A DNA stretch of 64,000 bases, taken from the NCBI RefSeq assembly GCF_007752535.1, contig NZ_CP036426.1, forward strand, positions 620,001 to 684,000, in the 5' to 3' direction. Source of the DNA: Tautonia plasticadhaerens (GTDB lineage: Bacteria; Planctomycetota; Planctomycetia; Isosphaerales; Isosphaeraceae). Numbering within the stretch: the first letter of the stretch is position 1; each line of letters starts with the position of its first letter. The position numbers and the translations under genes were made by a program. Under the pieces are notes generated by a model. The model had not been told where the DNA came from, did not search any database, and worked only from the letters and a program-made list of their open reading frames with translations. Shown piece by piece: positions 1 through 64,000 of this stretch.

Positions 1-560
1 GCCTCGGCGTTCCTGGCATAATCGGCGGCCGAGGCGGGGTCGAAGTCGGTCAGGGCGTCCCGGACCACCTCGATCACCCCGGACCAGAGTGCCACGTCGA
101 ACCAGGCGTGGGGGTCGACCTGGCCGCCGACGAGGTCGATCAGCCGATCGGGCGGGATCCCCTCGGCCACGGGGACGGCCGGCTTGCTCCGGCCGAGGCG
201 TTCGAGCACGTCCCCCATCTTCCCTTCGAGGTGCAGGCCGGAATAGAAGATTGCGTCGGCCCCGGAGAGCGCGGTGATGTCTCCGGGAGAGGGCTTGTAG
301 AGGTGGGGATCCACCCCCGCCCCCATCAAGCTCGACACCGAGACCCGATCCCCCCCCACCCGCTCGACCACCTCGGCGACCATGCCGGTGGTGCAGACGA
401 CCCCGATGGGCCCATCCCCTCCGTAGGTCGAGGGCGATCCCCCGGATTTCGGGCCCTCCCCGCAGCCGGACGCCGTCGCGACCAGCGCGACCAGCACGAC
501 CCCGAACCGCCGGCCCCGATTGATCCCCCCCGGCCCGCACCGGCCCGATCCTCGTGCCAC
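1..560 (-). CDS. Metal ABC transporter substrate-binding lipoprotein (ZnuA/MntA/TroA type), 3' end outside window
   Basis: About 186 residues are present; the rest lies beyond the left edge. The GTG at 558-560 gives a basic N-terminus, a hydrophobic segment and a lipobox-like ASGC, so the mature protein is probably a lipid-anchored extracytoplasmic receptor. The body has the cluster A-I receptor landmarks in order: CTTGMVAEVVERVGGDRV, SLMGAGVDPHLYKPSPGD, IFYSGLHLEGKM and DPHAWFDVALW. The His residues of DPHLY and DPHAW are the expected first two metal ligands. The family delivers Mn(II) or Zn(II) to an ABC importer; the metal cannot be told from this part. A good promoter (642-670) overlapping an inverted repeat lies upstream, as expected for a metal-regulated gene. 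The start codon is less certain than the family. Confidence 0.88.
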   Translation of the reverse strand, partial: MARGSGRCGPGGINRGRRFGVVLVALVATASGCGEGPKSGGSPSTYGGDGPIGVVCTTGMVAEVVERVGGDRVSVSSLMGAGVDPHLYKPSPGDITALSGADAIFYSGLHLEGKMGDVLERLGRSKPAVPVAEGIPPDRLIDLVGGQVDPHAWFDVALWSGVIEVVRDALTDFDPASAADYARNAE

Positions 561-635
561 ACTCAGAATGGCGAACGCCCCGCGCTGTTCGTGCCCCACG
601 GCGATTGGCCCCTTTCATGCCCGGACGATCCGTAC

Positions 636-693
636 GATTGCATCTTACGGCGCGACGTTGGAAGACGCAATCCCGTTTTTTGGGCAACCAAAA
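636..693. promoter_or_regulatory. Two inverted repeats over the divergent promoter region (candidate operators)
   Basis: GATTGCATCTT (636-646) pairs with GAAGACGCAATC (661-672) with one mismatch and covers the -10 and -35 boxes of the minus-strand promoter. A second palindrome, TTTTGG-GCAA-CCAAAA (678-693), lies just upstream of that -35. The position suits a metalloregulator, but I do not recognise a known box. Confidence 0.35.
642..670 (-). promoter_or_regulatory. Promoter of the metal-binding lipoprotein gene
   Basis: Minus strand: -35 TTGCGT (665-670), 17 bp, -10 TAAGAT (642-647), about 80 bp before the GTG start. It lies between the arms of an inverted repeat (636-646 and 661-672). Confidence 0.45.
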
Positions 694-729
694 TTCCCTG
701 CTCGCCCCTCCGGCGAGGCGGAGACCCCG

Positions 730-1047
730 ATGCGCCGGCGAACCTTCGCGATCCTGATCCTGGGCCTGGCCCTTTCTCCCTCGGCGATCGGCTCGGGGGG
801 CCCGGCGGGGTGGTTCCGGGCCGAGCGGGGCCGGGGCCTGTTCTCGGCGGGCAGGCCGATGCCGGGGCCAGCCGGGGCGTTGGTGTCGGATCGCGGTCGG
901 CCCGGGGGCCTCGTGCGGGGCGGGCATCGGCCCTTCGGCTCGGTTCATGGCGGCCTGGAGACGGGGATCGGCTTCGGATACCCCGCCCCCTACCCGACCG
1001 GGGGCGGGACGGCGGTGAGCCTCCCTCGGCTGTTCCACGGGCGGTGA
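730..1047 (+). CDS. Small secreted protein of unknown function
   Basis: A 105-residue product. The ATG at 730 follows a purine-rich GGCGGAG and starts a clear signal peptide: RRR, a hydrophobic ILILGLALSPSA stretch, then a polar mature part. The mature chain is rich in Gly, Arg and Pro, ends PRLFHGR, has no cysteines and shows no recognisable domain. Longer in-frame extensions upstream lack a ribosome-binding site. It is the first of three consecutive small secreted genes, a common planctomycete pattern. Function unknown. Confidence 0.5.
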   Translation: MRRRTFAILILGLALSPSAIGSGGPAGWFRAERGRGLFSAGRPMPGPAGALVSDRGRPGGLVRGGHRPFGSVHGGLETGIGFGYPAPYPTGGGTAVSLPRLFHGR

Positions 1048-1109
1048 TCGGCGATCGAGCGGTCGGCCGTCCCCCTCACTCGACTCGGGACGATGTTCAG
1101 GAGCGAACG

Positions 1110-1574
1110 ATGATGCGATGCGACAGGATGGTCCTCGGATTGGCGGCCCTGCTGGCGGCGTCGGGTACGGCGGCGGCGCAGTCGTGGTCGGCGGGTGATG
1201 CGAGGCGCATGCACAACTTCGTGGAATACGGGGTTCCCGATCCCGGGTACGTCCCGAATGCGTATTTCGTCGACCCGCCGACCTCCCTGCCGCCGAACGC
1301 CTACGCCCGACGCGCCACCCCGGGGGGGTTGATCGAGACGGCGGCCCGACGCCTCAACCCCTTCTCGGCCCCCTCGAGGGCCTCGGACATCACCTTCGCC
1401 CCGGCCCCCTACCGCCAGGGCCCCCCCGCGGGGAGTTACCGGGTGATGCGCCCCCCTTACGGCCCCGCCGGATACCATTACTCGATGTCGGGCGCCGTCA
1501 CCCCGATGGCATCGCCGACGACGACCGGGGGGGCCCTCGTGCCGGGGGTGAACTGCCCGACCTGCCCCCGCTGA
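1110..1574 (+). CDS. Secreted Pro/Tyr-rich protein of unknown function
   Basis: 154 residues. AGGAG at 1099-1103 sits 6 nt before the ATG at 1110; a second ATG follows directly. The N-terminus is a signal peptide (MVLGLAALLAASGTAAAQ, cleavage expected after AAA/Q). The mature chain is rich in Pro, Tyr and Ala, with two cysteines near the C-terminus (CPTCPR). The CxxC could form a disulfide or bind a metal, but nothing else supports that. It shares a secreted, low-complexity character with both neighbours. No family recognised. Confidence 0.6.
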   Translation: MMRCDRMVLGLAALLAASGTAAAQSWSAGDARRMHNFVEYGVPDPGYVPNAYFVDPPTSLPPNAYARRATPGGLIETAARRLNPFSAPSRASDITFAPAPYRQGPPAGSYRVMRPPYGPAGYHYSMSGAVTPMASPTTTGGALVPGVNCPTCPR

Positions 1575-1677
1575 TCGTGCCGTCCCTCGACGGGCCTCGG
1601 CCCGGCGTCGGCCCCCTCCGACGTCGGGCCGAACGCCGGCCCGACCCGCCTCATTCACCACCGGGAGCGTGACTGCG

Positions 1678-2109
1678 ATGACTCGACGGTTCCCCCTCGC
1701 CCTGCTCGGGGCCGGCGTCCTGCTGACGATGATCGCGGGGCCCGCGTCGGCCCAGGTCGCCGGGGGCGTCGCACCTCCCGACCCGGCCTCGGCGCCGATC
1801 TACGACCCGCCGGGCTACTACGGCATGGCCTGGGGCGTACCGAGCTTCGGCGTGCCCCGGGCCTACTCCAACTTCGCCTCGCCGTTCGGGGGCGTCGGCT
1901 ATGGGTACGGCTACTCGCCCTACGCCCTGCTGCCCGGGCCGTACGGTGGTGCCCTCTGGCGTCCGGGGTTCATCGAGCCGGGCTATTTCTATGCCCAGGG
2001 GGCCTACAGCACCTATCCGATCCCCAGGGGGGCCGTCACGCCTCCTCCCGGCGTGCCGGTCGGGTATTACGCCCCGGCGTTGGGGCCGCCGATGTTCTTC
2101 CGGCCCTGA
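1678..2109 (+). CDS. Secreted Tyr/Gly/Pro-rich protein of unknown function
   Basis: 143 residues. The ATG at 1678 is preferred because GGGAG lies 10 nt upstream, whereas the in-frame GTG at 1669 is only 1 nt from it. A signal peptide (LALLGAGVLLTMIAGPASAQ) is followed by a chain dominated by Tyr, Gly and Pro (for example GGVGYGYGYSPYALLPGPYG). Such composition is usual for planctomycete surface or extracellular proteins of unknown role. No cysteines and no recognised domain. Confidence 0.6.
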   Translation: MTRRFPLALLGAGVLLTMIAGPASAQVAGGVAPPDPASAPIYDPPGYYGMAWGVPSFGVPRAYSNFASPFGGVGYGYGYSPYALLPGPYGGALWRPGFIEPGYFYAQGAYSTYPIPRGAVTPPPGVPVGYYAPALGPPMFFRP

Positions 2110-2167
2110 GGAGGATCGGGGTCAGGGGCACTCGGGTCGATCCGGGGAGAGGCCATCGACCGGGCGA

Positions 2168-2185
2168 CCTCGGCCCGCGCCGAGG
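2168..2185. terminator. Short hairpin between convergent genes
   Basis: CCTCGGC, 4-nt loop, GCCGAGG, between the stop of the plus-strand secreted gene and the stop of the minus-strand MCE gene. No T-run, so a weak candidate. Confidence 0.3.
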
Positions 2186-2219
2186 CCGGCGGTCGGTGCC
2201 GAGGCCGGCCGATCGGCGG

Positions 2220-3338
2220 TCACGCCTGGGGGGTGAAGAGGATGATCTCCACCCTCCGGTCCGGCCCGCCCGACTGCGGGTCGGCCGAGGGGATCTGGGG
2301 CCGGTGGCGGCCGAAGCCGACGGCGGCGACGGTCCGGGAGCGGAACCAGCCGGCCGAGTCGAGGCCGTGGGAGTCGACGAGGTACCGGCGGACCGCCTCG
2401 GCCTGCTGCTGGGTGAGCCGCTCGGCGAGCAGGTCGTCGAGCGCGCCGTCGGTGTAGGCGGCGACGATGACGTCGGTCTGCTTGGTCAGGTGCTCCTTGG
2501 TCCACTTGGCGACCTCGTCCAGCCTGCCCCGGCCGGGCTCGGTCAGCATCGCCCGGCCGGGCTCGAAGAGGTCCGACTCGGACAGGGTCATCGCGTAGCG
2601 GTCGGAGTTCGGCCGATAGAGGGCCAACTCGCGGTCGTCGTACCCGCGTCGGGTGAAGTACCGGGAGATGGGCCAGGTGTTCTTGATGGCGTCCAGGTTG
2701 TCCTGGAGGTCGGTCAGGGTCCGCTCGCCCCGGTCGGTGAGGCTGACGAGGCGATCGACCGGCTCGTCGTCGGTGAGCAGCCGGCCGATGGTGCCCTCTC
2801 CCCCCCGGATCGAGGAGGCGATGGCGTTGACCTCGGCCAGTCCGCGCTCGGCCTCGTCGGCGACGGCGTCGACGCGGGCCAGGGCGTCGGTGGCCTCTCG
2901 CATCAGGTCGGCCAGCTCGATGGGGGGGACGCTCCGGACGAGCCCGCCTTCGGGCAGGACCTCGGCGCCGGGGCTGCCGGGGCTGATCTCGACCACCCGG
3001 GCGCCGACGACCCCCTGGGTGACGATCCGGGCCTCGGCGTCGGTGCGGATCAACGGCCGGAGCCGGGCATCGACCCGGAGCACCAGCCGGACCGGCCTTC
3101 CCGGCTCGTCCGGGGGCTCGATCCCCTCGACGACCCCCGCGTCCACACCCTGCACGAAGACCCGGCCGCCCGGCTCCAGGCCGGCGACCGACTCGAATTC
3201 TGCCAGGAGCCGATAGGTGTCCTGCACCTGCCAGTTCTTCGAGGCGACCTGCACCGCCCCGAAGCCGGCCAGGCCGAGGATCCCCAGGCAGAAGACCCCG
3301 CTGGCCAGCGCCCTGATCGGCCCGATCTCTCGTCTCAT
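2220..3338 (-). CDS. MCE/MlaD-family protein fused to a C-terminal OmpA-like domain
   Basis: 372 residues from the ATG at 3338, which follows GGAGGG by 7 nt; the open frame upstream has no such site. Residues about 10-30 form one membrane anchor. About 43-125 is an MCE (MlaD) domain (VAGLEPGGRVFVQGVDAGVV, then TDAEARIVTQGVVGARVVEI). A helical linker follows (about 135-200). The C-terminal part (about 255-372) looks like an OmpA peptidoglycan-associated domain (VAAYTDGALDDLLAERLTQQQ, VRRYLVDSHGLDS, GFGRHRPQI, GPDRRVEIIL). MCE proteins are the periplasmic lipid-binding part of ABC systems that move lipids between membranes; the OmpA part would tie it to the wall. It follows the MlaE permease on the same strand, about 185 bp away. 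No ATPase gene is adjacent. Confidence 0.85.
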   Translation of the reverse strand: MRREIGPIRALASGVFCLGILGLAGFGAVQVASKNWQVQDTYRLLAEFESVAGLEPGGRVFVQGVDAGVVEGIEPPDEPGRPVRLVLRVDARLRPLIRTDAEARIVTQGVVGARVVEISPGSPGAEVLPEGGLVRSVPPIELADLMREATDALARVDAVADEAERGLAEVNAIASSIRGGEGTIGRLLTDDEPVDRLVSLTDRGERTLTDLQDNLDAIKNTWPISRYFTRRGYDDRELALYRPNSDRYAMTLSESDLFEPGRAMLTEPGRGRLDEVAKWTKEHLTKQTDVIVAAYTDGALDDLLAERLTQQQAEAVRRYLVDSHGLDSAGWFRSRTVAAVGFGRHRPQIPSADPQSGGPDRRVEIILFTPQA

Positions 3339-3523
3339 CGCGATGCCCTCCTCGATCCGATCGGTCCCAGGGTGTCTTCGCCCCCGCCCTCCCATCCCTT
3401 GGGTCGTCCCGGCCGATTCAAAGCCGAGGTCGCACCCCCGAGACCGGACCGGGAGGCCCGGATCACGCTCCATTTATTTATTGTAGGAGACGGCCGGGGA
3501 AGACCAGTCGAGTCGTCCCCTCG

Positions 3524-4303
3524 TCAGCCGACCCAGCCGATCGCCGACGTCGCCCACTGGATCAGCGGCACGAGCACCACGTTGGCGGCGAAGATCAGCA
3601 GGACCGAGGCCACCACCCCCCGGGTCGCCGACCCGCCGATCGCCTCCGTCGACCGCTCCGACCGCAGCCCGACCCAGCAGCCGACGAGCCCGACGATCAG
3701 GCCGAAGATGGCCGTCTTGAGCGTCCCGGGGAGCACGTCGGCCAGCCTCAGGTAGTCCAGGCAACGCGCGCCGTAGGCCCTCGCCGAGAGCGACCCGCCG
3801 GCCAGCTCGGCCGCCAGGCCGCCAAGCAGGGCCGAGGCGTCGAGCACGACCGTCAACAGCGGCACGGCCAGGGTGCAGGCGACCACCCGGGGGGCCACCA
3901 GGCTCGGGATGGCCGGGGCGCCGAGCACCTCGGCCGCGTCCACCTCCTCGGTCAGGACCTTGGAACTCAACTCGGCCGCCAGCCCCGCGCCGAGCCGGGC
4001 CGCCACCAGGATCGCCGCCAGCATCGGGCCCGTCTCGACCAGGACCGCCGCCGCCAGCACGCTCGGCAAGGTCGCCTCGACCCCGTATCTCAGGAGCAGG
4101 CGGCGGGTCTGCAACCACGTCACCAGCCCGATGCTCAGGCCCGCGACCCCGACGATCGGCAGGCTCCCCCAGGCCACTCGCTCGAACTGCCGGAGCACGT
4201 CCCCCGGCCTCCGGACGAGGGCCAGGGGCGCCGCCAGGCACGCCCTCGCCGAGAAGTCGACGAAGCGACCCAGGTCGATCAGCATCCCGATCGGCATCGC
4301 CAT
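3524..4303 (-). CDS. mlaE: MlaE-family ABC transporter permease
   Basis: 259 residues from the ATG at 4303 (usual family length about 260); the upstream extension is Gly/Pro/Arg-rich and unlike the family. Five or six membrane segments are visible, with the family core LPSVLAAAVLVETGPMLAAI, ARLGAGLAAELSSKVLTEEV, VDAAEVLGAPAIPSLVAPRV and SERSTEAIGGSATRGVVASV. MlaE proteins are the inner-membrane permeases of MCE-type lipid transporters, so the downstream MCE/OmpA protein is the likely partner. An MlaF ATPase is normally encoded beside it but is absent here; upstream is the divergent desaturase gene. Confidence 0.9.
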   Translation of the reverse strand: MAMPIGMLIDLGRFVDFSARACLAAPLALVRRPGDVLRQFERVAWGSLPIVGVAGLSIGLVTWLQTRRLLLRYGVEATLPSVLAAAVLVETGPMLAAILVAARLGAGLAAELSSKVLTEEVDAAEVLGAPAIPSLVAPRVVACTLAVPLLTVVLDASALLGGLAAELAGGSLSARAYGARCLDYLRLADVLPGTLKTAIFGLIVGLVGCWVGLRSERSTEAIGGSATRGVVASVLLIFAANVVLVPLIQWATSAIGWVG

Positions 4304-4455
4304 CCCCCCCGGGCCGGGCCGACCCTCGAGGTCGCCCCACACCCCGATCGGACGGGGAAGGCCGCCGCCCTCGCCGGTCTTGCCCCGATCGGCGGCCCGG
4401 CCGGTTCGGCAAAATAGACTCAACCGCGCAAACCGAGTGTGATAGGCTAACTTTA

Positions 4456-4484
4456 TTGACGGATGCCCCGTCCCCCCGGACGAT
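4456..4484 (+). promoter_or_regulatory. Promoter of the desaturase gene
   Basis: -35 TTGACG (4456-4461), 17 bp, -10 GACGAT (4479-4484). It places transcription start near 4491 and so supports translation from ATG 4531; an in-frame TTG at 4456 is part of the -35 box. Confidence 0.4.
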
Positions 4485-4530
4485 CATCGGGCATCCCCCC
4501 GGACGATCGACGGTCCCCCCGGGTTTGCGA

Positions 4531-5658
4531 ATGATGAGCGATCCGCCCCGAGACGCCTCGTGGAAGGCGATCCACCACCGGCTGGTGCCCCTGATGCGGC
4601 CGGACAACCGGACGAACATCGGGTATCTCCTGAAGGAATACGCGCTGCTCGGCCTGGTGCTGACGGCCTGCGGGCTGGCCCACGCGAGGTGGTCGGGCGG
4701 GGGGCTGCCGGGCTGGGCGTACCTGCCGATCGCGGCAGTCGGGGTCTTCGCCGTCGGGGCGATCCAGCATCGCTTCTCGGCCCTGGCGCACGACGCCAGC
4801 CACTACGCCCTGTTCCGGAATAAGCTGGCCAACGAGCTGGCCGGCGACCTGCTGCTGATGTTCCCGATTTTCGGGATGACCCAGCGGTTCCGGGCCACCC
4901 ACCTGGGGCATCATCAGTACCTCAACGATCCCGAGCGCGACCCGGACATCGCCCGCCTGAACGACCCGGTGCCGCACCGGTTCCCCATGCCGAAGGGGGA
5001 GTTCGTCCGCCGGTATGTCCTGGCGGCGGCCCTCTGGCCCCCGGCGACGCTCCGCTACCTGTTCGGCCAGGCCAAGGGGGCGAACTCCAGCAGCGGGGCG
5101 GTCTCGGGATCCTTGCGGAACGTCTACCGCTTCCGGCTGGGACGGTGCCTCCGGGGGGCATACTGGCTGTCGGTCCTGACGGTCGTGCACGCCACCGGGA
5201 CCTGGGCCCTGTTCTTCCTCTACTGGGTGCTCCCGGCGCTGACGATCTTCCCGATGCTGATGCAGCTCCGGGAGATCTCCCACCACAGCAACGCCCCGGG
5301 GGAGGACCGGGTCGCCGGCTCCCGGATCTTCCGGGTCCACCCGTTCTGGTCGGCCTGCGTGTTCCCGTACGGGCAGGACGACCACCTGACGCATCACCTG
5401 TTCGCCATGCTGCCCCATTACAACATGAAGGCGGCCAACCGGATCCTCCTGGAAGACCCCCGGATCCGGGACCGAGTGGTCGTCTGCCGGGGGTTCTTCT
5501 TCCGGACCCTCGGCACCGACGGTCCCTCGGTGCTCGACGTGCTGGCCCGGCGGCCCGAGCCGGGGGATCTGATCTGGGACGGCCCCCCCCGGCGGTCGGA
5601 TCGGGCTGAAGCCGAAGCCGAGGCACCAGAGGCCGCCACGCTCGCCCCCGCCTCCTGA
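4531..5658 (+). CDS. Membrane fatty acid desaturase
   Basis: 375 residues from ATG 4531 (a second ATG follows at once). It has the three histidine boxes of the membrane di-iron desaturases: HDASH (residues 87-91), HLGHH (124-128) and HLTHH (285-289), plus an extra EISHH at 249-252. Hydrophobic pairs surround residues 38-50, 64-80, 105-115, 208-240. The family inserts a double bond into acyl chains at the inner membrane, using oxygen and electrons from ferredoxin or cytochrome. The box spacing suits the FA_desaturase family, including carotenoid ketolase/hydroxylase relatives, so the exact substrate is open. The C-terminal 30 residues are an Ala/Glu tail. A membrane protein gene follows 30 bp later, probably in the same operon. 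Confidence 0.88.
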   Translation: MMSDPPRDASWKAIHHRLVPLMRPDNRTNIGYLLKEYALLGLVLTACGLAHARWSGGGLPGWAYLPIAAVGVFAVGAIQHRFSALAHDASHYALFRNKLANELAGDLLLMFPIFGMTQRFRATHLGHHQYLNDPERDPDIARLNDPVPHRFPMPKGEFVRRYVLAAALWPPATLRYLFGQAKGANSSSGAVSGSLRNVYRFRLGRCLRGAYWLSVLTVVHATGTWALFFLYWVLPALTIFPMLMQLREISHHSNAPGEDRVAGSRIFRVHPFWSACVFPYGQDDHLTHHLFAMLPHYNMKAANRILLEDPRIRDRVVVCRGFFFRTLGTDGPSVLDVLARRPEPGDLIWDGPPRRSDRAEAEAEAPEAATLAPAS

Positions 5659-5688
5659 CCCGCAACCGCCAACCCCCCCGGTTCGACG

Positions 5689-6306
5689 ATGGCCCACGCC
5701 CCGATCCAGGTCGACGACCTGACCGCGATCCACTCCGAACTGCGCTCCGACCTGCTCCGGGTCGCCCTCCGGGACCGCTGGGACCGCGCCTTGATGGCCC
5801 TCGGGTGGCTGCACCTGGCGTTCTTCGCCGCGAACCAGTGGGCGGCCATGGCCCTGAACGCGAAGTGGCCCCACCTGCTGCTCTGGCCCGCCGAGGTGGC
5901 GGCGATCGTCTTCCTGCTGCGGGGGATGCTGGGCCGGGGATGGTGGCGGTCGACCCCCCTGGCCGGGGTGCTGATGCGGGTCTGGATCACCTTCCTGATC
6001 ATCGACTTCAACGCCGTGACCCTCAACGCGATGACCGGCATCGACCAGTTCCGCTGGTACTTCCTCGTCTGGGCCGGGCTGAGTTCCTTCGGGTTCGCCA
6101 CCACGGCCTGGCTCTGCGGCGCCTGGTTCCTGGTCCCGGCGTTCGTCATGTACTTCTGCGGGCTGGCGATGGCCCGCTGGATCGAGTGGAGCTTCCTGCT
6201 GCACGGGTTCGCCTGGTGGGCGATCCTCCAGGGGATCGGCCTCGGGCTGCTCCGGGAACGGAGGCGCCGGGAGGACGGTTTCGACGAGTTCGCCGTCGAG
6301 GGTTGA
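5689..6306 (+). CDS. Polytopic membrane protein of unknown function
   Basis: 205 residues with about five hydrophobic segments (around 35-48, 62-80, 98-110, 120-150, 160-185). It is rich in Trp and Phe and begins with a charged amphipathic stretch (DDLTAIHSELRSDLLRVALRD). No family recognised. It lies 30 bp after the desaturase and 5 bp before trmL, all on one strand, so the three are likely co-transcribed. A role connected with membrane lipid modification is inference from position only. Confidence 0.7.
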   Translation: MAHAPIQVDDLTAIHSELRSDLLRVALRDRWDRALMALGWLHLAFFAANQWAAMALNAKWPHLLLWPAEVAAIVFLLRGMLGRGWWRSTPLAGVLMRVWITFLIIDFNAVTLNAMTGIDQFRWYFLVWAGLSSFGFATTAWLCGAWFLVPAFVMYFCGLAMARWIEWSFLLHGFAWWAILQGIGLGLLRERRRREDGFDEFAVEG

Positions 6307-6311
6307 GGACC

Positions 6312-6809
6312 ATGCCCACCCCGTCAGTCCCCGAACCCGCAGGCCCTCCCCCCCGGCTGCATGTCGTCCTGTATCAGCCGGAGATCGCGGCGAACGTGGG
6401 GGCCGTCGGCCGGACGTGCGTGGCGATCGGGGCGATGCTCTGGCTGGTCCGGCCGCTGGGGTTCCTGATCGGCGACCGCCAGTTGAAGCGGGCGGGCCTG
6501 GACTACTGGGAACACCTGCGCTGGCGGGTCGTCGACGACCTGGAGGAGATGGCCGGGTGCGTCGGCCCGGATCGCTGCTGCTGGGCCTTCAGCACCCGGG
6601 CCGAGCGGGCTTTCACCGAGGCCCAATACCGGGAGGGGGACGCCCTGGTCTTCGGCCCCGAGAGCCGTGGGCTGCCGGGGCGGCTCGTCGAGGATCGGCC
6701 GGATCGGGCCGTCCGGATCCCGATCCGGGCCGAGGCCAGGAGCCTCAACCTCTCCGTCTCGGTCGCGGTCGGTGCCTTCGAGGCGATCCGGCAGATCGAG
6801 GCCGGCTGA
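6312..6809 (+). CDS. trmL: tRNA (cytidine(34)-2'-O)-methyltransferase
   Basis: 165 residues. The start ATG 6312 overlaps no upstream gene, with GAGG at 6305-6308. It is a single-domain SPOUT methylase with the trefoil-knot motifs in order: N-terminal VVLYQPEIAANVGAVGRTCV, then LVFGPESRGLPGRLV and the C-terminal LNLSVSVAVGAFEAI. Length and motifs fit TrmL, which methylates the 2'-OH of the wobble nucleotide of some tRNA-Leu using S-adenosylmethionine. Related SpoU-family enzymes are larger and carry extra N-terminal domains. Cytoplasmic. Confidence 0.93.
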   Translation: MPTPSVPEPAGPPPRLHVVLYQPEIAANVGAVGRTCVAIGAMLWLVRPLGFLIGDRQLKRAGLDYWEHLRWRVVDDLEEMAGCVGPDRCCWAFSTRAERAFTEAQYREGDALVFGPESRGLPGRLVEDRPDRAVRIPIRAEARSLNLSVSVAVGAFEAIRQIEAG

Positions 6810-6836
6810 ACGGACCGGCCGACCGGGCTCGGGGCG

Positions 6837-6866
6837 TTGCCCGGGGCCTCGGCGAAGGGCGACAAT
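6837..6866 (+). promoter_or_regulatory. Promoter of the endonuclease/phosphatase gene
   Basis: -35 TTGCCC (6837-6842), 18 bp, -10 GACAAT (6861-6866), about 60 bp before ATG 6928. Confidence 0.4.
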
Positions 6867-6927
6867 AGCGAGGCCCCGGCGACCGCGCCGGTCCCCGCCG
6901 CCGATATCCCACCGATCGAGGAGAACG

Positions 6928-8109
6928 ATGCCCCGCGCCCTGCTTCGCCTGGTCGCCTCCGCCCTCGCCGCCTGGACCGTCGCCGATCGGGCCTGGGCCC
7001 AGGGCCCGGAAACCATCCGGGTCGCCACCTTCAACGCCTCGCTCAACCGCCCGGAGCCGGGGGGCCTTGTCCGGGATCTGGGCTCGACGGACGACCCCCA
7101 GGCCAGGGCGGTCGCCGAGGTCATCCGGCGGGTCCGGCCCGACGTGCTGCTCGTCAACGAGTTCGACTTCGACCCCGAAGGGAGGGCCGCCGACCTGTTC
7201 CGGCGCAACTACCTGGAGTCCCCGCGGGGAGCGACCGAGCCGCTCCGGTACGAATTCGCTTACGTCCCCGAGGTCAACACCGGCGTCCCGAGCGGCGCCG
7301 ACCTGGACAGCGACGGTCGGGTCGTCGTCGAGCCCGGCTCCCGGGGCTACGGCAACGACGCGATCGGCTACGGCGAGTTCCCCGGCCAGTACGGCATGGT
7401 GGTCTACTCCCGGTTCCCGATCGAGGAGGAGGGCGTCCGATCCTTCCGGGAGGTCCTCTGGAAGGACATGCCCGGCGCCCTGCTCCCTACCCGGGAGGAC
7501 GGCTCGCCCTGGTACTCACCCGAGGCGCTGGCGGTGCTGCGGCTGTCGTCGAAGACGCACGTGGACGTGCCGATCCGGATCGGGGACTCGGAGCTGCACC
7601 TGCTGGCCAGCCACCCGACGCCCCCGGCCTTCGACGGGCCGGAGCGGAGGAACGCCCGCCGCAACCACGACGAGATCCGGCTCTGGGCCGACTACCTCTC
7701 GGGGGGCCCCGCCGCCTCGTACCTCGTCCCCGGCGGGCAGGCCCCGGAACCCCCGGAGCGGTTCGTGATCCTCGGCGACCTGAACGCCGACCCGTTGGAC
7801 GGTTCCAGCCTGCCCGGGGCGATCGACCGATTGCTCGACCACCCCAGGGTCGACGCCTCCTTCGTCCCCACCGGCGCCGGGGCCGCCGAGGCCGCCCGCC
7901 TCCAGGGCGGGATCAACGCCGAGCACCGGGGAGACCCGTCGCGCGACACCGCCGACTTCGACGACGACCGGGTCGGCAACCTTCGGGTCGATTACGTGCT
8001 GCCGTCCCGGGGGCTGACCGTCTCCGGAGGGGGCGTCTTCTGGCCGACGGCCGGCCCGACGGCCGATTCGGACCACCGCCTCGTCTTCCTCGACGTCGAC
8101 TGGCCCTGA
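6928..8109 (+). CDS. Secreted endonuclease/exonuclease/phosphatase-fold protein
   Basis: 393 residues. GAGGAG (6918-6923) precedes the ATG and a signal peptide (RLVASALAAWTVADRAWA) follows. The EEP fold is shown by IRVATFNASL (first strand with metal-site Asn), VLLVNEFDF (in place of the usual QE), LLASHPTPP, FVILGDLNADP (the GDxN motif with the catalytic Asp/Asn pair) and the C-terminal SDHRLVFLDV (SDH motif). It is a metal-dependent hydrolase acting outside the cytoplasm on nucleic acid, phosphodiester or inositol phosphate substrates; the substrate cannot be read from sequence. Single-gene unit with its own promoter and a strong hairpin after it. Confidence 0.88.
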   Translation: MPRALLRLVASALAAWTVADRAWAQGPETIRVATFNASLNRPEPGGLVRDLGSTDDPQARAVAEVIRRVRPDVLLVNEFDFDPEGRAADLFRRNYLESPRGATEPLRYEFAYVPEVNTGVPSGADLDSDGRVVVEPGSRGYGNDAIGYGEFPGQYGMVVYSRFPIEEEGVRSFREVLWKDMPGALLPTREDGSPWYSPEALAVLRLSSKTHVDVPIRIGDSELHLLASHPTPPAFDGPERRNARRNHDEIRLWADYLSGGPAASYLVPGGQAPEPPERFVILGDLNADPLDGSSLPGAIDRLLDHPRVDASFVPTGAGAAEAARLQGGINAEHRGDPSRDTADFDDDRVGNLRVDYVLPSRGLTVSGGGVFWPTAGPTADSDHRLVFLDVDWP

Positions 8110-8123
8110 TCGCTCACGACGCC

Positions 8124-8160
8124 CGAAACGACGCCGCCCCGCGCGGGGCGGGGCGGCGTC
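8124..8160. terminator. Bidirectional hairpin terminator, copy 1
   Basis: A long G+C hairpin (arms from 8130 and to 8160) between the convergent EEP gene and the Gly-Met gene. On the minus strand it is followed by CGTTTCG. The 37-nt stretch is identical to 10244-10280 after the paralogous gene. Confidence 0.6.
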
Positions 8161-8182
8161 GGACGAAGGTCGGGGGTTCGGC

Positions 8183-9892
8183 TCACAGCTCGTGGAAATC
8201 GGCCGCCATGACCTGGACTCCGCTCTCCAGGTGCAGGCGATCGACGGCCTCCCTCGTGATGGTGAAACTCATGCTGTGCCTCGGCGCCAGGGAGAAGCCG
8301 GCGAGGACCGAAGGGACGACCTCGGGGACGAGGTCGGGGCCGGCCAGGGCCAGGCCGTTGAGCAGCAGCGGCGAGGCGTTGTCGACCCGGAGCTTGTAGA
8401 CCTTCTCCCCCTTGACCAATTTGCCCTCACCCACCTGGGCGTGGACGAGCCGGCCGAGGATGCCGGTGGCCAGCTCGACGGCCAGTCCCTGGGCCTCGGC
8501 GTCGTCAGCGATCGGCAGGGAGAACTTGCCCATCGGGGTCCAGGAGCGGGCCTCGGCGTCGCTGGCGTAGACCATCACCGTCGCCTCGCGGTCCGGGGCG
8601 CCGGCCGGGGCCTCGTTGAAGCGGATCATGCAGGCGACCGCGGTCTCGTCCGGCTGATTCGGGGCCTTCAGCCCGACCTTCATGCCGAGCATCGTTGCCC
8701 CGCTGATCGCCCGGCAGAGCGATTCGGCGATGGGATCGTCGCCATCCATCTCGATGTACAGCGGGGCCCGGCCGTCCGATCCCGGCTCGATCGCCCCCCC
8801 TTTGATCCTGCGGACGAACTGCCGTGCGAGGGTCAGCTCGTGGGGGTTGGCCCAGCGTCGGGAGAGCTGGCGGATCGTCGCCCAGTCCAGCTCGTAGATC
8901 AGCTTCCACATCACCAGCTGCGCCACCGACTCGGGCGCCTTCTCCTCGGCCAGCCTGCGGAAGGCCTCCCGGACCACCGGATCGCGGCCGGCCTCCGCCT
9001 GGCCGATGTCGCCGATTTGCAACGCCTCGCCCTCGGCGGGCAGCACGGCCCGGCCGGCCACGGGCGGGGAGAGGCTGATGGCGCGGGTGCGCAGGTTCCG
9101 GGTCTGGCCGGGGGCCAGGGCGGCCGAGGGGGGGCCGGTGGGGGGGATGGACATGAAGCCGCCGCCCATGCCGCCCATGCCGCCGCCCATGCCGCCCATG
9201 CCGCCGCCCATGCCGCCCATGCCGCCGCCCATGCCGCCCATGCCGCCGCCCATACCGCCGCCCATCATGCCCATGCCGCCCATCATCAGGGAGGAGACGT
9301 CCCAGCTGTCGGTCTCGATGAGCTGCATGATCAGCATGCCCAGCATCATCATGCCCCTCGACGCCGGCATGACGCCGCCGCCACCGCGACCGCCCATGCC
9401 GCCGCCCATACCGCCGCCGCCCATGCCGCCGCCGCCCATGCCGCCGCCGCCCATGCCGCCCATGCCGCCGCCGCCCATGCCGCCCATGCCGCCGCCGCCC
9501 ATGCCGCCCATGCCGCCGCCCATGCCGCCCATGCCGCCGAACTGGCCGGCGGCGCCCGAGGCGATCAGGCCGGGGGGCAGGACCACGCGGAGCGGGGCCC
9601 GGGTGTTATTGGTGACCGAGAGGGTCATGGCGCCCCCCTTGGCCCCCTCGGCCTTCAGGCCCACCCGGCCGCTGCGGAGCCCCTCGAAGAGGTCCACCAG
9701 CGGGATCTCTTCGACGTAGGAATTGGCCTCGCCGCCTTGTTCGGCGGAGGCCCGATCGACTGCCGAGGAATCGACCGCGGGGGGAGCCTCGTCCGCCGGC
9801 GGTGGTTCGTCAGACTGACCCGAGGCGAGTGGTCCGAAGACCAGGAGGCCGCCGATCAGGGCGGCCGGGAGGGAGAAATGACCTGAATTCAT
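8183..9892 (-). CDS. Secreted Gly-Met-repeat protein, paralogue 1
   Basis: 569 residues from ATG 9892, giving a signal peptide (LPAALIGGLLVFGPLASGQ). An acidic stretch is followed by a conserved block (EIPLVDLFEGLRSGRVGLKA, ending LPPGLIASGAAGQFG). Two Gly-Met repeat regions of GGMGGGMGG type (coding 9388-9540 and 9158-9290) flank a conserved Met-rich segment (MMMLGMLIMQLIETDSWDVS). The C-terminal 300 residues are ordinary in composition (for example AEARSWTPMGKFSLPIADDA). The conserved block resembles a beta-sandwich and the protein is probably exported, but I recognise no family. A paralogue lies directly upstream on the same strand. The start could instead be the GTG at 9931. Confidence 0.72.
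   Translation of the reverse strand: MNSGHFSLPAALIGGLLVFGPLASGQSDEPPPADEAPPAVDSSAVDRASAEQGGEANSYVEEIPLVDLFEGLRSGRVGLKAEGAKGGAMTLSVTNNTRAPLRVVLPPGLIASGAAGQFGGMGGMGGGMGGMGGGGMGGMGGGGMGGMGGGGMGGGGMGGGGMGGGMGGRGGGGVMPASRGMMMLGMLIMQLIETDSWDVSSLMMGGMGMMGGGMGGGMGGMGGGMGGMGGGMGGMGGGMGGMGGGFMSIPPTGPPSAALAPGQTRNLRTRAISLSPPVAGRAVLPAEGEALQIGDIGQAEAGRDPVVREAFRRLAEEKAPESVAQLVMWKLIYELDWATIRQLSRRWANPHELTLARQFVRRIKGGAIEPGSDGRAPLYIEMDGDDPIAESLCRAISGATMLGMKVGLKAPNQPDETAVACMIRFNEAPAGAPDREATVMVYASDAEARSWTPMGKFSLPIADDAEAQGLAVELATGILGRLVHAQVGEGKLVKGEKVYKLRVDNASPLLLNGLALAGPDLVPEVVPSVLAGFSLAPRHSMSFTITREAVDRLHLESGVQVMAADFHEL
9158..9540. repeat. In-gene minisatellite encoding Gly-Met repeats (copy 1)
   Basis: Tandem 9-, 12- and 18-bp units of ATGCCGCCC/ATGCCGCCG type in two blocks (9158-9290 and 9388-9540) around a non-repetitive Met-rich segment. 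On the coding strand they specify GGM, GGGM and GGMGG. Confidence 0.85.
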
Positions 9893-10008
9893 CGTCGTAA
9901 GGCTTTCGATGAGCGCGACGACCTGGCGCACCGGCGTCGTCGGGCCGGCCCGTACCGAGGGCCGGCCGAATCGACGAAACGCTGAGAGGCGGACGGTCAG
10001 TGATCAGC

Positions 10009-10014
10009 ATTCTA
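10009..10014 (-). promoter_or_regulatory. -10 box of Gly-Met paralogue 1
   Basis: TAGAAT on the minus strand, followed by GCTGATCACTGACCG. Paralogue 2 has TGATAT followed by GCTGGTGATCGACCG at the same relative place (12131-12136), so the region looks conserved between duplicates. No clear -35 box. Confidence 0.35.
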
Positions 10015-10243
10015 CGCGGATCGCCTTCGCTCATGGTTCTCCGCCGCGAGGCCTCGCGGCGTCCATCCGTCGAACTGGATGACGATCGCGGGCGGCCCCT
10101 TATTCGAAGGCAGTCCGGCCGGAAAGTCGAGGGGCGCCGGGACGGGGTCGGGGGTCGCGAGCGGGGCGGTGATCCGGGCCCACTCGGGATGGATCGGCGG
10201 GCATCAAGTGGGATCGAGCCGGCCGGTCACTCGGCCCCGGGGA

Positions 10244-10280
10244 CGAAACGACGCCGCCCCGCGCGGGGCGGGGCGGCGTC
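10244..10280. terminator. Hairpin terminator, copy 2
   Basis: Identical over 37 nt to 8124-8160. It lies 37 nt past the stop of Gly-Met paralogue 2, so the terminator was duplicated together with the gene. Confidence 0.6.
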
Positions 10281-10317
10281 CGGATGTCGTCAGTCGTCGG
10301 GTCGGGACCGGGTCGGC

Positions 10318-12012
10318 TCAGAGGCCGCTGAGGTCGGCGGCCAGGACCCGGATGCCGCTGTCCAGGTTCAGCCGGTCGACGGCCTCCTGGGAGATGGTGA
10401 AGCTCATGCTCCGGTGCGGGGGGAGCGAGAAGCCGGCGAGCATCGAGGGGGTGACCTCCTCGCCCAGGTCCAGGCCGCTGAGGGCCAGGCCGTTGAGCAG
10501 CAGCGGCGAGGCGTTGTCGACCCGGAGCTTGTAGGTCTGCACGTCCTTGACCTTCTTGCCCTCGGTGACCTGGGCCCGGACGAGCCGGCCGAGGATGCCG
10601 GTGGCCAGCTCGACGGCCAGTCCCTGGGCCTCGGCGTCGTCAGCGATCGGCAGGGAGAACTTGCCCATCGGGGTCCAGGAGCGGGCCTCGGCGTCGCTGG
10701 CGTAGACCATCACCGTCGCCTCGCGGTCCCGGCCGCCGGCCGGGGCCTCGTTGAAGCGGACCAGGCAGGCGACGGACGGGCCCTCGGGGGAGGCCGGGGC
10801 GTCCAGCTCCACGTCAAGGCCGAGCATGTGGGTGCCGGTCAGGGTCTCGACCAGCCGCTGGGCGGCGGGATCGTCTCCCTCGAACTCCAGGTAGAGGACC
10901 GACGGGAGGGCCGGGACCAGGTCGCCGGCGGGCCGGGTGGTCCGCTCGACGAAGTCCCGTGCGAGGGTCAGCTCGTGGGTGTTGGCCCAGCGGCGGGAGA
11001 GCTGGCGGATCGTCGCCCAGTCGAGCTTGTAGATCAGGTTCCACATCACCAGCTGCGCCACCGACTCCGGCGCCTTCTCCTCGGCCAGCCTGCGGAAGGC
11101 CTCCCGGACCACCGGGTCGCGGCCGGCCTCCGCCTGGCCGATGTCGCCGACCTGCAGCGGCTCGCCCTCGGCGGGCAGCACGGCCCGGCCGGCCACCGGG
11201 GGTGAGAGGCTGATGGCGCGGGTGCGCAGGTCGCGGGTCTGGCCGGGGGCCAGGGCCGCCGAGGGGGGTCCGGTCGGGGGGATGGACATCATGCCGCCGC
11301 CCATCATGCCGCCACCCATGCCGCCACCCATGCCGCCCATGCCGCCGCCCATGCCACCCATGCCGCCGCCCATGCCGCCCATGCCGCCGCCCATCATGCC
11401 CATGCCGCCCATCATCAGGGAGGAGACGTCCCAGCTGTCGGTCTCGATGAGCTGCATGATCAGCATGCCCAGCATCATCATGCCCATCGACGCCGGCATG
11501 ACGCCGCCGCCACCGCCCATGCCGCCACCCATGCCGCCCATGCCGCCGCCGCCCATGCCGCCGCCGCCCATGCCGCCCATGCCGCCGCCGCCCATGCCGC
11601 CCATGCCGCCGCCGCCCATGCCGCCGCCCATGCCGCCCATGCCGCCGCCCATGCCGCCCATGCCGCCGAACTGGCCGGCGGCGCCCGAGGCGATCAGGCC
11701 GGGGGGCAGGACCACGCGGAGCGGGGCCCGGGTGTTATTGGTGACCGAGAGGGTCATGGCGCCCCCCTTGGCCCCCTCGGCCTTCAGGCCCACCCGGCCG
11801 CTGCGGAGCCCCTCGAAGAGGTCCACCAGCGGGATCTCGGGCTGCGCCTGTGCGTCGGCAGATGGGGACGCATGGGAGTCGGCCTCGGCGGCCGGGGCCG
11901 AGGGGGCCGCGGTGCCGGCGTCGTCGGTCTGGCCCGAAGCGATCGGCCCGAAGCCGAGGAGGCCGGCGGCCAGGGCGGCCGGGGAGAGCCAGGTCGTCAT
12001 GGTCGAACGCAT
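10318..12012 (-). CDS. Secreted Gly-Met-repeat protein, paralogue 2
   Basis: 564 residues from ATG 12012 (AAGGA 8 nt upstream), with a signal peptide (LSPAALAAGLLGFGPIASGQ). The architecture matches paralogue 1: acidic spacer, conserved block starting EIPLVDLFEGLRSG, two Gly-Met regions around a conserved Met-rich segment, then a long C-terminal part. The two differ mainly in the spacer and in the middle of the C-terminal part (residues near FVERTTRPAGDLVPALPSVL). By contrast about 168 bp (11669-11838 against 9540-9708) are identical at all positions, including third codon positions. This points to gene conversion or a very recent partial duplication. Function unknown. Confidence 0.72.
   Translation of the reverse strand: MRSTMTTWLSPAALAAGLLGFGPIASGQTDDAGTAAPSAPAAEADSHASPSADAQAQPEIPLVDLFEGLRSGRVGLKAEGAKGGAMTLSVTNNTRAPLRVVLPPGLIASGAAGQFGGMGGMGGGMGGMGGGMGGGGMGGMGGGGMGGMGGGGMGGGGMGGMGGGMGGGGGVMPASMGMMMLGMLIMQLIETDSWDVSSLMMGGMGMMGGGMGGMGGGMGGMGGGMGGMGGGMGGGMMGGGMMSIPPTGPPSAALAPGQTRDLRTRAISLSPPVAGRAVLPAEGEPLQVGDIGQAEAGRDPVVREAFRRLAEEKAPESVAQLVMWNLIYKLDWATIRQLSRRWANTHELTLARDFVERTTRPAGDLVPALPSVLYLEFEGDDPAAQRLVETLTGTHMLGLDVELDAPASPEGPSVACLVRFNEAPAGGRDREATVMVYASDAEARSWTPMGKFSLPIADDAEAQGLAVELATGILGRLVRAQVTEGKKVKDVQTYKLRVDNASPLLLNGLALSGLDLGEEVTPSMLAGFSLPPHRSMSFTISQEAVDRLNLDSGIRVLAADLSGL
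11286..11669. repeat. In-gene minisatellite encoding Gly-Met repeats (copy 2)
   Basis: Same unit types as in paralogue 1 but with different unit counts (blocks about 11286-11420 and 11510-11669), as expected from slippage. Confidence 0.85.
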
Positions 12013-12282
12013 GGGTCGAATCCTTTTCCTCGATCGTAGGGGATGAGTGGATCGTCGAGGCCGGGGTGCGTTGCCCGAACATGCGCCCCGGCCGGGGGTT
12101 AAGCGTGGGGCCGGGCGGTCGATCACCAGCATATCACGCCGTTCTCGGCCGCTCAAATTGACCCGTTTCGGGTCACCCGGGGCTCCCGGCCCTTCGACAA
12201 CAGGGACGGAGGGGTCTTCGCCGCTATTCGATGACCCGGTGCCGAATCCCGCGAACCTCCTGGGACGGGACGCGCCGTCCGG

Positions 12283-12288
12283 TACAAT
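12283..12288 (+). promoter_or_regulatory. -10 box of the threonine synthase-like gene
   Basis: TACAAT, 69 bp before ATG 12357, in the 344-bp divergent region 12013-12356. The -35 is not convincing (CCTGGG at 18 bp). The other half of the region holds the minus-strand promoter of the Gly-Met gene. Confidence 0.35.
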
Positions 12289-12356
12289 CCGCCCGAGCGG
12301 ATCCCGAAGGAAGGGCCGAGGAGCCACGGGACGCTCCCCGAAGTCCGGAGCCCCTC

Positions 12357-13625
12357 ATGCGATACGTCTCCCATCTGGCCTGCACCGTGTGCGGCGCGAC
12401 CTATCCGGGCGACCGGGCGATGAACCTCTGCGAGGCCGACGGCCGGCCGGTCCGGGTGGTGCTCGACCTCGATCGCCTGAAAGCCGAGCGCGGGCCCGAT
12501 CGGTTCTGGGATCCGGGCCGGAAGGATCTCTGGCGGTTCGGCGGCCTGCTGCCGCTGGACGTGACCGACCCGGACGACGCCCGGCACGTCGTCTCGCTCG
12601 GCGAGGGGGCGACGCCGAGCCTGCCCTATTCGCACCCGGTCGCCGCCCGGATCGGCTGCCGGCTGGAAGTAAAGGACGAGGGGAAGCCGCACCCCGGCTT
12701 CGGGGCCAACCCGACCCTGTCGTTCAAGGACCGGGGGATGGCCATGACCGTCTCGATGGCCCGGGCGCTCGGGCTGGGGAGGCTGGCCGTGCCGACGCAG
12801 GGGAACGCCGGGGATGCGCTGGCCACCTACGCGGTGGCGGCCGGGATCGAGGCGGTGGTGGCGATGTCCCCCGACACCGACCGGCCGGTGATGGGGAACG
12901 TCGCCGCCCTGGCCGCACTGCACCCGGGTCGGCTGACCTTCGAGCTGGTGCCGGGGACGATCATCGACTGCGGGGCGCGGATCAAGGACCACTACGTCCC
13001 GCTCGGGTACTTCAGCGTCGCCACCTTCCAGGAGCCCGGCTGGCGGACCGAGGGGAAGAAGACCCTCGGGCTGGAGATGGCCGAACCCGCCGGCGACCGC
13101 CTGGCCGATCGCCGCTGGGAGCCGCCCGACGTGATCGTCTATCCCACCGGGGGCGGGACCGGGGTGGTGGGCATGGCCAAGGGGTTCGACGAGCTGGAGG
13201 TGCTCGGGCTGATCGGCCCGGGGCGCCCCCGGTTCGTCTGCGTCCAGTCGTCGGCGACGGCCCCGCTGGTCCGGGCCTTCGAGGCCGGGGCGCCCGACAT
13301 CTCCCCCGAGCCCCCGGGGCGGACGATCGCCACTGGCCTGAACGTGGCCAGGAACGTCGGCCACGTCAACGTGCTGCGGATCATCCGCCAGACCGGCGGC
13401 TGCGCGATCGCCGTGGACGACGACCGCATCCGCCGGGTCCTGCGGGAGGAGTGGCGGGAGCGACGGTTCGGCTGGTCCCCGGAGGGGGCCGCGACGCTCG
13501 CCGTCCTGGAGGAACTGGCCGATCGCCGGATCATCGGCTCCGGGGATCGCGTCGTGCTGGTCAACACCGCCTCCCCCGAGAAGTACCTGCCGACGATCCG
13601 GGACTGCTTCGACGGCGGGCTCTGA
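12357..13625 (+). CDS. Threonine synthase-like PLP-dependent lyase
   Basis: 422 residues from ATG 12357, with GGAG 6 nt upstream. The N-terminus carries C9xxC12 and C25, a small zinc-ribbon-like start seen in some threonine synthases. The fold-type II PLP motif is NPTLSFKDRGM with Lys124 as the Schiff-base lysine. LGEGATPSLP is the substrate-loop motif, QGNAGDALATYA the phosphate-end motif and YPTGGGTGVVGMAKG the PLP-phosphate glycine loop. Threonine synthase makes threonine from O-phosphohomoserine. Some family members (for example cysteate synthase) use related substrates, so the exact reaction is inferred. Cytoplasmic; single-gene unit. Confidence 0.85.
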   Translation: MRYVSHLACTVCGATYPGDRAMNLCEADGRPVRVVLDLDRLKAERGPDRFWDPGRKDLWRFGGLLPLDVTDPDDARHVVSLGEGATPSLPYSHPVAARIGCRLEVKDEGKPHPGFGANPTLSFKDRGMAMTVSMARALGLGRLAVPTQGNAGDALATYAVAAGIEAVVAMSPDTDRPVMGNVAALAALHPGRLTFELVPGTIIDCGARIKDHYVPLGYFSVATFQEPGWRTEGKKTLGLEMAEPAGDRLADRRWEPPDVIVYPTGGGTGVVGMAKGFDELEVLGLIGPGRPRFVCVQSSATAPLVRAFEAGAPDISPEPPGRTIATGLNVARNVGHVNVLRIIRQTGGCAIAVDDDRIRRVLREEWRERRFGWSPEGAATLAVLEELADRRIIGSGDRVVLVNTASPEKYLPTIRDCFDGGL

Positions 13626-13855
13626 TCCCGAGGTGTCGGGGAGGGGGCGGGCCGCCGGGGAGGCCGGGGTCCGCGACGAAGCGCCCGGCGTCGGGTGCCT
13701 GCCGACCTGGACCTCGCCCCGCCCGATCCCGGCCACCCCAGGTCGGATCGGACGCGATTCGACGCGATCCCGGTCGCGTTCCCCTCGGCCTCGCCGACCT
13801 CGGATCGTCGGCCAGGGGGGGCGGGACCGGGTAGTCGGGCGGAGAAACCGGGGCC

Positions 13856-14292
13856 GGTGCGCCAATCCCGGATTCCCCAACTCCTTCTTCCGACTGGGAA
13901 TTCGAGGACGAAATGGGTTCGCTCCGCCGATCCCGAGCCGTTCCGTCGCACCCTCCCGGGAGGCGTCTCCGCCCGTCGCCCGGAGGATCCGGAACGAGGC
14001 GGTGAGGATGGGGGGCCGATCGGGCCCGGCGGGCGGGCGGTGCGCAGAGACCGAATCGCGGAACCTGTTTTCTGGTCGTGATTTCCACGATCGAAATGGG
14101 TTCGCTCCGTCGAGACCTTCGCGTCCCCGGCGGTCGGCTCGGGATGGGGTCGCCCCGAGTCCCCGGGGCGGCCGCAGGGTCGGGGGTCGAGCAGGGACCG
14201 GGTCGGGCCCGGGGGGCGGGCGGTGCGCCGACGACGAAATCCAGAATCCTTTTCTCGGATTGGAGTTGCGCCCGCGAAATGGGTTCGCTCCG
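13856..14292 (+). repeat. Tandem structured repeat array A (three 71-bp units, exact 183-bp period)
   Basis: Units: 13856-13926, 14039-14109, 14222-14292, each exactly 71 bp and separated by 112-bp linkers. Every unit starts GGTGCGC and ends GAAATGGGTTCGCTCCG. The 47-bp interiors differ in sequence and are A+T-richer than the surroundings, yet each can fold on itself. Examples: ATTCCC/GGGAAT in unit 1, AATCGCGGAA against TTCCACGATC in unit 2, AATCC/GGATT in unit 3. The linkers share only a G-rich end (GGGCCCGG-type) before the next unit. Most likely a structured RNA or a foldable DNA element; array B (32433-32922) is the same family. Confidence 0.8.
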
Positions 14293-14627
14293 AAATCGCG
14301 CCGGCAGGTCCCGTCGGGGATCCCGGCGAGGGGGGACGGTGCCCGGCAACTCGCCGATCCGGGGCGAAACGAGGCAGTCGACGGGATGGGGGCGCGAGGC
14401 GAGGCGGCATGGGTGCAGACTTCGGAGGGGTCGGGACGATGGACTCGGGACGCTGCTCCTCGGGCGATGGACCACGTCATTAAGATCGAGGGATCTGGCT
14501 CCGGCAGTCACTCGAAATTCGGGGGGCGGTCGACGAGGGGAGGGCTCGTCGCCGATCGGAGGGCTGGGGGGCGCGAGGGCCGCTGGCGGACGAGCCCCGG
14601 CCGCCCGGCCCGGCGGGCCGGCGACGC

Positions 14628-14657
14628 TTGGCGAGGGGGCCGCGGCCGCCGTACACT
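14628..14657 (+). promoter_or_regulatory. Promoter of the prolyl oligopeptidase gene
   Basis: -35 TTGGCG (14628-14633), 18 bp, -10 TACACT (14652-14657), about 100 bp before ATG 14755 and downstream of repeat array A. Confidence 0.45.
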
Positions 14658-14754
14658 GGCTCGGTCAGTCGGACACGATCGGACGCGATCGGAGGGTCGA
14701 TCGTCCGCCCCGATCGATCGGCCGATCCGGCACACCAGGAGGCAGCGGCCCGCC

Positions 14755-16929
14755 ATGATTGGATCCCGACCGCCCCGAAGACGCCCCCGAACCCGAACCC
14801 TCGCGATCGCCGGAGCACTGCTCGCCATGACGTCCGGTCCCTCGCCCGCCGACGAGCCCCGCGACCCGATCGAGTACCCGGAGGCCCGCCGGGGGGACGT
14901 GGTCGACGACTATCACAGCACCGCCGTCGCCGACCCCTACCGCTGGATGGAGGACATCGACTCGGCCGAGACGAGGGCGTGGGTCGAGGCCCAGGTCGAG
15001 CTGTTCGAGTCGTACATCGAGGGCAACCCGGCCCGCAAACGCATCCAGGACCGGCTCACCCAGCTCTGGGATTACGAGAAATTCGGCGTCCCCTTCGAGG
15101 AAGGCGGCCGCTACTTCTACTCCTATAACAGCGGGCTGCAGAACCAGAACGTCTACTACACGACCGAGTCGCTCGGCGGCGACGCCCGGGTCCTGATCGA
15201 CCCGAACACCCTGAGCGAGGACGGCACCGTGGCCCTGGCCGGGCTCTCGCCGAACAAGGAGGGGTCGAGGCTGGCCTACGCCGTCTCCGACGCCGGCTCG
15301 GACTGGATGGTCTGGAAGGTCCGGGACGTGGAGTCGGGTGAGGACCTGGACGACGTCGTCCGCTGGAGCAAGTTCTCCGGCGCCGAGTGGACCCCCAACG
15401 GCGACGGCTTCTTCTACGGCCGGTTCCCCGAGCCGAAGGAGGGTGACGACCTGAAGGCGGCCAACTACTTCGCCAAGCTCTATTACCACGAACTCGGCAC
15501 CCCCCAGGAGCAGGACCGGCTCGTCTGGGAGGACCCCGAGCACAAGGACTGGCGGGCCGACGCCACCGTGACCGACGACGGCGCGTACCTGCTGTTCACG
15601 ATCGGCAAGGGGACGGACGACAAGTACCGCGTCCTCTCTCGCCCGCTGGCCGACGAGGGGGCCGAGCCGACGCACCTGGTCGGCGACTTCGACGCCGATT
15701 ACACCTTCATCGACAACGACGGCCCCCGGCTGTTCTTCCGGACGGACAAGGACGCGCCGCTCGGCAAGGTGATCGCCGTCGACGTGAACGACCCCGGGCC
15801 GGAGCACTGGGAGACGATCATCCCCGAGGCCGAGGAGACGCTGCTCGGCGTCAACCGGATCGGGGACAAGCTCTTCGCCCAGTACCTGAAGGACGCGAAG
15901 TCGCAGGTGAAGGTGTTCGACCTGGAGGGGACCTTCGAGCGCGAGGTGGAGTTCCCCGAGATCGGCACCGCCTCGGGCTTCGACGGCGACCGGGATTCGA
16001 CCGAGACCTTCTACGCCTTCTCCTCCTTCACCCGGCCGACGACGATCTACCGCTACGACCTCGCCAGCGGCGCGAGCAGCGTCTACAAGCGGCCCGAGGT
16101 CGGCTTCGACCCCGACGACTACGCGACCGAGCAGGTCTTCTACGAGAGCAAGGACGGGACCAAGGTCCCCATGTTCCTCTCGTACAAGAAGGGGACCGAG
16201 TTCGGCCCCGAGACGCCGACCCTGCTCTACGGCTACGGCGGGTTCAACATCCCGCTGACGCCGAGCTTCAGCGTCAGCCGGCTGGTCTGGATGGAGCTGG
16301 GGGGCGTCTACGCCGTGCCGAACCTCCGGGGCGGCGGCGAGTACGGCGAGGCCTGGCACAAGGCCGGCACCAAGCAGCAGAAGCAGAACGTCTTCGACGA
16401 CTTCATCGCCGCGGCCGAGTACCTGATCGGCGAGGGGAAGACCTCGACGCCGAAGCTGGCGATCCAGGGCCGCTCCAACGGCGGCCTGCTCGTCGGGGCC
16501 TGCATGACCCAGCGCCCGGACCTCTTCGGCGCGTGCCTGCCGGGCGTGGGGGTGCTGGACATGCTCCGGTTCCACACCTTCACGATCGGCTGGGCCTGGA
16601 CCGACGACTACGGCTCGTCCGAGGTCCCCGGGGAGTTCGAGGCGCTCTACGCCTACTCGCCCTATCACCGACTGGAAGCGGGGACCTGCTACCCGCCGAC
16701 CCTGATCGTGACCGCCGACCACGACGACCGGGTCTACCCGGCCCACAGCTTCAAGTTCGCCGCGGCGATGCAGGAGGCCCAGGGCTGCGACGAACCGATC
16801 CTGATCCGGATCGAGACGAGGGCCGGCCACGGCGCGGGCAAGCCGACGGCGAAGATCATCGAGGAGGCCGCCGACGAGATGGCCTTCGTGGTCGAGGCGA
16901 TCGGGTTCCCGATGCCCGAGGGCGAGTGA
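14755..16929 (+). CDS. Prolyl oligopeptidase (S9A), exported
   Basis: 724 residues from ATG 14755; AGGAGG lies at 14737-14742. An Arg-rich start followed by [19 protein letters not shown] looks like a signal peptide. The N-terminal [20 protein letters not shown] is typical of S9A, followed by a seven-bladed propeller. The C-terminal alpha/beta-hydrolase has [14 protein letters not shown], then [16 protein letters not shown], Ser574 in GRSNGG, an Asp in DHDDRV and His692 in GHGAGK. The enzyme cleaves short peptides after proline. Length is normal for the family (about 680-720). Transcribed alone. Confidence 0.95.
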
Positions 16930-16977
16930 GCCGGGCCCGAGCGGGGCTCGGCCTCGACGGGTCGCCGCCCGCTCGGC

Positions 16978-17007
16978 TTCCGCCGGGCGGCGGCGATCGA
17001 CTATGAT
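16978..17007 (+). promoter_or_regulatory. Promoter of the small zinc-ribbon gene
   Basis: -35 TTCCGC (16978-16983), 18 bp, -10 TATGAT (17002-17007), 90 bp before ATG 17097. Confidence 0.4.
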
Positions 17008-17096
17008 GGACGGCCGAGCGGGCCTCGCTCGATGGCCCGCACCATTCACCAGGCGTCCCGGGGGGAGTCTCCCGGGAGGATCGGAGGAGACGGACG

Positions 17097-17216
17097 ATGG
17101 CCCTGCGACCCCGGAAGAAGTCGAAGCGACAGGCCAAGTACATCCGCTGCAAGCGGTGCGGCGGCCAGGTGCGCCGCGCGATGGGCCGATGCAAGAAGTG
17201 CAATCAGAGCCACTGA
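17097..17216 (+). CDS. 39-residue basic zinc-ribbon microprotein
   Basis: Too short for usual gene finders, but well supported: a strong GGAGGAGA ribosome-binding site, its own promoter and a terminator after it. The product starts ALRPRKKSKRQAKYIRC and has two knuckles, CKRC and CKKC, 12 residues apart, in a chain rich in Lys and Arg. Four cysteines in two CxxC pairs suggest one bound zinc, and the charge suggests RNA or ribosome binding. The convergent neighbour is ribosomal protein bL33. It is not bL36, whose pattern ends CxxxxH. Function unknown. Confidence 0.7.
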   Translation: MALRPRKKSKRQAKYIRCKRCGGQVRRAMGRCKKCNQSH

Positions 17217-17260
17217 ACGGACCGATCGGGGTCCGGACGCGCACCGGCCCCGGGACGCGA

Positions 17261-17307
17261 GCGAGGCGTCGGTCCCACCCGGAACACGGATGGGGCCGAC
17301 GCCTCGC
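17261..17307. terminator. Bidirectional terminator hairpin
   Basis: GCGAGGCGTCGGTCCC (17261-17276) pairs with GGGGCCGACGCCTCGC (17292-17307), 16 bp with one G-U. It lies between the convergent zinc-ribbon and bL33 genes. Confidence 0.6.
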
Positions 17308-17373
17308 AGCGGATCGGGGAGGTCGGCGGGTCGACCGAGGGCGGGGGGCGGGCTCTCCGGGCCCCCGGGCGGG

Positions 17374-17553
17374 TCACTTCCGCTTGATCTTGTGGAGCGT
17401 GTGGCGGCGGAGGCGGGGGCTGTACTTCTTCAGGCCGCCCTGGAGCCCCTCGGGGATGCCGCCCTTGGTGTTGACCGAGACGCGGTAGTTCAGGTCGCCG
17501 GTCTCGGAGCACTGGAGCCAGACGTGCTCTCGACCGGCCGATTTCTTCGCCAT
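17374..17553 (-). CDS. rpmG: 50S ribosomal protein bL33
   Basis: 59 residues, from ATG 17553. The core GDLNYRVSVNTKGG and KKYSPRLRRHTLHKIKRK are diagnostic of bL33, a small protein near the E site of the large subunit. The CxxC pairs of zinc-type bL33 are absent: one Cys remains (QCSETGD) and the second site reads KYSPRL. So this is the zinc-free form, which may matter given the zinc-ribbon microprotein next door. It has its own promoter (17655-17684). Confidence 0.92.
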   Translation of the reverse strand: MAKKSAGREHVWLQCSETGDLNYRVSVNTKGGIPEGLQGGLKKYSPRLRRHTLHKIKRK

Positions 17554-17654
17554 GGGTCCTTCTCCCGCCGGCCGGGCCGGGCGGTCCTCTCCTCAAGGCT
17601 AGGGGACGAACAGGGAAGGGCGAGCGATCGGGGGATCGGGTCGCCAAGGGGGCG

Positions 17655-17684
17655 ATTGTAATGGACGGTCGTCGGGGACCGCAA
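17655..17684 (-). promoter_or_regulatory. Promoter of rpmG
   Basis: Minus strand: -35 TTGCGG (17679-17684), 18 bp, -10 TACAAT (17655-17660), about 100 bp before the start codon. Confidence 0.5.
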
Positions 17685-17714
17685 CGTCAGTCAGCCGGCC
17701 CATCGGCGAGTCGG

Positions 17715-18038
17715 TCAGTCCGCCGGGCGGGTGCCGGGATCCTTGCCGGTGGTCGAGGCCCGGGCCAGGACGCGGACGGCCAGGTCGCCGTCGACCCTCA
17801 TCTGGCAGGAGAGCCGGGTGTTGGGCGGCAGGTCGGCCTCCTGGGAGAGGCGCTGCTGCTCCAGTTCCCCCATCGGGGGGGCGTCCCCCTCCAGGACCTC
17901 GACGCGGCAGGTCGTGCACTTGGCCTGGCCGCCGCATCGGTGGAGGATGTCGACGCCGGCGTCCTCGATGCCCAGCACCAACTTCTTGCCGGACTCGATC
18001 TCGAACGCCCCGACACCCTCGACGGTCACGGTTGGCAT
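17715..18038 (-). CDS. 2Fe-2S ferredoxin
   Basis: 107 residues from ATG 18038, with AAGGAG close upstream. A plant-type ferredoxin fold with the cluster ligands C35, C41, C44 (CGGQAKCTTC) and C78 (LSCQM). The N-terminus (PTVTVEGVGAFEIESGKKL) and the VEVLEGDAPPMGELE segment are typical of bacterial 2Fe-2S ferredoxins. Such proteins carry single electrons to oxygenases and desaturases. No partner is adjacent; the desaturase at 4531 is a possible user but this is speculation. The first codon overlaps the putative start of the divergent gene at 18037. Confidence 0.92.
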   Translation of the reverse strand: MPTVTVEGVGAFEIESGKKLVLGIEDAGVDILHRCGGQAKCTTCRVEVLEGDAPPMGELEQQRLSQEADLPPNTRLSCQMRVDGDLAVRVLARASTTGKDPGTRPAD

Positions 18039-19674
18039 GAAACGCTCCTTCGGTGATCGGACGACGGCCCCGGGCGTCGGGGCCGGATCGGCCCCCAGAC
18101 TAACGGCGAGGGCTCGGCGCGGGCAAGCCGGGCGGCGGGGCATCGCGGGGCTGCTGGCGTCGCTGGCGATCGCCTTCCCCGCGGCCGCCGGGGAGCCCGG
18201 GCCGGCGGTCGAGGTGGTGGCGGTCCGGCCCGACGAGCAATGCCGGGCCGTGCTCTCGCTCTTCGAGGGGACCCCCTGGCCGCACCCGGCGGCGGCGCTG
18301 GTGGACTGGAAGCGGTCGGCGCCGGCGGGGGAGTTGAGGTCGCTCGGCAAGCCGCTGGAGGCGCTGATCGCGGCGTTCAACCCGCTGATGGCCCGGGAAC
18401 TGGAGACGCTCGACGGCGCCCGCGTCCTGCTGGACTTCCCCCCCGCGGGGGGCGCCCGATGGGCGGTGGTGGTGCCCGAGGACGACGGCTCGATCGCCGC
18501 GTTGGCGACCGCCCTGGCCCTGACCGACGGCGAGACCCTGCCGGCCGAGGGGCCGGTGCGGGTCGATCGGCTCGGGCCGCCGGGTGCTCCCCTGATCGCC
18601 TCGGGGGCCCCGGGCGTGCCGACGGTCGTCGCCTCCGACCGGGAGGCGCTGGTCTCGGCGATCGGGCGGGGGCCGGTCGGCCGGGAGATGGACGGGGAGG
18701 ATGCCGAACCGGGCTGGGTCATCCGGGTCGACCCGGGCGTCCTGGCCGACTCGGGGTCGATCGCGGCCCGTCGGGCGGGCGAAGCCTTGATCGGGCTCGG
18801 CTATGGCGGCGTCCGCGGCCGGGCGGCGCTCGGGGAGGGGGCGCTGGAGGTCGTCTTGCGGCGGCCCCGGCCGGAGGGGGACGCCGACGCCCGGGCGGCG
18901 GCCTGGGGGGCGATCGACCCCCGGTGGCTCGACCCGGTGCCGATCGACCGGGCGGCGGCGGTGGTCTCGATGGCGATCGGGCCGGGTGCGGACGCCTGGG
19001 GGGAGGTGCTGGGCGTCGCGGACCGGATCGAACGCGCCGACCCCGGCCGCTCGGGGGTGGCGCCGCTCCGGCAGCGGCTCGCCCTGCTGGCGCTGGCCCG
19101 GGGGGCCTCCCTGGAGGCCGACCTCTGGCCGCTCCTGTCGGGGGTGACGCTCTGGATCTCGGTCGACGAGCGGGGCGATCCGGACGGCGGGCTGGTCGCC
19201 CTGCACGCGACGGGGGAGTGGGCCGCGGCCCGGATCGCCGATCGCGTGGCGTCCCGGATGGTCGGGGAGCGGGGCGGGTTAATCCCGATCCGGCTGGAGA
19301 CGGCGAGGCGGGGCGCCTCGGTGCTGGTGGGATGGGGGCGAGATGCCCTGGCGTCGAGCCTCTCGGCCTGGGACGACCCGCCTCGATCGGCCGGGCCGAT
19401 GCTCCGGGAGGCCTGGGTGGGGGCGGCCCCCTCCCGGGTGGGGGCCGCCTGGCCGGGGCGGTTCCCCCGGCTCGGCGAGGCCGGCGGCCCGCTCCGGGAG
19501 ACGCTGGCCGAGGGCCCCGCCGTCGTCTGGCTCGGCTGGTCCGGGGGCGGGACGACCCGAGACCTCGTCCGGTGGGATGGCCTGGACGACTCCGTCCGCC
19601 GCTTCCTGGGGCGGATCCCGGCCGTGCCGACGCCGGCGGGCGAGTCGCCGATCGCGGCGGGGGTGCGGCCGTGA
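18037..19674 (+). CDS. Exported protein of unknown function
   Basis: 545 residues if it starts at ATG 18037, the only in-frame ATG before the hydrophobic region. This start gives a long basic N-region before a signal-like segment (RRGIAGLLASLAIAFPAAAGE) and overlaps the divergent ferredoxin start, so it is uncertain. The rest reads as a soluble alpha/beta protein with repeated Val/Ala/Gly strands (RWAVVVPEDDG, TVVASDREALVSAIGR, ISVDERGDPDGGLVALHATG). I recognise no catalytic motif; it loosely recalls the large secreted planctomycete proteins of DUF3352 type. Its stop overlaps the next start (GTGA), so the two genes are translationally coupled. Confidence 0.65.
   Translation: MKRSFGDRTTAPGVGAGSAPRLTARARRGQAGRRGIAGLLASLAIAFPAAAGEPGPAVEVVAVRPDEQCRAVLSLFEGTPWPHPAAALVDWKRSAPAGELRSLGKPLEALIAAFNPLMARELETLDGARVLLDFPPAGGARWAVVVPEDDGSIAALATALALTDGETLPAEGPVRVDRLGPPGAPLIASGAPGVPTVVASDREALVSAIGRGPVGREMDGEDAEPGWVIRVDPGVLADSGSIAARRAGEALIGLGYGGVRGRAALGEGALEVVLRRPRPEGDADARAAAWGAIDPRWLDPVPIDRAAAVVSMAIGPGADAWGEVLGVADRIERADPGRSGVAPLRQRLALLALARGASLEADLWPLLSGVTLWISVDERGDPDGGLVALHATGEWAAARIADRVASRMVGERGGLIPIRLETARRGASVLVGWGRDALASSLSAWDDPPRSAGPMLREAWVGAAPSRVGAAWPGRFPRLGEAGGPLRETLAEGPAVVWLGWSGGGTTRDLVRWDGLDDSVRRFLGRIPAVPTPAGESPIAAGVRP
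18097..18126 (-). promoter_or_regulatory. Promoter of the ferredoxin gene
   Basis: Minus strand: -35 TTGCCC (18121-18126), 18 bp, -10 TAGTCT (18097-18102), about 60 bp before ATG 18038. Confidence 0.45.
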
Positions 19675-20651
19675 GCGCGGGATCGGGAGGGGGATCGTCG
19701 CGGCTGGTCGACCTGGCCGTCGAGTGGCTGGACCAGTACGCCGGGGAGTCGACCGTCTTCGAGGGCGAGGCACGTCCCGGGATCCGGGATCGGCTCGGGC
19801 AGGTCGAGGGGTATCTCTCGGCGACCGAGATCGCGGTGGTCTGGTTCGGGCCCGAGGCGGGCGATCGCGCCAACCCCTGGGGAACGGCGGGCGACCGGAT
19901 GGCGAGGGTCGAGGCCGAGTTCTCCGGCCGGCTGCTGGCCGGGCCCGAGGATTTCGGTCGCCTCGACGCCGAGCCGGAGGGCGGCCTGACCTGGGCCGTC
20001 GCCGGGCTAAGGGGCGTCACCGGGCTGCTCCGGACCGAGGAGGATCGGCCCCGACTCGGCGGGCTCCTCGACCGGGGCGTCCGGGCCTTCCGCCTGGAGG
20101 GCCGGGTGGAGCGCCCGCCCTCGGCGGAGGACGACCGGCCCCTCCGGGACGAGGAACGATCGGCCATCGGTGCGCTGGCGTCGCTCGCCGTCGCGAACCT
20201 AGCGGGCGCGTCGTCGCCGATGGTCGACCTGGCCGGGCTGCCGCCCCGGGCGTCGGGCGAGGCCCTCGCGTGGATCGAATCGACGGGGGCACCACTCGTC
20301 CCGATCGTCTCGCTCGGCGGCTCGGCCGGGGGGACGATCGCCGGGCTCCGGCCCGGGGACTTCGACCGGCTCCGCTCCCTCGGCGGCGTCGTCGGGCTGG
20401 GGATCGGCCGGGCGTTCCACCCGGACGCGGAGGCCCTCGGCCGGGCGATCGAGGCGATCTCGGCGCGAGGCGGCCTGGACGGGGTGGCGATCGGGACGGG
20501 GTACCTCGGCGTGGAGGAGCCGATCGCGGGCCTCGGGACGGCCGGGGAGCTGCTCGAATGGCTCGCCGGGCGGTTCGACGCCGTGACGGCCGGGGGGCTC
20601 GCGTCCGGGGCCGCGAGGGCGGGGATCGGGCGGGCGGTCTCGGGACGCTGA
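19671..20651 (+). CDS. Degenerate membrane dipeptidase-like protein (M19 fold)
   Basis: 326 residues from GTG 19671, which overlaps the upstream stop by 4 bp. The C-terminal half follows the M19 (renal dipeptidase) plan: PIVSLGGSAGG at the place of the His-containing strand, then SLGGVVGLGIGRAFHPDAEA, then GLDGVAIGTGYLG where M19 enzymes have GIGSDFDG, and ELLEWLAGRFDAVTAGGL. The metal-binding His and Asp residues of active M19 enzymes are mostly replaced, so catalysis is doubtful. With the coupled upstream secreted protein it may form a pair. The assignment rests on pattern order rather than strong identity. Confidence 0.55.
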   Translation: MSAGSGGGSSRLVDLAVEWLDQYAGESTVFEGEARPGIRDRLGQVEGYLSATEIAVVWFGPEAGDRANPWGTAGDRMARVEAEFSGRLLAGPEDFGRLDAEPEGGLTWAVAGLRGVTGLLRTEEDRPRLGGLLDRGVRAFRLEGRVERPPSAEDDRPLRDEERSAIGALASLAVANLAGASSPMVDLAGLPPRASGEALAWIESTGAPLVPIVSLGGSAGGTIAGLRPGDFDRLRSLGGVVGLGIGRAFHPDAEALGRAIEAISARGGLDGVAIGTGYLGVEEPIAGLGTAGELLEWLAGRFDAVTAGGLASGAARAGIGRAVSGR

Positions 20652-20713
20652 CCGGGCCTCGGCCGCAGGCGCAATCACTCCAAGACGTGTTCCGATTCGA
20701 CCCGGGAGCGACC

Positions 20714-21463
20714 ATGCCCACGCCGACGACGGGGAACCCGATGCGGATCGCCATGTGGTCCGGGCCGAGGAACATCTCGACCGCGATGATGCGGTCGTGG
20801 GGGAATCGGGCCGACACGTCGGTCTGCGATGAGCCGCTCTACGCCCACTACCTCCGGGAGACGGGGCTGGACCACCCCGGCGCCGCCGAGGTGATCGAGC
20901 ACCACGAGGACGACTGGCGGGCGGTGGTCGACTGGCTGCTCGGCCCCGTGCCGGGGGGCCGAGCGATCTTCTACCAGAAGCACATGGCCCACCACCTGCT
21001 GCCGACGATCGACCGGGGCTGGCTGGACGGGGTCACCAACGTCTTCCTGATCCGAGAACCCCGGGAGATGCTCACGTCGCTCGCCAGGGTGCTCAAGGAA
21101 CCGAGGATCGAGGACACGGGCCTGCCCCAGCAGGCGGAGATCTTCGAGCGGGTCCGGGAGCGGACGGGGACGATCCCGCCGGTCGTCGACGCCAGGGACG
21201 TGCTGGACGACCCGAAGGGCGTATTGTCGAAGCTCTGCGACGTGCTCGGCGTGCCGTTCGACGAGGCGATGCTCTCCTGGCCCCCGGGGCCGAGGGAGAC
21301 GGACGGCATCTGGGCGAAGCACTGGTATGACGGCGTCGAGCAGTCGACCGGCTTCCAGCCCTACCGGCCCAAGCCGGACGAGGTGCCCCCGCGGCTCCGG
21401 GGCGTGCTGGAGCGGGGGGACGAATTTTATCGGCTCTTGCATGAACACCGGATCCGACCCTGA
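20714..21463 (+). CDS. Sulfotransferase-like P-loop protein
   Basis: 249 residues from ATG 20714 (GGGAG 5 nt upstream). The N-terminal IAMWSGPRNISTAMMRSWGN is the PAPS/P-loop motif of the sulfotransferase fold, and VFLIREPREMLTSLARVLKE is the conserved RxP..S segment of that fold. It resembles bacterial proteins annotated as sulfotransferase or branched-chain aminotransferase-associated proteins. The donor and acceptor are unknown. An aminotransferase gene starts 26 bp later on the same strand, a pairing I recall from other bacteria, which suggests a joint role in amino acid metabolism. Confidence 0.78.
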   Translation: MPTPTTGNPMRIAMWSGPRNISTAMMRSWGNRADTSVCDEPLYAHYLRETGLDHPGAAEVIEHHEDDWRAVVDWLLGPVPGGRAIFYQKHMAHHLLPTIDRGWLDGVTNVFLIREPREMLTSLARVLKEPRIEDTGLPQQAEIFERVRERTGTIPPVVDARDVLDDPKGVLSKLCDVLGVPFDEAMLSWPPGPRETDGIWAKHWYDGVEQSTGFQPYRPKPDEVPPRLRGVLERGDEFYRLLHEHRIRP

Positions 21464-21489
21464 CCCGGGCCCAACCCCACGGATCGACG

Positions 21490-22392
21490 ATGCTCCAATC
21501 GTATGACGAGCGGAACCGAGACCTGGTCATCAACATCAACGGCACGCTCTCCCACCGGGACGAGGCGGGGATCAGCCCGTTCGACTCGGCGGTCCAGGGG
21601 GGGGACGCCGTCTGGGAGGGGCTCCGGCTCTACGAGGGCCGGATCTTCAAGCTGACGGAGCACCTGGACCGGCTCCGGGGCTCGGCGCTGGCGCTGGCCT
21701 TCCCCGAGATCCCGCCCCACGAGGCGATCACGGCGGAGATCCGCCGCACGCTGGAGGCGAACGGGATGCGGGACGGGGTCCACGTCCGCCTCACCCTGAC
21801 CCGGGGGGTGAAGTACACCTCGGGCATGGACCCCCGCCTGAACACGAAGGGGCCGACGCTGATCGTGCTGGCCGAATTCAAGGCGCCGGTCTACGACACC
21901 GGGGGGATCACCCTGGCCACCAGCACGATGCGGCGGCCGGGGCCCGACGTGCTGGATCCGAAGATCCACCACTGCAACCTGCTCAACTCCATCCTCGCCA
22001 AGATCCAGGCCACCGCCGCCGGGGCCGACGACGCGCTGATGCTCGACCCCCGGGGGTTCGTGGCCGAGACGAACGCCACCCACGTCTTCCTCGTCTCCGG
22101 GGGCGTGGTGCGGACCGGGCAGACCCACGCCTGCCCCGAGGGGATCACCCGGGAGACGGTGCTCGGCCTCTGCCGGTCGCTCGGCATCCCGCACGAGGTG
22201 GGGGACCTGTCGCTGACCGACGTCTACCGGGCCGACGAACTGTTCTGCACCGGGACGATGGGAGAACTGGCCCCAGTGGTGGCCGTCGACGGCCGGGCGA
22301 TCGGCCCGGGGGCGGCCGGGCCGATGACCAGGCGCCTGAGCGAGTCGTTCCGGGAGCTGACGGCGCGGGAAGGCGTGCGCGTCGTCGATTGA
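21490..22392 (+). CDS. Class IV aminotransferase (branched-chain type)
   Basis: 300 residues. Fold-type IV PLP enzyme: NGTLSHRDEAGISPFDSAVQ and GDAVWEGLRLYEGRIFKLTEHLDRL at the N-terminus, the PLP lysine in LDPKIHHCNLLNSILAK, GFVAETNATHVFLV, and the C-terminal DELFCTGTMGELAPVVAVDGR. These fit branched-chain amino acid aminotransferases, although D-amino acid aminotransferase and aminodeoxychorismate lyase share the fold. Cytoplasmic. Probably co-transcribed with the sulfotransferase-like gene. Confidence 0.88.
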   Translation: MLQSYDERNRDLVININGTLSHRDEAGISPFDSAVQGGDAVWEGLRLYEGRIFKLTEHLDRLRGSALALAFPEIPPHEAITAEIRRTLEANGMRDGVHVRLTLTRGVKYTSGMDPRLNTKGPTLIVLAEFKAPVYDTGGITLATSTMRRPGPDVLDPKIHHCNLLNSILAKIQATAAGADDALMLDPRGFVAETNATHVFLVSGGVVRTGQTHACPEGITRETVLGLCRSLGIPHEVGDLSLTDVYRADELFCTGTMGELAPVVAVDGRAIGPGAAGPMTRRLSESFRELTAREGVRVVD

Positions 22393-22858
22393 CCGGGTGT
22401 GGGGCTCCGCGGACTCGCGAGGCCCTGCGGAGAATCGAAGCCCACTCAACCCGGCCCCCTCCCCGCTCGCGGCATGGGTAGTTCCCCAAGTCGCCGGCCG
22501 AGAGCCGGTCGGAGGGGCCTCCCGATCGACGCGAATCATGGCCGGATCAGGCCCGATGTGATCCCGGAGGGAGGCGATTTTCTCGTGTCCGTGGCGAGGG
22601 AAGGTTGAGGTCCCGGGTGACGAACCCCCCTACCCCAGGGACGCCACCGAACAGGAAAATGCGGCGTGACCTCCCGGCGCAGCCCACCCTGCCGCGATCG
22701 TCTTCGCATCTTCCCAGGTTTCCAAATGTTGTGTCGCTTCACACGTCGAAGTCAATCGTTGCCGAGCACGGGCGGGGGCGCCTAGAATTCGGGGACGCGA
22801 GGGGGAGCAGCCCCGGTCTTCTCGAATGACGGGCAACGATCGAGCGAAGGGGTGCGAG
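22393..22858. other. Intergenic region, promoter at its 3' end only
   Basis: 466 bp. Short open frames here lack ribosome-binding sites. It holds the promoter at 22759-22788; otherwise I see only a weak GTGT-CGCTTC-ACAC palindrome near 22733-22746. Confidence 0.5.
22759..22788 (+). promoter_or_regulatory. Promoter of the HEAT-repeat gene
   Basis: -35 TTGCCG (22759-22764), 18 bp, -10 TAGAAT (22783-22788), 70 bp before ATG 22859. Confidence 0.5.
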
Positions 22859-24265
22859 ATGCCGAGCGACCGGACGAGCGGGGGCATCGCCTGGGTGGTC
22901 GGCGTGGCGGCGCTCGCCTGGGCGCCCGACGGCGCCCGGGCCGACGAGCTGACGATCCGGGGCGGGGGCCGGCTCAGCGGCGAGGTCGTGCCGGTCGAGG
23001 GCATGCCCGATCAGGTCGAGGTCTACACCCCGACCAACCCCAGGCCCTACCGCTTCCGACGCGACCAGATCGTCCAGGTCGTCTCCCAGGACGGCCCGCT
23101 CGACGAATATCTCCGGCGACGCGCGGAGGTCGAGCCGACCGCCGAGGCGCACCACGCCCTCGGCCTCTGGTGCGAGGACCAGGGCCTGACCGGACCCGCC
23201 CTGGCCCAGTTCGAGCTGGCCGCCCAGTCGGACGAGGGCCACGAGGAGGCCCAGAAGAAGCTCGGACGGGTCTTCTTCGACGGCCGATGGATGACCTACG
23301 ACGAGCGGAGGGAGCTGCAAGGCCTCATCCAGCACGAGGGCCGCTGGATCACCCCCGAGCAGAAGGACGACCTGGACGAGCGTGCCCGGCTCACCGAATC
23401 CCAGGAGGCCTGGGGGCGTCGCCTCGACATCCTCGTCACCAAGTTCGCGGGGGGGGAGCCCGCCGATCGGGACGAGGCCGCCGCGCAGCTCGGCGCCATC
23501 CGGGACCCCGAGGCGGTCGTCCCCCTGGTCAACCGCCTGGGCCGGGAGGGGCCCGAACTGCGGCTGATGCTCGCCCAGATCCTCGGCGTGATCGACGACC
23601 CGATGGCCGCCGCCGGCCTGGTCCACCGGGTGGTCAAGGAGGACGACGCCCAGGTGCGGCTGGCCACGCTCAACGAACTGGCCCGGTCGCAGGACCCCGA
23701 CGTCGTCCCCCGGCTCATCCGGACCCTGAAGCAGGACGACCCGGAGGAGGTCGGCCGGGCGGCCTCGGCGCTGGCGGGCCTGAACGCGATCGAGGCCGTG
23801 CCGAGGCTGATCCCGGTGCTGGTGACCCCGCAGAAGCGGGTCGAGACGGTGCTCGTCCCCAGCCCGCCGGCCGGGGGCGGCATGGGCATCTCGGCCGGCT
23901 TCGGCCAGACCGGCCCCGCGTTCGGGTTCGGCGGCGGGCCGTCGATCCCCGTCCTGACCGGCCCGGCCGTCGCCCCGGGGGCGATCGCCTTCGGCGTCCA
24001 GGCCGTGCCGATCTACCAGTACGCCGCCCAGGCCAACGGGTTCGCCTTCGGCGGCGGGGGGGGCGTCACCCAGCAGGCCCCGCCGGTCCCCCGGCAGGTC
24101 GTCCGGACCTACGCCCACCGGAATGTCGAGGTGCTGGCGGCGCTGGAGCGCCTGACCGGGAAGAACTACGGCTTCGAGGTCGACGTCTGGAACCGCTGGC
24201 TCCGCAACGAGTTCCGCCTCCCCGTCCCCGAGGACCGGCCCGACCGCCTCGTGCCCCAGCCCTGA
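22859..24265 (+). CDS. Secreted HEAT-repeat protein
   Basis: 468 residues. ATG 22859 is preferred over ATG 22826 because AAGGGG lies 6 nt upstream and a signal peptide follows (GGIAWVVGVAALAWAPDGARAD). A small N-terminal domain (LTIRGGGRLSGEVVPVEG, RFRRDQIVQVVSQ) is followed by a TPR-like helical stretch (AEAHHALGLWCEDQGL, then RVFFDGRWMTYDERREL) and HEAT-like repeats (RDPEAVVPLVNRLGREG, DPDVVPRLIRTLKQDDPEEV, IEAVPRLIPVLV). A Gly-rich segment comes last. HEAT repeats are protein-binding scaffolds; the partner is unknown. Confidence 0.75.
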   Translation: MPSDRTSGGIAWVVGVAALAWAPDGARADELTIRGGGRLSGEVVPVEGMPDQVEVYTPTNPRPYRFRRDQIVQVVSQDGPLDEYLRRRAEVEPTAEAHHALGLWCEDQGLTGPALAQFELAAQSDEGHEEAQKKLGRVFFDGRWMTYDERRELQGLIQHEGRWITPEQKDDLDERARLTESQEAWGRRLDILVTKFAGGEPADRDEAAAQLGAIRDPEAVVPLVNRLGREGPELRLMLAQILGVIDDPMAAAGLVHRVVKEDDAQVRLATLNELARSQDPDVVPRLIRTLKQDDPEEVGRAASALAGLNAIEAVPRLIPVLVTPQKRVETVLVPSPPAGGGMGISAGFGQTGPAFGFGGGPSIPVLTGPAVAPGAIAFGVQAVPIYQYAAQANGFAFGGGGGVTQQAPPVPRQVVRTYAHRNVEVLAALERLTGKNYGFEVDVWNRWLRNEFRLPVPEDRPDRLVPQP

Positions 24266-24316
24266 TCGGTCTCCGTCGCGCGTCGACCGGACGGGGGGCA
24301 TTCGCGGTCCCGGTCC

Positions 24317-24345
24317 TTAACCGGCGGGCGGCCCGGGCGTACACT
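24317..24345 (+). promoter_or_regulatory. Promoter of ndh, apparently giving a leaderless mRNA
   Basis: -35 TTAACC (24317-24322), 17 bp, -10 TACACT (24340-24345). The -10 ends only 6 bp before ATG 24352, so transcription should begin at or next to the start codon; no ribosome-binding site is present. Confidence 0.4.
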
Positions 24346-24351
24346 GGGGGC

Positions 24352-25704
24352 ATGCAGACTCCATCGGCAGAGAACGCGGCGACGGGGGCCCGTCCTCGGG
24401 TCGTGATCATCGGGGCCGGGTTCGCGGGCCTGGCGGCCATGAAGGTGCTGGGTCGCCGGGACGCGGACGTCACGGTCCTCGACCGCACGAACCACCACCT
24501 CTTCCAGCCCCTGCTCTACCAGGTCGCCACCGCGGCCCTGAACCCGGCCGATATCGCCTCGCCGATCCGGCGGATCGTCCGGCGGTCGAAGAATATCCGG
24601 GTGCTGATGGGTGAGGCCCGGTCGATCGACGTCGGGCGCCGGGTGGTCGTGCTCGACGGCGGCGAGGTCCCGTATGACTTCCTGATCGTCGCCACCGGCG
24701 CCGGCCACTCCTACTTCGGCCACGACGAGTGGGAGCGGTACGCGCCGGGGCTCAAGAGCATCGAGGACGCGCTGGAGATCCGCCGCCGCGTGCTCTCGGC
24801 CTTCGAGATCGCCGAGCGGGAGCCCGACGAGGCCCGCCGTCGGGCCTTCCTGAGCTTCGTGATCGTCGGCGCCGGGCCGACGGGGGTCGAGCTGGCGGGG
24901 ACGCTCTCGGAGGTCGCCCGCAAGACCCTCGCCCGGGACTTCCGCCGGATCGACCCGGCCCACGCCCGCGTGATCCTGCTCGAAGGCGGCCCCCGGGTCC
25001 TGCTGTCCTATCCGGACGACCTCTCCGAGTCGGCCAAGCGGCAACTGGAGCGGCTCGGCGTCGAGGTCCGATTGAACAGCCTGGCGACCAACATCGACGA
25101 CTCCGGCGTGGACGTCGGCGACGACCGGATCGAGGCGCGGACGGTCCTCTGGGCCGCCGGGGTGGCCGCCTCCCCGCTGGCGAGGACCCTGGGGGCCCCG
25201 CTCGACAAAGCCGGGAGGGTGGAGGTCGAGCCCGACCTGACGATCCCCGGGCACCCCGAGGTCTTCGTGGTCGGCGACCTGATGGCCGCCTCCGAGGGCG
25301 GCGAGCCCGTGCCCGGCGTCGCCCCCGCGGCGATGCAGGCCGGCCGGAGCGCCGCCCGGAACATCCTGAGGCAGATCCGGGGCAAGCCCAACGAGCCATT
25401 CCATTACGTCAACAAGGGCCTGCTCGCCACGATCGGCCGGGCCTCCGCCGTGGCCGACCTGCCCGGCCTGAAGTTCTCGGGGCTCGTCGCCTGGCTCCTC
25501 TGGCTGTTCGTCCACATCTTCTTCCTGGTCGGGTTCCGCAACCGGCTGCTGGTGATGATCCAGTGGGCCTATTCCTACTTCACCTACGACCGGGGCGCCC
25601 GGCTGATCACCACCACCTGGCACGGCCTGACCCGCTCCCGGGCCGCGGCCGCCGGGGCGATCGCCTCGGAGCCGGACCACTCCGCGAGCGCCCCCGAGCG
25701 TTGA
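24352..25704 (+). CDS. ndh: Type II NADH dehydrogenase
   Basis: 450 residues. The FAD site is VVIIGAGFAGLAAMKVLGRR near the N-terminus, then TNHHLFQPLLYQVATAALNP, typical of NDH-2. The NADH site is FVIVGAGPTGVELAGTLSE. HPEVFVVGDLMAA is the second FAD motif and GVAPAAMQAGRSAARNILRQ the quinone-side helix. The C-terminal Trp/Phe-rich amphipathic region (LVAWLLWLFVHIFFLVGFRN) anchors it to the membrane. It passes electrons from NADH to quinone without pumping protons. The uracil-DNA glycosylase gene follows 28 bp later and may share its transcript. Confidence 0.94.
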   Translation: MQTPSAENAATGARPRVVIIGAGFAGLAAMKVLGRRDADVTVLDRTNHHLFQPLLYQVATAALNPADIASPIRRIVRRSKNIRVLMGEARSIDVGRRVVVLDGGEVPYDFLIVATGAGHSYFGHDEWERYAPGLKSIEDALEIRRRVLSAFEIAEREPDEARRRAFLSFVIVGAGPTGVELAGTLSEVARKTLARDFRRIDPAHARVILLEGGPRVLLSYPDDLSESAKRQLERLGVEVRLNSLATNIDDSGVDVGDDRIEARTVLWAAGVAASPLARTLGAPLDKAGRVEVEPDLTIPGHPEVFVVGDLMAASEGGEPVPGVAPAAMQAGRSAARNILRQIRGKPNEPFHYVNKGLLATIGRASAVADLPGLKFSGLVAWLLWLFVHIFFLVGFRNRLLVMIQWAYSYFTYDRGARLITTTWHGLTRSRAAAAGAIASEPDHSASAPER

Positions 25705-25732
25705 GCCTCCCCTCCCCCGGGATCCCCCCCTC

Positions 25733-26659
25733 ATGGACGACGACCCCCGACGCCTGATCCGCCAGGTCCGTCAGCGCCTCGAAGGGCTCTCCCGGGCCGG
25801 CGTCGATCGCCTGCCGATCGGCCCCCTGCCCGACTTCCAGGCCCGAGCGGACTCGGCCCCCCCTCCCCCCCCGACGGCCCGGCCGTCCCCCCGAACGGCC
25901 CCGGTCCCGGAGCGACGGGTCGCGGACCCGGAGCCCGCCCCGGTGGAGGCGAGCCCCCCCCCCGCACCTCCCCGACGCCCCTCGAGGCCATCGCCCGCCC
26001 CGGGCCCGGCCCCGGCGGTCGCCGGCTCGCTGTTCGACGAGGTCGGCATCCCCGACCCGGTCCTCCCCCCCGGGGAGCGGGCCGAGGCGCTCCGGGTCAT
26101 CGCCGACGAGGTCGCCGCCTGCGTCCGGTGCGCCGTCCTGGCCGAGAATCGCACGAACACCGTCACCGGCGAGGGCAGCCCGACGGCCCGCCTGATGTTC
26201 GTCGGCGAGGGGCCCGGCCAGACCGAGGACGAGACCGGGCGCCCGTTCGTCGGCAAGGCGGGCCAGCTGCTCAACGACATGATCGCCAAGGGCATGGGCC
26301 TGAGGCGCGAAGACGTCTTCATCGCTAACATCATCAAGTGCCGCCCGCCCGGCAACCGGGACCCCGAGCCGGACGAGGTCCGCAACTGCATCGGCTACCT
26401 CGAACGCCAGATCGCCGTCGTCCGGCCCGAGTTCCTCTGCCTGCTCGGCAAGCCCGCCGCCCAGACCATGCTGAACACCTCGATGCCCATGGGACGCCTG
26501 CGGGGCAAGTGGCAGCGCTACAAGGGCATCCCCACGATCGCCACCTGGCACCCCGCCTACCTGCTCCGCAACCCGGCCGCGAAGCGCGAGACGTGGAGCG
26601 ATCTCCAGATGCTCATGAAGGCGATGGGCATCCCCGTCCCGAAGCGGGACGGGGGCTGA
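25733..26659 (+). CDS. Family 4 uracil-DNA glycosylase
   Basis: 308 residues. A Pro/Ala/Arg-rich, probably disordered N-terminal third (residues 35-95) precedes the enzyme. Landmarks: CVRCAVLAENRTNTV (first two cluster cysteines), FVGEGPGQTEDETGRPFVGK (catalytic water-activating motif), NIIKCRPPGNRDPEPDEV (third Cys), EFLCLLGKPAAQ (fourth Cys) and TWHPAYLLRNP (DNA-intercalation loop). The four cysteines hold the 4Fe-4S cluster of families 4 and 5. It removes uracil from DNA in base-excision repair. The long disordered N-terminus recurs in planctomycete members. Confidence 0.93.
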   Translation: MDDDPRRLIRQVRQRLEGLSRAGVDRLPIGPLPDFQARADSAPPPPPTARPSPRTAPVPERRVADPEPAPVEASPPPAPPRRPSRPSPAPGPAPAVAGSLFDEVGIPDPVLPPGERAEALRVIADEVAACVRCAVLAENRTNTVTGEGSPTARLMFVGEGPGQTEDETGRPFVGKAGQLLNDMIAKGMGLRREDVFIANIIKCRPPGNRDPEPDEVRNCIGYLERQIAVVRPEFLCLLGKPAAQTMLNTSMPMGRLRGKWQRYKGIPTIATWHPAYLLRNPAAKRETWSDLQMLMKAMGIPVPKRDGG

Positions 26660-26699
26660 GGCCGGGGGACGGAGATCGGCTCGCCCCCCCTCCCCTCCC

Positions 26700-28094
26700 T
26701 CAACCGACTGCCTCGGCGAGCACCTCGCCGAGGCTCCGGTCGAGGATCGCCAGCATTTCGTCGATTTGCTCTCCGGTCGTCACCAAAGGCGGGCCGAAGG
26801 CGATCCAGTTCGGGTCGAACCGGCAGAGTAGGCCGTGCTCCAGCGCCCTCCGCCCGACCTTCACCCCGAACCCGTCCGGCATCGGCTCCCTGGTGGCCGG
26901 ATCCCGGACGAACTCGATCGCCTGGAACAGCCCCTTGCCCCGGATGTCGCCGATCACGCCGTGGCAGGCGGCCATCGCCTCGAACCCCGCCCGGAGCCTC
27001 GCCCCCTGGGCCCTCGCGTTGCCGCAGAGGTCCCGTTCCAGGATCTCCCGGATCACGGCGATCCCGGCCGCGCATGAGATCGGGTTCCCCTCGAACGTAT
27101 GCCCCTCCACGAATCCCGGGTTCGACTCGACCGGCCCCCAGAAGGCGTCGGCGATCGGCCTCCGGCAGATCATCGCCGAGATGGGGGCATACCCGCCGCT
27201 CATCCCCTTCGCCACGCAGAGCACGTCCGGCACCACGCCGAACGTCTCGGCCGCGAACAGGTGCCCGGTCCGGCCGAACCCGGTGATGATCTCGTCGAAG
27301 ATCAGCAGGATGTCGTGGCGGTCGCAGATCTCCCGGAGCATCGGCAGGTACTCGTCGGGCGGGTCGATCACCCCGCCGGTGTGGCCGATCGGCTCGACGA
27401 TGATCGCCGCCACCGTCTCCGGGTCCTCCATCTCGACGACCCGGTCCACGATCGAGGCGCAGGTGAGCCCGCAGCCCGGGTACTGCTGGCCGAACGGGCA
27501 CCGGTAGCAGGTCGGCGGGAAGACGTGCAGGAACCCCGGCGCCATCGGCTCGTTCACCGTCTTCCGGGACTTCAACCCCGAGGCCGACAACGCCCCCAGG
27601 GTCGACCCGTGCCACGACTGGTATCGGCTAATGACCTTGTACTTCCCGGGCGATCCGTTGAGCTTGTGGTACTGCCTCGCCAGCTTGATCGCCGCCTCGG
27701 TCACCTCCGCCCCGCCGCACTGGAACTTGACGGCGCCGAGGTCCCCCGGCGTGATCTCGGCCAGCAGGTTCGCCAGCTGCACCGCGATCGGGTTGGTCCC
27801 GTGCATCGCCGGCGAGAAGGTGAGCCGGTCGAGCTGCTCCTTGATCGCCTCGATCACCCTCCGGTTGTTGTGGCCGACCGAGGCGACATAGATGCCCGAC
27901 AACGCATCCAGGTAGTGTTTCCCGTGCACGTCCCAGTACGAGACGCCGTCGGCCCGGGCCATCACCAGCGGGTGCTTCGACCACTCGGCCATCTGATCCC
28001 GGACGAAGATCTGCCGGAGGAAACGCTCCTCCACCGCCTGGGCCTCGGTGATCAGGTCGGGGACGGTCGTCGGTGCGGTCGCCATCGGGCTCAT
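26700..28094 (-). CDS. Class III (omega) aminotransferase
   Basis: 464 residues from ATG 28094, which overlaps the stop of the upstream peptidase gene (ATGA). Fold-type I PLP enzyme: DVHGKHYLDALSGIYVASVGH, SPAMHGTNPIAVQLANLLAE, FQCGGAEVTEAAIKLARQYH, SRYQSWHGSTLGALSASG, LLIFDEIITGFGRTGHLFA and the PLP lysine in VLCVAKGMSGGYAPISAM. Class III enzymes move amino groups from omega-amino acids or amines to a keto acid. The exact donor is unknown. An unusual Cys-rich insert (CYRCPFGQQYPGCGLTCASI) lies at the place of the substrate channel and is shared by some taurine/beta-alanine transaminases. Last gene of a four-gene operon. Confidence 0.9.
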   Translation of the reverse strand: MSPMATAPTTVPDLITEAQAVEERFLRQIFVRDQMAEWSKHPLVMARADGVSYWDVHGKHYLDALSGIYVASVGHNNRRVIEAIKEQLDRLTFSPAMHGTNPIAVQLANLLAEITPGDLGAVKFQCGGAEVTEAAIKLARQYHKLNGSPGKYKVISRYQSWHGSTLGALSASGLKSRKTVNEPMAPGFLHVFPPTCYRCPFGQQYPGCGLTCASIVDRVVEMEDPETVAAIIVEPIGHTGGVIDPPDEYLPMLREICDRHDILLIFDEIITGFGRTGHLFAAETFGVVPDVLCVAKGMSGGYAPISAMICRRPIADAFWGPVESNPGFVEGHTFEGNPISCAAGIAVIREILERDLCGNARAQGARLRAGFEAMAACHGVIGDIRGKGLFQAIEFVRDPATREPMPDGFGVKVGRRALEHGLLCRFDPNWIAFGPPLVTTGEQIDEMLAILDRSLGEVLAEAVG

Positions 28095-29287
28095 CCTCGG
28101 GGGCAGTACAGGGCGGCGGTCAGGGCGTAGAGGTGGGCGACCCGGGCGAGGTCGTCGATCGAGGCCCACTCCCCGACCGTGTGCTGGCCCCCCGCCCTCG
28201 GCCCGTGGGTGACGCAGGGGACCCCCGCCAGCGCCCAGACGCTGTTGCCGTCGTCCACGAACGGCTTCGGGCCGGTCGACAGCGGGGCGCCGGAAAGCGC
28301 CGTATACGCCCGCTGGAAGTCGGCCACCAACGGGGAAGCCACGTCCAGGGCGAACGCATCGCGGACGAGCTGGTAGTCGGCCTCGATGGTCGTCCCCGTC
28401 TCGGCGGCCAGGGCGTCGAGGACCGCCCGGAATCCGGCCTCGACCTCCCGGCGGTCCTGGCCCGGGATCCAGCGTCGGGTGCCTTCCATCCAGAAGATCG
28501 GCGGGTCCTGGTTGTAGATCTCCCCCGCATGGACCTGGCCGACGAAGACGCTCGACCTGCCGGCGACTGGGTTGACCTCCCCGGACAGCCTGGAGTCCAG
28601 CTCGCCGAGCCGGCGGATCAGCTCGGCCCCCACGGCGATCACCTTCGGGTCCCCTTGCGGCCGCATCACCTCGTGGATCGGCGGCCCCTCCCGGCGGATC
28701 GTCACCTTCCAGCAGGCCTGGCCCCGGCCCGAGACCGGCAGGCGGTCGCAGAGCGGCTCGGGGATGAGGACCGCGTCGCCGACCACGCCGTCTACCAGCA
28801 AGCGGTCGAACTGCGCCCCGAAGCCCCAGGGGGCCTCGTGCAGGTCGTGGGCGGTCAGCAGGATCGAACCCGCCTCCGGCATGCCCGCATCCCGGGCCGC
28901 CAGCATCCCCTCGACCGCCGCCGCCAGGCCCCCCTTCATGTCGCACGAGCCGCTGCCGGTGATCTGCGCTTCGTCCTTCCCGAAGGGGACGAACGGCAGG
29001 TGGACGGTGTCCAGGTGCCCGTCGAACTGGAGTGTCCTCCCCGGCGTGCCCGAGTCGAGCCGGGCCACCACCGCGGGGGACTTCGGGTGGTCGGCCTCGG
29101 GCCGATCCACGGCGAACCCCTCCGCTTCGAGCAGCCCCGACAGTGCCTCGGCGGCCCCCCCGGCCTCGCCGGTGGGGCTGTGCACCGAGATCAGCCGCCG
29201 GGCGATCGCCAGCATCCGACGCCGATCGACGCGCGTCGCGATCCGCGCCGACATCCCCTCGATTTCCCCGACCCCCGACGTGCCCAT
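28091..29287 (-). CDS. M20-family metallopeptidase/deacylase
   Basis: 398 residues from ATG 29287. Metal ligands: H91 in DGHLDTVHLP (with D93), D116 in GSCDMKGG, catalytic E151 in HDLHEAPWG, Glu in VLIPEPLCD, and His in GGQHTVGEW near the C-terminus. A dimerisation lid sits between. M20 enzymes include ArgE (acetylornithine), DapE (succinyl-diaminopimelate) and carboxypeptidases. Next to an aminotransferase it could act on an N-acyl amino acid; the substrate is inference. The gene is 35 bp after the upstream membrane protein gene and overlaps the aminotransferase start. Confidence 0.88.
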   Translation of the reverse strand: MGTSGVGEIEGMSARIATRVDRRRMLAIARRLISVHSPTGEAGGAAEALSGLLEAEGFAVDRPEADHPKSPAVVARLDSGTPGRTLQFDGHLDTVHLPFVPFGKDEAQITGSGSCDMKGGLAAAVEGMLAARDAGMPEAGSILLTAHDLHEAPWGFGAQFDRLLVDGVVGDAVLIPEPLCDRLPVSGRGQACWKVTIRREGPPIHEVMRPQGDPKVIAVGAELIRRLGELDSRLSGEVNPVAGRSSVFVGQVHAGEIYNQDPPIFWMEGTRRWIPGQDRREVEAGFRAVLDALAAETGTTIEADYQLVRDAFALDVASPLVADFQRAYTALSGAPLSTGPKPFVDDGNSVWALAGVPCVTHGPRAGGQHTVGEWASIDDLARVAHLYALTAALYCPRG

Positions 29288-29322
29288 CGGCCACCCCCCG
29301 TGCTCGTCCTGCCCCAGATCGA

Positions 29323-30540
29323 TCAGATGCGGAGGAAGATCTTCCGGTGGTACATCCAGAGCAGGACGAGCCAGAAGACGAGCAACGTCGAGGCCCGCTC
29401 CATCGCCGGCTCATACTTCTCGCCGAACGACTCGAAGACGTCCTGCCCGAGGTGCCGCTCCAGGCTGCTCCGCACGTACCCCCCCGAGACCTGCCACATG
29501 CAGTAGAGGGCGATCGGGTTCATCCCCGCCACCACCATCGGGAAGGCCCAGCGCCTCCAGCCCCGCCACTCGATGATCGCCACGAACCCGGCCAGCAGCA
29601 GCGTCACCAGCCCCGCGCTGAAGATCGCCCACGAGGGGGTCCAGATCCGCTTGATGATCGGGCAGACGCCGCTCGCCTGGATCCATAGCCCGATCAGCAC
29701 GCCCAGCACGCCCGCCGCCGTCAGCCGGGCGAGCTTCGCCGTCACCGGCAGGTCCCGCCTCACCAGGCGACCGGCCTGCATGCCGAAGATCATGGTCGCC
29801 AGCGACGGCACGAAGTTGAGCGTCTGATACCCCCCCTCGCTGAACCGGAACGGCTCCTCGCGGGGGAACAGGTTCAGGAACCAGGCATCGAAGGCCGCCG
29901 CCGCGTTCGCGTTCTTCTCCCAGTGCGCGGCGAAGCCGGTCAGGTGCGGCCAGTTCTCGGGGATGCCGAGCGAGGCCCAGTCGGTGCCCGACCCCGGGAT
30001 CGGGTACAGGGCGAAGGCCAGCCAGTAGCCGAACAGGATCCCGAACGCGGCGACCCACTGCGTCCTCGGCCGGGTGAAGGCCAGCAGGAACAGGAACGGA
30101 TATCCCAGGCCGATCTGCGCCAGCACGTTCGTGAAGACCCAGACCGTCCGGTCGCTCCAGTTCGAGGTCAGGAAGACCGCCAGCAGGACCAACGCGGCCG
30201 ACCGCCAGAGGGCGTGGGCCAGCATCGTCCCGAACCCCTGCCCCCGACCCTGCCGGTTGGCGATCGAGAACGGCAGGGCCACGCCCACCATGAACATGAA
30301 GGCCGGCTGGATCAGGTCCCAGAGGGTGCATCCCACCCAGGGGGCGTGCTCGACCTGGGAGCCGATGAACCGCCAGGTCGGGCTACCCTCGTGGTGCTCC
30401 GCGACCGCCGCCAGGCCGAGCCCGCTCGACGCCATCAGGAGCATCACCGCCCCCCGGAAGGCGTCGAGCGAGACGAGTCGGCCGGGCTTCGCCTGCTCCC
30501 GAGGATCGGCCGAAGCCTCCTGGCCCGCCCCCGCCGTCAT
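29323..30540 (-). CDS. HGSNAT-like (DUF5009-type) multi-pass membrane protein
   Basis: 405 residues from ATG 30540, overlapping the upstream stop (ATGA). The start RLVSLDAFRGAVMLLMASSG is the typical N-terminal motif of the heparan-alpha-glucosaminide N-acetyltransferase group. About ten membrane segments follow, including WDLIQPAFMFMVGVALPFSI, GYPFLFLLAF, SGWAIFSAGL-type helices and the last WLVLLWMYHRKIFLRI. The family moves acyl groups across the membrane onto sugars in eukaryotes; the bacterial role is less clear. Position after a beta-helix (polysaccharide-lyase-like) protein suggests work on carbohydrate. Confidence 0.85.
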   Translation of the reverse strand: MTAGAGQEASADPREQAKPGRLVSLDAFRGAVMLLMASSGLGLAAVAEHHEGSPTWRFIGSQVEHAPWVGCTLWDLIQPAFMFMVGVALPFSIANRQGRGQGFGTMLAHALWRSAALVLLAVFLTSNWSDRTVWVFTNVLAQIGLGYPFLFLLAFTRPRTQWVAAFGILFGYWLAFALYPIPGSGTDWASLGIPENWPHLTGFAAHWEKNANAAAAFDAWFLNLFPREEPFRFSEGGYQTLNFVPSLATMIFGMQAGRLVRRDLPVTAKLARLTAAGVLGVLIGLWIQASGVCPIIKRIWTPSWAIFSAGLVTLLLAGFVAIIEWRGWRRWAFPMVVAGMNPIALYCMWQVSGGYVRSSLERHLGQDVFESFGEKYEPAMERASTLLVFWLVLLWMYHRKIFLRI

Positions 30541-31907
30541 CGCCGCGAGTCCCCGGCCGGGGCCGCCTCCCGGCGGTCCTCCACCACCGTGCCCGCCTCG
30601 ATCGCGTTCGAGCCGATCCGGATCGGCCCGACCTCGGGCTCGACCAGGATGCCGACGGTCTGCGTCTGCTCGGCCCCGGTCCGGGAATCCCGGATCACGT
30701 TCCCCTCGAAGATCAGGCCCGAGGGCTCACCCCGGACCCGGATCGCGGCGGTCCCCGGCTCCCGGCCGTTGTCCTCGATCACGTTCGCCTCCAGCCGATT
30801 GCGGTGGGGCGCCATCGCCTCGTCCTCGTTCCGGAAGAAGATGCCGTTCGAGGCGTTCCGGACCACCGTGTTCCCCCTGAGCAGGTTGTCCGAGTCCTTG
30901 TGGCCGATGGAGATGCCGAACTGGCCGTTCTCCTCCAGCACGTTGTCCTCGAACGACCCGTGCCGGACCCTCCAGCAGAGGAACAGGCCGTCGGTGCCGT
31001 TCCGCCTCGCCACGTTCCCCCGGACCACCGGGCGCTGGGATCCGCTGCCGGGGTGGAGCCCCAGGTGCGTGTTCCCCTCGCTGATGCAGTCCGCCACCGT
31101 CACGTCGTTCGACTGCTGGAAGCTGATCCCGTCGCCGTGGTAGTCGCGCACCTCGCAGCCGCTGATGACCGTGCCGAACCCGCGATAGAGGTAGATCCCG
31201 GCCCCCCGGCAGCCGTTCAGGTAGGGGTTCTCCTCCTTATTCCCGTCGATGACGAGGTCCTCGACCCTCGCCCCCCGGATGTCCACGCCGCTGACGACCG
31301 GGAAGACGGTGGCCGCCCTGGCGTCGTTGGAGACCATGCAGTCGGCCATCAGCGGGGCGTCGATGGCGAAGGTGTCCCCCCGCCCCCCGGTGATCCGGCC
31401 GACCGTCGTGTGGAAGCCCCCCGAGCGGTCGTCCCAGACTGCCACCCCCATGCCGACCTCGAACCCCGACGGATTGGTGACCGTGATCTGCTGCTCGCCG
31501 AAGTCGCCGTCCATCGCCAGGGGAGACTCGGCGGCCTTCGCCTTGCGGAGGATCGTCTTCCCCCTCACCCCCCGCACCGTGACGTTGGATCGGAGGTGGA
31601 GCGAGTCCCGCATCTGGTACTCCCCCTCGCCGATCAGGACCACCCCGCCGCCGAGCCCGGCCACGTAATCGACCGCCGCCTGGAGCGCCCGGTTGTCGGC
31701 GCCGATCAGGTCGGCGTCCGACCGCCCCACGGTGATCGTCGGCAGGTCGGTCATCGCCGAGTGCATGGCGAACGGCAACTGCTGCTCGTCCCTCCCCGGC
31801 CCCTCGTCCCCGGCCCGGGCGGCCGTCGCCAGCAGGACGATCCCCAGGGCCGCCGCCACCGATGCTCCGAATCGAACCCGACGCTCGACCTGCGACATCC
31901 TCGGCAT
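30537..31907 (-). CDS. Secreted right-handed parallel beta-helix protein
   Basis: 456 residues. ATG 31907 has GGAGG 5 nt upstream and a signal peptide (RRVRFGASVAAALGIVLLATAARA). The rest forms a parallel beta-helix: a pectate-lyase-type start (LIGADNRALQAAVDYVAGLG, GVVLIGEGEYQMRDSLHL) and then coils with the NTV/NVI asparagine-ladder pattern (SNVTVRGVRGK, NDVTVADCISEGN, RGNVARRNGTDGLFL, EDNVLEENGQFGISI, RGNTVVRNASNGIFF, EANVIEDNG). These folds act as polysaccharide lyases, hydrolases or epimerases. No specific catalytic set is recognisable. First gene of the four-gene operon; the repeat array B lies upstream. Confidence 0.85.
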   Translation of the reverse strand: MPRMSQVERRVRFGASVAAALGIVLLATAARAGDEGPGRDEQQLPFAMHSAMTDLPTITVGRSDADLIGADNRALQAAVDYVAGLGGGVVLIGEGEYQMRDSLHLRSNVTVRGVRGKTILRKAKAAESPLAMDGDFGEQQITVTNPSGFEVGMGVAVWDDRSGGFHTTVGRITGGRGDTFAIDAPLMADCMVSNDARAATVFPVVSGVDIRGARVEDLVIDGNKEENPYLNGCRGAGIYLYRGFGTVISGCEVRDYHGDGISFQQSNDVTVADCISEGNTHLGLHPGSGSQRPVVRGNVARRNGTDGLFLCWRVRHGSFEDNVLEENGQFGISIGHKDSDNLLRGNTVVRNASNGIFFRNEDEAMAPHRNRLEANVIEDNGREPGTAAIRVRGEPSGLIFEGNVIRDSRTGAEQTQTVGILVEPEVGPIRIGSNAIEAGTVVEDRREAAPAGDSRR

Positions 31908-32031
31908 GGGAACCTCCGTTGCTGTCGTGACTGGCGTCCCGGCTCGCCTCGGCTCGGCATGGTGTCCGACCGGCCCGAGGCCCGACGCCCCGGCCGGATC
32001 GATGGCCGGCGATGCTCCTCCGCTCGGCCCC

Positions 32032-32060
32032 AGTATGCCCCCGCCGAGGCCCCGAAGGAA
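32032..32060 (-). promoter_or_regulatory. Promoter of the beta-helix operon
   Basis: Minus strand: -35 TTCCTT (32055-32060), 17 bp, -10 CATACT (32032-32037), about 125 bp before ATG 31907. Confidence 0.3.
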
Positions 32061-32432
32061 GCCGCCGGCCCGATCCCGCCCGGCGATCCCTCGACCCCTT
32101 CGACGATGGCCCCCTCCCCCCGACTGGCACGGGACGGGATTCTCGGCGGCGAATGTGACTGAAATCGGTCCGATCCACGATGGTATTAGGGAGGGGCCTT
32201 CGTCCGGGCCCCGCCGTCCCCAGCTGCGCGGAGCGGCCTCCCGTGTCCCTCGACCTGCCGACGACTCCCCGAGCCGTAGCCCTCCGATCCGGGCATCCTC
32301 CTCGATCGGCCCTCCCGGCGCCGCGCGGCCCCCGATCGACTCCGTCCCGGCCCGATCCTGGCCAGGAGGTCGACACGAGGCCCCGGCCCCGGGACGCCGC
32401 CGGGACCACCCGGGCCCCCCGGTGTGCGAAAA

Positions 32433-32922
32433 CGGAGCGAACCCATTTCGGATTCCCGAACGCTCGAAACTGCAAGCGATTATGGCCGATGCGAGGGGCA
32501 TCCCATCGGCGCACCGATCCCGGATCTCCCGCGTCCGGGCCGATGCGAGGCGAGGCGTCGGGTGGCCGGAATTGCCCGGCATGGCTCGTATCCCCTGGCC
32601 GATCGGTCTTCGGCCCCCGGGTTCGCCGGATCTCCGGTGCGCCGCGCGGAGCGAACCCATTTCAATTCGAAGAAACTCTTTCCCGTGATTGGGTTGCGGA
32701 AAATCCCCTGGGCGTGCGATTGGCGCACCGACCCGCTCCCGGCCCTCGACAGGTCCGCGCCCCCGCGCCTCGCCTACCCGACCGGCACCCGGTCGATCAC
32801 CCCCGGCCGGACCGGAGCGGGCCGGCCCGGGGGGTTCGCGCGGACCGAACCCATTTCGGATCCCGGAATGTGTGCTCGATTCTCAAGTTGCGCCGAATTC
32901 CGGGGCGCACCGCGAGCGCACC
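32433..32922 (-). repeat. Tandem structured repeat array B (three units)
   Basis: Same family as array A, on the minus strand. Units: 32433-32515 and 32647-32729 (83 bp each, 214 bp apart at both boxes), and 32841-32911 (71 bp, or 82 bp if the extra GGTGCGC at 32916-32922 is used). All begin GGTGCGC. Two end GAAATGGGTTCGCTCCG; the third ends GAAATGGGTTCGGTCCG. Interiors differ but fold: CCCGGAAT/ATTCCGGG (8 bp, perfect) in the third, TTTCC/GGAAA in the second, CGATG/CATCG and CGCT/AGCG in the first. The second and third units have in-frame stops in the frame that is open in array A, so they are not conserved coding sequence. Confidence 0.8.
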
Positions 32923-33007
32923 GGCCCCGTCCCGGCCGGCCTCGGGGGCCCGCCGTCGGCGACCGACGCCAGATCTGGTTCGATCCGGAGGCCCCTCGGC
33001 CAGGTCG

Positions 33008-33036
33008 TTGCCGGGGCTTGGGTCGGGCGGCAGAAT
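33008..33036 (+). promoter_or_regulatory. Promoter of the amidohydrolase gene
   Basis: -35 TTGCCG (33008-33013), 17 bp, -10 CAGAAT (33031-33036), 68 bp before ATG 33104. Confidence 0.4.
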
Positions 33037-33103
33037 GGGCCTCGCCGTCGAGGCCGCCAGGCCGCCTGACCCCGATCGCCGAGTCCCCTGCTGAGGCATC
33101 CCC

Positions 33104-34855
33104 ATGATCGTGCCGAACACCGCCGCCCGGCCCCTGATCCTGGCGCTGGGCCTCGTCGCCGTCAGCTCCGACGCCCGGGCCCAGGACCCGCCGACGGCCG
33201 ACCTGATCGTCCACAACGGCAAGGTGGTCACGGTCGACGGCGACTTCACCATCGCCCAGGCCCTGGCCGTCTCCGAGGGCACGCTGATCCGGGTCGGCTC
33301 GGATGAGGAGGTGATGGCGACGAGGGGGCCCGAGACGGAGGTGGTCGACCTGGGGGGCAAGACGGTCGTGCCCGGCCTGATCGACTCCCACACCCACCCC
33401 ACCGGCGCCTCGATGATCGAGTTCGACCACCCGATCCCCGACCTGGAGACGGTCGCCGACGTGCTCGACTACATCGCTCGACGCGCCGGGGAGGTCGGCG
33501 AAGGGAACTGGGTGGTCGTCCGCCAGGTCTTCATCACCCGGCTCCAGGAGCAGCGCTACCCGACCCGGGAGGAACTGGACCGGGTCGCCCCCCAAAACCC
33601 GGTGCTCTTCGCGACCGGCCCCGACGCCTCCCTCAACTCCCTGGCGCTGGAACTCAGCGGCATCGACAAGGACTTCGAGCCGGAGGGGCCCGGCAAGGTC
33701 GAGCGCGACCCCGAGACCGGCGAGCCGACCGGGATCCTCCGCAACCTCACCCGGTACGTCAAGGTCGAGGACCCGGGCCAATCCCCCACGGAGCAGGAGC
33801 GGGACGACCGGCTCGTCGCCCTCTTCCGGGACTACAACTCCGTCGGCCTGACCGCCGTCATCGACCGCAACGCCAGCGAAACGGACATCACGCAGTACGA
33901 GCGGCTGGAGGACGCCGACGCGCTGACCCTCCGCCTCGGGATTTCCCGGGGGGTCGGCACCTCGGGGGACCTGGGGGCGATCGAGGAGGAGATTCGGGGG
34001 GTGGCCGACCACCCGCTCTTCCGGGCGGGCCCGATGCTCCGGATCGTCGGCATCAAGATGTTCCTCGACGGCGGGATGCTCACCGGCAGCGCGTACATGA
34101 GGGAGCCCTGGGGGGTGAGCGACATCTATTCGATCGACGACCCCCACTACAAGGGGGTCCTGTTCATCCCGCCGGATCGGCTGGAGCCGATGGTCCGGGC
34201 GGCGGTCGAGTCCGGCCTCCAGTTCACGGCGCATAGCGTCGGGGACGGCGCGGTCCACGCCCTGCTCGACGCCTACGAGGCCGTGAACGAGGACACGCCG
34301 ATCGCCCCCACCCGGCCCTGCATCACCCACTCGAACTTCATGAGCGCGGAGGCGATCGAGCAGGCCGCCCGCCTCGGCGTGGTGCTCGACATCCAGCCCG
34401 CCTGGCTCTACCTCGACGTCCGGACGCTGGCCGCCCAGTTCGGGTATGACCGGCTCCGCTGGTTCCAGCCGCTCAGGAGCATCTTCGAGGCGGGGGTGAC
34501 GGTAGGCGGCGGCTCGGACCACATGCAGAAGGTCGGCTCGTTCCGGTCCATCAACCCCTACAACCCGTTCCTCGGCATGTGGGTCGCCATCACCCGACAG
34601 GCCCGGGGCTACGAGGGCCGGTTCCACCCCGAGGAGGCCCTCTCCCGGGAGCAGGCCCTCCGGTTCTACACGATCAACAACGCGAAGCTGCTGTTCCTGG
34701 AGGACCGGGTCGGCTCGCTGGAGGAGGGGAAGCTCGCCGACTTCGTCGTCCTGGACCGGGACCTCCTGACCTGCCCGGAGGGCGAGATCCGGGAGATCAC
34801 CGTACACTCGACCTACCTGGGCGGCGAGCCGGTCTATGAGCAGGCCTCGGACTGA
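33104..34855 (+). CDS. Exported YtcJ-type amidohydrolase
   Basis: 583 residues from ATG 33104, with a signal peptide (LILALGLVAVSSDARAQ). Amidohydrolase family 3: DLIVHNGKVVTVDGDFTIAQ, then GKTVVPGLIDSHTHPTGASM with the first metal ligands (HTHP). GIKMFLDGGMLTGSAYMREP, QFTAHSVGDGAVHALLDAYE, RPCITHSNFMSAEAIEQA and VGGGSDHMQKVGSF follow in order, giving the remaining His/Asp ligands. The C-terminal DRVGSLEEGKLADFVVLDRD ends the composite beta-sandwich. The family hydrolyses amide or ester bonds in cyclic or N-acyl substrates; the substrate here is unknown. Monocistronic, with a strong terminator. Confidence 0.92.
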   Translation: MIVPNTAARPLILALGLVAVSSDARAQDPPTADLIVHNGKVVTVDGDFTIAQALAVSEGTLIRVGSDEEVMATRGPETEVVDLGGKTVVPGLIDSHTHPTGASMIEFDHPIPDLETVADVLDYIARRAGEVGEGNWVVVRQVFITRLQEQRYPTREELDRVAPQNPVLFATGPDASLNSLALELSGIDKDFEPEGPGKVERDPETGEPTGILRNLTRYVKVEDPGQSPTEQERDDRLVALFRDYNSVGLTAVIDRNASETDITQYERLEDADALTLRLGISRGVGTSGDLGAIEEEIRGVADHPLFRAGPMLRIVGIKMFLDGGMLTGSAYMREPWGVSDIYSIDDPHYKGVLFIPPDRLEPMVRAAVESGLQFTAHSVGDGAVHALLDAYEAVNEDTPIAPTRPCITHSNFMSAEAIEQAARLGVVLDIQPAWLYLDVRTLAAQFGYDRLRWFQPLRSIFEAGVTVGGGSDHMQKVGSFRSINPYNPFLGMWVAITRQARGYEGRFHPEEALSREQALRFYTINNAKLLFLEDRVGSLEEGKLADFVVLDRDLLTCPEGEIREITVHSTYLGGEPVYEQASD

Positions 34856-34874
34856 TCTCCCGGCGTGGTCGGAC

Positions 34875-34902
34875 GGGGCCGGGCCCGAACGGGCCCGGCC
34901 CC
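34875..34902. terminator. Bidirectional terminator hairpin
   Basis: GGGGCCGGGCCCG (34875-34887), AA, CGGGCCCGGCCCC (34890-34902): a perfect 13-bp stem between the convergent amidohydrolase and Gfo/Idh/MocA genes. Confidence 0.65.
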
Positions 34903-34910
34903 GGGACCGA

Positions 34911-36227
34911 TCAGAGCCCTTCGACCCGGTAGCCCTCCCGGGGTTCCCGGCGGACGAAGCGGTTCGCCTCGTCGAGGTTGGTGACCTTCAGCGCCTCGGC
35001 GTCCCAGGCCAGGCTTGTTTCGGGGAATCGGGTGGCGAGGCAGCCGAGCAGGACCATTTCGGTGAGCGGCCCGGCGTAGGAGAAGGGGGTCGAGGTCTCG
35101 CCGTTGCCCCGGCAGGCCTCGACGAACTGGAGGTAGTGGTCGTCCCCCTCCGGCCCGGGGCGCGCGTAGTCCATGAACTTCTCGGCGGGGAGGAGCACCG
35201 GGGCGTCGATGTAGGGGGAATACAGCACGCCCTCCTCGCCGATGTAGATCGACCCCTGGTCGCTGAGTCTCCGGTCGCCGATCAGGGCGGCCACCTCCTC
35301 CGGCGGGCGTCGGTCGCCGTCGTACCAGGTGAGCGTGAAGCCGTCGACCGTCCGGGGGGAAGCGGGGAAGGTGTAGCGGACGACCGAGTCGAGGCCCCAG
35401 CTGTGCTCGTTCGGGGCGCCCCCCTCGGACCGGACCTCGGTCGGTGCGGTCAACTCCAGGGCGGAGAAGACCGGGTCGAGGATGTGGCACCCCATGTCGC
35501 CGAAGGTTCCGGTGCCGAAGTCGAGCCGCTTCCGCCAGTTGCCGGGGTGATACCAGCCGGAGATGAACGGCCGCTCCTCGGCCACGCCGAGCCAGCCGTC
35601 CCAGTCGAGGCCCTCGGGGACCGGGTCGGTGCGGTCGGGGCGGGGGGCGCGGTCCCCCCACTGCTTGCCGCTCCAGCTGTGGACCTCCCGGACCTTGCCG
35701 ATCGCCCCGTCGTGCACGGTGGCGACCACCGCCTTGTGGACCGGGTGGGAGTGGATCTGGATCCCCATCTGGGAGACGATCCCCCGGTCGCTCGCGGCCT
35801 TGGTGAGCTGCCGGGCCTCGTACAGGGTCTGGGTCAGGGGCTTCTGGGTGTAGACGTGCAGGCCGCGCCGGATCGCCTCCCTGGTGATCGGGGCGTGCAT
35901 GTGGTCGGGGGTCGAGACGTTGACGGAGTCGAGGTCCGCCTCGGAGTCGAGCAGCTCCCGGTAGTCCTGGTAGACCCGGACCTCGGGGAACAGGCGTTTG
36001 ACCTCGGCGGTTCGGTCCAGGTCGACGTCGGCCACGGCGACGAGGCGGACGTGGGGGCTGGCCGTGAGCGACCGGATGTCGGCCAGGGCCATCCCCGAGC
36101 CGCCGAAGCTGGCGTGGTTGAGCGTCTCGCTCGGCGGGGCGACGCCCGCGCGGGCCACGAAGGGGAAGGCCAGGCCGCCGGCAATCGCCTTGAGGGCCGA
36201 GCGTCGGTTCATCTCGGGGAAGGACAT
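34911..36227 (-). CDS. Gfo/Idh/MocA-family oxidoreductase with Tat-type signal
   Basis: 438 residues from ATG 36227 (a second ATG at 36212). NRRSALKAIAGGLAFPFVARA is a twin-arginine-like export signal, usual in planctomycete members. The Rossmann part lacks the standard GxGxxG; instead the region reads GGSGMALADIRSL, then LVAVADVDLDRTAEVKRLFP. VSTPDHMHAPITREAIRRGL gives the family signature (DxxH) and HVYTQKPLTQTLYEARQLTK carries the catalytic Lys in the EKP-like QKP. The C-terminal domain has FGTGTFGDMGCHILDPVF. Such enzymes oxidise or epimerise sugars with NAD(P), probably with bound cofactor when exported. Confidence 0.9.
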   Translation of the reverse strand: MSFPEMNRRSALKAIAGGLAFPFVARAGVAPPSETLNHASFGGSGMALADIRSLTASPHVRLVAVADVDLDRTAEVKRLFPEVRVYQDYRELLDSEADLDSVNVSTPDHMHAPITREAIRRGLHVYTQKPLTQTLYEARQLTKAASDRGIVSQMGIQIHSHPVHKAVVATVHDGAIGKVREVHSWSGKQWGDRAPRPDRTDPVPEGLDWDGWLGVAEERPFISGWYHPGNWRKRLDFGTGTFGDMGCHILDPVFSALELTAPTEVRSEGGAPNEHSWGLDSVVRYTFPASPRTVDGFTLTWYDGDRRPPEEVAALIGDRRLSDQGSIYIGEEGVLYSPYIDAPVLLPAEKFMDYARPGPEGDDHYLQFVEACRGNGETSTPFSYAGPLTEMVLLGCLATRFPETSLAWDAEALKVTNLDEANRFVRREPREGYRVEGL

Positions 36228-36392
36228 GGGATCGCCCTCGGGGGGTCGGTCGTGGTCGTGATGTCCGGCGAGGCTAACCCGCCCGGGGGGGACACGCAAC
36301 GCCCCTCCCGCGCGGGACGCCCCGGCCGACGACGACCCTCCCGGTCGGCCTCGGCCCCGGCCGGTCCGTGGACGGCCTCGGGCCGTTTTGTC

Positions 36393-37193
36393 ATGTTGAA
36401 CGCTCCTCCCGTCCCCACCTCGTCGCGAGCCGTCCGCCGGAGGGGCCCCGTGTCGCCCGGAATCCCAGCCCGCACCGACCGAGACCCCGTCCCGATCCCG
36501 AACGGGGAAGCCGGCACCCCCGGGGCGAGGGCGTCGGCGGGGGCGAAGGCGGAGGAACCCGGGATCGACCCGGCGGGCGACCGGCATGGGCCCGCCCCGG
36601 CCGACCCCGGCGGGCCCTCGATCCTGGCTCGCCTCCGGCACGAGACGAGATCCCATCACGAGGCGATCGAGCGGGTCGTGGACGTCGACCGACTCGGCGC
36701 CTCCCGGTCGGCCTACGTCCGATTGCTCCGCGGGTTCCTCGGCTACTACGAGCCTTTAGAGGGGCGGTTGGCCGGGCTCCCCTGGGAGGCATCGGGCCTG
36801 GATTTCCGGGAGCGGCGCAAGGCCGGATGGCTCCGCGAGGACCTGCGCTCGCTCGACCCCGACGGGCCCCCCTGCCCGACCTGCCCGGACCTCCCCGAGC
36901 CGGTCGACCTGGCCCGAGGCCTCGGCTGCCTCTACGTGGTCGAGGGGGCCACGCTCGGCGGCCGGGTCGTGCTCCGCCTGATCGGCGACCGGCTCGGGAT
37001 CGGGCCGGAGTCGGGGGGCCGGTTCTACTCCGGCTACCGGGCGCGGACGGGTGCCATGTGGGCCTCCTTCGGCCGATTCGCCGAGGCCCACGTCGCCGCC
37101 CACCCCGACCGGGCCGATGCCGTCGTCGAGGCCGCTTCCGAGACCTTCGACTCCCTCCGACGCTGGCTCTCCGGGACGGGGCCCGGGCGGTGA
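36393..37193 (+). CDS. Biliverdin-producing heme oxygenase
   Basis: 266 residues from ATG 36393; the enzyme proper is the last 195. RLRHETRSHHEAIERVVDVD supplies the proximal His, then GFLGYYEPLEGRLAGLPW, LGCLYVVEGATLGGRVVLRL and SFGRFAEAHV, all typical of the bacterial BphO/HO group. It opens heme to biliverdin, iron and CO using electrons from ferredoxin or another reductase. The first 75 residues are Pro/Gly/Arg-rich and may not be translated; GTG 36451 is another start, but no good start lies closer to the domain. No bacteriophytochrome gene is adjacent, so iron recovery is as likely a role as chromophore supply. Confidence 0.85.
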   Translation: MLNAPPVPTSSRAVRRRGPVSPGIPARTDRDPVPIPNGEAGTPGARASAGAKAEEPGIDPAGDRHGPAPADPGGPSILARLRHETRSHHEAIERVVDVDRLGASRSAYVRLLRGFLGYYEPLEGRLAGLPWEASGLDFRERRKAGWLREDLRSLDPDGPPCPTCPDLPEPVDLARGLGCLYVVEGATLGGRVVLRLIGDRLGIGPESGGRFYSGYRARTGAMWASFGRFAEAHVAAHPDRADAVVEAASETFDSLRRWLSGTGPGR

Positions 37194-37564
37194 CGGCGCC
37201 CCGGCCCGTCCCGTCGGGGTCGTTCGGTCGACCGCCCCCCGTCGTCCCGACCCGTAGCGGATCCTCGTCCCCCGTCCGGATCGCCCCCGGGCCCGGACCC
37301 CGATGTCCCCGTCCGGGTCCTCCGCGCAGGTCCTTGTTCGGACGACGCTCGGGGAATCGAGGCCTCGTCTCGGGGGACCGGGGATGGTCGAGCCGACTCG
37401 GGCGGGCCCGGATCTCGATCGGCCCGCCGGCGCCGGGCGTCCTCGCCCCAGGGCCCGCCCCGCCCGACTCCCTCCCCGGATCGGGGGCGTCGAGGCGGAC
37501 GGCGGGGGGCCGAAGACGATCCGACGCCCCGCGGGGTCGAGCCCATCCGGAGGGGGCCAGTGCC
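37194..37564. other. Intergenic region, no feature seen
   Basis: 371 bp, very G+C-rich, between the heme oxygenase and FHA genes. No gene, hairpin or convincing promoter found. Confidence 0.4.
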
Positions 37565-37999
37565 ATGATCGCCCGACTCGTCTCGCTCGACGGGCACCCC
37601 GACATCCACCTCGGCCAGACCGTCGTCCTGGTCGGCCGACATGCCCACTGCGACGTCCGGCTCGACTCCTCCCGGGTCTCGCGGCGGCACTGCTGCCTCG
37701 TGCTGGAGGGGGACCACTTGGTCGTCCGGGACCTGGAGAGCACCAACGGGACCCGGGTGAACGGGGACCTCGTCTCGGTCTCCCGGATGGTCCCCGGCGA
37801 CGAGCTCTCGATCGGCCTGGCCCGCTATCGCCTCGAACTCGGCCCGGAGCCCCCGGGGGCCTCTTCTGCGATCCGGCTCGACGCTCCCCCCGACCGCCCC
37901 GGGGGGGGCGACGACCCCTCGGGCCTCGGCACCTGGCTGCTCGACCGCCCGCCCGAGCCGGGACCGCCCCGACCGATCCCGGAGGAGGATGAAGGTTGA
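37565..37999 (+). CDS. FHA-domain protein
   Basis: 144 residues from ATG 37565 (GGAGGG upstream). Residues about 20-90 are an FHA domain: VLVGRHAHCDVRLDSSRVSR (GR and SRxH-type phosphothreonine contacts), then LVVRDLESTNGTRVNGDLV. The C-terminal third is Pro/Gly-rich and acidic. FHA domains bind phosphothreonine on partner proteins. The gene ends 4 bp into the -35 region of the next gene and is followed by an ECF sigma factor and a Ser/Thr kinase, which suggests a phospho-signalling module. Confidence 0.9.
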   Translation: MIARLVSLDGHPDIHLGQTVVLVGRHAHCDVRLDSSRVSRRHCCLVLEGDHLVVRDLESTNGTRVNGDLVSVSRMVPGDELSIGLARYRLELGPEPPGASSAIRLDAPPDRPGGGDDPSGLGTWLLDRPPEPGPPRPIPEEDEG

Positions 38000-38025
38000 T
38001 CGGGTGTCGATGCCGCGACTACGAT
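37996..38025 (+). promoter_or_regulatory. Promoter of the ECF sigma gene
   Basis: -35 TTGATC (37996-38001), 18 bp, -10 TACGAT (38020-38025), overlapping the end of the FHA gene and 69 bp before ATG 38094. Confidence 0.4.
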
Positions 38026-38093
38026 GGCGATGGGACGGGGCCCGGCCGGGGTTCACGGCCCCCGCCCCCCGGCCCGAACCGGAAGGGATCCGC

Positions 38094-38750
38094 ATGATGG
38101 CCGACGAACGGGACGACGCCGAGCTGGTCCTCCTCGCCTCCGGCGGAGACCACGCCGCCCTGGCCTCGCTGTTCGCCCGTCACCGGGGGAGGCTCCGGCA
38201 GGTGGTCCGGCTCCGCATGGACCGCCGGCTCCAGGGCCGGGTCGACCCCTCCGACGTGCTCCAGGAGGCGTATCTCGACCTGGCCGAGAAGCTGCCGGAG
38301 TTCGAGAAGAAGCGGGGGGCGATGCCCTTCTTCCTCTGGCTCCGCCTGGTCACGATCGAGCGCCTGCTCCGCGTCCACCGCCGGCACCTCGGCGCCGCCA
38401 TGCGCGCCGCCGACCGGGAGATCTCCCTGCATCGGGGCGCCCTGCCGCACGCCAGCTCGGCCTCGCTGGCGGCGCAGCTGATGGGGAGGGTCACGTCCGT
38501 CAGCCGGGCCGCGGCCCGGGCGGAGCTGAGGGTGTTGCTGGAGGGGGTGCTGGAGCGGCTGCCCCCCTCGGACCGGGAGATCATCACGCTGCGGCACTTC
38601 GAGGAGCTGAGCAACGAGGAGGCGGCCGCGCTGCTCGGCCTGAACGCCTCGGCCGCCAGCAAGCGGTACGTCCGGGCCATGCTCCGGCTGAAGGACAGCC
38701 TGGCCGCCATCCCCGCGTTCTCGGGATCGGCCCGGGGCCTCCTCGGCTGA
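38094..38750 (+). CDS. ECF-type RNA polymerase sigma factor
   Basis: 218 residues from ATG 38094 (GGAAGGGATC upstream). Region 2 is GRVDPSDVLQEAYLDLAEKL, preceded by LFARHRGRLRQVVRLRMDRR; region 4 is ERLPPSDREIITLRHFEELS, NEEAAALLGLNASAASKRYV. This is the planctomycete subgroup related to the ECF sigma factors found beside kinases. The kinase with WD40 repeats starts 50 bp later, so the kinase is a good candidate to control the sigma factor. No anti-sigma factor is adjacent. Confidence 0.92.
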   Translation: MMADERDDAELVLLASGGDHAALASLFARHRGRLRQVVRLRMDRRLQGRVDPSDVLQEAYLDLAEKLPEFEKKRGAMPFFLWLRLVTIERLLRVHRRHLGAAMRAADREISLHRGALPHASSASLAAQLMGRVTSVSRAAARAELRVLLEGVLERLPPSDREIITLRHFEELSNEEAAALLGLNASAASKRYVRAMLRLKDSLAAIPAFSGSARGLLG

Positions 38751-38799
38751 CCGATCCCCCCCCGCCCCGACCGAACACCCCGACTTCCGGGACGCACCC

Positions 38800-41700
38800 A
38801 TGCGACGCCCCCAGGCGGCTCCGGACGCGGACCCCGGCCTCGACCGCGACGCCCGGCCCGATGCCCCGGCCGACCCCTCGCCGTCGGACGAGGTCTTCGG
38901 GCGCGTCGACCGGCTCGCCGCCGAGTTCCTCGGGCGCCTCCGCTGCGGGGAGCGTCCCACGGTCGACGAGTACCTCGCCCGCCACCCCGACCTCGCACCG
39001 GCCATCCGGGAGTTGTTCCCGGCCCTGGTGATGGTGGAGGACCTCAAGCCCGACTCCGACGAGACGATCGGGCCCCCGGCCGGCCCCCGATCCCCGGCCG
39101 ACGACCGCCCGCCCGACCGGATCGGCGACTACCGGATCCTCCGGGAAGTCGGCCGGGGGGGCATGGGGGTCGTCTACGAGGCCGAGGAGGAACGGCTCGG
39201 CCGTCGGGTCGCCCTGAAGGTGCTCGCCCCCTGGGCGGTCGCCAGCGACCACCTCCTCCGCCGCTTCCACCGCGAGGCCCGGTCGGCCGCCCAGCTGCAC
39301 CACACCAACATCGTGCCCGTCCTCGGAATCGGCTCCGACGCCGGCCGGGCCTTCTACACGATGCAGTTCATCCATGGGGTCGGCCTGCACCAGGTCCTCG
39401 ACGAGATCCGGGCCCTCGAAGGGAAGGGCGGGGCCGACCTCTACCCTGCCGACTCCTTCGCCGGCCCCGGCGACGTGACGGTCGTCGGCGGGTCCGCCCG
39501 TCCCCTGCTCCGCGACCCCCCCCCGCCGCTCCGCCGCCACCGGGCCCACCCGGGGCGGGTGGACCCCTCGGCGATCGACTCGGGGGCCCGGTACGCCCGG
39601 GGCGTCGCCCGGATCGGCCTGCAGGTGGCCGAGGCGCTCTCCCATGCCCACGAGCTGGGGACCTTGCACCGCGACATCAAGCCCGCCAACATCCTGCTCG
39701 ACGCCCACGGCGACGCCTGGGTCACCGACTTCGGCCTGGCCAAGGCCGTCGACGACGAGGATCTGACCCGCACCGGGGACCTCGTCGGGACGCTCCGCTA
39801 CATGGCCCCCGAGCGGTTCCGGGGCTCCTGCGACGCCCGGGCCGACGTCTACGGCCTCGGCCTGACCCTCTACGAGCTGCTCTCCCGGGCCCCCGCCTTC
39901 GTCGAGGCCGATCGCCACGCCCTGATGCGGCAGATCGCCCTGGCCGACCCGCCCCGCCTGGGGTCGATCACCGTCGGCGTCCCCCGGGATCTCGCGACGA
40001 TCATCCACAAGGCCATCGAGAAGGATCCGGGCGACCGTTACCGGTCCGCGGCCGCCCTGGCCGACGACCTCCGGAGCTTCCTCGACGACCGGCCGATCGC
40101 GGCCCGACGGGCCGGTCCCCTCGAACGCCTCGCCCGGTGGTCCCGCCGCAACCCGGGCCTGGCCGCGCTCGGGGCGGCGGTCGCGGTCCTGCTCGTCGCC
40201 ATCGCCGCCATCTCGGCGACCTCGGCCTACCGCCTCAAGGAGAGCCACGCCGAGGTCGAGCGGAGGCTCTGGGACGCCTACCTCGCCCGGGCCCGGGCCA
40301 GCCGACGCAGCGGCTCCGAGGGGCAGCGGTTCGATGCGCTCGACGCCCTCTCGAAGGCCGCCTCGCTCGACGCCTTCGTCGACCGGCGGGGAGAGCTGCG
40401 CGACGAGGCGATCGCCTGCCTCGCCCTGGCCGACCTGCGGAGGGTCGACGTACGTCGGATCCCGCGGCTCGCCTCCCGGGACCGTCGGCTCGCCTTCTCG
40501 CCCGACGGCCGCCGCGTCGCCATCGGGGACGAATCCGGCGCCGTCCGCGTCCTCGACCCCGGCCAGGGAGGCCGCCCCCCGCTCGTGATGCCCGGCCCGG
40601 GGTTGCCGGTCGTCCTGCTGGAATTCGACACTTCCGGCCGTCGCCTCGCGGCCAAGTACCAGGGCGGCGGGTCGATCCGCGTGCGGGCTTTTGACCTCGA
40701 CGGCGGCGCCGTCCTGCTCGACGAGCCCGTCCCGGCCTACGACGCCGCCCTCGGCTTCGACCCCCCCGGCCGTCGGCTCGCCCTCGGGCTGGAGGACGGG
40801 ACCGTCCGGATCTTCGACCTCGACGGCGGGCGTCCTCCCGCCTCGCTGCCCGGCCCCCCGGAGCCCTACGCGTTGCGGTTCGACCCGGCGGGCCGCCGGA
40901 TCGCCGTCGCCAGCACGAGGAGCGGGCGATCGCTGGAGGTCCTCCGGGCCGACGGCACCGGCTCGGTCGGCCCCTGGTCGCTCCCCTACGGTGGCCAGAG
41001 CCTGGCGTGGACGCCGGACGGGGAGGGCCTCGCCGTCGGCGGCGGGTTCCGGGAACTGTACCTGCTCGACCCGGGAGACCCCGAGGCCCCCCCGCGGATC
41101 CTCCCCGGCCACAAGGGGGCAATCATCTCCGTCGACTTCTCGCACCGCGGCCACCTGCTCGCCAGCGCGAGCTGGGACGGCACCGTCCGGCTCTGGCACC
41201 CCGAGTCGGGCGAGCCGCTCGTGGTCGCCTCCTCCCCCGAGCACTGGGCCGTCCGCTTCGGCCCCGATGATCGTACCCTTTCGGGCAGCCGGGACGGCGA
41301 GTCCATCTGGAGGTGGGAGGTGGCCGACGGCGACGAGGCCCGCGGCCGGTTCCTCGACCTCGACCCCGACTCCAGGGCGTACACCGTCGACCTCTTCCCC
41401 GACGGCTCGACCTTCGCCTCGGGGGGCTCGGTCGGGGTCCGCATCTTCGACCGGGGCCTCCGGCAGGTCGCGTTGCTCCCGGCCCCGGCCCCGGCGTCGG
41501 CCGAGGTCCTCCCCGACGGCCGGTCGCTGCTCACCGGGGGCCCGTCCGGCATCCTGCGGTGGGCGATCGAACCCGACGGCGAGTCGATCGGATTCGGCCC
41601 CCCCGAGCCCTTCGGCCCGCTCCGGGGCCGGCGCGTCGGCCGCATCCGGGCCGACGGGTCGGGGAGGCGGATCGCCGCCGTGATCGTCGGGAGCCCGCCC

Positions 41701-42345
41701 GAGGTCGCGCTCTTCGACGCGGCCCCGGGGCCGGGGACCGACGGCGGGCTCGTCCTCATCCAGGACCACCCCCGGGTGGAGCGGATCGACCTGAACCCCG
41801 ACGGTTCCCTCCTCGCCACCGGCACCTGGAAAGGGGAAGGCGTCCGGGTCTGGGACGCCTCGACCGGCGCGCCGGTCGCGGTACTCGACGTGGACGGCAG
41901 CGCCGAGGTCGCCTTCAACCCCGACGGCCGCTCCCTCCTCACCGGCTCCGGCCGGGCCTACGTCTGCTGGGGGGTCGGGACCTGGGAGCCCCGCTGGAGG
42001 GTCCCCCGTCGGGAGGCGAGCAATCAGCCCGGCAAGGTCGCCTTCGCCCCCGACGGCTCGATCGTCGCCGTCGCCCTGACCCGGACCGTCGCACGGCTGC
42101 TCGACGCCCGCACCGGGGAGGCCCTGGCGACCTTCGAGCCCCCCTCCCCCGACCACCTCTCCGAGCTGGGCCTGACCCGGGACCTCCGCTTCCTCTACGC
42201 CAAGGACCACGGCGGCGGCACCCGACGCTGGGATCTGCGGGCGATCCGGGGCCACCTCGATGCGACCGGCATCGGCTGGCCCGGATTCCCCCGCCCCTCC
42301 CCGATCGCCCCCGCCGACGTCCCGATCCCCCGGCCCCCCGACTGA
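38800..42345 (+). CDS. Transmembrane Ser/Thr protein kinase with WD40-like repeats
   Basis: 1181 residues. An N-terminal acidic and Pro-rich part is followed by a short helical motif (RPTVDEYLARHPDLAPAIRELF) seen before planctomycete kinases. The Hanks-type kinase domain covers about 108-400: GRGGMGVVYEAEEE, K140 in VALK, D292 in HRDIKPAN, D310 in DFG, APE at 336-338. A membrane segment lies at about 452-475. The remainder is a beta-propeller of WD40-like units (SPDGRRVAIGDESGAVRVLD, FDPPGRRLALGLEDGTVRIF, RGHLLASASWDGTVRLWHPE, NPDGSLLATGTWKGEGVRVW). The propeller, probably outside the cytoplasm, may be the sensor. Confidence 0.93.
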   Translation: MRRPQAAPDADPGLDRDARPDAPADPSPSDEVFGRVDRLAAEFLGRLRCGERPTVDEYLARHPDLAPAIRELFPALVMVEDLKPDSDETIGPPAGPRSPADDRPPDRIGDYRILREVGRGGMGVVYEAEEERLGRRVALKVLAPWAVASDHLLRRFHREARSAAQLHHTNIVPVLGIGSDAGRAFYTMQFIHGVGLHQVLDEIRALEGKGGADLYPADSFAGPGDVTVVGGSARPLLRDPPPPLRRHRAHPGRVDPSAIDSGARYARGVARIGLQVAEALSHAHELGTLHRDIKPANILLDAHGDAWVTDFGLAKAVDDEDLTRTGDLVGTLRYMAPERFRGSCDARADVYGLGLTLYELLSRAPAFVEADRHALMRQIALADPPRLGSITVGVPRDLATIIHKAIEKDPGDRYRSAAALADDLRSFLDDRPIAARRAGPLERLARWSRRNPGLAALGAAVAVLLVAIAAISATSAYRLKESHAEVERRLWDAYLARARASRRSGSEGQRFDALDALSKAASLDAFVDRRGELRDEAIACLALADLRRVDVRRIPRLASRDRRLAFSPDGRRVAIGDESGAVRVLDPGQGGRPPLVMPGPGLPVVLLEFDTSGRRLAAKYQGGGSIRVRAFDLDGGAVLLDEPVPAYDAALGFDPPGRRLALGLEDGTVRIFDLDGGRPPASLPGPPEPYALRFDPAGRRIAVASTRSGRSLEVLRADGTGSVGPWSLPYGGQSLAWTPDGEGLAVGGGFRELYLLDPGDPEAPPRILPGHKGAIISVDFSHRGHLLASASWDGTVRLWHPESGEPLVVASSPEHWAVRFGPDDRTLSGSRDGESIWRWEVADGDEARGRFLDLDPDSRAYTVDLFPDGSTFASGGSVGVRIFDRGLRQVALLPAPAPASAEVLPDGRSLLTGGPSGILRWAIEPDGESIGFGPPEPFGPLRGRRVGRIRADGSGRRIAAVIVGSPPEVALFDAAPGPGTDGGLVLIQDHPRVERIDLNPDGSLLATGTWKGEGVRVWDASTGAPVAVLDVDGSAEVAFNPDGRSLLTGSGRAYVCWGVGTWEPRWRVPRREASNQPGKVAFAPDGSIVAVALTRTVARLLDARTGEALATFEPPSPDHLSELGLTRDLRFLYAKDHGGGTRRWDLRAIRGHLDATGIGWPGFPRPSPIAPADVPIPRPPD

Positions 42346-42730
42346 TCCCCGGGGCCCTCGGCGGGGAGCGGGATCGCGGAGCCGGGGGGCCGCCCCGCCC
42401 TCGATCGGACGCCTGATCGGGGGCGCAGGGCCCTCGGATCGCCGCCGTCGGTCCGGCCTACCCTGCCACCGACTTCGGCATCGGGGCGCCCGATTGCCTG
42501 TCCTCCGGGCATCGGGGGACGGGGGCCGGTCGGCATTCCCGGCGATAACGCCTTGCCGAGCGGCGAGTTCGAGGAAAGCCCTGGTCACGGTGCGCCGATT
42601 GCTTTATTGAATGGGATTGCCGGATGGTCCCCCTCGACGACCATCCCGGCCGAGCGTCACCGGCGCGGCCACCCGATCCTCGTGCGGTCGGGCAGCTCGA
42701 CTCGCATCGGATCCCGACGGACAGGCCACG
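42346..42730. other. Intergenic region, possible repeat remnant
   Basis: 385 bp with no gene. It contains GGTGCGC (42589-42595) followed after 14 nt by AATGGG (42610-42615), which may be a degenerate single unit of the repeat family at 13856, but the hairpin is missing. Confidence 0.3.
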
Positions 42731-44212
42731 ATGGCGATGACGCCCCAGGATGACCGGCTGTTCTCCCGGTATGGCCTGACCGGCTACGACGAGATGTTCG
42801 TCGCCCCCGGCCGGCTCCGGCCCCATTACGCGCCGCTGCACCATCGGCTCGTGTCGCTGGGGCCGGAGGAGATCGCCCACCGCCACCGGGCCGCCGACCT
42901 GATGATGCGGAACCAGGGGATCACCTTCACCGTCTACGGCCGGGAGCAGGGGGTGGAGCGGATCATCCCCTTCGACCCGGTGCCCCGGCTGATCTCGGCG
43001 CCGGAATGGGACCAGATCGAGCGCGGGCTCACCCAGCGGGTCCGGGCCCTGAACCTGTTCATCCACGACGTCTACCACGAGCGGCACATCCTGCGGGACC
43101 GCGTTGTGCCGCTGGAGCTGATCCTCGGCGCCTCGGGTTATCGCCGGGAGTGCGTCGGCCTCCGGGTGCCGAGGGACATCTACATCCACGTCTCCGGCAT
43201 CGACCTGATCCGGGACGCCGAGGGCACCTTCCTCGTCCTGGAGGACAATTGTCGGACCCCCTCGGGCGTCAGCTACGTGCTGAAGAACCGGCAGGTGATG
43301 AAGCAGGTCTTCCCCCTACTCTTCGCCGCCCACAACATCCGGCCGATCGACGACTACACGACGAACCTGCTCGCGGTGCTCCGGCACATCGGCCCGCCGG
43401 GGGTCGACGAGCCGGTGGTGGCGGTGCTCACGCCGGGGGTCTACAACTCCGCCTACTTCGAGCACAGCTACCTGGCCCGACGGATGGGGGTGGAACTCGT
43501 CGAGGGGCGCGACCTGTTCTTCGACAGCGGCCAGCTCTTCATGAGGACGATCCGGGGGCCCCAGCGGGTCGACGTGCTCTACCGCCGGATCGACGACGAC
43601 TTCCTCGACCCGATGACCTTCCGCTCCGACAGCCAGCTCGGCGTCCCCGGCCTGGTCGCCGCCTATCGATCGGGCCGGCTCGGCCTGGCCAACGCGATCG
43701 GCACCGGCATGGCCGACGACAAGGGGGTCTATCCCTTCGTCCCCGAGATCATCAAGTACTACCTGAAGGAGGACCCGATCCTCCCCAACGTGGAGACCTT
43801 CCGGCCCCAGATCCCCAGCCATCGCCAGCACATCCTGGAGAACCTCGAGAAGCTGGTCGTGAAGGCCGTCGACGCCTCCGGGGGGTACGGGATGCTCATC
43901 GGCCCGGCCTCGACGGCCGAGCAGCGGGAGGAGTTCGCCCGCCGCGTGACCGACAATCCCCGGGGCTACATCGCCCAGCCGACGATCTCCCTGAGCCAGC
44001 ACCCCACGCTGATCGACGACCACCTCGAAGGCCGACACGTCGACCTCCGGCCGTTCGTCCTCTATGGCGAGACGATCAAGGTCCTGGCCGGTGGCCTGAC
44101 CCGGGTCGCCCTGCCGCAGGGGAGCCTGGTGGTGAACAGCTCGCAGGGGGGCGGGACCAAGGACACCTGGGTGCTCCGAGGGGGGCCTCCGAAGCGACCG
44201 GAGGCGAACTGA
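42731..44212 (+). CDS. Circularly permuted ATP-grasp protein (type 2)
   Basis: 493 residues from ATG 42731. It matches the family often annotated DUF404/DUF407: GRLRPHYAPLHHRLVSLGPE, IIPFDPVPRLISAPEWDQIE, LNLFIHDVYHERHILRDRVV, LVLEDNCRTPSGVSYVLKNR, VDVLYRRIDDDFLDPMTFRS and VVKAVDASGGYGMLIGPAST (ATP-grasp site). The family is predicted to form an amide bond between an amino acid and an unknown acceptor. It begins the cluster with alpha-E, transglutaminases and Anbu, a known gene neighbourhood. The next start is 1 bp after its stop region. Confidence 0.93.
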   Translation: MAMTPQDDRLFSRYGLTGYDEMFVAPGRLRPHYAPLHHRLVSLGPEEIAHRHRAADLMMRNQGITFTVYGREQGVERIIPFDPVPRLISAPEWDQIERGLTQRVRALNLFIHDVYHERHILRDRVVPLELILGASGYRRECVGLRVPRDIYIHVSGIDLIRDAEGTFLVLEDNCRTPSGVSYVLKNRQVMKQVFPLLFAAHNIRPIDDYTTNLLAVLRHIGPPGVDEPVVAVLTPGVYNSAYFEHSYLARRMGVELVEGRDLFFDSGQLFMRTIRGPQRVDVLYRRIDDDFLDPMTFRSDSQLGVPGLVAAYRSGRLGLANAIGTGMADDKGVYPFVPEIIKYYLKEDPILPNVETFRPQIPSHRQHILENLEKLVVKAVDASGGYGMLIGPASTAEQREEFARRVTDNPRGYIAQPTISLSQHPTLIDDHLEGRHVDLRPFVLYGETIKVLAGGLTRVALPQGSLVVNSSQGGGTKDTWVLRGGPPKRPEAN

Positions 44213-44213
44213 G

Positions 44214-45179
44214 ATGCTCAGCCGGGTGGCCGAGAACCTCTACTGGATCAGCCGGTACGTCGAGCGGGCCGAGAACGTCGCCCGACTGCTGGACGTGGGA
44301 TTCCACCTGGAGCTGGACGCCGCCGGCCTCGACGGCGACGCCGCCGGCACCGACCCGGCGCCGATCGCCAGCGTCCTGTCCATCCTCGCCTGCCGGGACT
44401 CCTTCGAGCGTGCCCACGGGCCCGGGCCGCTGGACCGGGAGGCGGTGCTCCGCTTCCTGACCTTCGACCGCGCCAACAACCAGTCGATCCTCTCCATGCT
44501 CGGCCACGCCCGGGAGAACGCCCGGGCCACCCAGGAGACGATCAGCGCCGACGCCTGGCTGCAGCTCAACCGCCTGCATTTCTACGTCCGGGGCCGCAAG
44601 GCCCGCCGCCGGTTCCTCGACAGCCCCCCCCGGTTCCTCCAGGGGGTGAAGCGGGCCTGCATCCTCTTCGACGGCCTGGTGGACGGCACCTTGCCCCGGA
44701 CCGAGATCTACCACTTCCTCCAGCTCGGCCGGCACCTGGAACGCGCCAGCCAGATCAGCCGGATCCTCAGCGTGAAGCTGCACGGGCTCCGGGAGGGGGG
44801 GCCGGTGGTCGAGTCCCCGCTGCGGATCGTCCACTGGTCGAGCCTGCTCTGGAGCTGCGCCGCGTACGAGGCGTACCTGAGGGATTATCACGACCGGGTC
44901 GACCCCGAGGGCGTGGTCCGCTACCTGATCCTCGACCCCGAGTTCCCCCGGTCGATCCGCTTCTGCGTGGCCCGGTGCCTGGAATCGCTGCGGGCCATCT
45001 CCAGCGGGGACGGCTACGGTTCCGAGGCCGAGCGCTGCCTGGGGCGCCTCGACAGCGAGCTGCACTACATCGCCCCGTCGGAGATCTTCGACCGGGGCCT
45101 GGGCTCGTTCCTCTCCGGCGTCCAGGACTCCTGCAACAAAATCGGCGACGAGATCCATCGCGCCTACTTCTTCACCTGA
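44214..45179 (+). CDS. Alpha-E domain protein (DUF403)
   Basis: 321 residues. The N-terminus LSRVAENLYWISRYVERAEN is diagnostic of the all-helical alpha-E family; further marks are NARATQETISADAWLQLNRL, FLQLGRHLERASQISRILSV and DPEFPRSIRFCVARCLESLR. ATG 44214 lies 1 bp after the ATP-grasp stop, so translation is coupled. Alpha-E proteins always sit beside the circularly permuted ATP-grasp enzyme and are thought to work with it; the mechanism is unknown. It is of normal length (about 310-320). Confidence 0.95.
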   Translation: MLSRVAENLYWISRYVERAENVARLLDVGFHLELDAAGLDGDAAGTDPAPIASVLSILACRDSFERAHGPGPLDREAVLRFLTFDRANNQSILSMLGHARENARATQETISADAWLQLNRLHFYVRGRKARRRFLDSPPRFLQGVKRACILFDGLVDGTLPRTEIYHFLQLGRHLERASQISRILSVKLHGLREGGPVVESPLRIVHWSSLLWSCAAYEAYLRDYHDRVDPEGVVRYLILDPEFPRSIRFCVARCLESLRAISSGDGYGSEAERCLGRLDSELHYIAPSEIFDRGLGSFLSGVQDSCNKIGDEIHRAYFFT

Positions 45180-45233
45180 CCCGACGCCACCCGGCCCGAA
45201 CGGGGCCCCGGGCCTCCCCCGGGGACGACCGCC

Positions 45234-46232
45234 ATGCTGCTGCGGATCCAGCACGAGACTCGGTTCACCTACACGGCCCCCGTGACCGAGACGGTCTTCG
45301 AGGTCCGGATGGCGCCGCAGTCGGACGAGGACCAGACGGCGCTGCGATACCGGCTCCAGACGACCCCGCAGGCCCCGGTCACCGCCTTCCACGACGGCTT
45401 CGGCAACCGGGTCGACCTGTTCAACATCGCCAAGCCCTATCACGAGCTGATCATCCGGTCGACCAGCTTCGTGCGGACCCATCGCCGCCAGGCCTCCCCG
45501 AGGCTCCTTGAAGTCTCCTGGCCGCCCTCCGGGCCTTATGACGTGGACGCGGCCGAGTTCCTGCTCCCCAGCCCGCTGGTCGACGCCAGCCCCGCGCTGG
45601 ACGCCTTCCTCGGGGAACTCCCCCGCCCCACCGGCGACGCGATGAGCGACATCCTCGCCCTCGTTTCCGCCGTCCGGGACCGCTTCAAGTACGAGAAGCG
45701 GGTGACCGGCGCCCGGACCCTGCTGAGCGAGGCGCTGGAGGGCGGCAAGGGGGTCTGCCAGGACTTCGCCCACCTCTTCATCGGCGCCTGCCGGGGGCTG
45801 GGGATCCCGGCCCGGTACGTCAGCGGCTACGTGAACCACCCGGGAGAGATCGCCACCCACGCCTGGTGCCAGATCTGGGGCGGGGACGGGGTCGGCTGGT
45901 TCGACGTGGACCCGACCGCCGGCGAGTTCGCCAGCGACGACTACGTCGTCATCGCCTTCGGCCGGGACTACTCCGACGTCCCCCCCAACCGGGGGGTCTG
46001 GAAGGGGAAGGCCGAGGAGCAGATCGCCGTCACCGTCGGCGTCGAGCCGGTCGACCGCCTCCCGTTCGAGTGGAACGAGTGGACCTTCCCGGTCCCCGCC
46101 GACGGCCAGTCCCAGTACCAGCGGCAGGGCTCCCGGTCGAGCCAGATGCAGCGCCAGTCCTCCCGGGCCGCATTCCCCGACCAGCCCCGCCCCCGGGCCG
46201 AGCTGCACCAGCAGCAAGGCCAGCAGCAGTGA
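45234..46232 (+). CDS. Transglutaminase-like protein
   Basis: 332 residues. N-terminal beta-domain (LLRIQHETRFTYTAPVTETV, FHDGFGNRVDLFNIAKPYHE), then the papain-like core with Cys in GGKGVCQDFAHLFIGACRGL, His in EIATHAWCQIWG and Asp in GWFDVDPTAGEF: an intact triad. The C-terminal 60 residues are Gln/Arg/Ser-rich and low-complexity, ending in a poly-Gln tail (QQQGQQQ), unlike most members. Bacterial relatives act as peptidases or amidases. It is 54 bp after the alpha-E gene in the same operon. Confidence 0.93.
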   Translation: MLLRIQHETRFTYTAPVTETVFEVRMAPQSDEDQTALRYRLQTTPQAPVTAFHDGFGNRVDLFNIAKPYHELIIRSTSFVRTHRRQASPRLLEVSWPPSGPYDVDAAEFLLPSPLVDASPALDAFLGELPRPTGDAMSDILALVSAVRDRFKYEKRVTGARTLLSEALEGGKGVCQDFAHLFIGACRGLGIPARYVSGYVNHPGEIATHAWCQIWGGDGVGWFDVDPTAGEFASDDYVVIAFGRDYSDVPPNRGVWKGKAEEQIAVTVGVEPVDRLPFEWNEWTFPVPADGQSQYQRQGSRSSQMQRQSSRAAFPDQPRPRAELHQQQGQQQ

Positions 46233-46240
46233 CCGCCGCC

Positions 46241-47140
46241 CTACCGGCCCCCCCCGCCGCTGAGGTGCCGGGCCTCGCCCCCGGCCGACTGGCCCGGCTG
46301 CTCCGGCTTGCCCATCGGCGCGGCCAGGGCCTCGGGCCCCACCGTGTCGGTCCAGACGGTGAATCCGGAGAGCACGGCCGTCCCGAACGAGGTCGTCAGG
46401 GCGACGTCGACCGCGTCCCGACCGTGGCCCATCAGGATCCGGCCGATCCGGGGCATGTTGTGCCGGGCGTCGAAGGTGTACCAGCGGCCGCCGAGATAGG
46501 CCTCGAACCAGCCGCTGAAGTCCATCGGGTGCGGCGCCGGGGGCACGCCGATGTCCCCGAGGTAGCCGGTGGCGTACCGGGCCGGGATGTTCAGGCACCG
46601 GCAGAAGGTGATCGCCAGCTGGGTGAAGTCACGGCAGACGCCGTTGCCCTCGGTGTACACGTCCCAGGCGGTCTTGGTCGGCCGGGCGTGGTGGTAGCCG
46701 AACTCGACGTGGCGGTTCACCCAGGAGCAGACCGCCTGCACGCGGCCCCAGCCGGTCGGCGATTGGCCGAAGAGCGACCAGGCGATGTCCGACAGGCGTT
46801 CGACCTCGCAGTATCGGCTCCCCAGCAGGTAGGTCAGCACCCCCACCGGCAGGTCCTGGACGGGGATCTGCTCCGCGCCCGGCGCCTGCTCGTCCGGCGC
46901 CCCGGAGTCCTCGACGACCAGGTCGTCCCAGATCGTCAGCCGCCCCCCCGGGGCGACGATCCGCGCGCAGCGATTGCCGAACCCGTCGAGGAATCGGTCG
47001 ACCGGCACCTCGGGCTCCAGCCTCATGCCGCCGGGGCGACGGACCGAACCTTCGCGCTCGGGCCTGAGCGCCAGCATCAGCAGCATCGGCGTGGGGCTGG
47101 GCACGTCGAAGACCATCTCGTACCCGGCGCGAATCAGCAT
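46241..47140 (-). CDS. Transglutaminase-like protein lacking an obvious catalytic His
   Basis: 299 residues from ATG 47140. N-terminal half as in the sister gene (LIRAGYEMVFDVPSPTPMLL, FLDGFGNRCARIVAPGG). The core has Cys in EGNGVCRDFTQLAITFCRCL and the Asp in RWYTFDARHNMPRIGRI. The strand that carries His in the other protein reads HPMDFSGWFEAYLGG: Ser stands where DFHAW-type relatives have His, with a His five residues earlier. Activity is therefore uncertain. Encoded convergently with its sister, 8 bp apart, and divergently from Anbu. It has the closest match to a consensus promoter in the window (47191-47219). Confidence 0.88.
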   Translation of the reverse strand: MLIRAGYEMVFDVPSPTPMLLMLALRPEREGSVRRPGGMRLEPEVPVDRFLDGFGNRCARIVAPGGRLTIWDDLVVEDSGAPDEQAPGAEQIPVQDLPVGVLTYLLGSRYCEVERLSDIAWSLFGQSPTGWGRVQAVCSWVNRHVEFGYHHARPTKTAWDVYTEGNGVCRDFTQLAITFCRCLNIPARYATGYLGDIGVPPAPHPMDFSGWFEAYLGGRWYTFDARHNMPRIGRILMGHGRDAVDVALTTSFGTAVLSGFTVWTDTVGPEALAAPMGKPEQPGQSAGGEARHLSGGGGR

Positions 47141-47190
47141 CGCGAATGGACTCCCGCGGCCGAACCCCCTGGCGATGGGGCCATGCTGGC

Positions 47191-47219
47191 AATTTACGGT
47201 TGAACATTTGCTCTGTCAA
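47191..47219 (-). promoter_or_regulatory. Promoter of the minus-strand transglutaminase gene
   Basis: Minus strand: -35 TTGACA (47214-47219), 17 bp, -10 TAAATT (47191-47196), about 50 bp before ATG 47140. Confidence 0.6.
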
Positions 47220-47233
47220 GGGGTCCGGGCCCC

Positions 47234-47262
47234 TTGCCGGCGGCCCCGGCGTGTGCGATGAT
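47234..47262 (+). promoter_or_regulatory. Promoter of the Anbu gene
   Basis: -35 TTGCCG (47234-47239), 17 bp, -10 GATGAT (47257-47262), 63 bp before ATG 47325. The two divergent promoters (47191-47219 and this one) are only 15 bp apart. Confidence 0.4.
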
Positions 47263-47324
47263 TCCCGGCAGGCGGCCGGGCCTCGGGAGGGTGCCGGCCG
47301 GGCGGAGGCGCGAGGGGCCGGTCG

Positions 47325-48068
47325 ATGACGTATTGCCTGGGGATCAAGACGAGGGACGGCCTGGTGATGGCCTCCGACAGCCGGACCAACGCCGGCTTCG
47401 ATCAGGTCAACGTCGCCCGCAAGATGCACACCTTCGAGGCCGAGGGGGAGCGCGTCTTCGTCCTGCTGGCCAGCGGCAGCCTCTCCTGCACCCAGTCGAT
47501 CGTCACCCTGCTCGACCGCGAGTTCCGGGAGGGCCGCGGACTGGCCGCCGCCGAGACCTTCTACGACGCCGCCCGGGCCGTCGGCGAGCAAGTGCGACGC
47601 GTCGCGCTGCTCGACCGCGAGGCCCTGGAACGCGACGACTACCGCTTCAACGTCCACCTCATCCTCGGCGGCCAGATCCGCGGCCAGCCGCACGAACTCT
47701 ACCTGATCTACCCCCAGGGCAACCCCCTCTGCGCCAGCGACGACTCCCCCTTCCTCCAGATCGGCGAGTGCAAGTACGGCCGCCCGATCCTGGACCGGGG
47801 CATCCGGTTCGACCGCACCACGCTGGAGGACGCCTCGCGCTACGCCCTGATCTCGATCGACTCCACCATGCGCTCCAACGTCACCGTCGGGCCGCCGATC
47901 GACCTGCTCGTCTACGCCGCCGGGGAACTCCGGGTCAGCCGGTACCGCCGCTTCAACGGCAAGGATGCCGACCTGATGGCCATCCACAGCCAGTGGGAGG
48001 CCGCGCTCCGCAAGGCCGTGCAGGAAGTCCCCGAGATCGACTTCAACCCCCCGCCCGACGACCCCTGA
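47325..48068 (+). CDS. Anbu, bacterial proteasome-homologue peptidase
   Basis: 247 residues from ATG 47325. It is an Ntn-hydrolase: after removal of Met the first residue is Thr (TYCLGIKTRDGLVMASDSRT), as in proteasome beta subunits and HslV. Further family marks: FVLLASGSLSCTQSIVTLLD, FNVHLILGGQIRGQPHELYL, ECKYGRPILDRGIRFDRTTL and SIDSTMRSNVTVGPPIDLLV. Anbu differs from HslV by its length and gene context: it is usually found with the permuted ATP-grasp, alpha-E and transglutaminase genes, as here. Known Anbu forms open helical rings; its substrate is unknown. Here it is transcribed separately from the ATP-grasp operon. Confidence 0.94.
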   Translation: MTYCLGIKTRDGLVMASDSRTNAGFDQVNVARKMHTFEAEGERVFVLLASGSLSCTQSIVTLLDREFREGRGLAAAETFYDAARAVGEQVRRVALLDREALERDDYRFNVHLILGGQIRGQPHELYLIYPQGNPLCASDDSPFLQIGECKYGRPILDRGIRFDRTTLEDASRYALISIDSTMRSNVTVGPPIDLLVYAAGELRVSRYRRFNGKDADLMAIHSQWEAALRKAVQEVPEIDFNPPPDDP

Positions 48069-48228
48069 TGCCGGCCTCGCCCCGGCCGACCCCCGCCGCA
48101 GGATCGCTCCGGGATGCACCGCACCGCACCGGGGCGGCGCGGGTCGGGCCGCTCGATCCCCGGGGGATCGGGGAATGGTCGAGCCCTTCGGCTCGGTCGA
48201 CCCACGTCGCGGACGGAGCACCACGCCG

Positions 48229-50016
48229 ATGTCGGACGGATCCAATGAGCCGGGCTCGGCCCGAGCCGGGCTCGTCGTCCTGCTGCTCGCCCTGCTGCCG
48301 GCGGCCTCGGCCCCGTGGATCGTCCCCGGCTTCGTTACGCAGGACGGCCCGGCGCACGCCTACAACGCCCACATCCTGCTCGAATCCCTCCGCCTCGGAG
48401 CCGACTCCCCCTTCGCCGCCGTCTACGAGCCCCGGTGGCGGCCCCTCCCCAACCTCGGCGGCCACCTCGGGCTGATGGGCCTGCTCGCCCTGCTCCCCCC
48501 GCGCCCGGCCGATCGGGCGATGACCACGATCTCCCTGGTCGGCTTCGCCCTGACGATCGCCTGGCTCCGATGGCGGGTGGCGGGGCGACTCGGCTTCCCG
48601 GGGGCCGCCGTGCTGTCGGCCCTGCTGGCGATCAACATGCCCTGGTTGATGGGCTTCTCGAACTTCCTGATCGGCGCGACGCTGCTGGTCCTCACCCTCG
48701 GGCTCTGGTGGGGCTGGCGGGACCGCCTCGGGCCGCCTCGCTCGGCGGCCATCGGGCTGATGCTGGTGCTCGGCTACCTGGGCCACCTCGTCAGCCTCGG
48801 GCTGACGGCCGGTGCGCTGGTCGTGCTGTCCGTCTGCTCCCCGGGGGGCGATCGGCGACGTCGGGTCGGCTGGACGGCCGTCGCCTGCCTGCCGATGATC
48901 CCGATGGCCCTCCTGTACCGATCCCTGACCGCCGAGGGGGGGGCCTTCGAGCCGTCCTGGGAGCAATCCGGCCCGATCCTCTCCCCGAGCCTCTGGGCCC
49001 GCCGCCTCTCCTGGATCGACCCCGTCGCCCTGGGACGACGCGACCTGTTCCCCCTCCGATCCGGGTGGGACGGCCCCTGGTGCCTCGCCCTCTCGCCGAG
49101 CCTCTGGCTCGGCCTCGGCCTGGCCGTCTCGGTCGGGGGGACGGTGCTCGGGGGGCGACCCACGGCCGGGAGGGATCGGCGGCCCTGGCTGGTCCTCTCG
49201 ACGCTGCTGCTGGTCGGGGCGGCGGTCGGTCCGGACGGCTTCGGCGACGACCACGGCTATTTCCTCGCCCAGCGGGTCGCCCTCGTCGGCCTGGCCTGCC
49301 TCGTCCCGGCGCTGGAGCTGGACCCGAGGACCCGCCCCGGCCGGGTGGCGTCCGGCCTGATCGCCCTCGCGCTCGCCTTGCAAACCGCCTTCGTCTGGGA
49401 CTACGCGGCCGAGTCGGGCCGCCGGGCCGGGGCCCTGCTGGCCTCGACCCCCGAGGTCGGTCGGGGGAACCGGGTCGGCACCCTGCTGGTCGACATCCGG
49501 GGCCGGTATCGCGCGAACCCGCTGCTGCACGCCGATAGCCTGCTGGGCGTCGGCACGGGCAACGTGATCTGGAGCAACTACGAGACGAGGCACTACTACT
49601 TCCCCGTGCAACTCCGACCCGGGGTCGACGCCCCCCCCTCGCTCGCCTTCGAGCGGATCGCGCTGCTCGACGACCCCGAGGACGCCGACGACCGGGCCGA
49701 GGCCTGGGCCGGCCTGCTCCGTTCGCACGGTGACGCGATCGACGTCGTCCTCTGCTGGGGGGACGCCCCCGGACTCGACGCCATCACCGCCTCGTGGGCC
49801 GGTTCGGGGCCGGGCTTCGAGTCGGGGTCCGTCCGGGTCTACCGCCGTCCCGGCGCCGGGGCGGGCCCCCTCCCGGCCCGCCTCCGGGGCCGATCGCCTC
49901 CACCTCCCTTTTCGCCTTCGGACCGACTGCGCCCTAGAATGGAGCGATCCGATTCGACGAGTCGACCCCGAGGAGCCGACGCATGGTCGATTGGCGACGA
50001 CCGACCCGGGACCTGA
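48229..50016 (+). CDS. Large polytopic membrane protein of unknown function
   Basis: 595 residues from ATG 48229; 48175 is a possible earlier start. About ten to twelve hydrophobic segments, the first at AGLVVLLLALLPAASAPWIV. A conserved-looking extracellular loop (VPGFVTQDGPAHAYNAHILL) recalls GT-C-type or PMT-like membrane glycosyltransferases, which have Asp in such a first loop. The C-terminal 140 residues are soluble. No specific family is assigned. The last 34 bp overlap the start of the next gene and that gene's promoter lies within this one. Confidence 0.7.
   Translation: MSDGSNEPGSARAGLVVLLLALLPAASAPWIVPGFVTQDGPAHAYNAHILLESLRLGADSPFAAVYEPRWRPLPNLGGHLGLMGLLALLPPRPADRAMTTISLVGFALTIAWLRWRVAGRLGFPGAAVLSALLAINMPWLMGFSNFLIGATLLVLTLGLWWGWRDRLGPPRSAAIGLMLVLGYLGHLVSLGLTAGALVVLSVCSPGGDRRRRVGWTAVACLPMIPMALLYRSLTAEGGAFEPSWEQSGPILSPSLWARRLSWIDPVALGRRDLFPLRSGWDGPWCLALSPSLWLGLGLAVSVGGTVLGGRPTAGRDRRPWLVLSTLLLVGAAVGPDGFGDDHGYFLAQRVALVGLACLVPALELDPRTRPGRVASGLIALALALQTAFVWDYAAESGRRAGALLASTPEVGRGNRVGTLLVDIRGRYRANPLLHADSLLGVGTGNVIWSNYETRHYYFPVQLRPGVDAPPSLAFERIALLDDPEDADDRAEAWAGLLRSHGDAIDVVLCWGDAPGLDAITASWAGSGPGFESGSVRVYRRPGAGAGPLPARLRGRSPPPPFSPSDRLRPRMERSDSTSRPRGADAWSIGDDRPGT
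49911..49940 (+). promoter_or_regulatory. Promoter of the serine protease gene
   Basis: -35 TTCGCC (49911-49916), 18 bp, -10 TAGAAT (49935-49940), 42 bp before ATG 49983, inside the end of the previous gene. Confidence 0.45.
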
Positions 50017-50873
50017 TCGCCCCCTTCGCCGCGTTCGTGCTGGTGGTGGCGATCCTGCCCGCCCTGGTCGGGGCCCAGGAGCCGGGTTCCCGGAGGATCG
50101 CGCCCGGGACGACCGACCCGGCCGACCTGCCGGGGCCGCTGGACGACGTGACGATCCGGCCGACGGTCCTGATCCGCAACGGCAACTCGCGGGGCAGCGG
50201 CACGATCATCGGCTCGAATGGGGGCCGCGCCCTGGTGCTGACCGCCGCGCACGTGATCGACGGCCCCGGCGACCCGGCCATCGAGCTGCATCGTTACAAC
50301 CTCGGCATCGAGGGCCGCAAGCTCGGCGGGGTCTGGCCGAAGGTCTACCCCGCCCGGGTCGTGGCGACCGACGCCGACGCCGACGTGGCCGTGCTGCTGG
50401 TTCAGGGGCTGGCGAAGTTGCCCTACGTCGCCGCGCTCGACCCGGACCTGGGCCGGACGCCGCCGAGCGGCTCGTCGGTGACCTCCGTCGGCATCGACCA
50501 GGCGAGCGACCTGAACGCCTGGGACTCCAGGATCCGGGGCACCGCCCTGCTCTCCCGGAACAAGGTCGACCGCGCCGACGCCGGGACCTCGGCCGCCCCC
50601 CCCTCCCCCTTCCGGGTCGAGGGCGGGATCCGGGACACGGCGATGGACGGCCGGGAGCGTCGGCTGTTCCTGATCACCGAGCACGCCCCGATCCAGGGCC
50701 GATCCGGCGGCGGCCTCTTCTCCGAGGACGGCCGGCTGCTCGGGCTTTGCGTCGGCCGGATCGAGGTCAAGGACGCCCGGGGGGAGTCGGCCGCCATCGG
50801 CCTGTTCGCCTCGGGCAAGAGCATTCTCCGCGTGCTCGACCGGATCGACCGGGGCTCCCCCGACGCGAATTGA
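49983..50873 (+). CDS. Secreted trypsin-like serine protease
   Basis: 296 residues from ATG 49983, with an N-terminal export signal (LIAPFAAFVLVVAILPALVGAQ). S1-type catalytic residues are visible: His in LVLTAAHVIDGPG, Asp in ATDADADVAVLLV and Ser in IQGRSGGGLFSEDG. GNSRGSGTIIGSNGG is the usual first barrel strand. There is no PDZ domain after the protease, unlike DegP/HtrA. Located outside the cytoplasm; the target is unknown. Confidence 0.92.
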   Translation: MVDWRRPTRDLIAPFAAFVLVVAILPALVGAQEPGSRRIAPGTTDPADLPGPLDDVTIRPTVLIRNGNSRGSGTIIGSNGGRALVLTAAHVIDGPGDPAIELHRYNLGIEGRKLGGVWPKVYPARVVATDADADVAVLLVQGLAKLPYVAALDPDLGRTPPSGSSVTSVGIDQASDLNAWDSRIRGTALLSRNKVDRADAGTSAAPPSPFRVEGGIRDTAMDGRERRLFLITEHAPIQGRSGGGLFSEDGRLLGLCVGRIEVKDARGESAAIGLFASGKSILRVLDRIDRGSPDAN

Positions 50874-50874
50874 A

Positions 50875-50903
50875 TTGCTGCTTTGAGCCGACCCGACCAC
50901 AAT
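50875..50903 (+). promoter_or_regulatory. Promoter of the Bax inhibitor-1 family gene
   Basis: -35 TTGCTG (50875-50880), 17 bp, -10 CACAAT (50898-50903), 80 bp before GTG 50983. Confidence 0.4.
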
Positions 50904-50982
50904 ACCTGCTGACGGGCCCGCCCGACGACCGGGCCGGGCCCTCCCGCTCGCTCTCTCCCCAACGACTCGGAGGCTGATCACG

Positions 50983-51726
50983 GTGGAGACGTCCAATCCG
51001 GTCTTCTCGGACACGATCTTCAATGACTGGGCCCGCGAGGCCACCCGCACCAACACGATGACCGTGCGCGGCACGGCCTCGAAGTGCTTCCTCGCCCTCG
51101 CCATCCTCACGGCCGCCGCCGCCTGGGTGTGGGGCCTGGGCGAGAAGGGCGGGCTGCAGGCCGTCCAGATGTGGACGATCGGCGGGGCCATCGTCGGCCT
51201 CGTCCTGGCCCTGCTGACCGCCTTCGTGACCAAACTGGCCCCGTACACCACGCCGGTCTACGCCGCGGCCGAGGGAGCGTTCCTGGGCGGCATCTCCTTC
51301 TGGTTCAACACCATGTATCCGGGCATCGCCTTCAACGCGATGGCCCTGACCTTCGCCGTGCTGTTCGTGATGCTCGCGCTCTACACCTCGCGGATCATCC
51401 CCGTCACGGAAAAGCTCCGCATGGGGATCGTCGCCGCCACGGGCGCGGTCTTCCTCGTCTACATGCTGAGCTTCGTGCTTTCGTTCTTCGGCATCTCCAT
51501 GCCGCTGGTCCACGACGCCTCCCCCTGGGGGATCGGCTTCAGCGTGGTGGTCGTCGGCATCGCCGCCTTCAACCTGCTGCTCGACTTCGACTTCATCGAG
51601 CGGGGCTCCCAGGCCGGTGCCCCGAAGGCGATGGAGTGGTACGGCGCCTTCGGCCTGCTCGTCACCCTGGTCTGGCTCTATATCAGCATCCTGCGGTTGC
51701 TCGCCCAGCTCCAGAGCCGGGACTGA
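50983..51726 (+). CDS. Bax inhibitor-1/YccA-family membrane protein
   Basis: 247 residues from GTG 50983 (GGAGG about 10 nt upstream). Seven membrane helices. Family marks: NTMTVRGTASKCFLALAILT near the start, YAAAEGAFLGGISFWFNTMY, IAFNAMALTFAVLFVMLALY, and the C-terminal LLLDFDFIERGSQAGAPKAM with the paired acidic residues (the di-aspartyl pH sensor region). This is the bacterial YbhL/YccA-like subgroup, which can act as a pH-sensitive cation leak. Monocistronic, followed by a strong hairpin. Confidence 0.93.
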   Translation: METSNPVFSDTIFNDWAREATRTNTMTVRGTASKCFLALAILTAAAAWVWGLGEKGGLQAVQMWTIGGAIVGLVLALLTAFVTKLAPYTTPVYAAAEGAFLGGISFWFNTMYPGIAFNAMALTFAVLFVMLALYTSRIIPVTEKLRMGIVAATGAVFLVYMLSFVLSFFGISMPLVHDASPWGIGFSVVVVGIAAFNLLLDFDFIERGSQAGAPKAMEWYGAFGLLVTLVWLYISILRLLAQLQSRD

Positions 51727-51775
51727 CCCAGTCGGACGGACGATCGCCCCGTCTCCACCGAGTCCGATTCTGCTC

Positions 51776-51812
51776 GACGCCCGCCCTCGCCTCCCTGGCG
51801 AGGGCGGGCGTC
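51776..51812 (+). terminator. Terminator hairpin
   Basis: GACGCCCGCCCTCGCC, TCCCT, GGCGAGGGCGGGCGTC: a perfect 16-bp stem with a 5-nt loop, 50 bp after the Bax inhibitor-1 family stop. Confidence 0.65.
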
Positions 51813-51973
51813 TCCCATTCCAGGGCATCTGGCACCCTCCCGTTTTGGCCTGCCAAGATGGCAGCCGCCGGGGGGCTCCCTGCTGGGTTCGGCAGGAATC
51901 GCCCCGCGGCCCTCCCGGACCGGAAATCGCAAACCATTATGCCGAAAGGGGGATGCGTGGTCGTGATTGGCGC

Positions 51974-51987
51974 GGCACGCCGCTTGC
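51974..51987 (+). promoter_or_regulatory. Sigma-54-like promoter upstream of groES-groEL
   Basis: GGCACGCCGCTTGC: GG and GC with exactly 10 nt between, matching the sigma-54 consensus TGGCACG-N4-TTGC at all but the outermost T. It predicts a start about 12 bp after the GC, near 51999, 118 bp before ATG 52117. A CIRCE element was looked for in 51727-52116 and not found. Confidence 0.45.
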
Positions 51988-52116
51988 CTTAGCCGCTGGC
52001 CGACGATCGGGGCGGGCGACGTCCAAGGGGGACGGTCGGCCGGCGGCCCCGACGGGTCAACCAACGACGCGTGCGAGGCTCGGGAGCAGGCCGAGCCGCG
52101 AGGAGAGCAGGTCGCG

Positions 52117-54169
<2,053 letters not shown>

Positions 54170-54177
54170 TCGGCCGG

Positions 54178-54267
54178 CCGTCCGCCGGGCCGATCCTCGT
54201 CCCGGCGGACGGCGACGTCCCTGACACTCCCGATCCTTCAACGGCCGGCGGGCCCTCCCGCCGGCCG
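54178..54267 (+). terminator. Two successive hairpins after groEL
   Basis: CCGTCCGCCGGG (54178-54189) with CCCGGCGGACGG (54201-54212), then CGGCCGGCGGG (54242-54252) with CCCGCCGGCCG (54257-54267), followed by a short T-containing tail (TCGTCGTTTCC). Confidence 0.6.
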
Positions 54268-54397
54268 TCGTCGTTTCCGGCCCCCGGCCCCCGGTCCCCC
54301 CGAAATCAAATCCCGGAAAAAGGTGAATTGATCGGCCCCCGTCCGGGATCATAGGGGTAGGCGACCACGTCGAGTCGACCGCCGAGGGGGCCTTGCC

Positions 54398-56263
54398 ATG
54401 TCCGGATCCGGGAACGGGGCGATCGCCGGGCCGCTCCGCATGTTGTTCGAGTCGGGGACGGCTGCGGGGGCGAGCGATGCCGAATTGCTCGATCGCTTCG
54501 TCCAGCGCGGCCCCGGCGCCGAGGGGGCCTTCTCGGCCCTGCTCGATCGCCACGGCTCGATGGTCCTGGCCGTCTGCCGGCGCTTCTCCGGGGATTCTTC
54601 CTCGGCCGACGACGCCTTCCAGGCGACCTGGCTTGAGCTGGTCCGCCGGTCGGGCTCGATCCGCCTCCGGGGATCGCTCGCCCCCTGGCTGTTCGCCGTC
54701 TCCCGCCGGATCGCCCTCCGGGCCCGGTGCCGGGCCGATCGCCTCCGCCTCGCCGGGGTCCCGGCCCCGGAGCCGGTCGCCCTCGCCTCCCCTGATGACC
54801 TCGCCGAGCGGGCCGACCTCATCCGGACCCTGCTCGACGAGATCGCCCGGCTCCCGGAGTGCTACCGGGCCCCCCTCGTCCTCTGCCACCTCGAATCACG
54901 GACGCACGACCAGGCCGCGGGCGACCTCGGTTGGCCGGTCGGCACCGTCCGCACCCGGCTCTCCCGGGGCCGCAGACTGCTCCGCGACCGCCTGGAACGC
55001 CGTGGGGTCGGCCTCTCGATCGCCGCCGCCCTCGACGGCCTCCGACGCGAGGCGATGGCCGCCGTCCCCCATGCCCTGGAAGCGACCACGAGCCGCCTCG
55101 CCTCCCTCGCGACGGCCGGGGCGATCGCCGCCGGGGCGATCCCTCCGACCGTTCTCTCCCTCCAACACGGAGTCTCCCTGATGCTCCCCCTGTCCATCGG
55201 GATGACCGCGATCGCCGGTACGCTCGTCCTGGGGATTGCCTGGGGCATCCCCGGCGAGTCTGAGGTCGACCCTCGGGTCGAAGCCCGAATAGCGACCACT
55301 CCCCTGACCCAACAGTCGACTGCCGATCGACCGGATGAGCCCCTGGAATACCCCAACTTGGAACTTTCCCCCCTCGATGACCCCGAGACGAAGCGACTCA
55401 CGTTGCTGCATGCGAATCAAGAGGACCAGCTCGAACAGTTGCGACAGCAGGTCAGTCAGCTCACCGAGCAGATCTCGGCCCTCCGCGAGCAGCTCACCGG
55501 AAATCCGATGGGCCTCCCGAAGCCCGTGGCTTCCGCCGGCTCGACTGCCCCGCTGACCGAGGTCCTAGGGGCCACGGCGCAAGACCTTCCCCAAGAATCA
55601 GCGGGGGTAGAGAAACCGGTCGCTACCGACATCGAGAAGCCCGCAGTCCAAGGCGAGGACGCCCTCGCCGAGAATGCGGTTGAGCCAACACGTGCCGATA
55701 TTGCCGGCCTGCTTGAACCGACGATCGAGGAGGTCGAAAGGCTGTTCGTCGAGAAGGCGTCCGAGGCGGTCGAGATCGAATCAACCATCGACGCCTGGGA
55801 ACGACTCAAGGGTGTCGATTCCGGCGAGGGGACGCCGACCGAGATCGGACGGTTGCTCAACCAGACCCGGAAGAAGCTCGAAGCCCGCCTCGCTGAATTC
55901 GCAGGGGATCCCGACAAGGCCGCCTCCGAGTTGGAGCGGCTTCGATCGGAACTCAAGGACCTGCTCGCCCTGGATGTCGCCTTGGTCGGCCCCGAGGGTG
56001 AGTCGGCGCAAATGCTTGCGACGCAGTGCGTCGCACAATTCTCTGCTCAATTTCCGGACGATCCAGTCATCCAAATGGGCATGCTGGTCAACAGGCCCGG
56101 CCAGCAGCGCGTCTACCCGTTTGCCTTGCGGATCCAGTCGCTCTTCGCCCGGCTCGGCGTCGAAGTAGGTCCCCCCATCAATTATGGAGCGGGAGGGTTG
56201 AGGTTTGGCATGGGCGGCGGAATGAGTGGCGGTATGGGCGGCATGGGAGGCGGCTTCCAGTGA
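54398..56263 (+). CDS. Giant ECF sigma factor with membrane segment, coiled coil and Gly-Met tail
   Basis: 621 residues from ATG 54398. Regions 2 and 4 fill the first 180: LLDRHGSMVLAVCRRFSGDS, SADDAFQATWLELVRRSGSI, LPECYRAPLVLCHLESRTHD, TVRTRLSRGRRLLRDRLERR. A membrane segment at about 260-285 (LPLSIGMTAIAGTLVLGIAW) is followed by a long Glu/Gln-rich coiled coil (DQLEQLRQQVSQLTEQISAL) and helical region. The last 25 residues are Gly-Met repeats (GMGGGMSGGMGGMGGG). The tail is of the same type as in the secreted genes at 8183 and 10318. The extension uses more A/T than the sigma domain. Membrane-tethered sigma factors with long C-terminal parts are a planctomycete speciality, possibly self-regulated. 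Confidence 0.9.
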   Translation: MSGSGNGAIAGPLRMLFESGTAAGASDAELLDRFVQRGPGAEGAFSALLDRHGSMVLAVCRRFSGDSSSADDAFQATWLELVRRSGSIRLRGSLAPWLFAVSRRIALRARCRADRLRLAGVPAPEPVALASPDDLAERADLIRTLLDEIARLPECYRAPLVLCHLESRTHDQAAGDLGWPVGTVRTRLSRGRRLLRDRLERRGVGLSIAAALDGLRREAMAAVPHALEATTSRLASLATAGAIAAGAIPPTVLSLQHGVSLMLPLSIGMTAIAGTLVLGIAWGIPGESEVDPRVEARIATTPLTQQSTADRPDEPLEYPNLELSPLDDPETKRLTLLHANQEDQLEQLRQQVSQLTEQISALREQLTGNPMGLPKPVASAGSTAPLTEVLGATAQDLPQESAGVEKPVATDIEKPAVQGEDALAENAVEPTRADIAGLLEPTIEEVERLFVEKASEAVEIESTIDAWERLKGVDSGEGTPTEIGRLLNQTRKKLEARLAEFAGDPDKAASELERLRSELKDLLALDVALVGPEGESAQMLATQCVAQFSAQFPDDPVIQMGMLVNRPGQQRVYPFALRIQSLFARLGVEVGPPINYGAGGLRFGMGGGMSGGMGGMGGGFQ

Positions 56264-56309
56264 GTCGCCGGCCCGAGTTCCGGGGATTCCCTCGGGATCG
56301 CGCCCTTGA

Positions 56310-57728
<1,419 letters not shown>

Positions 57729-57805
57729 CGGGGACCTCGGAGTACGAGGGACTCGGCCGGGGCGTCGTCGATTCGAGGCAAGGGCCGTCCCGCCCCCCTG
57801 GCCTG

Positions 57806-58747
57806 TCAGGCGGGCGGGGCCGGGACGCCGGTTTCCTCGGCCCCCGGCGAGGGGACGGGGACCAATCGGCGTCGACCAATTGGGACGTACCTTAGCGCGA
57901 CGCCCGCCAGCAGGAACGAGCCGCCGACCCAGGTCGGCCAGTCGGGGAACTCCCGGATGAAGAGAATCACCCAGATCGGATTCAGGATGGGCTCGATCAG
58001 GGCGATCAGGCTCGCCTCGGGCGCGGGCACGTGCCGGAGCCCCCGGGCGAACAGGACGTAGGGGATCGCCATCTGGATCACGCCGAAGCCGAAGAGGATC
58101 CCGGCCTGCGGGGCCGTCGGGATCGGGATCGACCCGGAGGAGGCGAGCAGCCAGGCCCCCAGCACGATGGCCCCGCCGAGGTTGTTGACCGAGCTGAGCC
58201 ACATCGGGTCGAGCCCCCGGAAACTCCGAAGCCCCACGCCGACGACCGCAAACATCAGGCCGCTGCCCAGGCCCATCGCGATCCCGAGCGGGTCGTTCGG
58301 CCCCCCTCCCCCGCCGAGGATCACGATGAGGGCGATCCCGACGACCGCCACGGCGATTCCCCAGAGCGACCGGCGGTCGGGGCGTTCCCGGAGGATCAGC
58401 AGGCTCAGCGGCACGGCCCAGAACGGGGCGCTGTACTGGAGGAAGATGGCGTTGGCGGCGGTCGTCGCCTTGATCGCCCCGATGTAGAGCCCCGTCATCG
58501 CCCCGAAGCCGATCATCAGCGGCAACATCGACGGCCGGAACGTTCGGTTCCTCGGACGGACCAGCGGCAGCAACGCCAGCCCGGCGAATAGGCCGCGGTA
58601 GAAGGCGATGGAGCCGCCATCCAGGCCGGTCAGCGCCTTGGTGATCACGCCGCTGAGGCTCCAGAGCACCGCCGCGGCGACGATGCAGCGCCGGCCTGAG
58701 GCCCGGTCGGCCGGGGTCGAAGATTCGGGGGGCACGGGGCGAATCAC
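57806..58747 (-). CDS. EamA/DMT-family transporter
   Basis: 313 residues from GTG 58747, about ten membrane helices in two repeated halves. The first EamA repeat starts [20 protein letters not shown] and includes [20 protein letters not shown] and [20 protein letters not shown]; the second includes [37 protein letters not shown] and [23 protein letters not shown] proteins export metabolites such as amino acids by proton coupling. Next to the serine lyase gene, serine or a related amino acid is a possible substrate (inference). Confidence 0.9.
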
Positions 58748-59040
58748 CTGGGGAGGGTCCGGGAACGGGGCTCCGCGGGAGCCATCCTAGCGGAGCACGG
58801 TTCCTGGTTCTATTCCGGGGAGGGGATCTCAAGGCGGTGCCCCAGGGGCGCGGAGCGGATCCGGGAGTGACGTTGCAGAGGATCATCCCGAGGTCATCGC
58901 CATCCCCCGTCCACCCTCGACGCCTTCACGCTGCGTCTTCGCGACTCCACAGGAGATCCCCTCCCCCCGTTGCCCTCTCCCCGAATGGGGTCGTACAGTG
59001 GAGCGATTGGGGGCGTGCCGGTTCGAGGAGGTGGCCGTCG

Positions 59041-59877
59041 ATGGATTTGCTCGTCGTCGGGATCATCGTCCTGATCCTCTACGCCGCCGTCCGGCTGATC
59101 TCGGCGATCGGCTCGGGGCTGTCGGGGGCGAGGTATCGGGCCTACCGGGCGCTGGCGAGCCGGTACCGGGGGCGGTACGAGCACCGGGGGCTGGTCGACC
59201 CGCCCACGGTGAGCTTCGGCCATCACGGGTCGAGCGTCCGGGTCGGCCTGGCGCCGGTGGTGGCGGGGCAGCCGTCGGTCCCCCGGACCCGGGTGGTCGC
59301 CCGTTTCGGCACCGGCCTGCCCTTCCGCCTGGAACTCTTCCCGGTCCAGCGCCCCTCCCCCAAGCAGACCCCCAGGGGGACCCGCCTCGTCCGGCTGGGC
59401 GACCCGGTCTTCGACCGGCAATACGTCGTCCGGGCCAATGACCCGGAGATCGCCCGGGAGCTGATCGACACGCAAGCCGCCCGGTCGGCGATCGAGGGGC
59501 TCCGGAAGCTGGCGCCCCCGGCGGGGATGCTGGTGTCGGTCAGCCCGGAGCGGCTACTCGTGCAGATCGACCGGAACCTGGGGCAGAGCGTCGCCTCGCT
59601 GGACGCCGCCGTCCGGGAGGCGCTGGCCCTGCACGACCTGCTCCGGCTCAGCGTCGCCGCCCGGATGGCCGAGGGGATCTCGATCGTCGACGAGCCGGCG
59701 TCCGACCCCCTGGAGGCCGGCCCGGCGACCTGCAAGGTCTGCAACGAGGCGATCGGCCCCGACGAGGACCGGGTCCTCTGCGCCTCCTGCCGCACGCCGC
59801 ACCACCGGGACTGCTGGAGCTTCGTGGGGGCCTGCTCGATCTACGGCTGCCAGGGGAAGCGGTGCGTGCCGTCATGA
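59041..59877 (+). CDS. Membrane-anchored prokaryotic RING-type finger protein
   Basis: 278 residues from ATG 59041 (GGAGG upstream). A single membrane anchor at the N-terminus (LLVVGIIVLILYAAVRLISA) leads into a soluble middle part. The C-terminal 40 residues form a treble-clef/RING-type zinc finger: C231xxC234, C247xxC250, H254 H255, C258 W, C265, C270. This pattern matches prokaryotic RING families described from comparative genomics, in ubiquitin-like gene neighbourhoods. Here the ubiquitin-like, E2, E1 and JAB genes follow directly on the same strand, so it is the best candidate for the ligase (E3) part. The 161-bp gap to the Ubl gene carries a promoter. Confidence 0.85.
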   Translation: MDLLVVGIIVLILYAAVRLISAIGSGLSGARYRAYRALASRYRGRYEHRGLVDPPTVSFGHHGSSVRVGLAPVVAGQPSVPRTRVVARFGTGLPFRLELFPVQRPSPKQTPRGTRLVRLGDPVFDRQYVVRANDPEIARELIDTQAARSAIEGLRKLAPPAGMLVSVSPERLLVQIDRNLGQSVASLDAAVREALALHDLLRLSVAARMAEGISIVDEPASDPLEAGPATCKVCNEAIGPDEDRVLCASCRTPHHRDCWSFVGACSIYGCQGKRCVPS

Positions 59878-59893
59878 ATGGCAACGCGGGCCC

Positions 59894-59923
59894 TTCCCCG
59901 TCGGCCGAGCGTCCGGGTATGCT
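59894..59923 (+). promoter_or_regulatory. Promoter of the ubiquitin-like operon
   Basis: -35 TTCCCC (59894-59899), 18 bp, -10 TATGCT (59918-59923), about 115 bp before ATG 60039. Confidence 0.35.
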
Positions 59924-59966
59924 GGGAGCCTTGTCATGTGTGGTGTCCGATCCAATCCGCCGGGGG

Positions 59967-60016
59967 CCGATTCGGAACGCCGGTGCCTCAATAATGGCGG
60001 CCGAGCCCCGAATCGG
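59967..60016. promoter_or_regulatory. Inverted repeat in the leader of the ubiquitin-like operon
   Basis: CCGATTCGG (59967-59975) and CCGAATCGG (60008-60016), perfect 9-bp arms 32 nt apart, between promoter and the strong GAGGAGGT ribosome-binding site (60023-60030). It could be an operator or a leader hairpin. Confidence 0.4.
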
Positions 60017-60038
60017 ATGCTAGAGGAGGTACCTTGCC

Positions 60039-60332
60039 ATGTCCTACGGCGGTAATGCGGATGCCAGCGGGATCCAGGTCACGTTCCTCGATCAGACCGG
60101 GGCCAAGTCGGTCAAGGCCGTGATCGCGTACAGCGTGCCCGTGAGCCGGATCCTGCCGAACATCATCACCAAGATGAACCTGCCCACCACCGGGCCCGAC
60201 GGCCAGCCGCTGAGCTACTCACTCGACCACAAGGAGGGGGGCCGCCGCCTGGCGGAGTCCCAGACCCTGGTCGAGGCGAGCGTCCAGAACGGCGACCACC
60301 TGATCGTCTATCCCGAGGTCGTCGCGGGCTGA
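60039..60332 (+). CDS. Ubiquitin-like protein (EsaB/YukD-like beta-grasp)
   Basis: 97 residues from ATG 60039, with one of the strongest ribosome-binding sites in the window. The order of strands and the turns follow the EsaB/YukD group: GIQVTFLDQTGAKSVKAVIA, VSRILPNIITKMNLP, GPDGQPLSYSLDHKEGGRRL, TLVEASVQNGDHLIVYPEVV. The chain ends exactly in Ala-Gly (VVAG) with no extra tail, so it could be conjugated without cleavage; the JAB protease would then mainly remove it from targets. The E2, E1 and JAB genes follow in the same operon. Confidence 0.88.
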   Translation: MSYGGNADASGIQVTFLDQTGAKSVKAVIAYSVPVSRILPNIITKMNLPTTGPDGQPLSYSLDHKEGGRRLAESQTLVEASVQNGDHLIVYPEVVAG

Positions 60333-60414
60333 GTCATCCCCCGAGACCCGAAGCAGGGCCGGCCCGCCGCGGCCCTCCCTTTCCTGAGACGCCCGAAGCC
60401 CGAGGCGACGCGCG

Positions 60415-61080
60415 ATGCTCCGCAAGTCTTATGATTCGCCCCAGGCGCGCCGGCTCCGCTCCGACCGATCGGCGATGGAGCGGCTGAGCGAGGAGAGCAC
60501 GATCTTCCGCTTCCGAGCCTCCGGCGACCCGACCCAGCGTTACCTGATCGAGTTCCACGGCCGAAGCCTGGCCCGGGAGCGCGGGAAGATCGTCCCGCTG
60601 GACACCCACCAGGTCGAGGTCAAGCTGGGGGCCTCCTACCCCCGGACGATGCCCGAGCTGCGCTGGCTCAGCCCGATCTACCACCCGAACATCTCGGAGA
60701 TCGGCCTGGTCTGCCTCGGCGGCTACAACACCCACTGGGTCCCCAGCCTCCAGCTCGACGAACTCTGCGAGATGCTCTGGGACATGGCCCGCTTCCACAA
60801 CTACGACCTCCGGAGCCCGTACAACCGGGACGCCGCGATCTGGGCCGCCAGCCAATCGAGCTTCGCCTTCCCGATGGACCCCCGGCCGCTCCGGGACCTC
60901 CGCGCCTCCAAGGGGCGGACCGATCCCGAGCCGATCCCCCTCGCGACGCCGATCGAACCGGCCTCACTCGCCCCCGACGAGCCGATCATCCTGTTCGACG
61001 CCGAGGTCTCGCTCCCCCCGCGCCGGGAGCAATCCGGCCCCCGGCCCGAGCCGCCGCCGGACGTGATCTTCATCGATTGA
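60415..61080 (+). CDS. E2-like ubiquitin-conjugating enzyme
   Basis: 221 residues. The UBC fold is recognisable: FRFRASGDPTQRYLIEFHGR (first strands), VEVKLGASYPRTMPELRWLS, YHPNISEIGLVCLGG with the catalytic C100 and the H90-P91-N92 motif just before it, and HWVPSLQLDELCEMLWDMAR. The C-terminal 90 residues are Pro/Ala-rich and end PPPDVIFID, probably disordered. The E2 carries the ubiquitin-like protein as a thioester from E1 to a target. It follows the Ubl by 82 bp. Confidence 0.92.
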   Translation: MLRKSYDSPQARRLRSDRSAMERLSEESTIFRFRASGDPTQRYLIEFHGRSLARERGKIVPLDTHQVEVKLGASYPRTMPELRWLSPIYHPNISEIGLVCLGGYNTHWVPSLQLDELCEMLWDMARFHNYDLRSPYNRDAAIWAASQSSFAFPMDPRPLRDLRASKGRTDPEPIPLATPIEPASLAPDEPIILFDAEVSLPPRREQSGPRPEPPPDVIFID

Positions 61081-61105
61081 GCGCGGCCCGGCTTCGGGGA
61101 ACGCC

Positions 61106-61522
61106 GTGATTCGACCCCGGCTTCGCCTCTCGTCAATGATGATCCTCGTGCTCATCTCTGCCCTCGGGCTCTGGGGCGGGCTCCTCTACTGGTCGAGGGC
61201 CCGCGACCATCTCGAGCGAGCCAACACGTTTGCCGCCTACCGTGCCAGGAACCATGCCGGGATGCTCGTCGCCGATCGTGATGTGTCCGCGGCTTCGCAG
61301 CACCTCTCGCACTTCGGCGATTCCTACTTGAGAGAGATCCTGGGTCGGCACGTTGACGAGGCGATCGAGCGGTACCGGGCCTACAGCCTGGCGTCCGAGG
61401 GTTGCACCGTGATGGAGGCGCGATATCGACGGGCGGCCCTGCGTCCGTGGATCTCGGTCCAGGAACCAAGGATTCCTCCCCATTCCGGTGGCGATGAGGG
61501 CTTCATCCCAGCGCCGCAATGA
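61106..61522 (+). CDS. Small membrane protein of unknown function within the Ubl operon
   Basis: 138 residues from GTG 61106. One N-terminal membrane segment (MMILVLISALGLWGGLLYWS) then a helical, charged soluble part (RARDHLERANTFAAYRARNH, YLREILGRHVDEAIERYRAY). It is lower in G+C than its neighbours and has no recognised family. It lies between the E2 and E1 genes on the same strand, 25 bp from both, so it is likely co-transcribed. A role as membrane adaptor for the pathway is inference from position. Confidence 0.65.
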   Translation: MIRPRLRLSSMMILVLISALGLWGGLLYWSRARDHLERANTFAAYRARNHAGMLVADRDVSAASQHLSHFGDSYLREILGRHVDEAIERYRAYSLASEGCTVMEARYRRAALRPWISVQEPRIPPHSGGDEGFIPAPQ

Positions 61523-61547
61523 CCAACGCATACGCTCGGGGTTCCCG

Positions 61548-62732
61548 ATGGATTCTCTTCGCGACGAGGACAGCGATGTCCTCCGGATCGACGACGACGA
61601 CCGCTACGGCCGGCTCCGCCTGATCTCCTGGTGGCGTCAGGACCGACTCGCGGCGGCGAAGGTGTTGGTCGTCGGCGCGGGTGCCCTGGGCAACGAGGTG
61701 ATGAAGAACCTGGCGCTGCTGGGCGTCGGCACGATCGTCCTCATCGACCTGGACGAGGTCGAGCCGTCGAACCTCGCGCGATCGGTGCTGTTCCGTCGAG
61801 AGGACGGGGGGAAGTCCAAGGCGTTCGTCGCGGCGGCCCGGGCGAAGGAGCTGAACCCCGACGTCACGATCATCCCGATCCATGGGGACGTGCTCACCGA
61901 CCTCGGACTCGGGCTCTTCGCCGAGATGGACGTGGTCGTCGGCTGCCTCGACAATCGGGAGGCCCGGCTCTGGGTCAACCGCCAGTGCTGGAAGGTGGGC
62001 ACGCCCTGGGTCGACGCCGGGATCCAGGAGATCCAGGGGGTCGTCCGCGTCTTCGTCCCCCCGGACTCCGCCTGCTACGAGTGCGGGATGACGAGCCGGG
62101 ATTATCAGCTCCTGAACTTGCGATATAGTTGCCCCCTGCTCCGCCGCGAGGACATCCAGGCCGGCAAGGTGCCCACCGCGCCGACGATCGCCTCGATGAT
62201 GGCGGCGATGGAGGTGCAGGAGGCGCTCAAGTTGATCCACGGGATGCCGGTCCAGTCCGGCTGCCTCCACGTCTTCAACGGCGTCTCGAACACCTTCTAC
62301 ACGACGCAGCTCCCCCGCAAGGAGGACTGCCTCAGCCACGAGACGTATCCGGGGCCGATCCCGGTCGACCTGGGCAACGACGCCACGGCCGAGCAAATGT
62401 TCCACGTGGCACATCAGCACCTGTCGGGCCCGCTGTCGCTGGCCCTCGACCGGGATCTGGTGACGGCGATCGACTGGCCGCAACTCGGCCGACGGTCGGA
62501 GATCCTTCGGCCGAGGACCCGGGTCACCCTCGCCGAGGCGACCGACCCGGAGACCGGCGAGGCCGGGCGCCCCGAGCTGGTCTCGGTCGTGGACGAGGGG
62601 ACCGGCCTGTCGAGGCGGACCCTGGCCGAGTTGGGGGTGCCGCCGTACGATATCGTCCGCGCCGACGGCGCCGGGGGCTCGGCGTTCCTGAGGCTGGAGG
62701 GGGATCGGGGGCGGGCCCTCCCCGGGATCTGA
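61548..62732 (+). CDS. E1-like ThiF-fold activating enzyme
   Basis: 394 residues from ATG 61548. YGRLRLISWWRQDRLAAAKV precedes the ATP site GAGALG (43-48) and DLDEVEPSNLARS (67-79), then GCLDNREARLWVNRQCWKVG. CYEC (176-179) and C195 in RYSCPLLRREDIQ are the cysteine pairs; C195 is the best candidate for the thioester residue. A short C-terminal extension (280-394) is not part of ThiF/MoeB and may bind E2. The ThiF fold adenylates the C-terminal Gly of the ubiquitin-like partner. Gene order Ubl-E2-E1-JAB matches bacterial ubiquitin-like operons. Confidence 0.92.
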   Translation: MDSLRDEDSDVLRIDDDDRYGRLRLISWWRQDRLAAAKVLVVGAGALGNEVMKNLALLGVGTIVLIDLDEVEPSNLARSVLFRREDGGKSKAFVAAARAKELNPDVTIIPIHGDVLTDLGLGLFAEMDVVVGCLDNREARLWVNRQCWKVGTPWVDAGIQEIQGVVRVFVPPDSACYECGMTSRDYQLLNLRYSCPLLRREDIQAGKVPTAPTIASMMAAMEVQEALKLIHGMPVQSGCLHVFNGVSNTFYTTQLPRKEDCLSHETYPGPIPVDLGNDATAEQMFHVAHQHLSGPLSLALDRDLVTAIDWPQLGRRSEILRPRTRVTLAEATDPETGEAGRPELVSVVDEGTGLSRRTLAELGVPPYDIVRADGAGGSAFLRLEGDRGRALPGI

Positions 62733-62818
62733 GTCGACCGGCGCGGCGGGGGGGCGGGCTGCAATCCCTGGTCCTCCCGACGACGGGCGGCAACCACACT
62801 CGGTCGGGCGGGGGCGAC

Positions 62819-64000
62819 GTGAGCGGCGAGAGCGACGACATCCTGTTCGACGAGGTCACCTATCGGGAACCGCAGCGGCTCCGACGGCCCGACCGGGACC
62901 GGGGCTACGCCTGCCTCGCGTATGGCACCCCGGGGCCGGAGGACCTGGCGATCTTCATCGACCGCCAGACGGTCGACGCCATCGAGCGGCACGCCCTGAG
63001 CGACACGACGGTCGAGCTCGGGGGCATCGTCCTTGGCCGGGAGTGCGTCGACGAGGAGACGGGCAGGCCGTTCGTCTGGATCTCCGAGGCGATCGAGGCG
63101 AAGCACTTCGAGAACACGCAGGCGAGCTTCACCTACACGCACGACTCCTGGGGGGAGATCACCCGGGAACGCGACCAGTCGCACCCCGAGCTGGATATCG
63201 TCGGCTGGTATCACACGCACCCGAACTTCGGCATCTTCCTCTCCGGTCACGACGTCTTCATCCAGCAGCACTTCTTCGGCCAGCCGTTGCAGGTGGCCTA
63301 TGTCGTCGACCCGATCCGCCAGACCCGGGGGTTCTTCCAGTGGCGGGCGGGGGACCTGAGGCAGGTCGAGGGCTATTACGTGGTCGCCCCGAGGCAGCAC
63401 CGGATGGCGCTGGCCCGGACGGTGGACGAGCTGGAGGGAGTCCCCAATCCGGAGGCCGGGGGGGGGCTCGGGGCCCTTTCCCCCCGCCTCGAGGCGGAGC
63501 TGATCGCCATGCTGAATCGACCGCAGTCCGCCTCCTCGACCGTCGACCGGGGCCAGTCGGCCGCGGTCTTCAGCCTGTTGGGCATGGTGGTGGGGGTCCT
63601 CGGGGTGGCGCTGGCGTTGTGGATCGCCACGCTCACCGGACAGGTCCGGGAGCAGACCCGGGCGCTGACCGGCCTCCGGGCGGAACTCTACCGGGCGAAT
63701 GAGGATGCCGACGTCGGGCAGGCCGCCGAGCGTGTCCGGGCCAAGGAGCAGGCTCTCGACGCCCTGCTCGGCGAAGTCCGCGTCGGGGACTCGGACGAGC
63801 GGTTCCTGGACGTCTACACCCGGCTCCACGCCGAACGCGACCGCGCCGTGGCCGAGGCGGCGCTGGTCGAGCAGGTCGGGCTCGACCTGGTCTCCAAGGA
63901 TCGCCAGCTCTCCCAACTCGGTCGCCGCCTCGAGGCCCAGGGTCGCGCCCTCGCCCGCCTGGAGGAGGTCGAGGAGGAGGCCGCCCGGCTAAAAGCAGCA
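62819..64000 (+). CDS. JAB/JAMM-domain isopeptidase with membrane segment and coiled coil, 3' end outside window
   Basis: 394 residues are visible and the frame is still open at the right edge. The GTG at 62819 starts the best frame. The JAMM motif is complete: Glu66 in VELGGIVLG, then HTHPNFGIFLSGHD with H132, H134, S142 and D145 in the H-x-H-x7-S-x2-D spacing. So the metalloprotease should be active and able to cut isopeptide bonds of the ubiquitin-like partner. A membrane segment (about 247-270, SAAVFSLLGMVVGVLGVALA) and a long coiled coil (from 273) follow, an unusual attachment for this family. Last visible gene of the operon. Confidence 0.9.
   Translation, partial: MSGESDDILFDEVTYREPQRLRRPDRDRGYACLAYGTPGPEDLAIFIDRQTVDAIERHALSDTTVELGGIVLGRECVDEETGRPFVWISEAIEAKHFENTQASFTYTHDSWGEITRERDQSHPELDIVGWYHTHPNFGIFLSGHDVFIQQHFFGQPLQVAYVVDPIRQTRGFFQWRAGDLRQVEGYYVVAPRQHRMALARTVDELEGVPNPEAGGGLGALSPRLEAELIAMLNRPQSASSTVDRGQSAAVFSLLGMVVGVLGVALALWIATLTGQVREQTRALTGLRAELYRANEDADVGQAAERVRAKEQALDALLGEVRVGDSDERFLDVYTRLHAERDRAVAEAALVEQVGLDLVSKDRQLSQLGRRLEAQGRALARLEEVEEEAARLKAA

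Follow-up and report, generated by a model that had tools for sequence, protein, structure and literature searches.

The described systems closest to the repeated element of Tautonia plasticadhaerens include: (i) the Noc/SlmA nucleoid-occlusion sites, which are depleted at the terminus, (ii) looping operators of the lac/araC type, (iii) REP repeats with their RAYT genes, and (iv) the pac sites and terminase small subunits (TerS) of SPP1/SF6. The element resembles the Noc/SlmA sites in being dispersed at dozens of places, denser on the origin side and with a large gap farther off, while its clustered three-module units of ~70-120 bp differ from one short palindrome and are without a link to a ParB-like or TetR-like protein. 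With the lac/araC-type operators it shares face-of-helix spacing, for which the sections of PMC1762422 used here give a period of ~11 bp in vivo, and it departs from them in its more than 100 genomic sites and in having no promoter-like orientation. Similarly to REP/RAYT, as portrayed in the excerpts of PMC2817692 and PMC3116915 that were available, the element exists in more than 100 dispersed, clustered intergenic copies and is borne by a multicopy gene whose number is tracked by the number of repeats (in this genus). Unlike the REP/RAYT systems of those excerpts, the units are not short hairpin palindromes (they have fewer symmetric pairs than expected and, in six units, shuffle-like folds), the gene is unrelated to the IS200/IS605 tyrosine transposases by Pfam, the unit is antisense and 3' only rather than a REP on each side (box C occurs once, at the 3' end, at each of 12 close-copy loci), and three modules lie on a helical-turn lattice with several positions common to species. 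As neither short hairpin palindromes, nor a gene of that transposase family, nor flanks on both sides were found, the element is not filed under REP/RAYT.

The likeness to pac/TerS is one of anatomy. According to the portions of PMC4737164 drawn on here, terminase small subunits display their DNA-binding domains in a ring, and the SF6/SPP1 authors propose that a bendable pac DNA of ~100 bp is selected by wrapping. Both sites are of ~100 bp, combine repeated boxes with AT-rich DNA and adjoin the gene of a presumed binding protein, and an N-terminal module is common to the gene family studied here and some phage terminase small subunits. By contrast, the units of T. plasticadhaerens are dispersed in ~64 clusters, the unit lies at the 3' end of the gene whereas SPP1 pac spans the start of its gene (PMC4737164, same portions), and the homology stops at the N-terminus. 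On the best reading, the unit and its gene family would be like REP/RAYT in gene-repeat pairing and like pac/TerS in anatomy.

The window, the whole 64-kb stretch of DNA that was analysed, includes two arrays of the element (Table 1). Array A is intergenic, as the initial annotation held, and its GGTGCGC boxes do recur at the exact spacing claimed (183 and 183 bp); each of its three units is 71 bp and ends in an exact GAAATGGGTTCGCTCCG, with the core ending 9 bp before the TGG in 3/3 units. The second array (B), of three units on the minus strand (32433-32922), is recognized by two matches to the gapped pattern and a 17-mer with one mismatch, and its third unit carries box A twice in tandem, at a distance of 11 bp (32922-32916, 32911-32905). 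The gapped pattern has 5 matches in the window and 0 in 100 shuffles. Array A was considered as a regulator of the prolyl-oligopeptidase gene and rejected, as box C is absent from the 12-kb T. sociabilis locus around the relative of this gene and the array is not common to both species. Within the same intergenic region, the stretch at 14640-14755, around CCGTACACTGGC and 5' of the prolyl-oligopeptidase gene, aligns best with T. sociabilis and is a likely promoter. A long open frame with glycine/methionine repeats (GGMGGMGG) at 10318-12327 adjoins the PLP-enzyme gene.

Table 1. Features of arrays A and B and of the genes flanking array A (window coordinates)
Feature	Coordinates	Strand	Basis
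Array A unit 1 (box A to box C end)	13856..13926	+	
Array A unit 2	14039..14109	+	
Array A unit 3	14222..14292	+	
Box A, array A units 1/2/3 (GGTGCGC)	13856..13862, 14039-14045, 14222-14228	+	
28-bp AT-rich dyad core, array A units 1/2/3	13877..13904, 14060-14087, 14243-14270	+	motif search, 123 units
Box C, array A units 1/2/3 (GAAATGGGTTCGCTCCG)	13910..13926, 14093-14109, 14276-14292	+	
Array B unit 1, 83 bp	32433..32515	-	
Array B unit 2, 83 bp, then inverted box A GGCGCACC	32647..32729	-	
Array B unit 3, box C with one mismatch	32841..32922	-	
PLP-dependent enzyme gene (PF00291), upstream of array A	12357..13625	+	
Prolyl oligopeptidase gene (PF02897, PF00326), downstream of array A	14755..16929	+	

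Six contigs make up the genome (9,395,224 bases), and 8.67 Mb of it belong to the largest; strain ElP is given a chromosome plus five plasmids in the part of PMC7716859 consulted. Further copies, which the initial annotation proposed to seek genome-wide, are abundant: the exact 16-mer occurs 49 times (24 forward, 25 reverse) and the 17-mer with up to 2 mismatches at 142 sites, with 0 for the reversed control in each case, and at least 125 units are spread over 64 clusters (21 with one unit, 26 with two, 16 with three and 1 with four). The units were gathered from 62 regions (675 kb) around clusters, picked among the sites listed from those with 0-1 mismatch (a few with 2), so that the unit set stands without weaker clusters such as C1:90126, 303233 and 404552. 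The view that the element is real, selected and multicopy is thereby upheld. In keeping with the first description, no described counterpart was met: Rfam gives 0 matches at gathering score over the whole window, a match to a known transposon end did not turn up either, and searches of an open-access library listed no description of such a three-module element.

Motif searches without preset spacing resolve each unit into three modules: box A (CGGTGCGCC), in which the GGTGCGC columns are 98-99% conserved genome-wide; a 28-bp, AT-rich, dyad-symmetric core (AAnYCnTT-N7-AAnGRnTT); and box C (AAATGGSTTCGNTCCG). Many units carry more boxes than these. The inverse of box A, GCGCACC, lies 3' of box C in 54/125 units and starts 12-20 bp from the T of TGG in all but one of these (53/54), 19/28 extra TGGSTTCG boxes found by pattern are 22 or 31-33 bp downstream, and adjacent boxes A are 10-12 bp apart in 31/45 box-to-box intervals. 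Box A shares 7 bases with E. coli dif, and the dyad of the core might hint at a tyrosine-recombinase core of dif-like layout (11-6-11). The boxes of an integron attC were not seen by eye and this assignment was rejected. In two regions, C1:2786487-2786655 (L117) and C1:2756911-2757010 (L116), strings of TGGSTTCG at 24-44 bp steps extend 3' of a single box C.

The modules are spaced by whole turns of the double helix. From the core to TGG the distance is 9-11 bp in 76 units, 20-22 in 29, 32 in 17 and 18 in 1 (n=123), and from box A to TGG it is 58-60, 69-71, 80-82, 92-94, 104 or 116 bp for 161/164 boxes; GGTGCGC lies at a lattice distance in 121/123 units. The fitted periods are 11.06 bp for core to TGG (95% bootstrap 10.95-11.14, R 0.954), 11.34 bp for box A to TGG (bootstrap 11.25-11.41, R 0.905) and 11.27 bp for box A to core (bootstrap 11.06-11.39, R 0.934), based on 123/125 units, two having been dropped for another motif within 50 bp upstream. 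All three bootstrap ranges exclude 10.5 bp; as R for core to TGG is still high at that period (0.926), the phasing is firmer than the exact period. Since cluster members, gene copies and the loci of two congeners (G040 and G041) are related, the rows are not fully independent; with a single unit per cluster the periods are 11.09, 11.34 and 11.27 bp and R is almost unchanged. The same spacing classes recur in three other genomes of the genus, among 33/54 motif matches (core score >6, no other motif within 60 bp upstream; 27/33 with box A), where the core gives R 0.92 and 38 boxes A give R 0.84 at 11.3 bp and 0.43 at 10.5. Adjacent units also tend to be in phase (n=57, period 11.10, R 0.553; null 99% 0.374, maximum 0.502 in 2000 simulations). 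If each cluster contributes a single spacing (n=41), R is 0.506 against a null 99% of 0.421 and a maximum of 0.548 in 2000 simulations, so that the phasing between units is weaker than that within units.

The conserved trait is the module sequence together with whole-turn spacing, a DNA-level signature. In the portions of PMC1762422 considered, LacR loops in vivo are fitted with helical repeats of 11.08 and 11.60 bp/turn, which exceed the 10.5 of free DNA because DNA is unwound in cells, and the ~11.1-11.3 bp lattice matches this twist of DNA in living cells. Phase that is kept across variable spacers suggests that the double helix itself is read, and the lattice is predicted to place proteins on one face of the DNA, while phasing alone does not name the bound protein.

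In the initial annotation, the units were taken for hairpins whose pairing arms are retained by compensatory change. This part of the description failed. When covariation was judged by permutation tests on the core columns, none was significant, and symmetric core positions pair less than independence predicts: 826 Watson-Crick pairs over 18 position pairs versus 905.3 expected for independent columns, and 583 over 12 position pairs versus 640.7 (sd 15.8), with 0/2000 permutations as low. One unit per cluster gives 300 versus 335.1 (sd 11.2), again with 0/2000 permutations as low. Compensatory change would have shifted these counts the other way. Folding of the six window units is no better than that of shuffles (z -1.45 to +1.12). 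The missing covariation removes the hairpin claim and leaves the element itself standing, which is real and DNA-level. A strong half-site could tolerate a weak partner; as the correlation of half-site scores is only -0.15, this reading is not pressed.

Most clusters are intergenic (53/64), while ~75% of the sequence is called coding by a retrained custom gene caller; the remaining 11/64 overlap a single gene family. Around the 53 intergenic clusters, the downstream gene is on the same strand in 27 cases and the upstream gene in 21, a distribution with no clear orientation bias, and a role as promoter or terminator of the neighbours was rejected on this ground. Units are also borne by contigs C2 and C5. 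On the chromosome, 33/47 intergenic clusters lie in the dnaA-side half (p 0.004), where the origin is set by dnaA at C1:436 only, GC skew having given no clear origin, and the largest gap between clusters, at 4.66-6.35 Mb, has p 0.0003 for the 58 chromosomal clusters and 0.0018 for the 47 intergenic ones. Four clusters at low coordinates (48731, 443170, 1038831 and 1239018) were found only via position-biased lists of sites and are therefore left out of these statistics; with them, the half-chromosome test gives 37/51 (p 0.0009).

Across 45 genomes of the family, the 16-mer with one mismatch counts 124 sites here, 9, 12 and 21 in three congeners, and 0-4 elsewhere. The gapped pattern, applied to 392 genomes of the phylum, matches 71 times here, 7 times in one other family member (G022) and singly in 15 others, the single matches being about as frequent as those of the reversed control. 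Some positions are shared between species. From G040 (8) and G041 (9), 11/17 unit regions align with six unit-bearing regions here (L097, L101, L110, L111, L133 and L135), and in every one of them units lie amid or next to the aligned segments; L110 is gene-linked, and the other five positions are intergenic clusters. As the regions searched amount to ~7% of the genome, six shared positions are far above chance. Seven G040-G041 region pairs also align mutually.

When cluster regions of different species were aligned, a gene was seen to recur next to solitary units of the longest spacing: 11/17 units with a core spacing of 32 adjoin this multicopy gene, here termed STGPRT, the protein of which starts MTTPSEKQLAANRRNALRSTGPRTAEGKLRSRRNGLVHGL. 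The query protein has no Pfam match and, in NCBIfam, only a match at 0.069. Among 20 diverse family members, Pfam gives two matches, one member each, of which the one with a shown cut-off falls below it; a Pfam transposase family is found neither in the query protein nor in these 20. A relative on an IMG/VR contig (L384) has an IS110 match below the cut-off, and a sequence search of solved structures returned nothing beyond E 0.5.

The genome has 28 matches to the gene, 12 of them close (at least 424 bits, 62-100% identity) and 16 distant (at most 154 bits). In all 12 close copies an antisense box C lies at the 3' end, with a box A exactly 104 bp from it (the core could be placed in 11/12, the region of the twelfth, L291, being outside that set). 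None of the 16 distant copies has both boxes; three have the TGGSTTCGATTCG box, and a fourth has TGGCTTCGTTCGGC ~570 bp away. In the congeners, close copies of G040 and G041 have both boxes, at 104 and 106, and that of G042 (L311) has box C and no exact box A. Across the genus, close copies and sites number 12/124, 7/21, 3/12 and 1/9, where close means at least 200 bits and some copies are contig-end fragments.

The gene family occurs in 34/45 genomes searched of the Isosphaeraceae family, with at least 37 matches in the richest. TGGSTTCG is antisense in the 3' 700 bp of 41/53 family copies and sense in 2, and in 5' control windows of the same copies it is antisense in 1 and sense in 4. These copies were found by pattern through the N-terminal motif, with one duplicate locus dropped and some windows ending at locus ends; they include 15/28 copies of this genome (11/12 close, 4 distant), and L288 was missed though unit-bearing. 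With 300 permuted 8-mer motif pairs the mean is 1.4 and the maximum 16 of 53, the latter presumably because gene copies are related. In 18/20 copies fetched from another genus (G011), the antisense motif precedes the stop by 72-264 bp; among copies from neither this genus nor G011 the count is 8/15, and 12/53 parsed copies are without the motif. The gene-borne motif of G011 is part of the coding sequence and for the most part keeps to one codon phase, so that the family-wide link could in part be due to coding constraint. In L378, a relative from an IMG/VR contig (31% identity), the antisense motif occurs twice, 223 and 144 bp ahead of the stop. Lineages differ, as seen in the uneven counts of the TGGSTTCGTTCKGC variant: 51 in G011 and 55 in G007, 0 and 1 in the gene-less G004 and G005, and 0 in the gene-rich G043 and G026. 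Dispersal into intergenic arrays is shown for this genus only.

Upstream of the multicopy gene, a conserved 5' leader is seen in the seven copies listed from L281-L287 (GAAAAAGTG.CTGCCGGGGCCCG...CTGATCTTAAGGGTGTACGG). In G011, several leaders among L338-L357 have palindromes, such as CGCGCGACGTCGCGCG, and TTTGACAATTCGG-like stretches follow several stops. A tandem array of the motif in the G011 genome, with seventeen TGGGTTCGTTCGGC copies of which sixteen are at exact 24-bp steps, occupies G011:C1:3705558-3706075. Motif copies at 51-bp steps occur in G007 (L315) and G044 (L054); in L315 the 3' end of a copy of the multicopy gene bears them.

The N-terminus of the family is shared with phage proteins. 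A plain query of a viral collection with the multicopy gene finds no relative; an alignment query finds 39 loci, most of which match the first ~40 residues only, and a phage origin of the gene was considered and not adopted. One of the phage proteins (L413) matches PHROG terminase small subunit families at 1.6e-8, 4.8e-7 and 2.2e-4, a second (L406) matches one such PHROG weakly (6.1e-4), and the others tested match families of unknown function or none; 20 bacterial family members give no terminase match in PHROG. In hhalign, the bacterial family aligns with five phage terminase-small-subunit-like proteins at 97.8% probability (E 8.9e-13, 71 columns) and with twelve other phage proteins at 99.1% over 44 columns. 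The likeness to terminase small subunits is confined to the N-terminal 40-70 residues, and the module common to the family and some of these subunits reads STGPKTxEGKxRSxxNAxKHGL.

The unit is, with reasonable probability, a putative one-face site for a multi-subunit DNA-binding assembly, with the STGPRT product as the likeliest partner. At each unit, such an assembly would contact one face of double-stranded DNA at three modules: CGGTGCGCC (box A), present once or several times; the dyad core, rich in AT and probably easy to bend; and AAATGGSTTCGNTCCG (box C), after which an inverted box A or more TTGGSTTCG boxes often follow. The modules would slide relative to each other only by whole helical turns (~11.1-11.3 bp), and since the phase tends to extend to adjacent units, the 2-4 units of a cluster may together form one wrapped or looped nucleoprotein structure of ~200-700 bp. 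The STGPRT gene, with its antisense boxes C and A at the 3' end, is strongly indicated as the partner of the unit; we infer that the family product is the cognate protein. A ring or filament that reads one slot per turn would explain boxes in any ~11-bp slot. Candidate roles include chromosome architecture, regulation or self-propagation of the gene family.

A bolder form of this proposal, held tentatively, is that a phage-packaging-type protein was domesticated and amplified in planctomycetes and, with its pac-like helical code, makes up a nucleosome-like system that wraps the chromosome. Identical DNA-binding domains, arranged in a ring or filament, would each take one ~11.2-bp slot per turn, and a gene that bears its own site may allow the pair to spread and co-evolve by lineage.

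Of the alternatives, operator arrays of some regulator other than the STGPRT protein appear rather unlikely, even though they would account for clusters of 2-4 units that are intergenic, coherent in orientation and in part found next to the same genes in other species, and cooperative regulators are typically helically phased. Such arrays are at odds with the near-even orientation of neighbouring genes (27/53 and 21/53) and with the T. sociabilis prolyl-oligopeptidase-relative locus, which is without box C, and they leave the 12/12 gene link unexplained.

It is improbable that the unit is a non-autonomous mobile repeat of the REP/RAYT logic, in which the multicopy gene would encode an unrecognised mobilising enzyme that disperses its 3' unit. 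The pairing of box C and box A with 12/12 close copies, the matches per genome (at least 37 at most) and the tracking of close copies by site number within the genus are in line with such a repeat, as is the targeting of the motif by an insertion sequence. In G042, this insertion sequence has 18 identical 110-base ends (at contig ends L068, L073-L086 and L358-L377) and abuts TGGGTTCG at 14 of the 16 distinct ends listed; of the remaining two, one has a mismatch and one abuts another IS copy. A related insertion sequence in G022 abuts TGGGTTCG at 3/3 (L364, the place of L045, L359 and L362). Judged by where their ends fall, the G042/G022 elements target the box C motif; as the contigs mostly end within the element, the transposase was not recovered. 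The use of the repeat as an insertion target is a further likeness to REP/RAYT, where ISPpu9 reportedly sits in REPs. Against mobility stand the six cluster positions common to different species, which lower its probability, the absence of a Pfam transposase family in the 20 members scanned, the presence of the unit on only one side of the gene, and intergenic copies that diverge strongly inside yet stay in phase; an empty site or target duplication is not shown.

Very little speaks for the 3' motif as a mere conserved coding stretch (RSEPIS-/QNEP-like peptides) whose intergenic copies are decayed gene tails. Most G011 copies have the motif in one codon phase, as this would predict, but three show it in another phase too, tblastn (E up to 1e-3) finds the gene only in the 11 gene-linked of the 62 regions searched, and intergenic units hold three modules in phase without a frame. 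A selected hairpin or small RNA, in which the unit would be transcribed and held by compensatory change, is hardly credible and was rejected: the dyad-symmetric core consensus, the GCGCACC after box C in 54/125 units and the sharp, repeated unit ends would fit it, while symmetric positions that pair below independence, shuffle-like folds in the six window units, the lack of an Rfam match at gathering scores and spacing quantised in double-helix turns, inter-unit spacers included, all count against it.

With the one-face site as the preferred reading, the DNA of T. plasticadhaerens bears the imprint of a helical repeat of ~11.2 bp at more than 100 loci, which points to a large nucleoprotein assembly. 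The cognate-looking DNA site provides a handle on a multicopy protein family that has no Pfam model, and the N-terminal module shared with terminase small subunits suggests a route by which phage DNA-recognition modules may enter bacterial chromosome biology.
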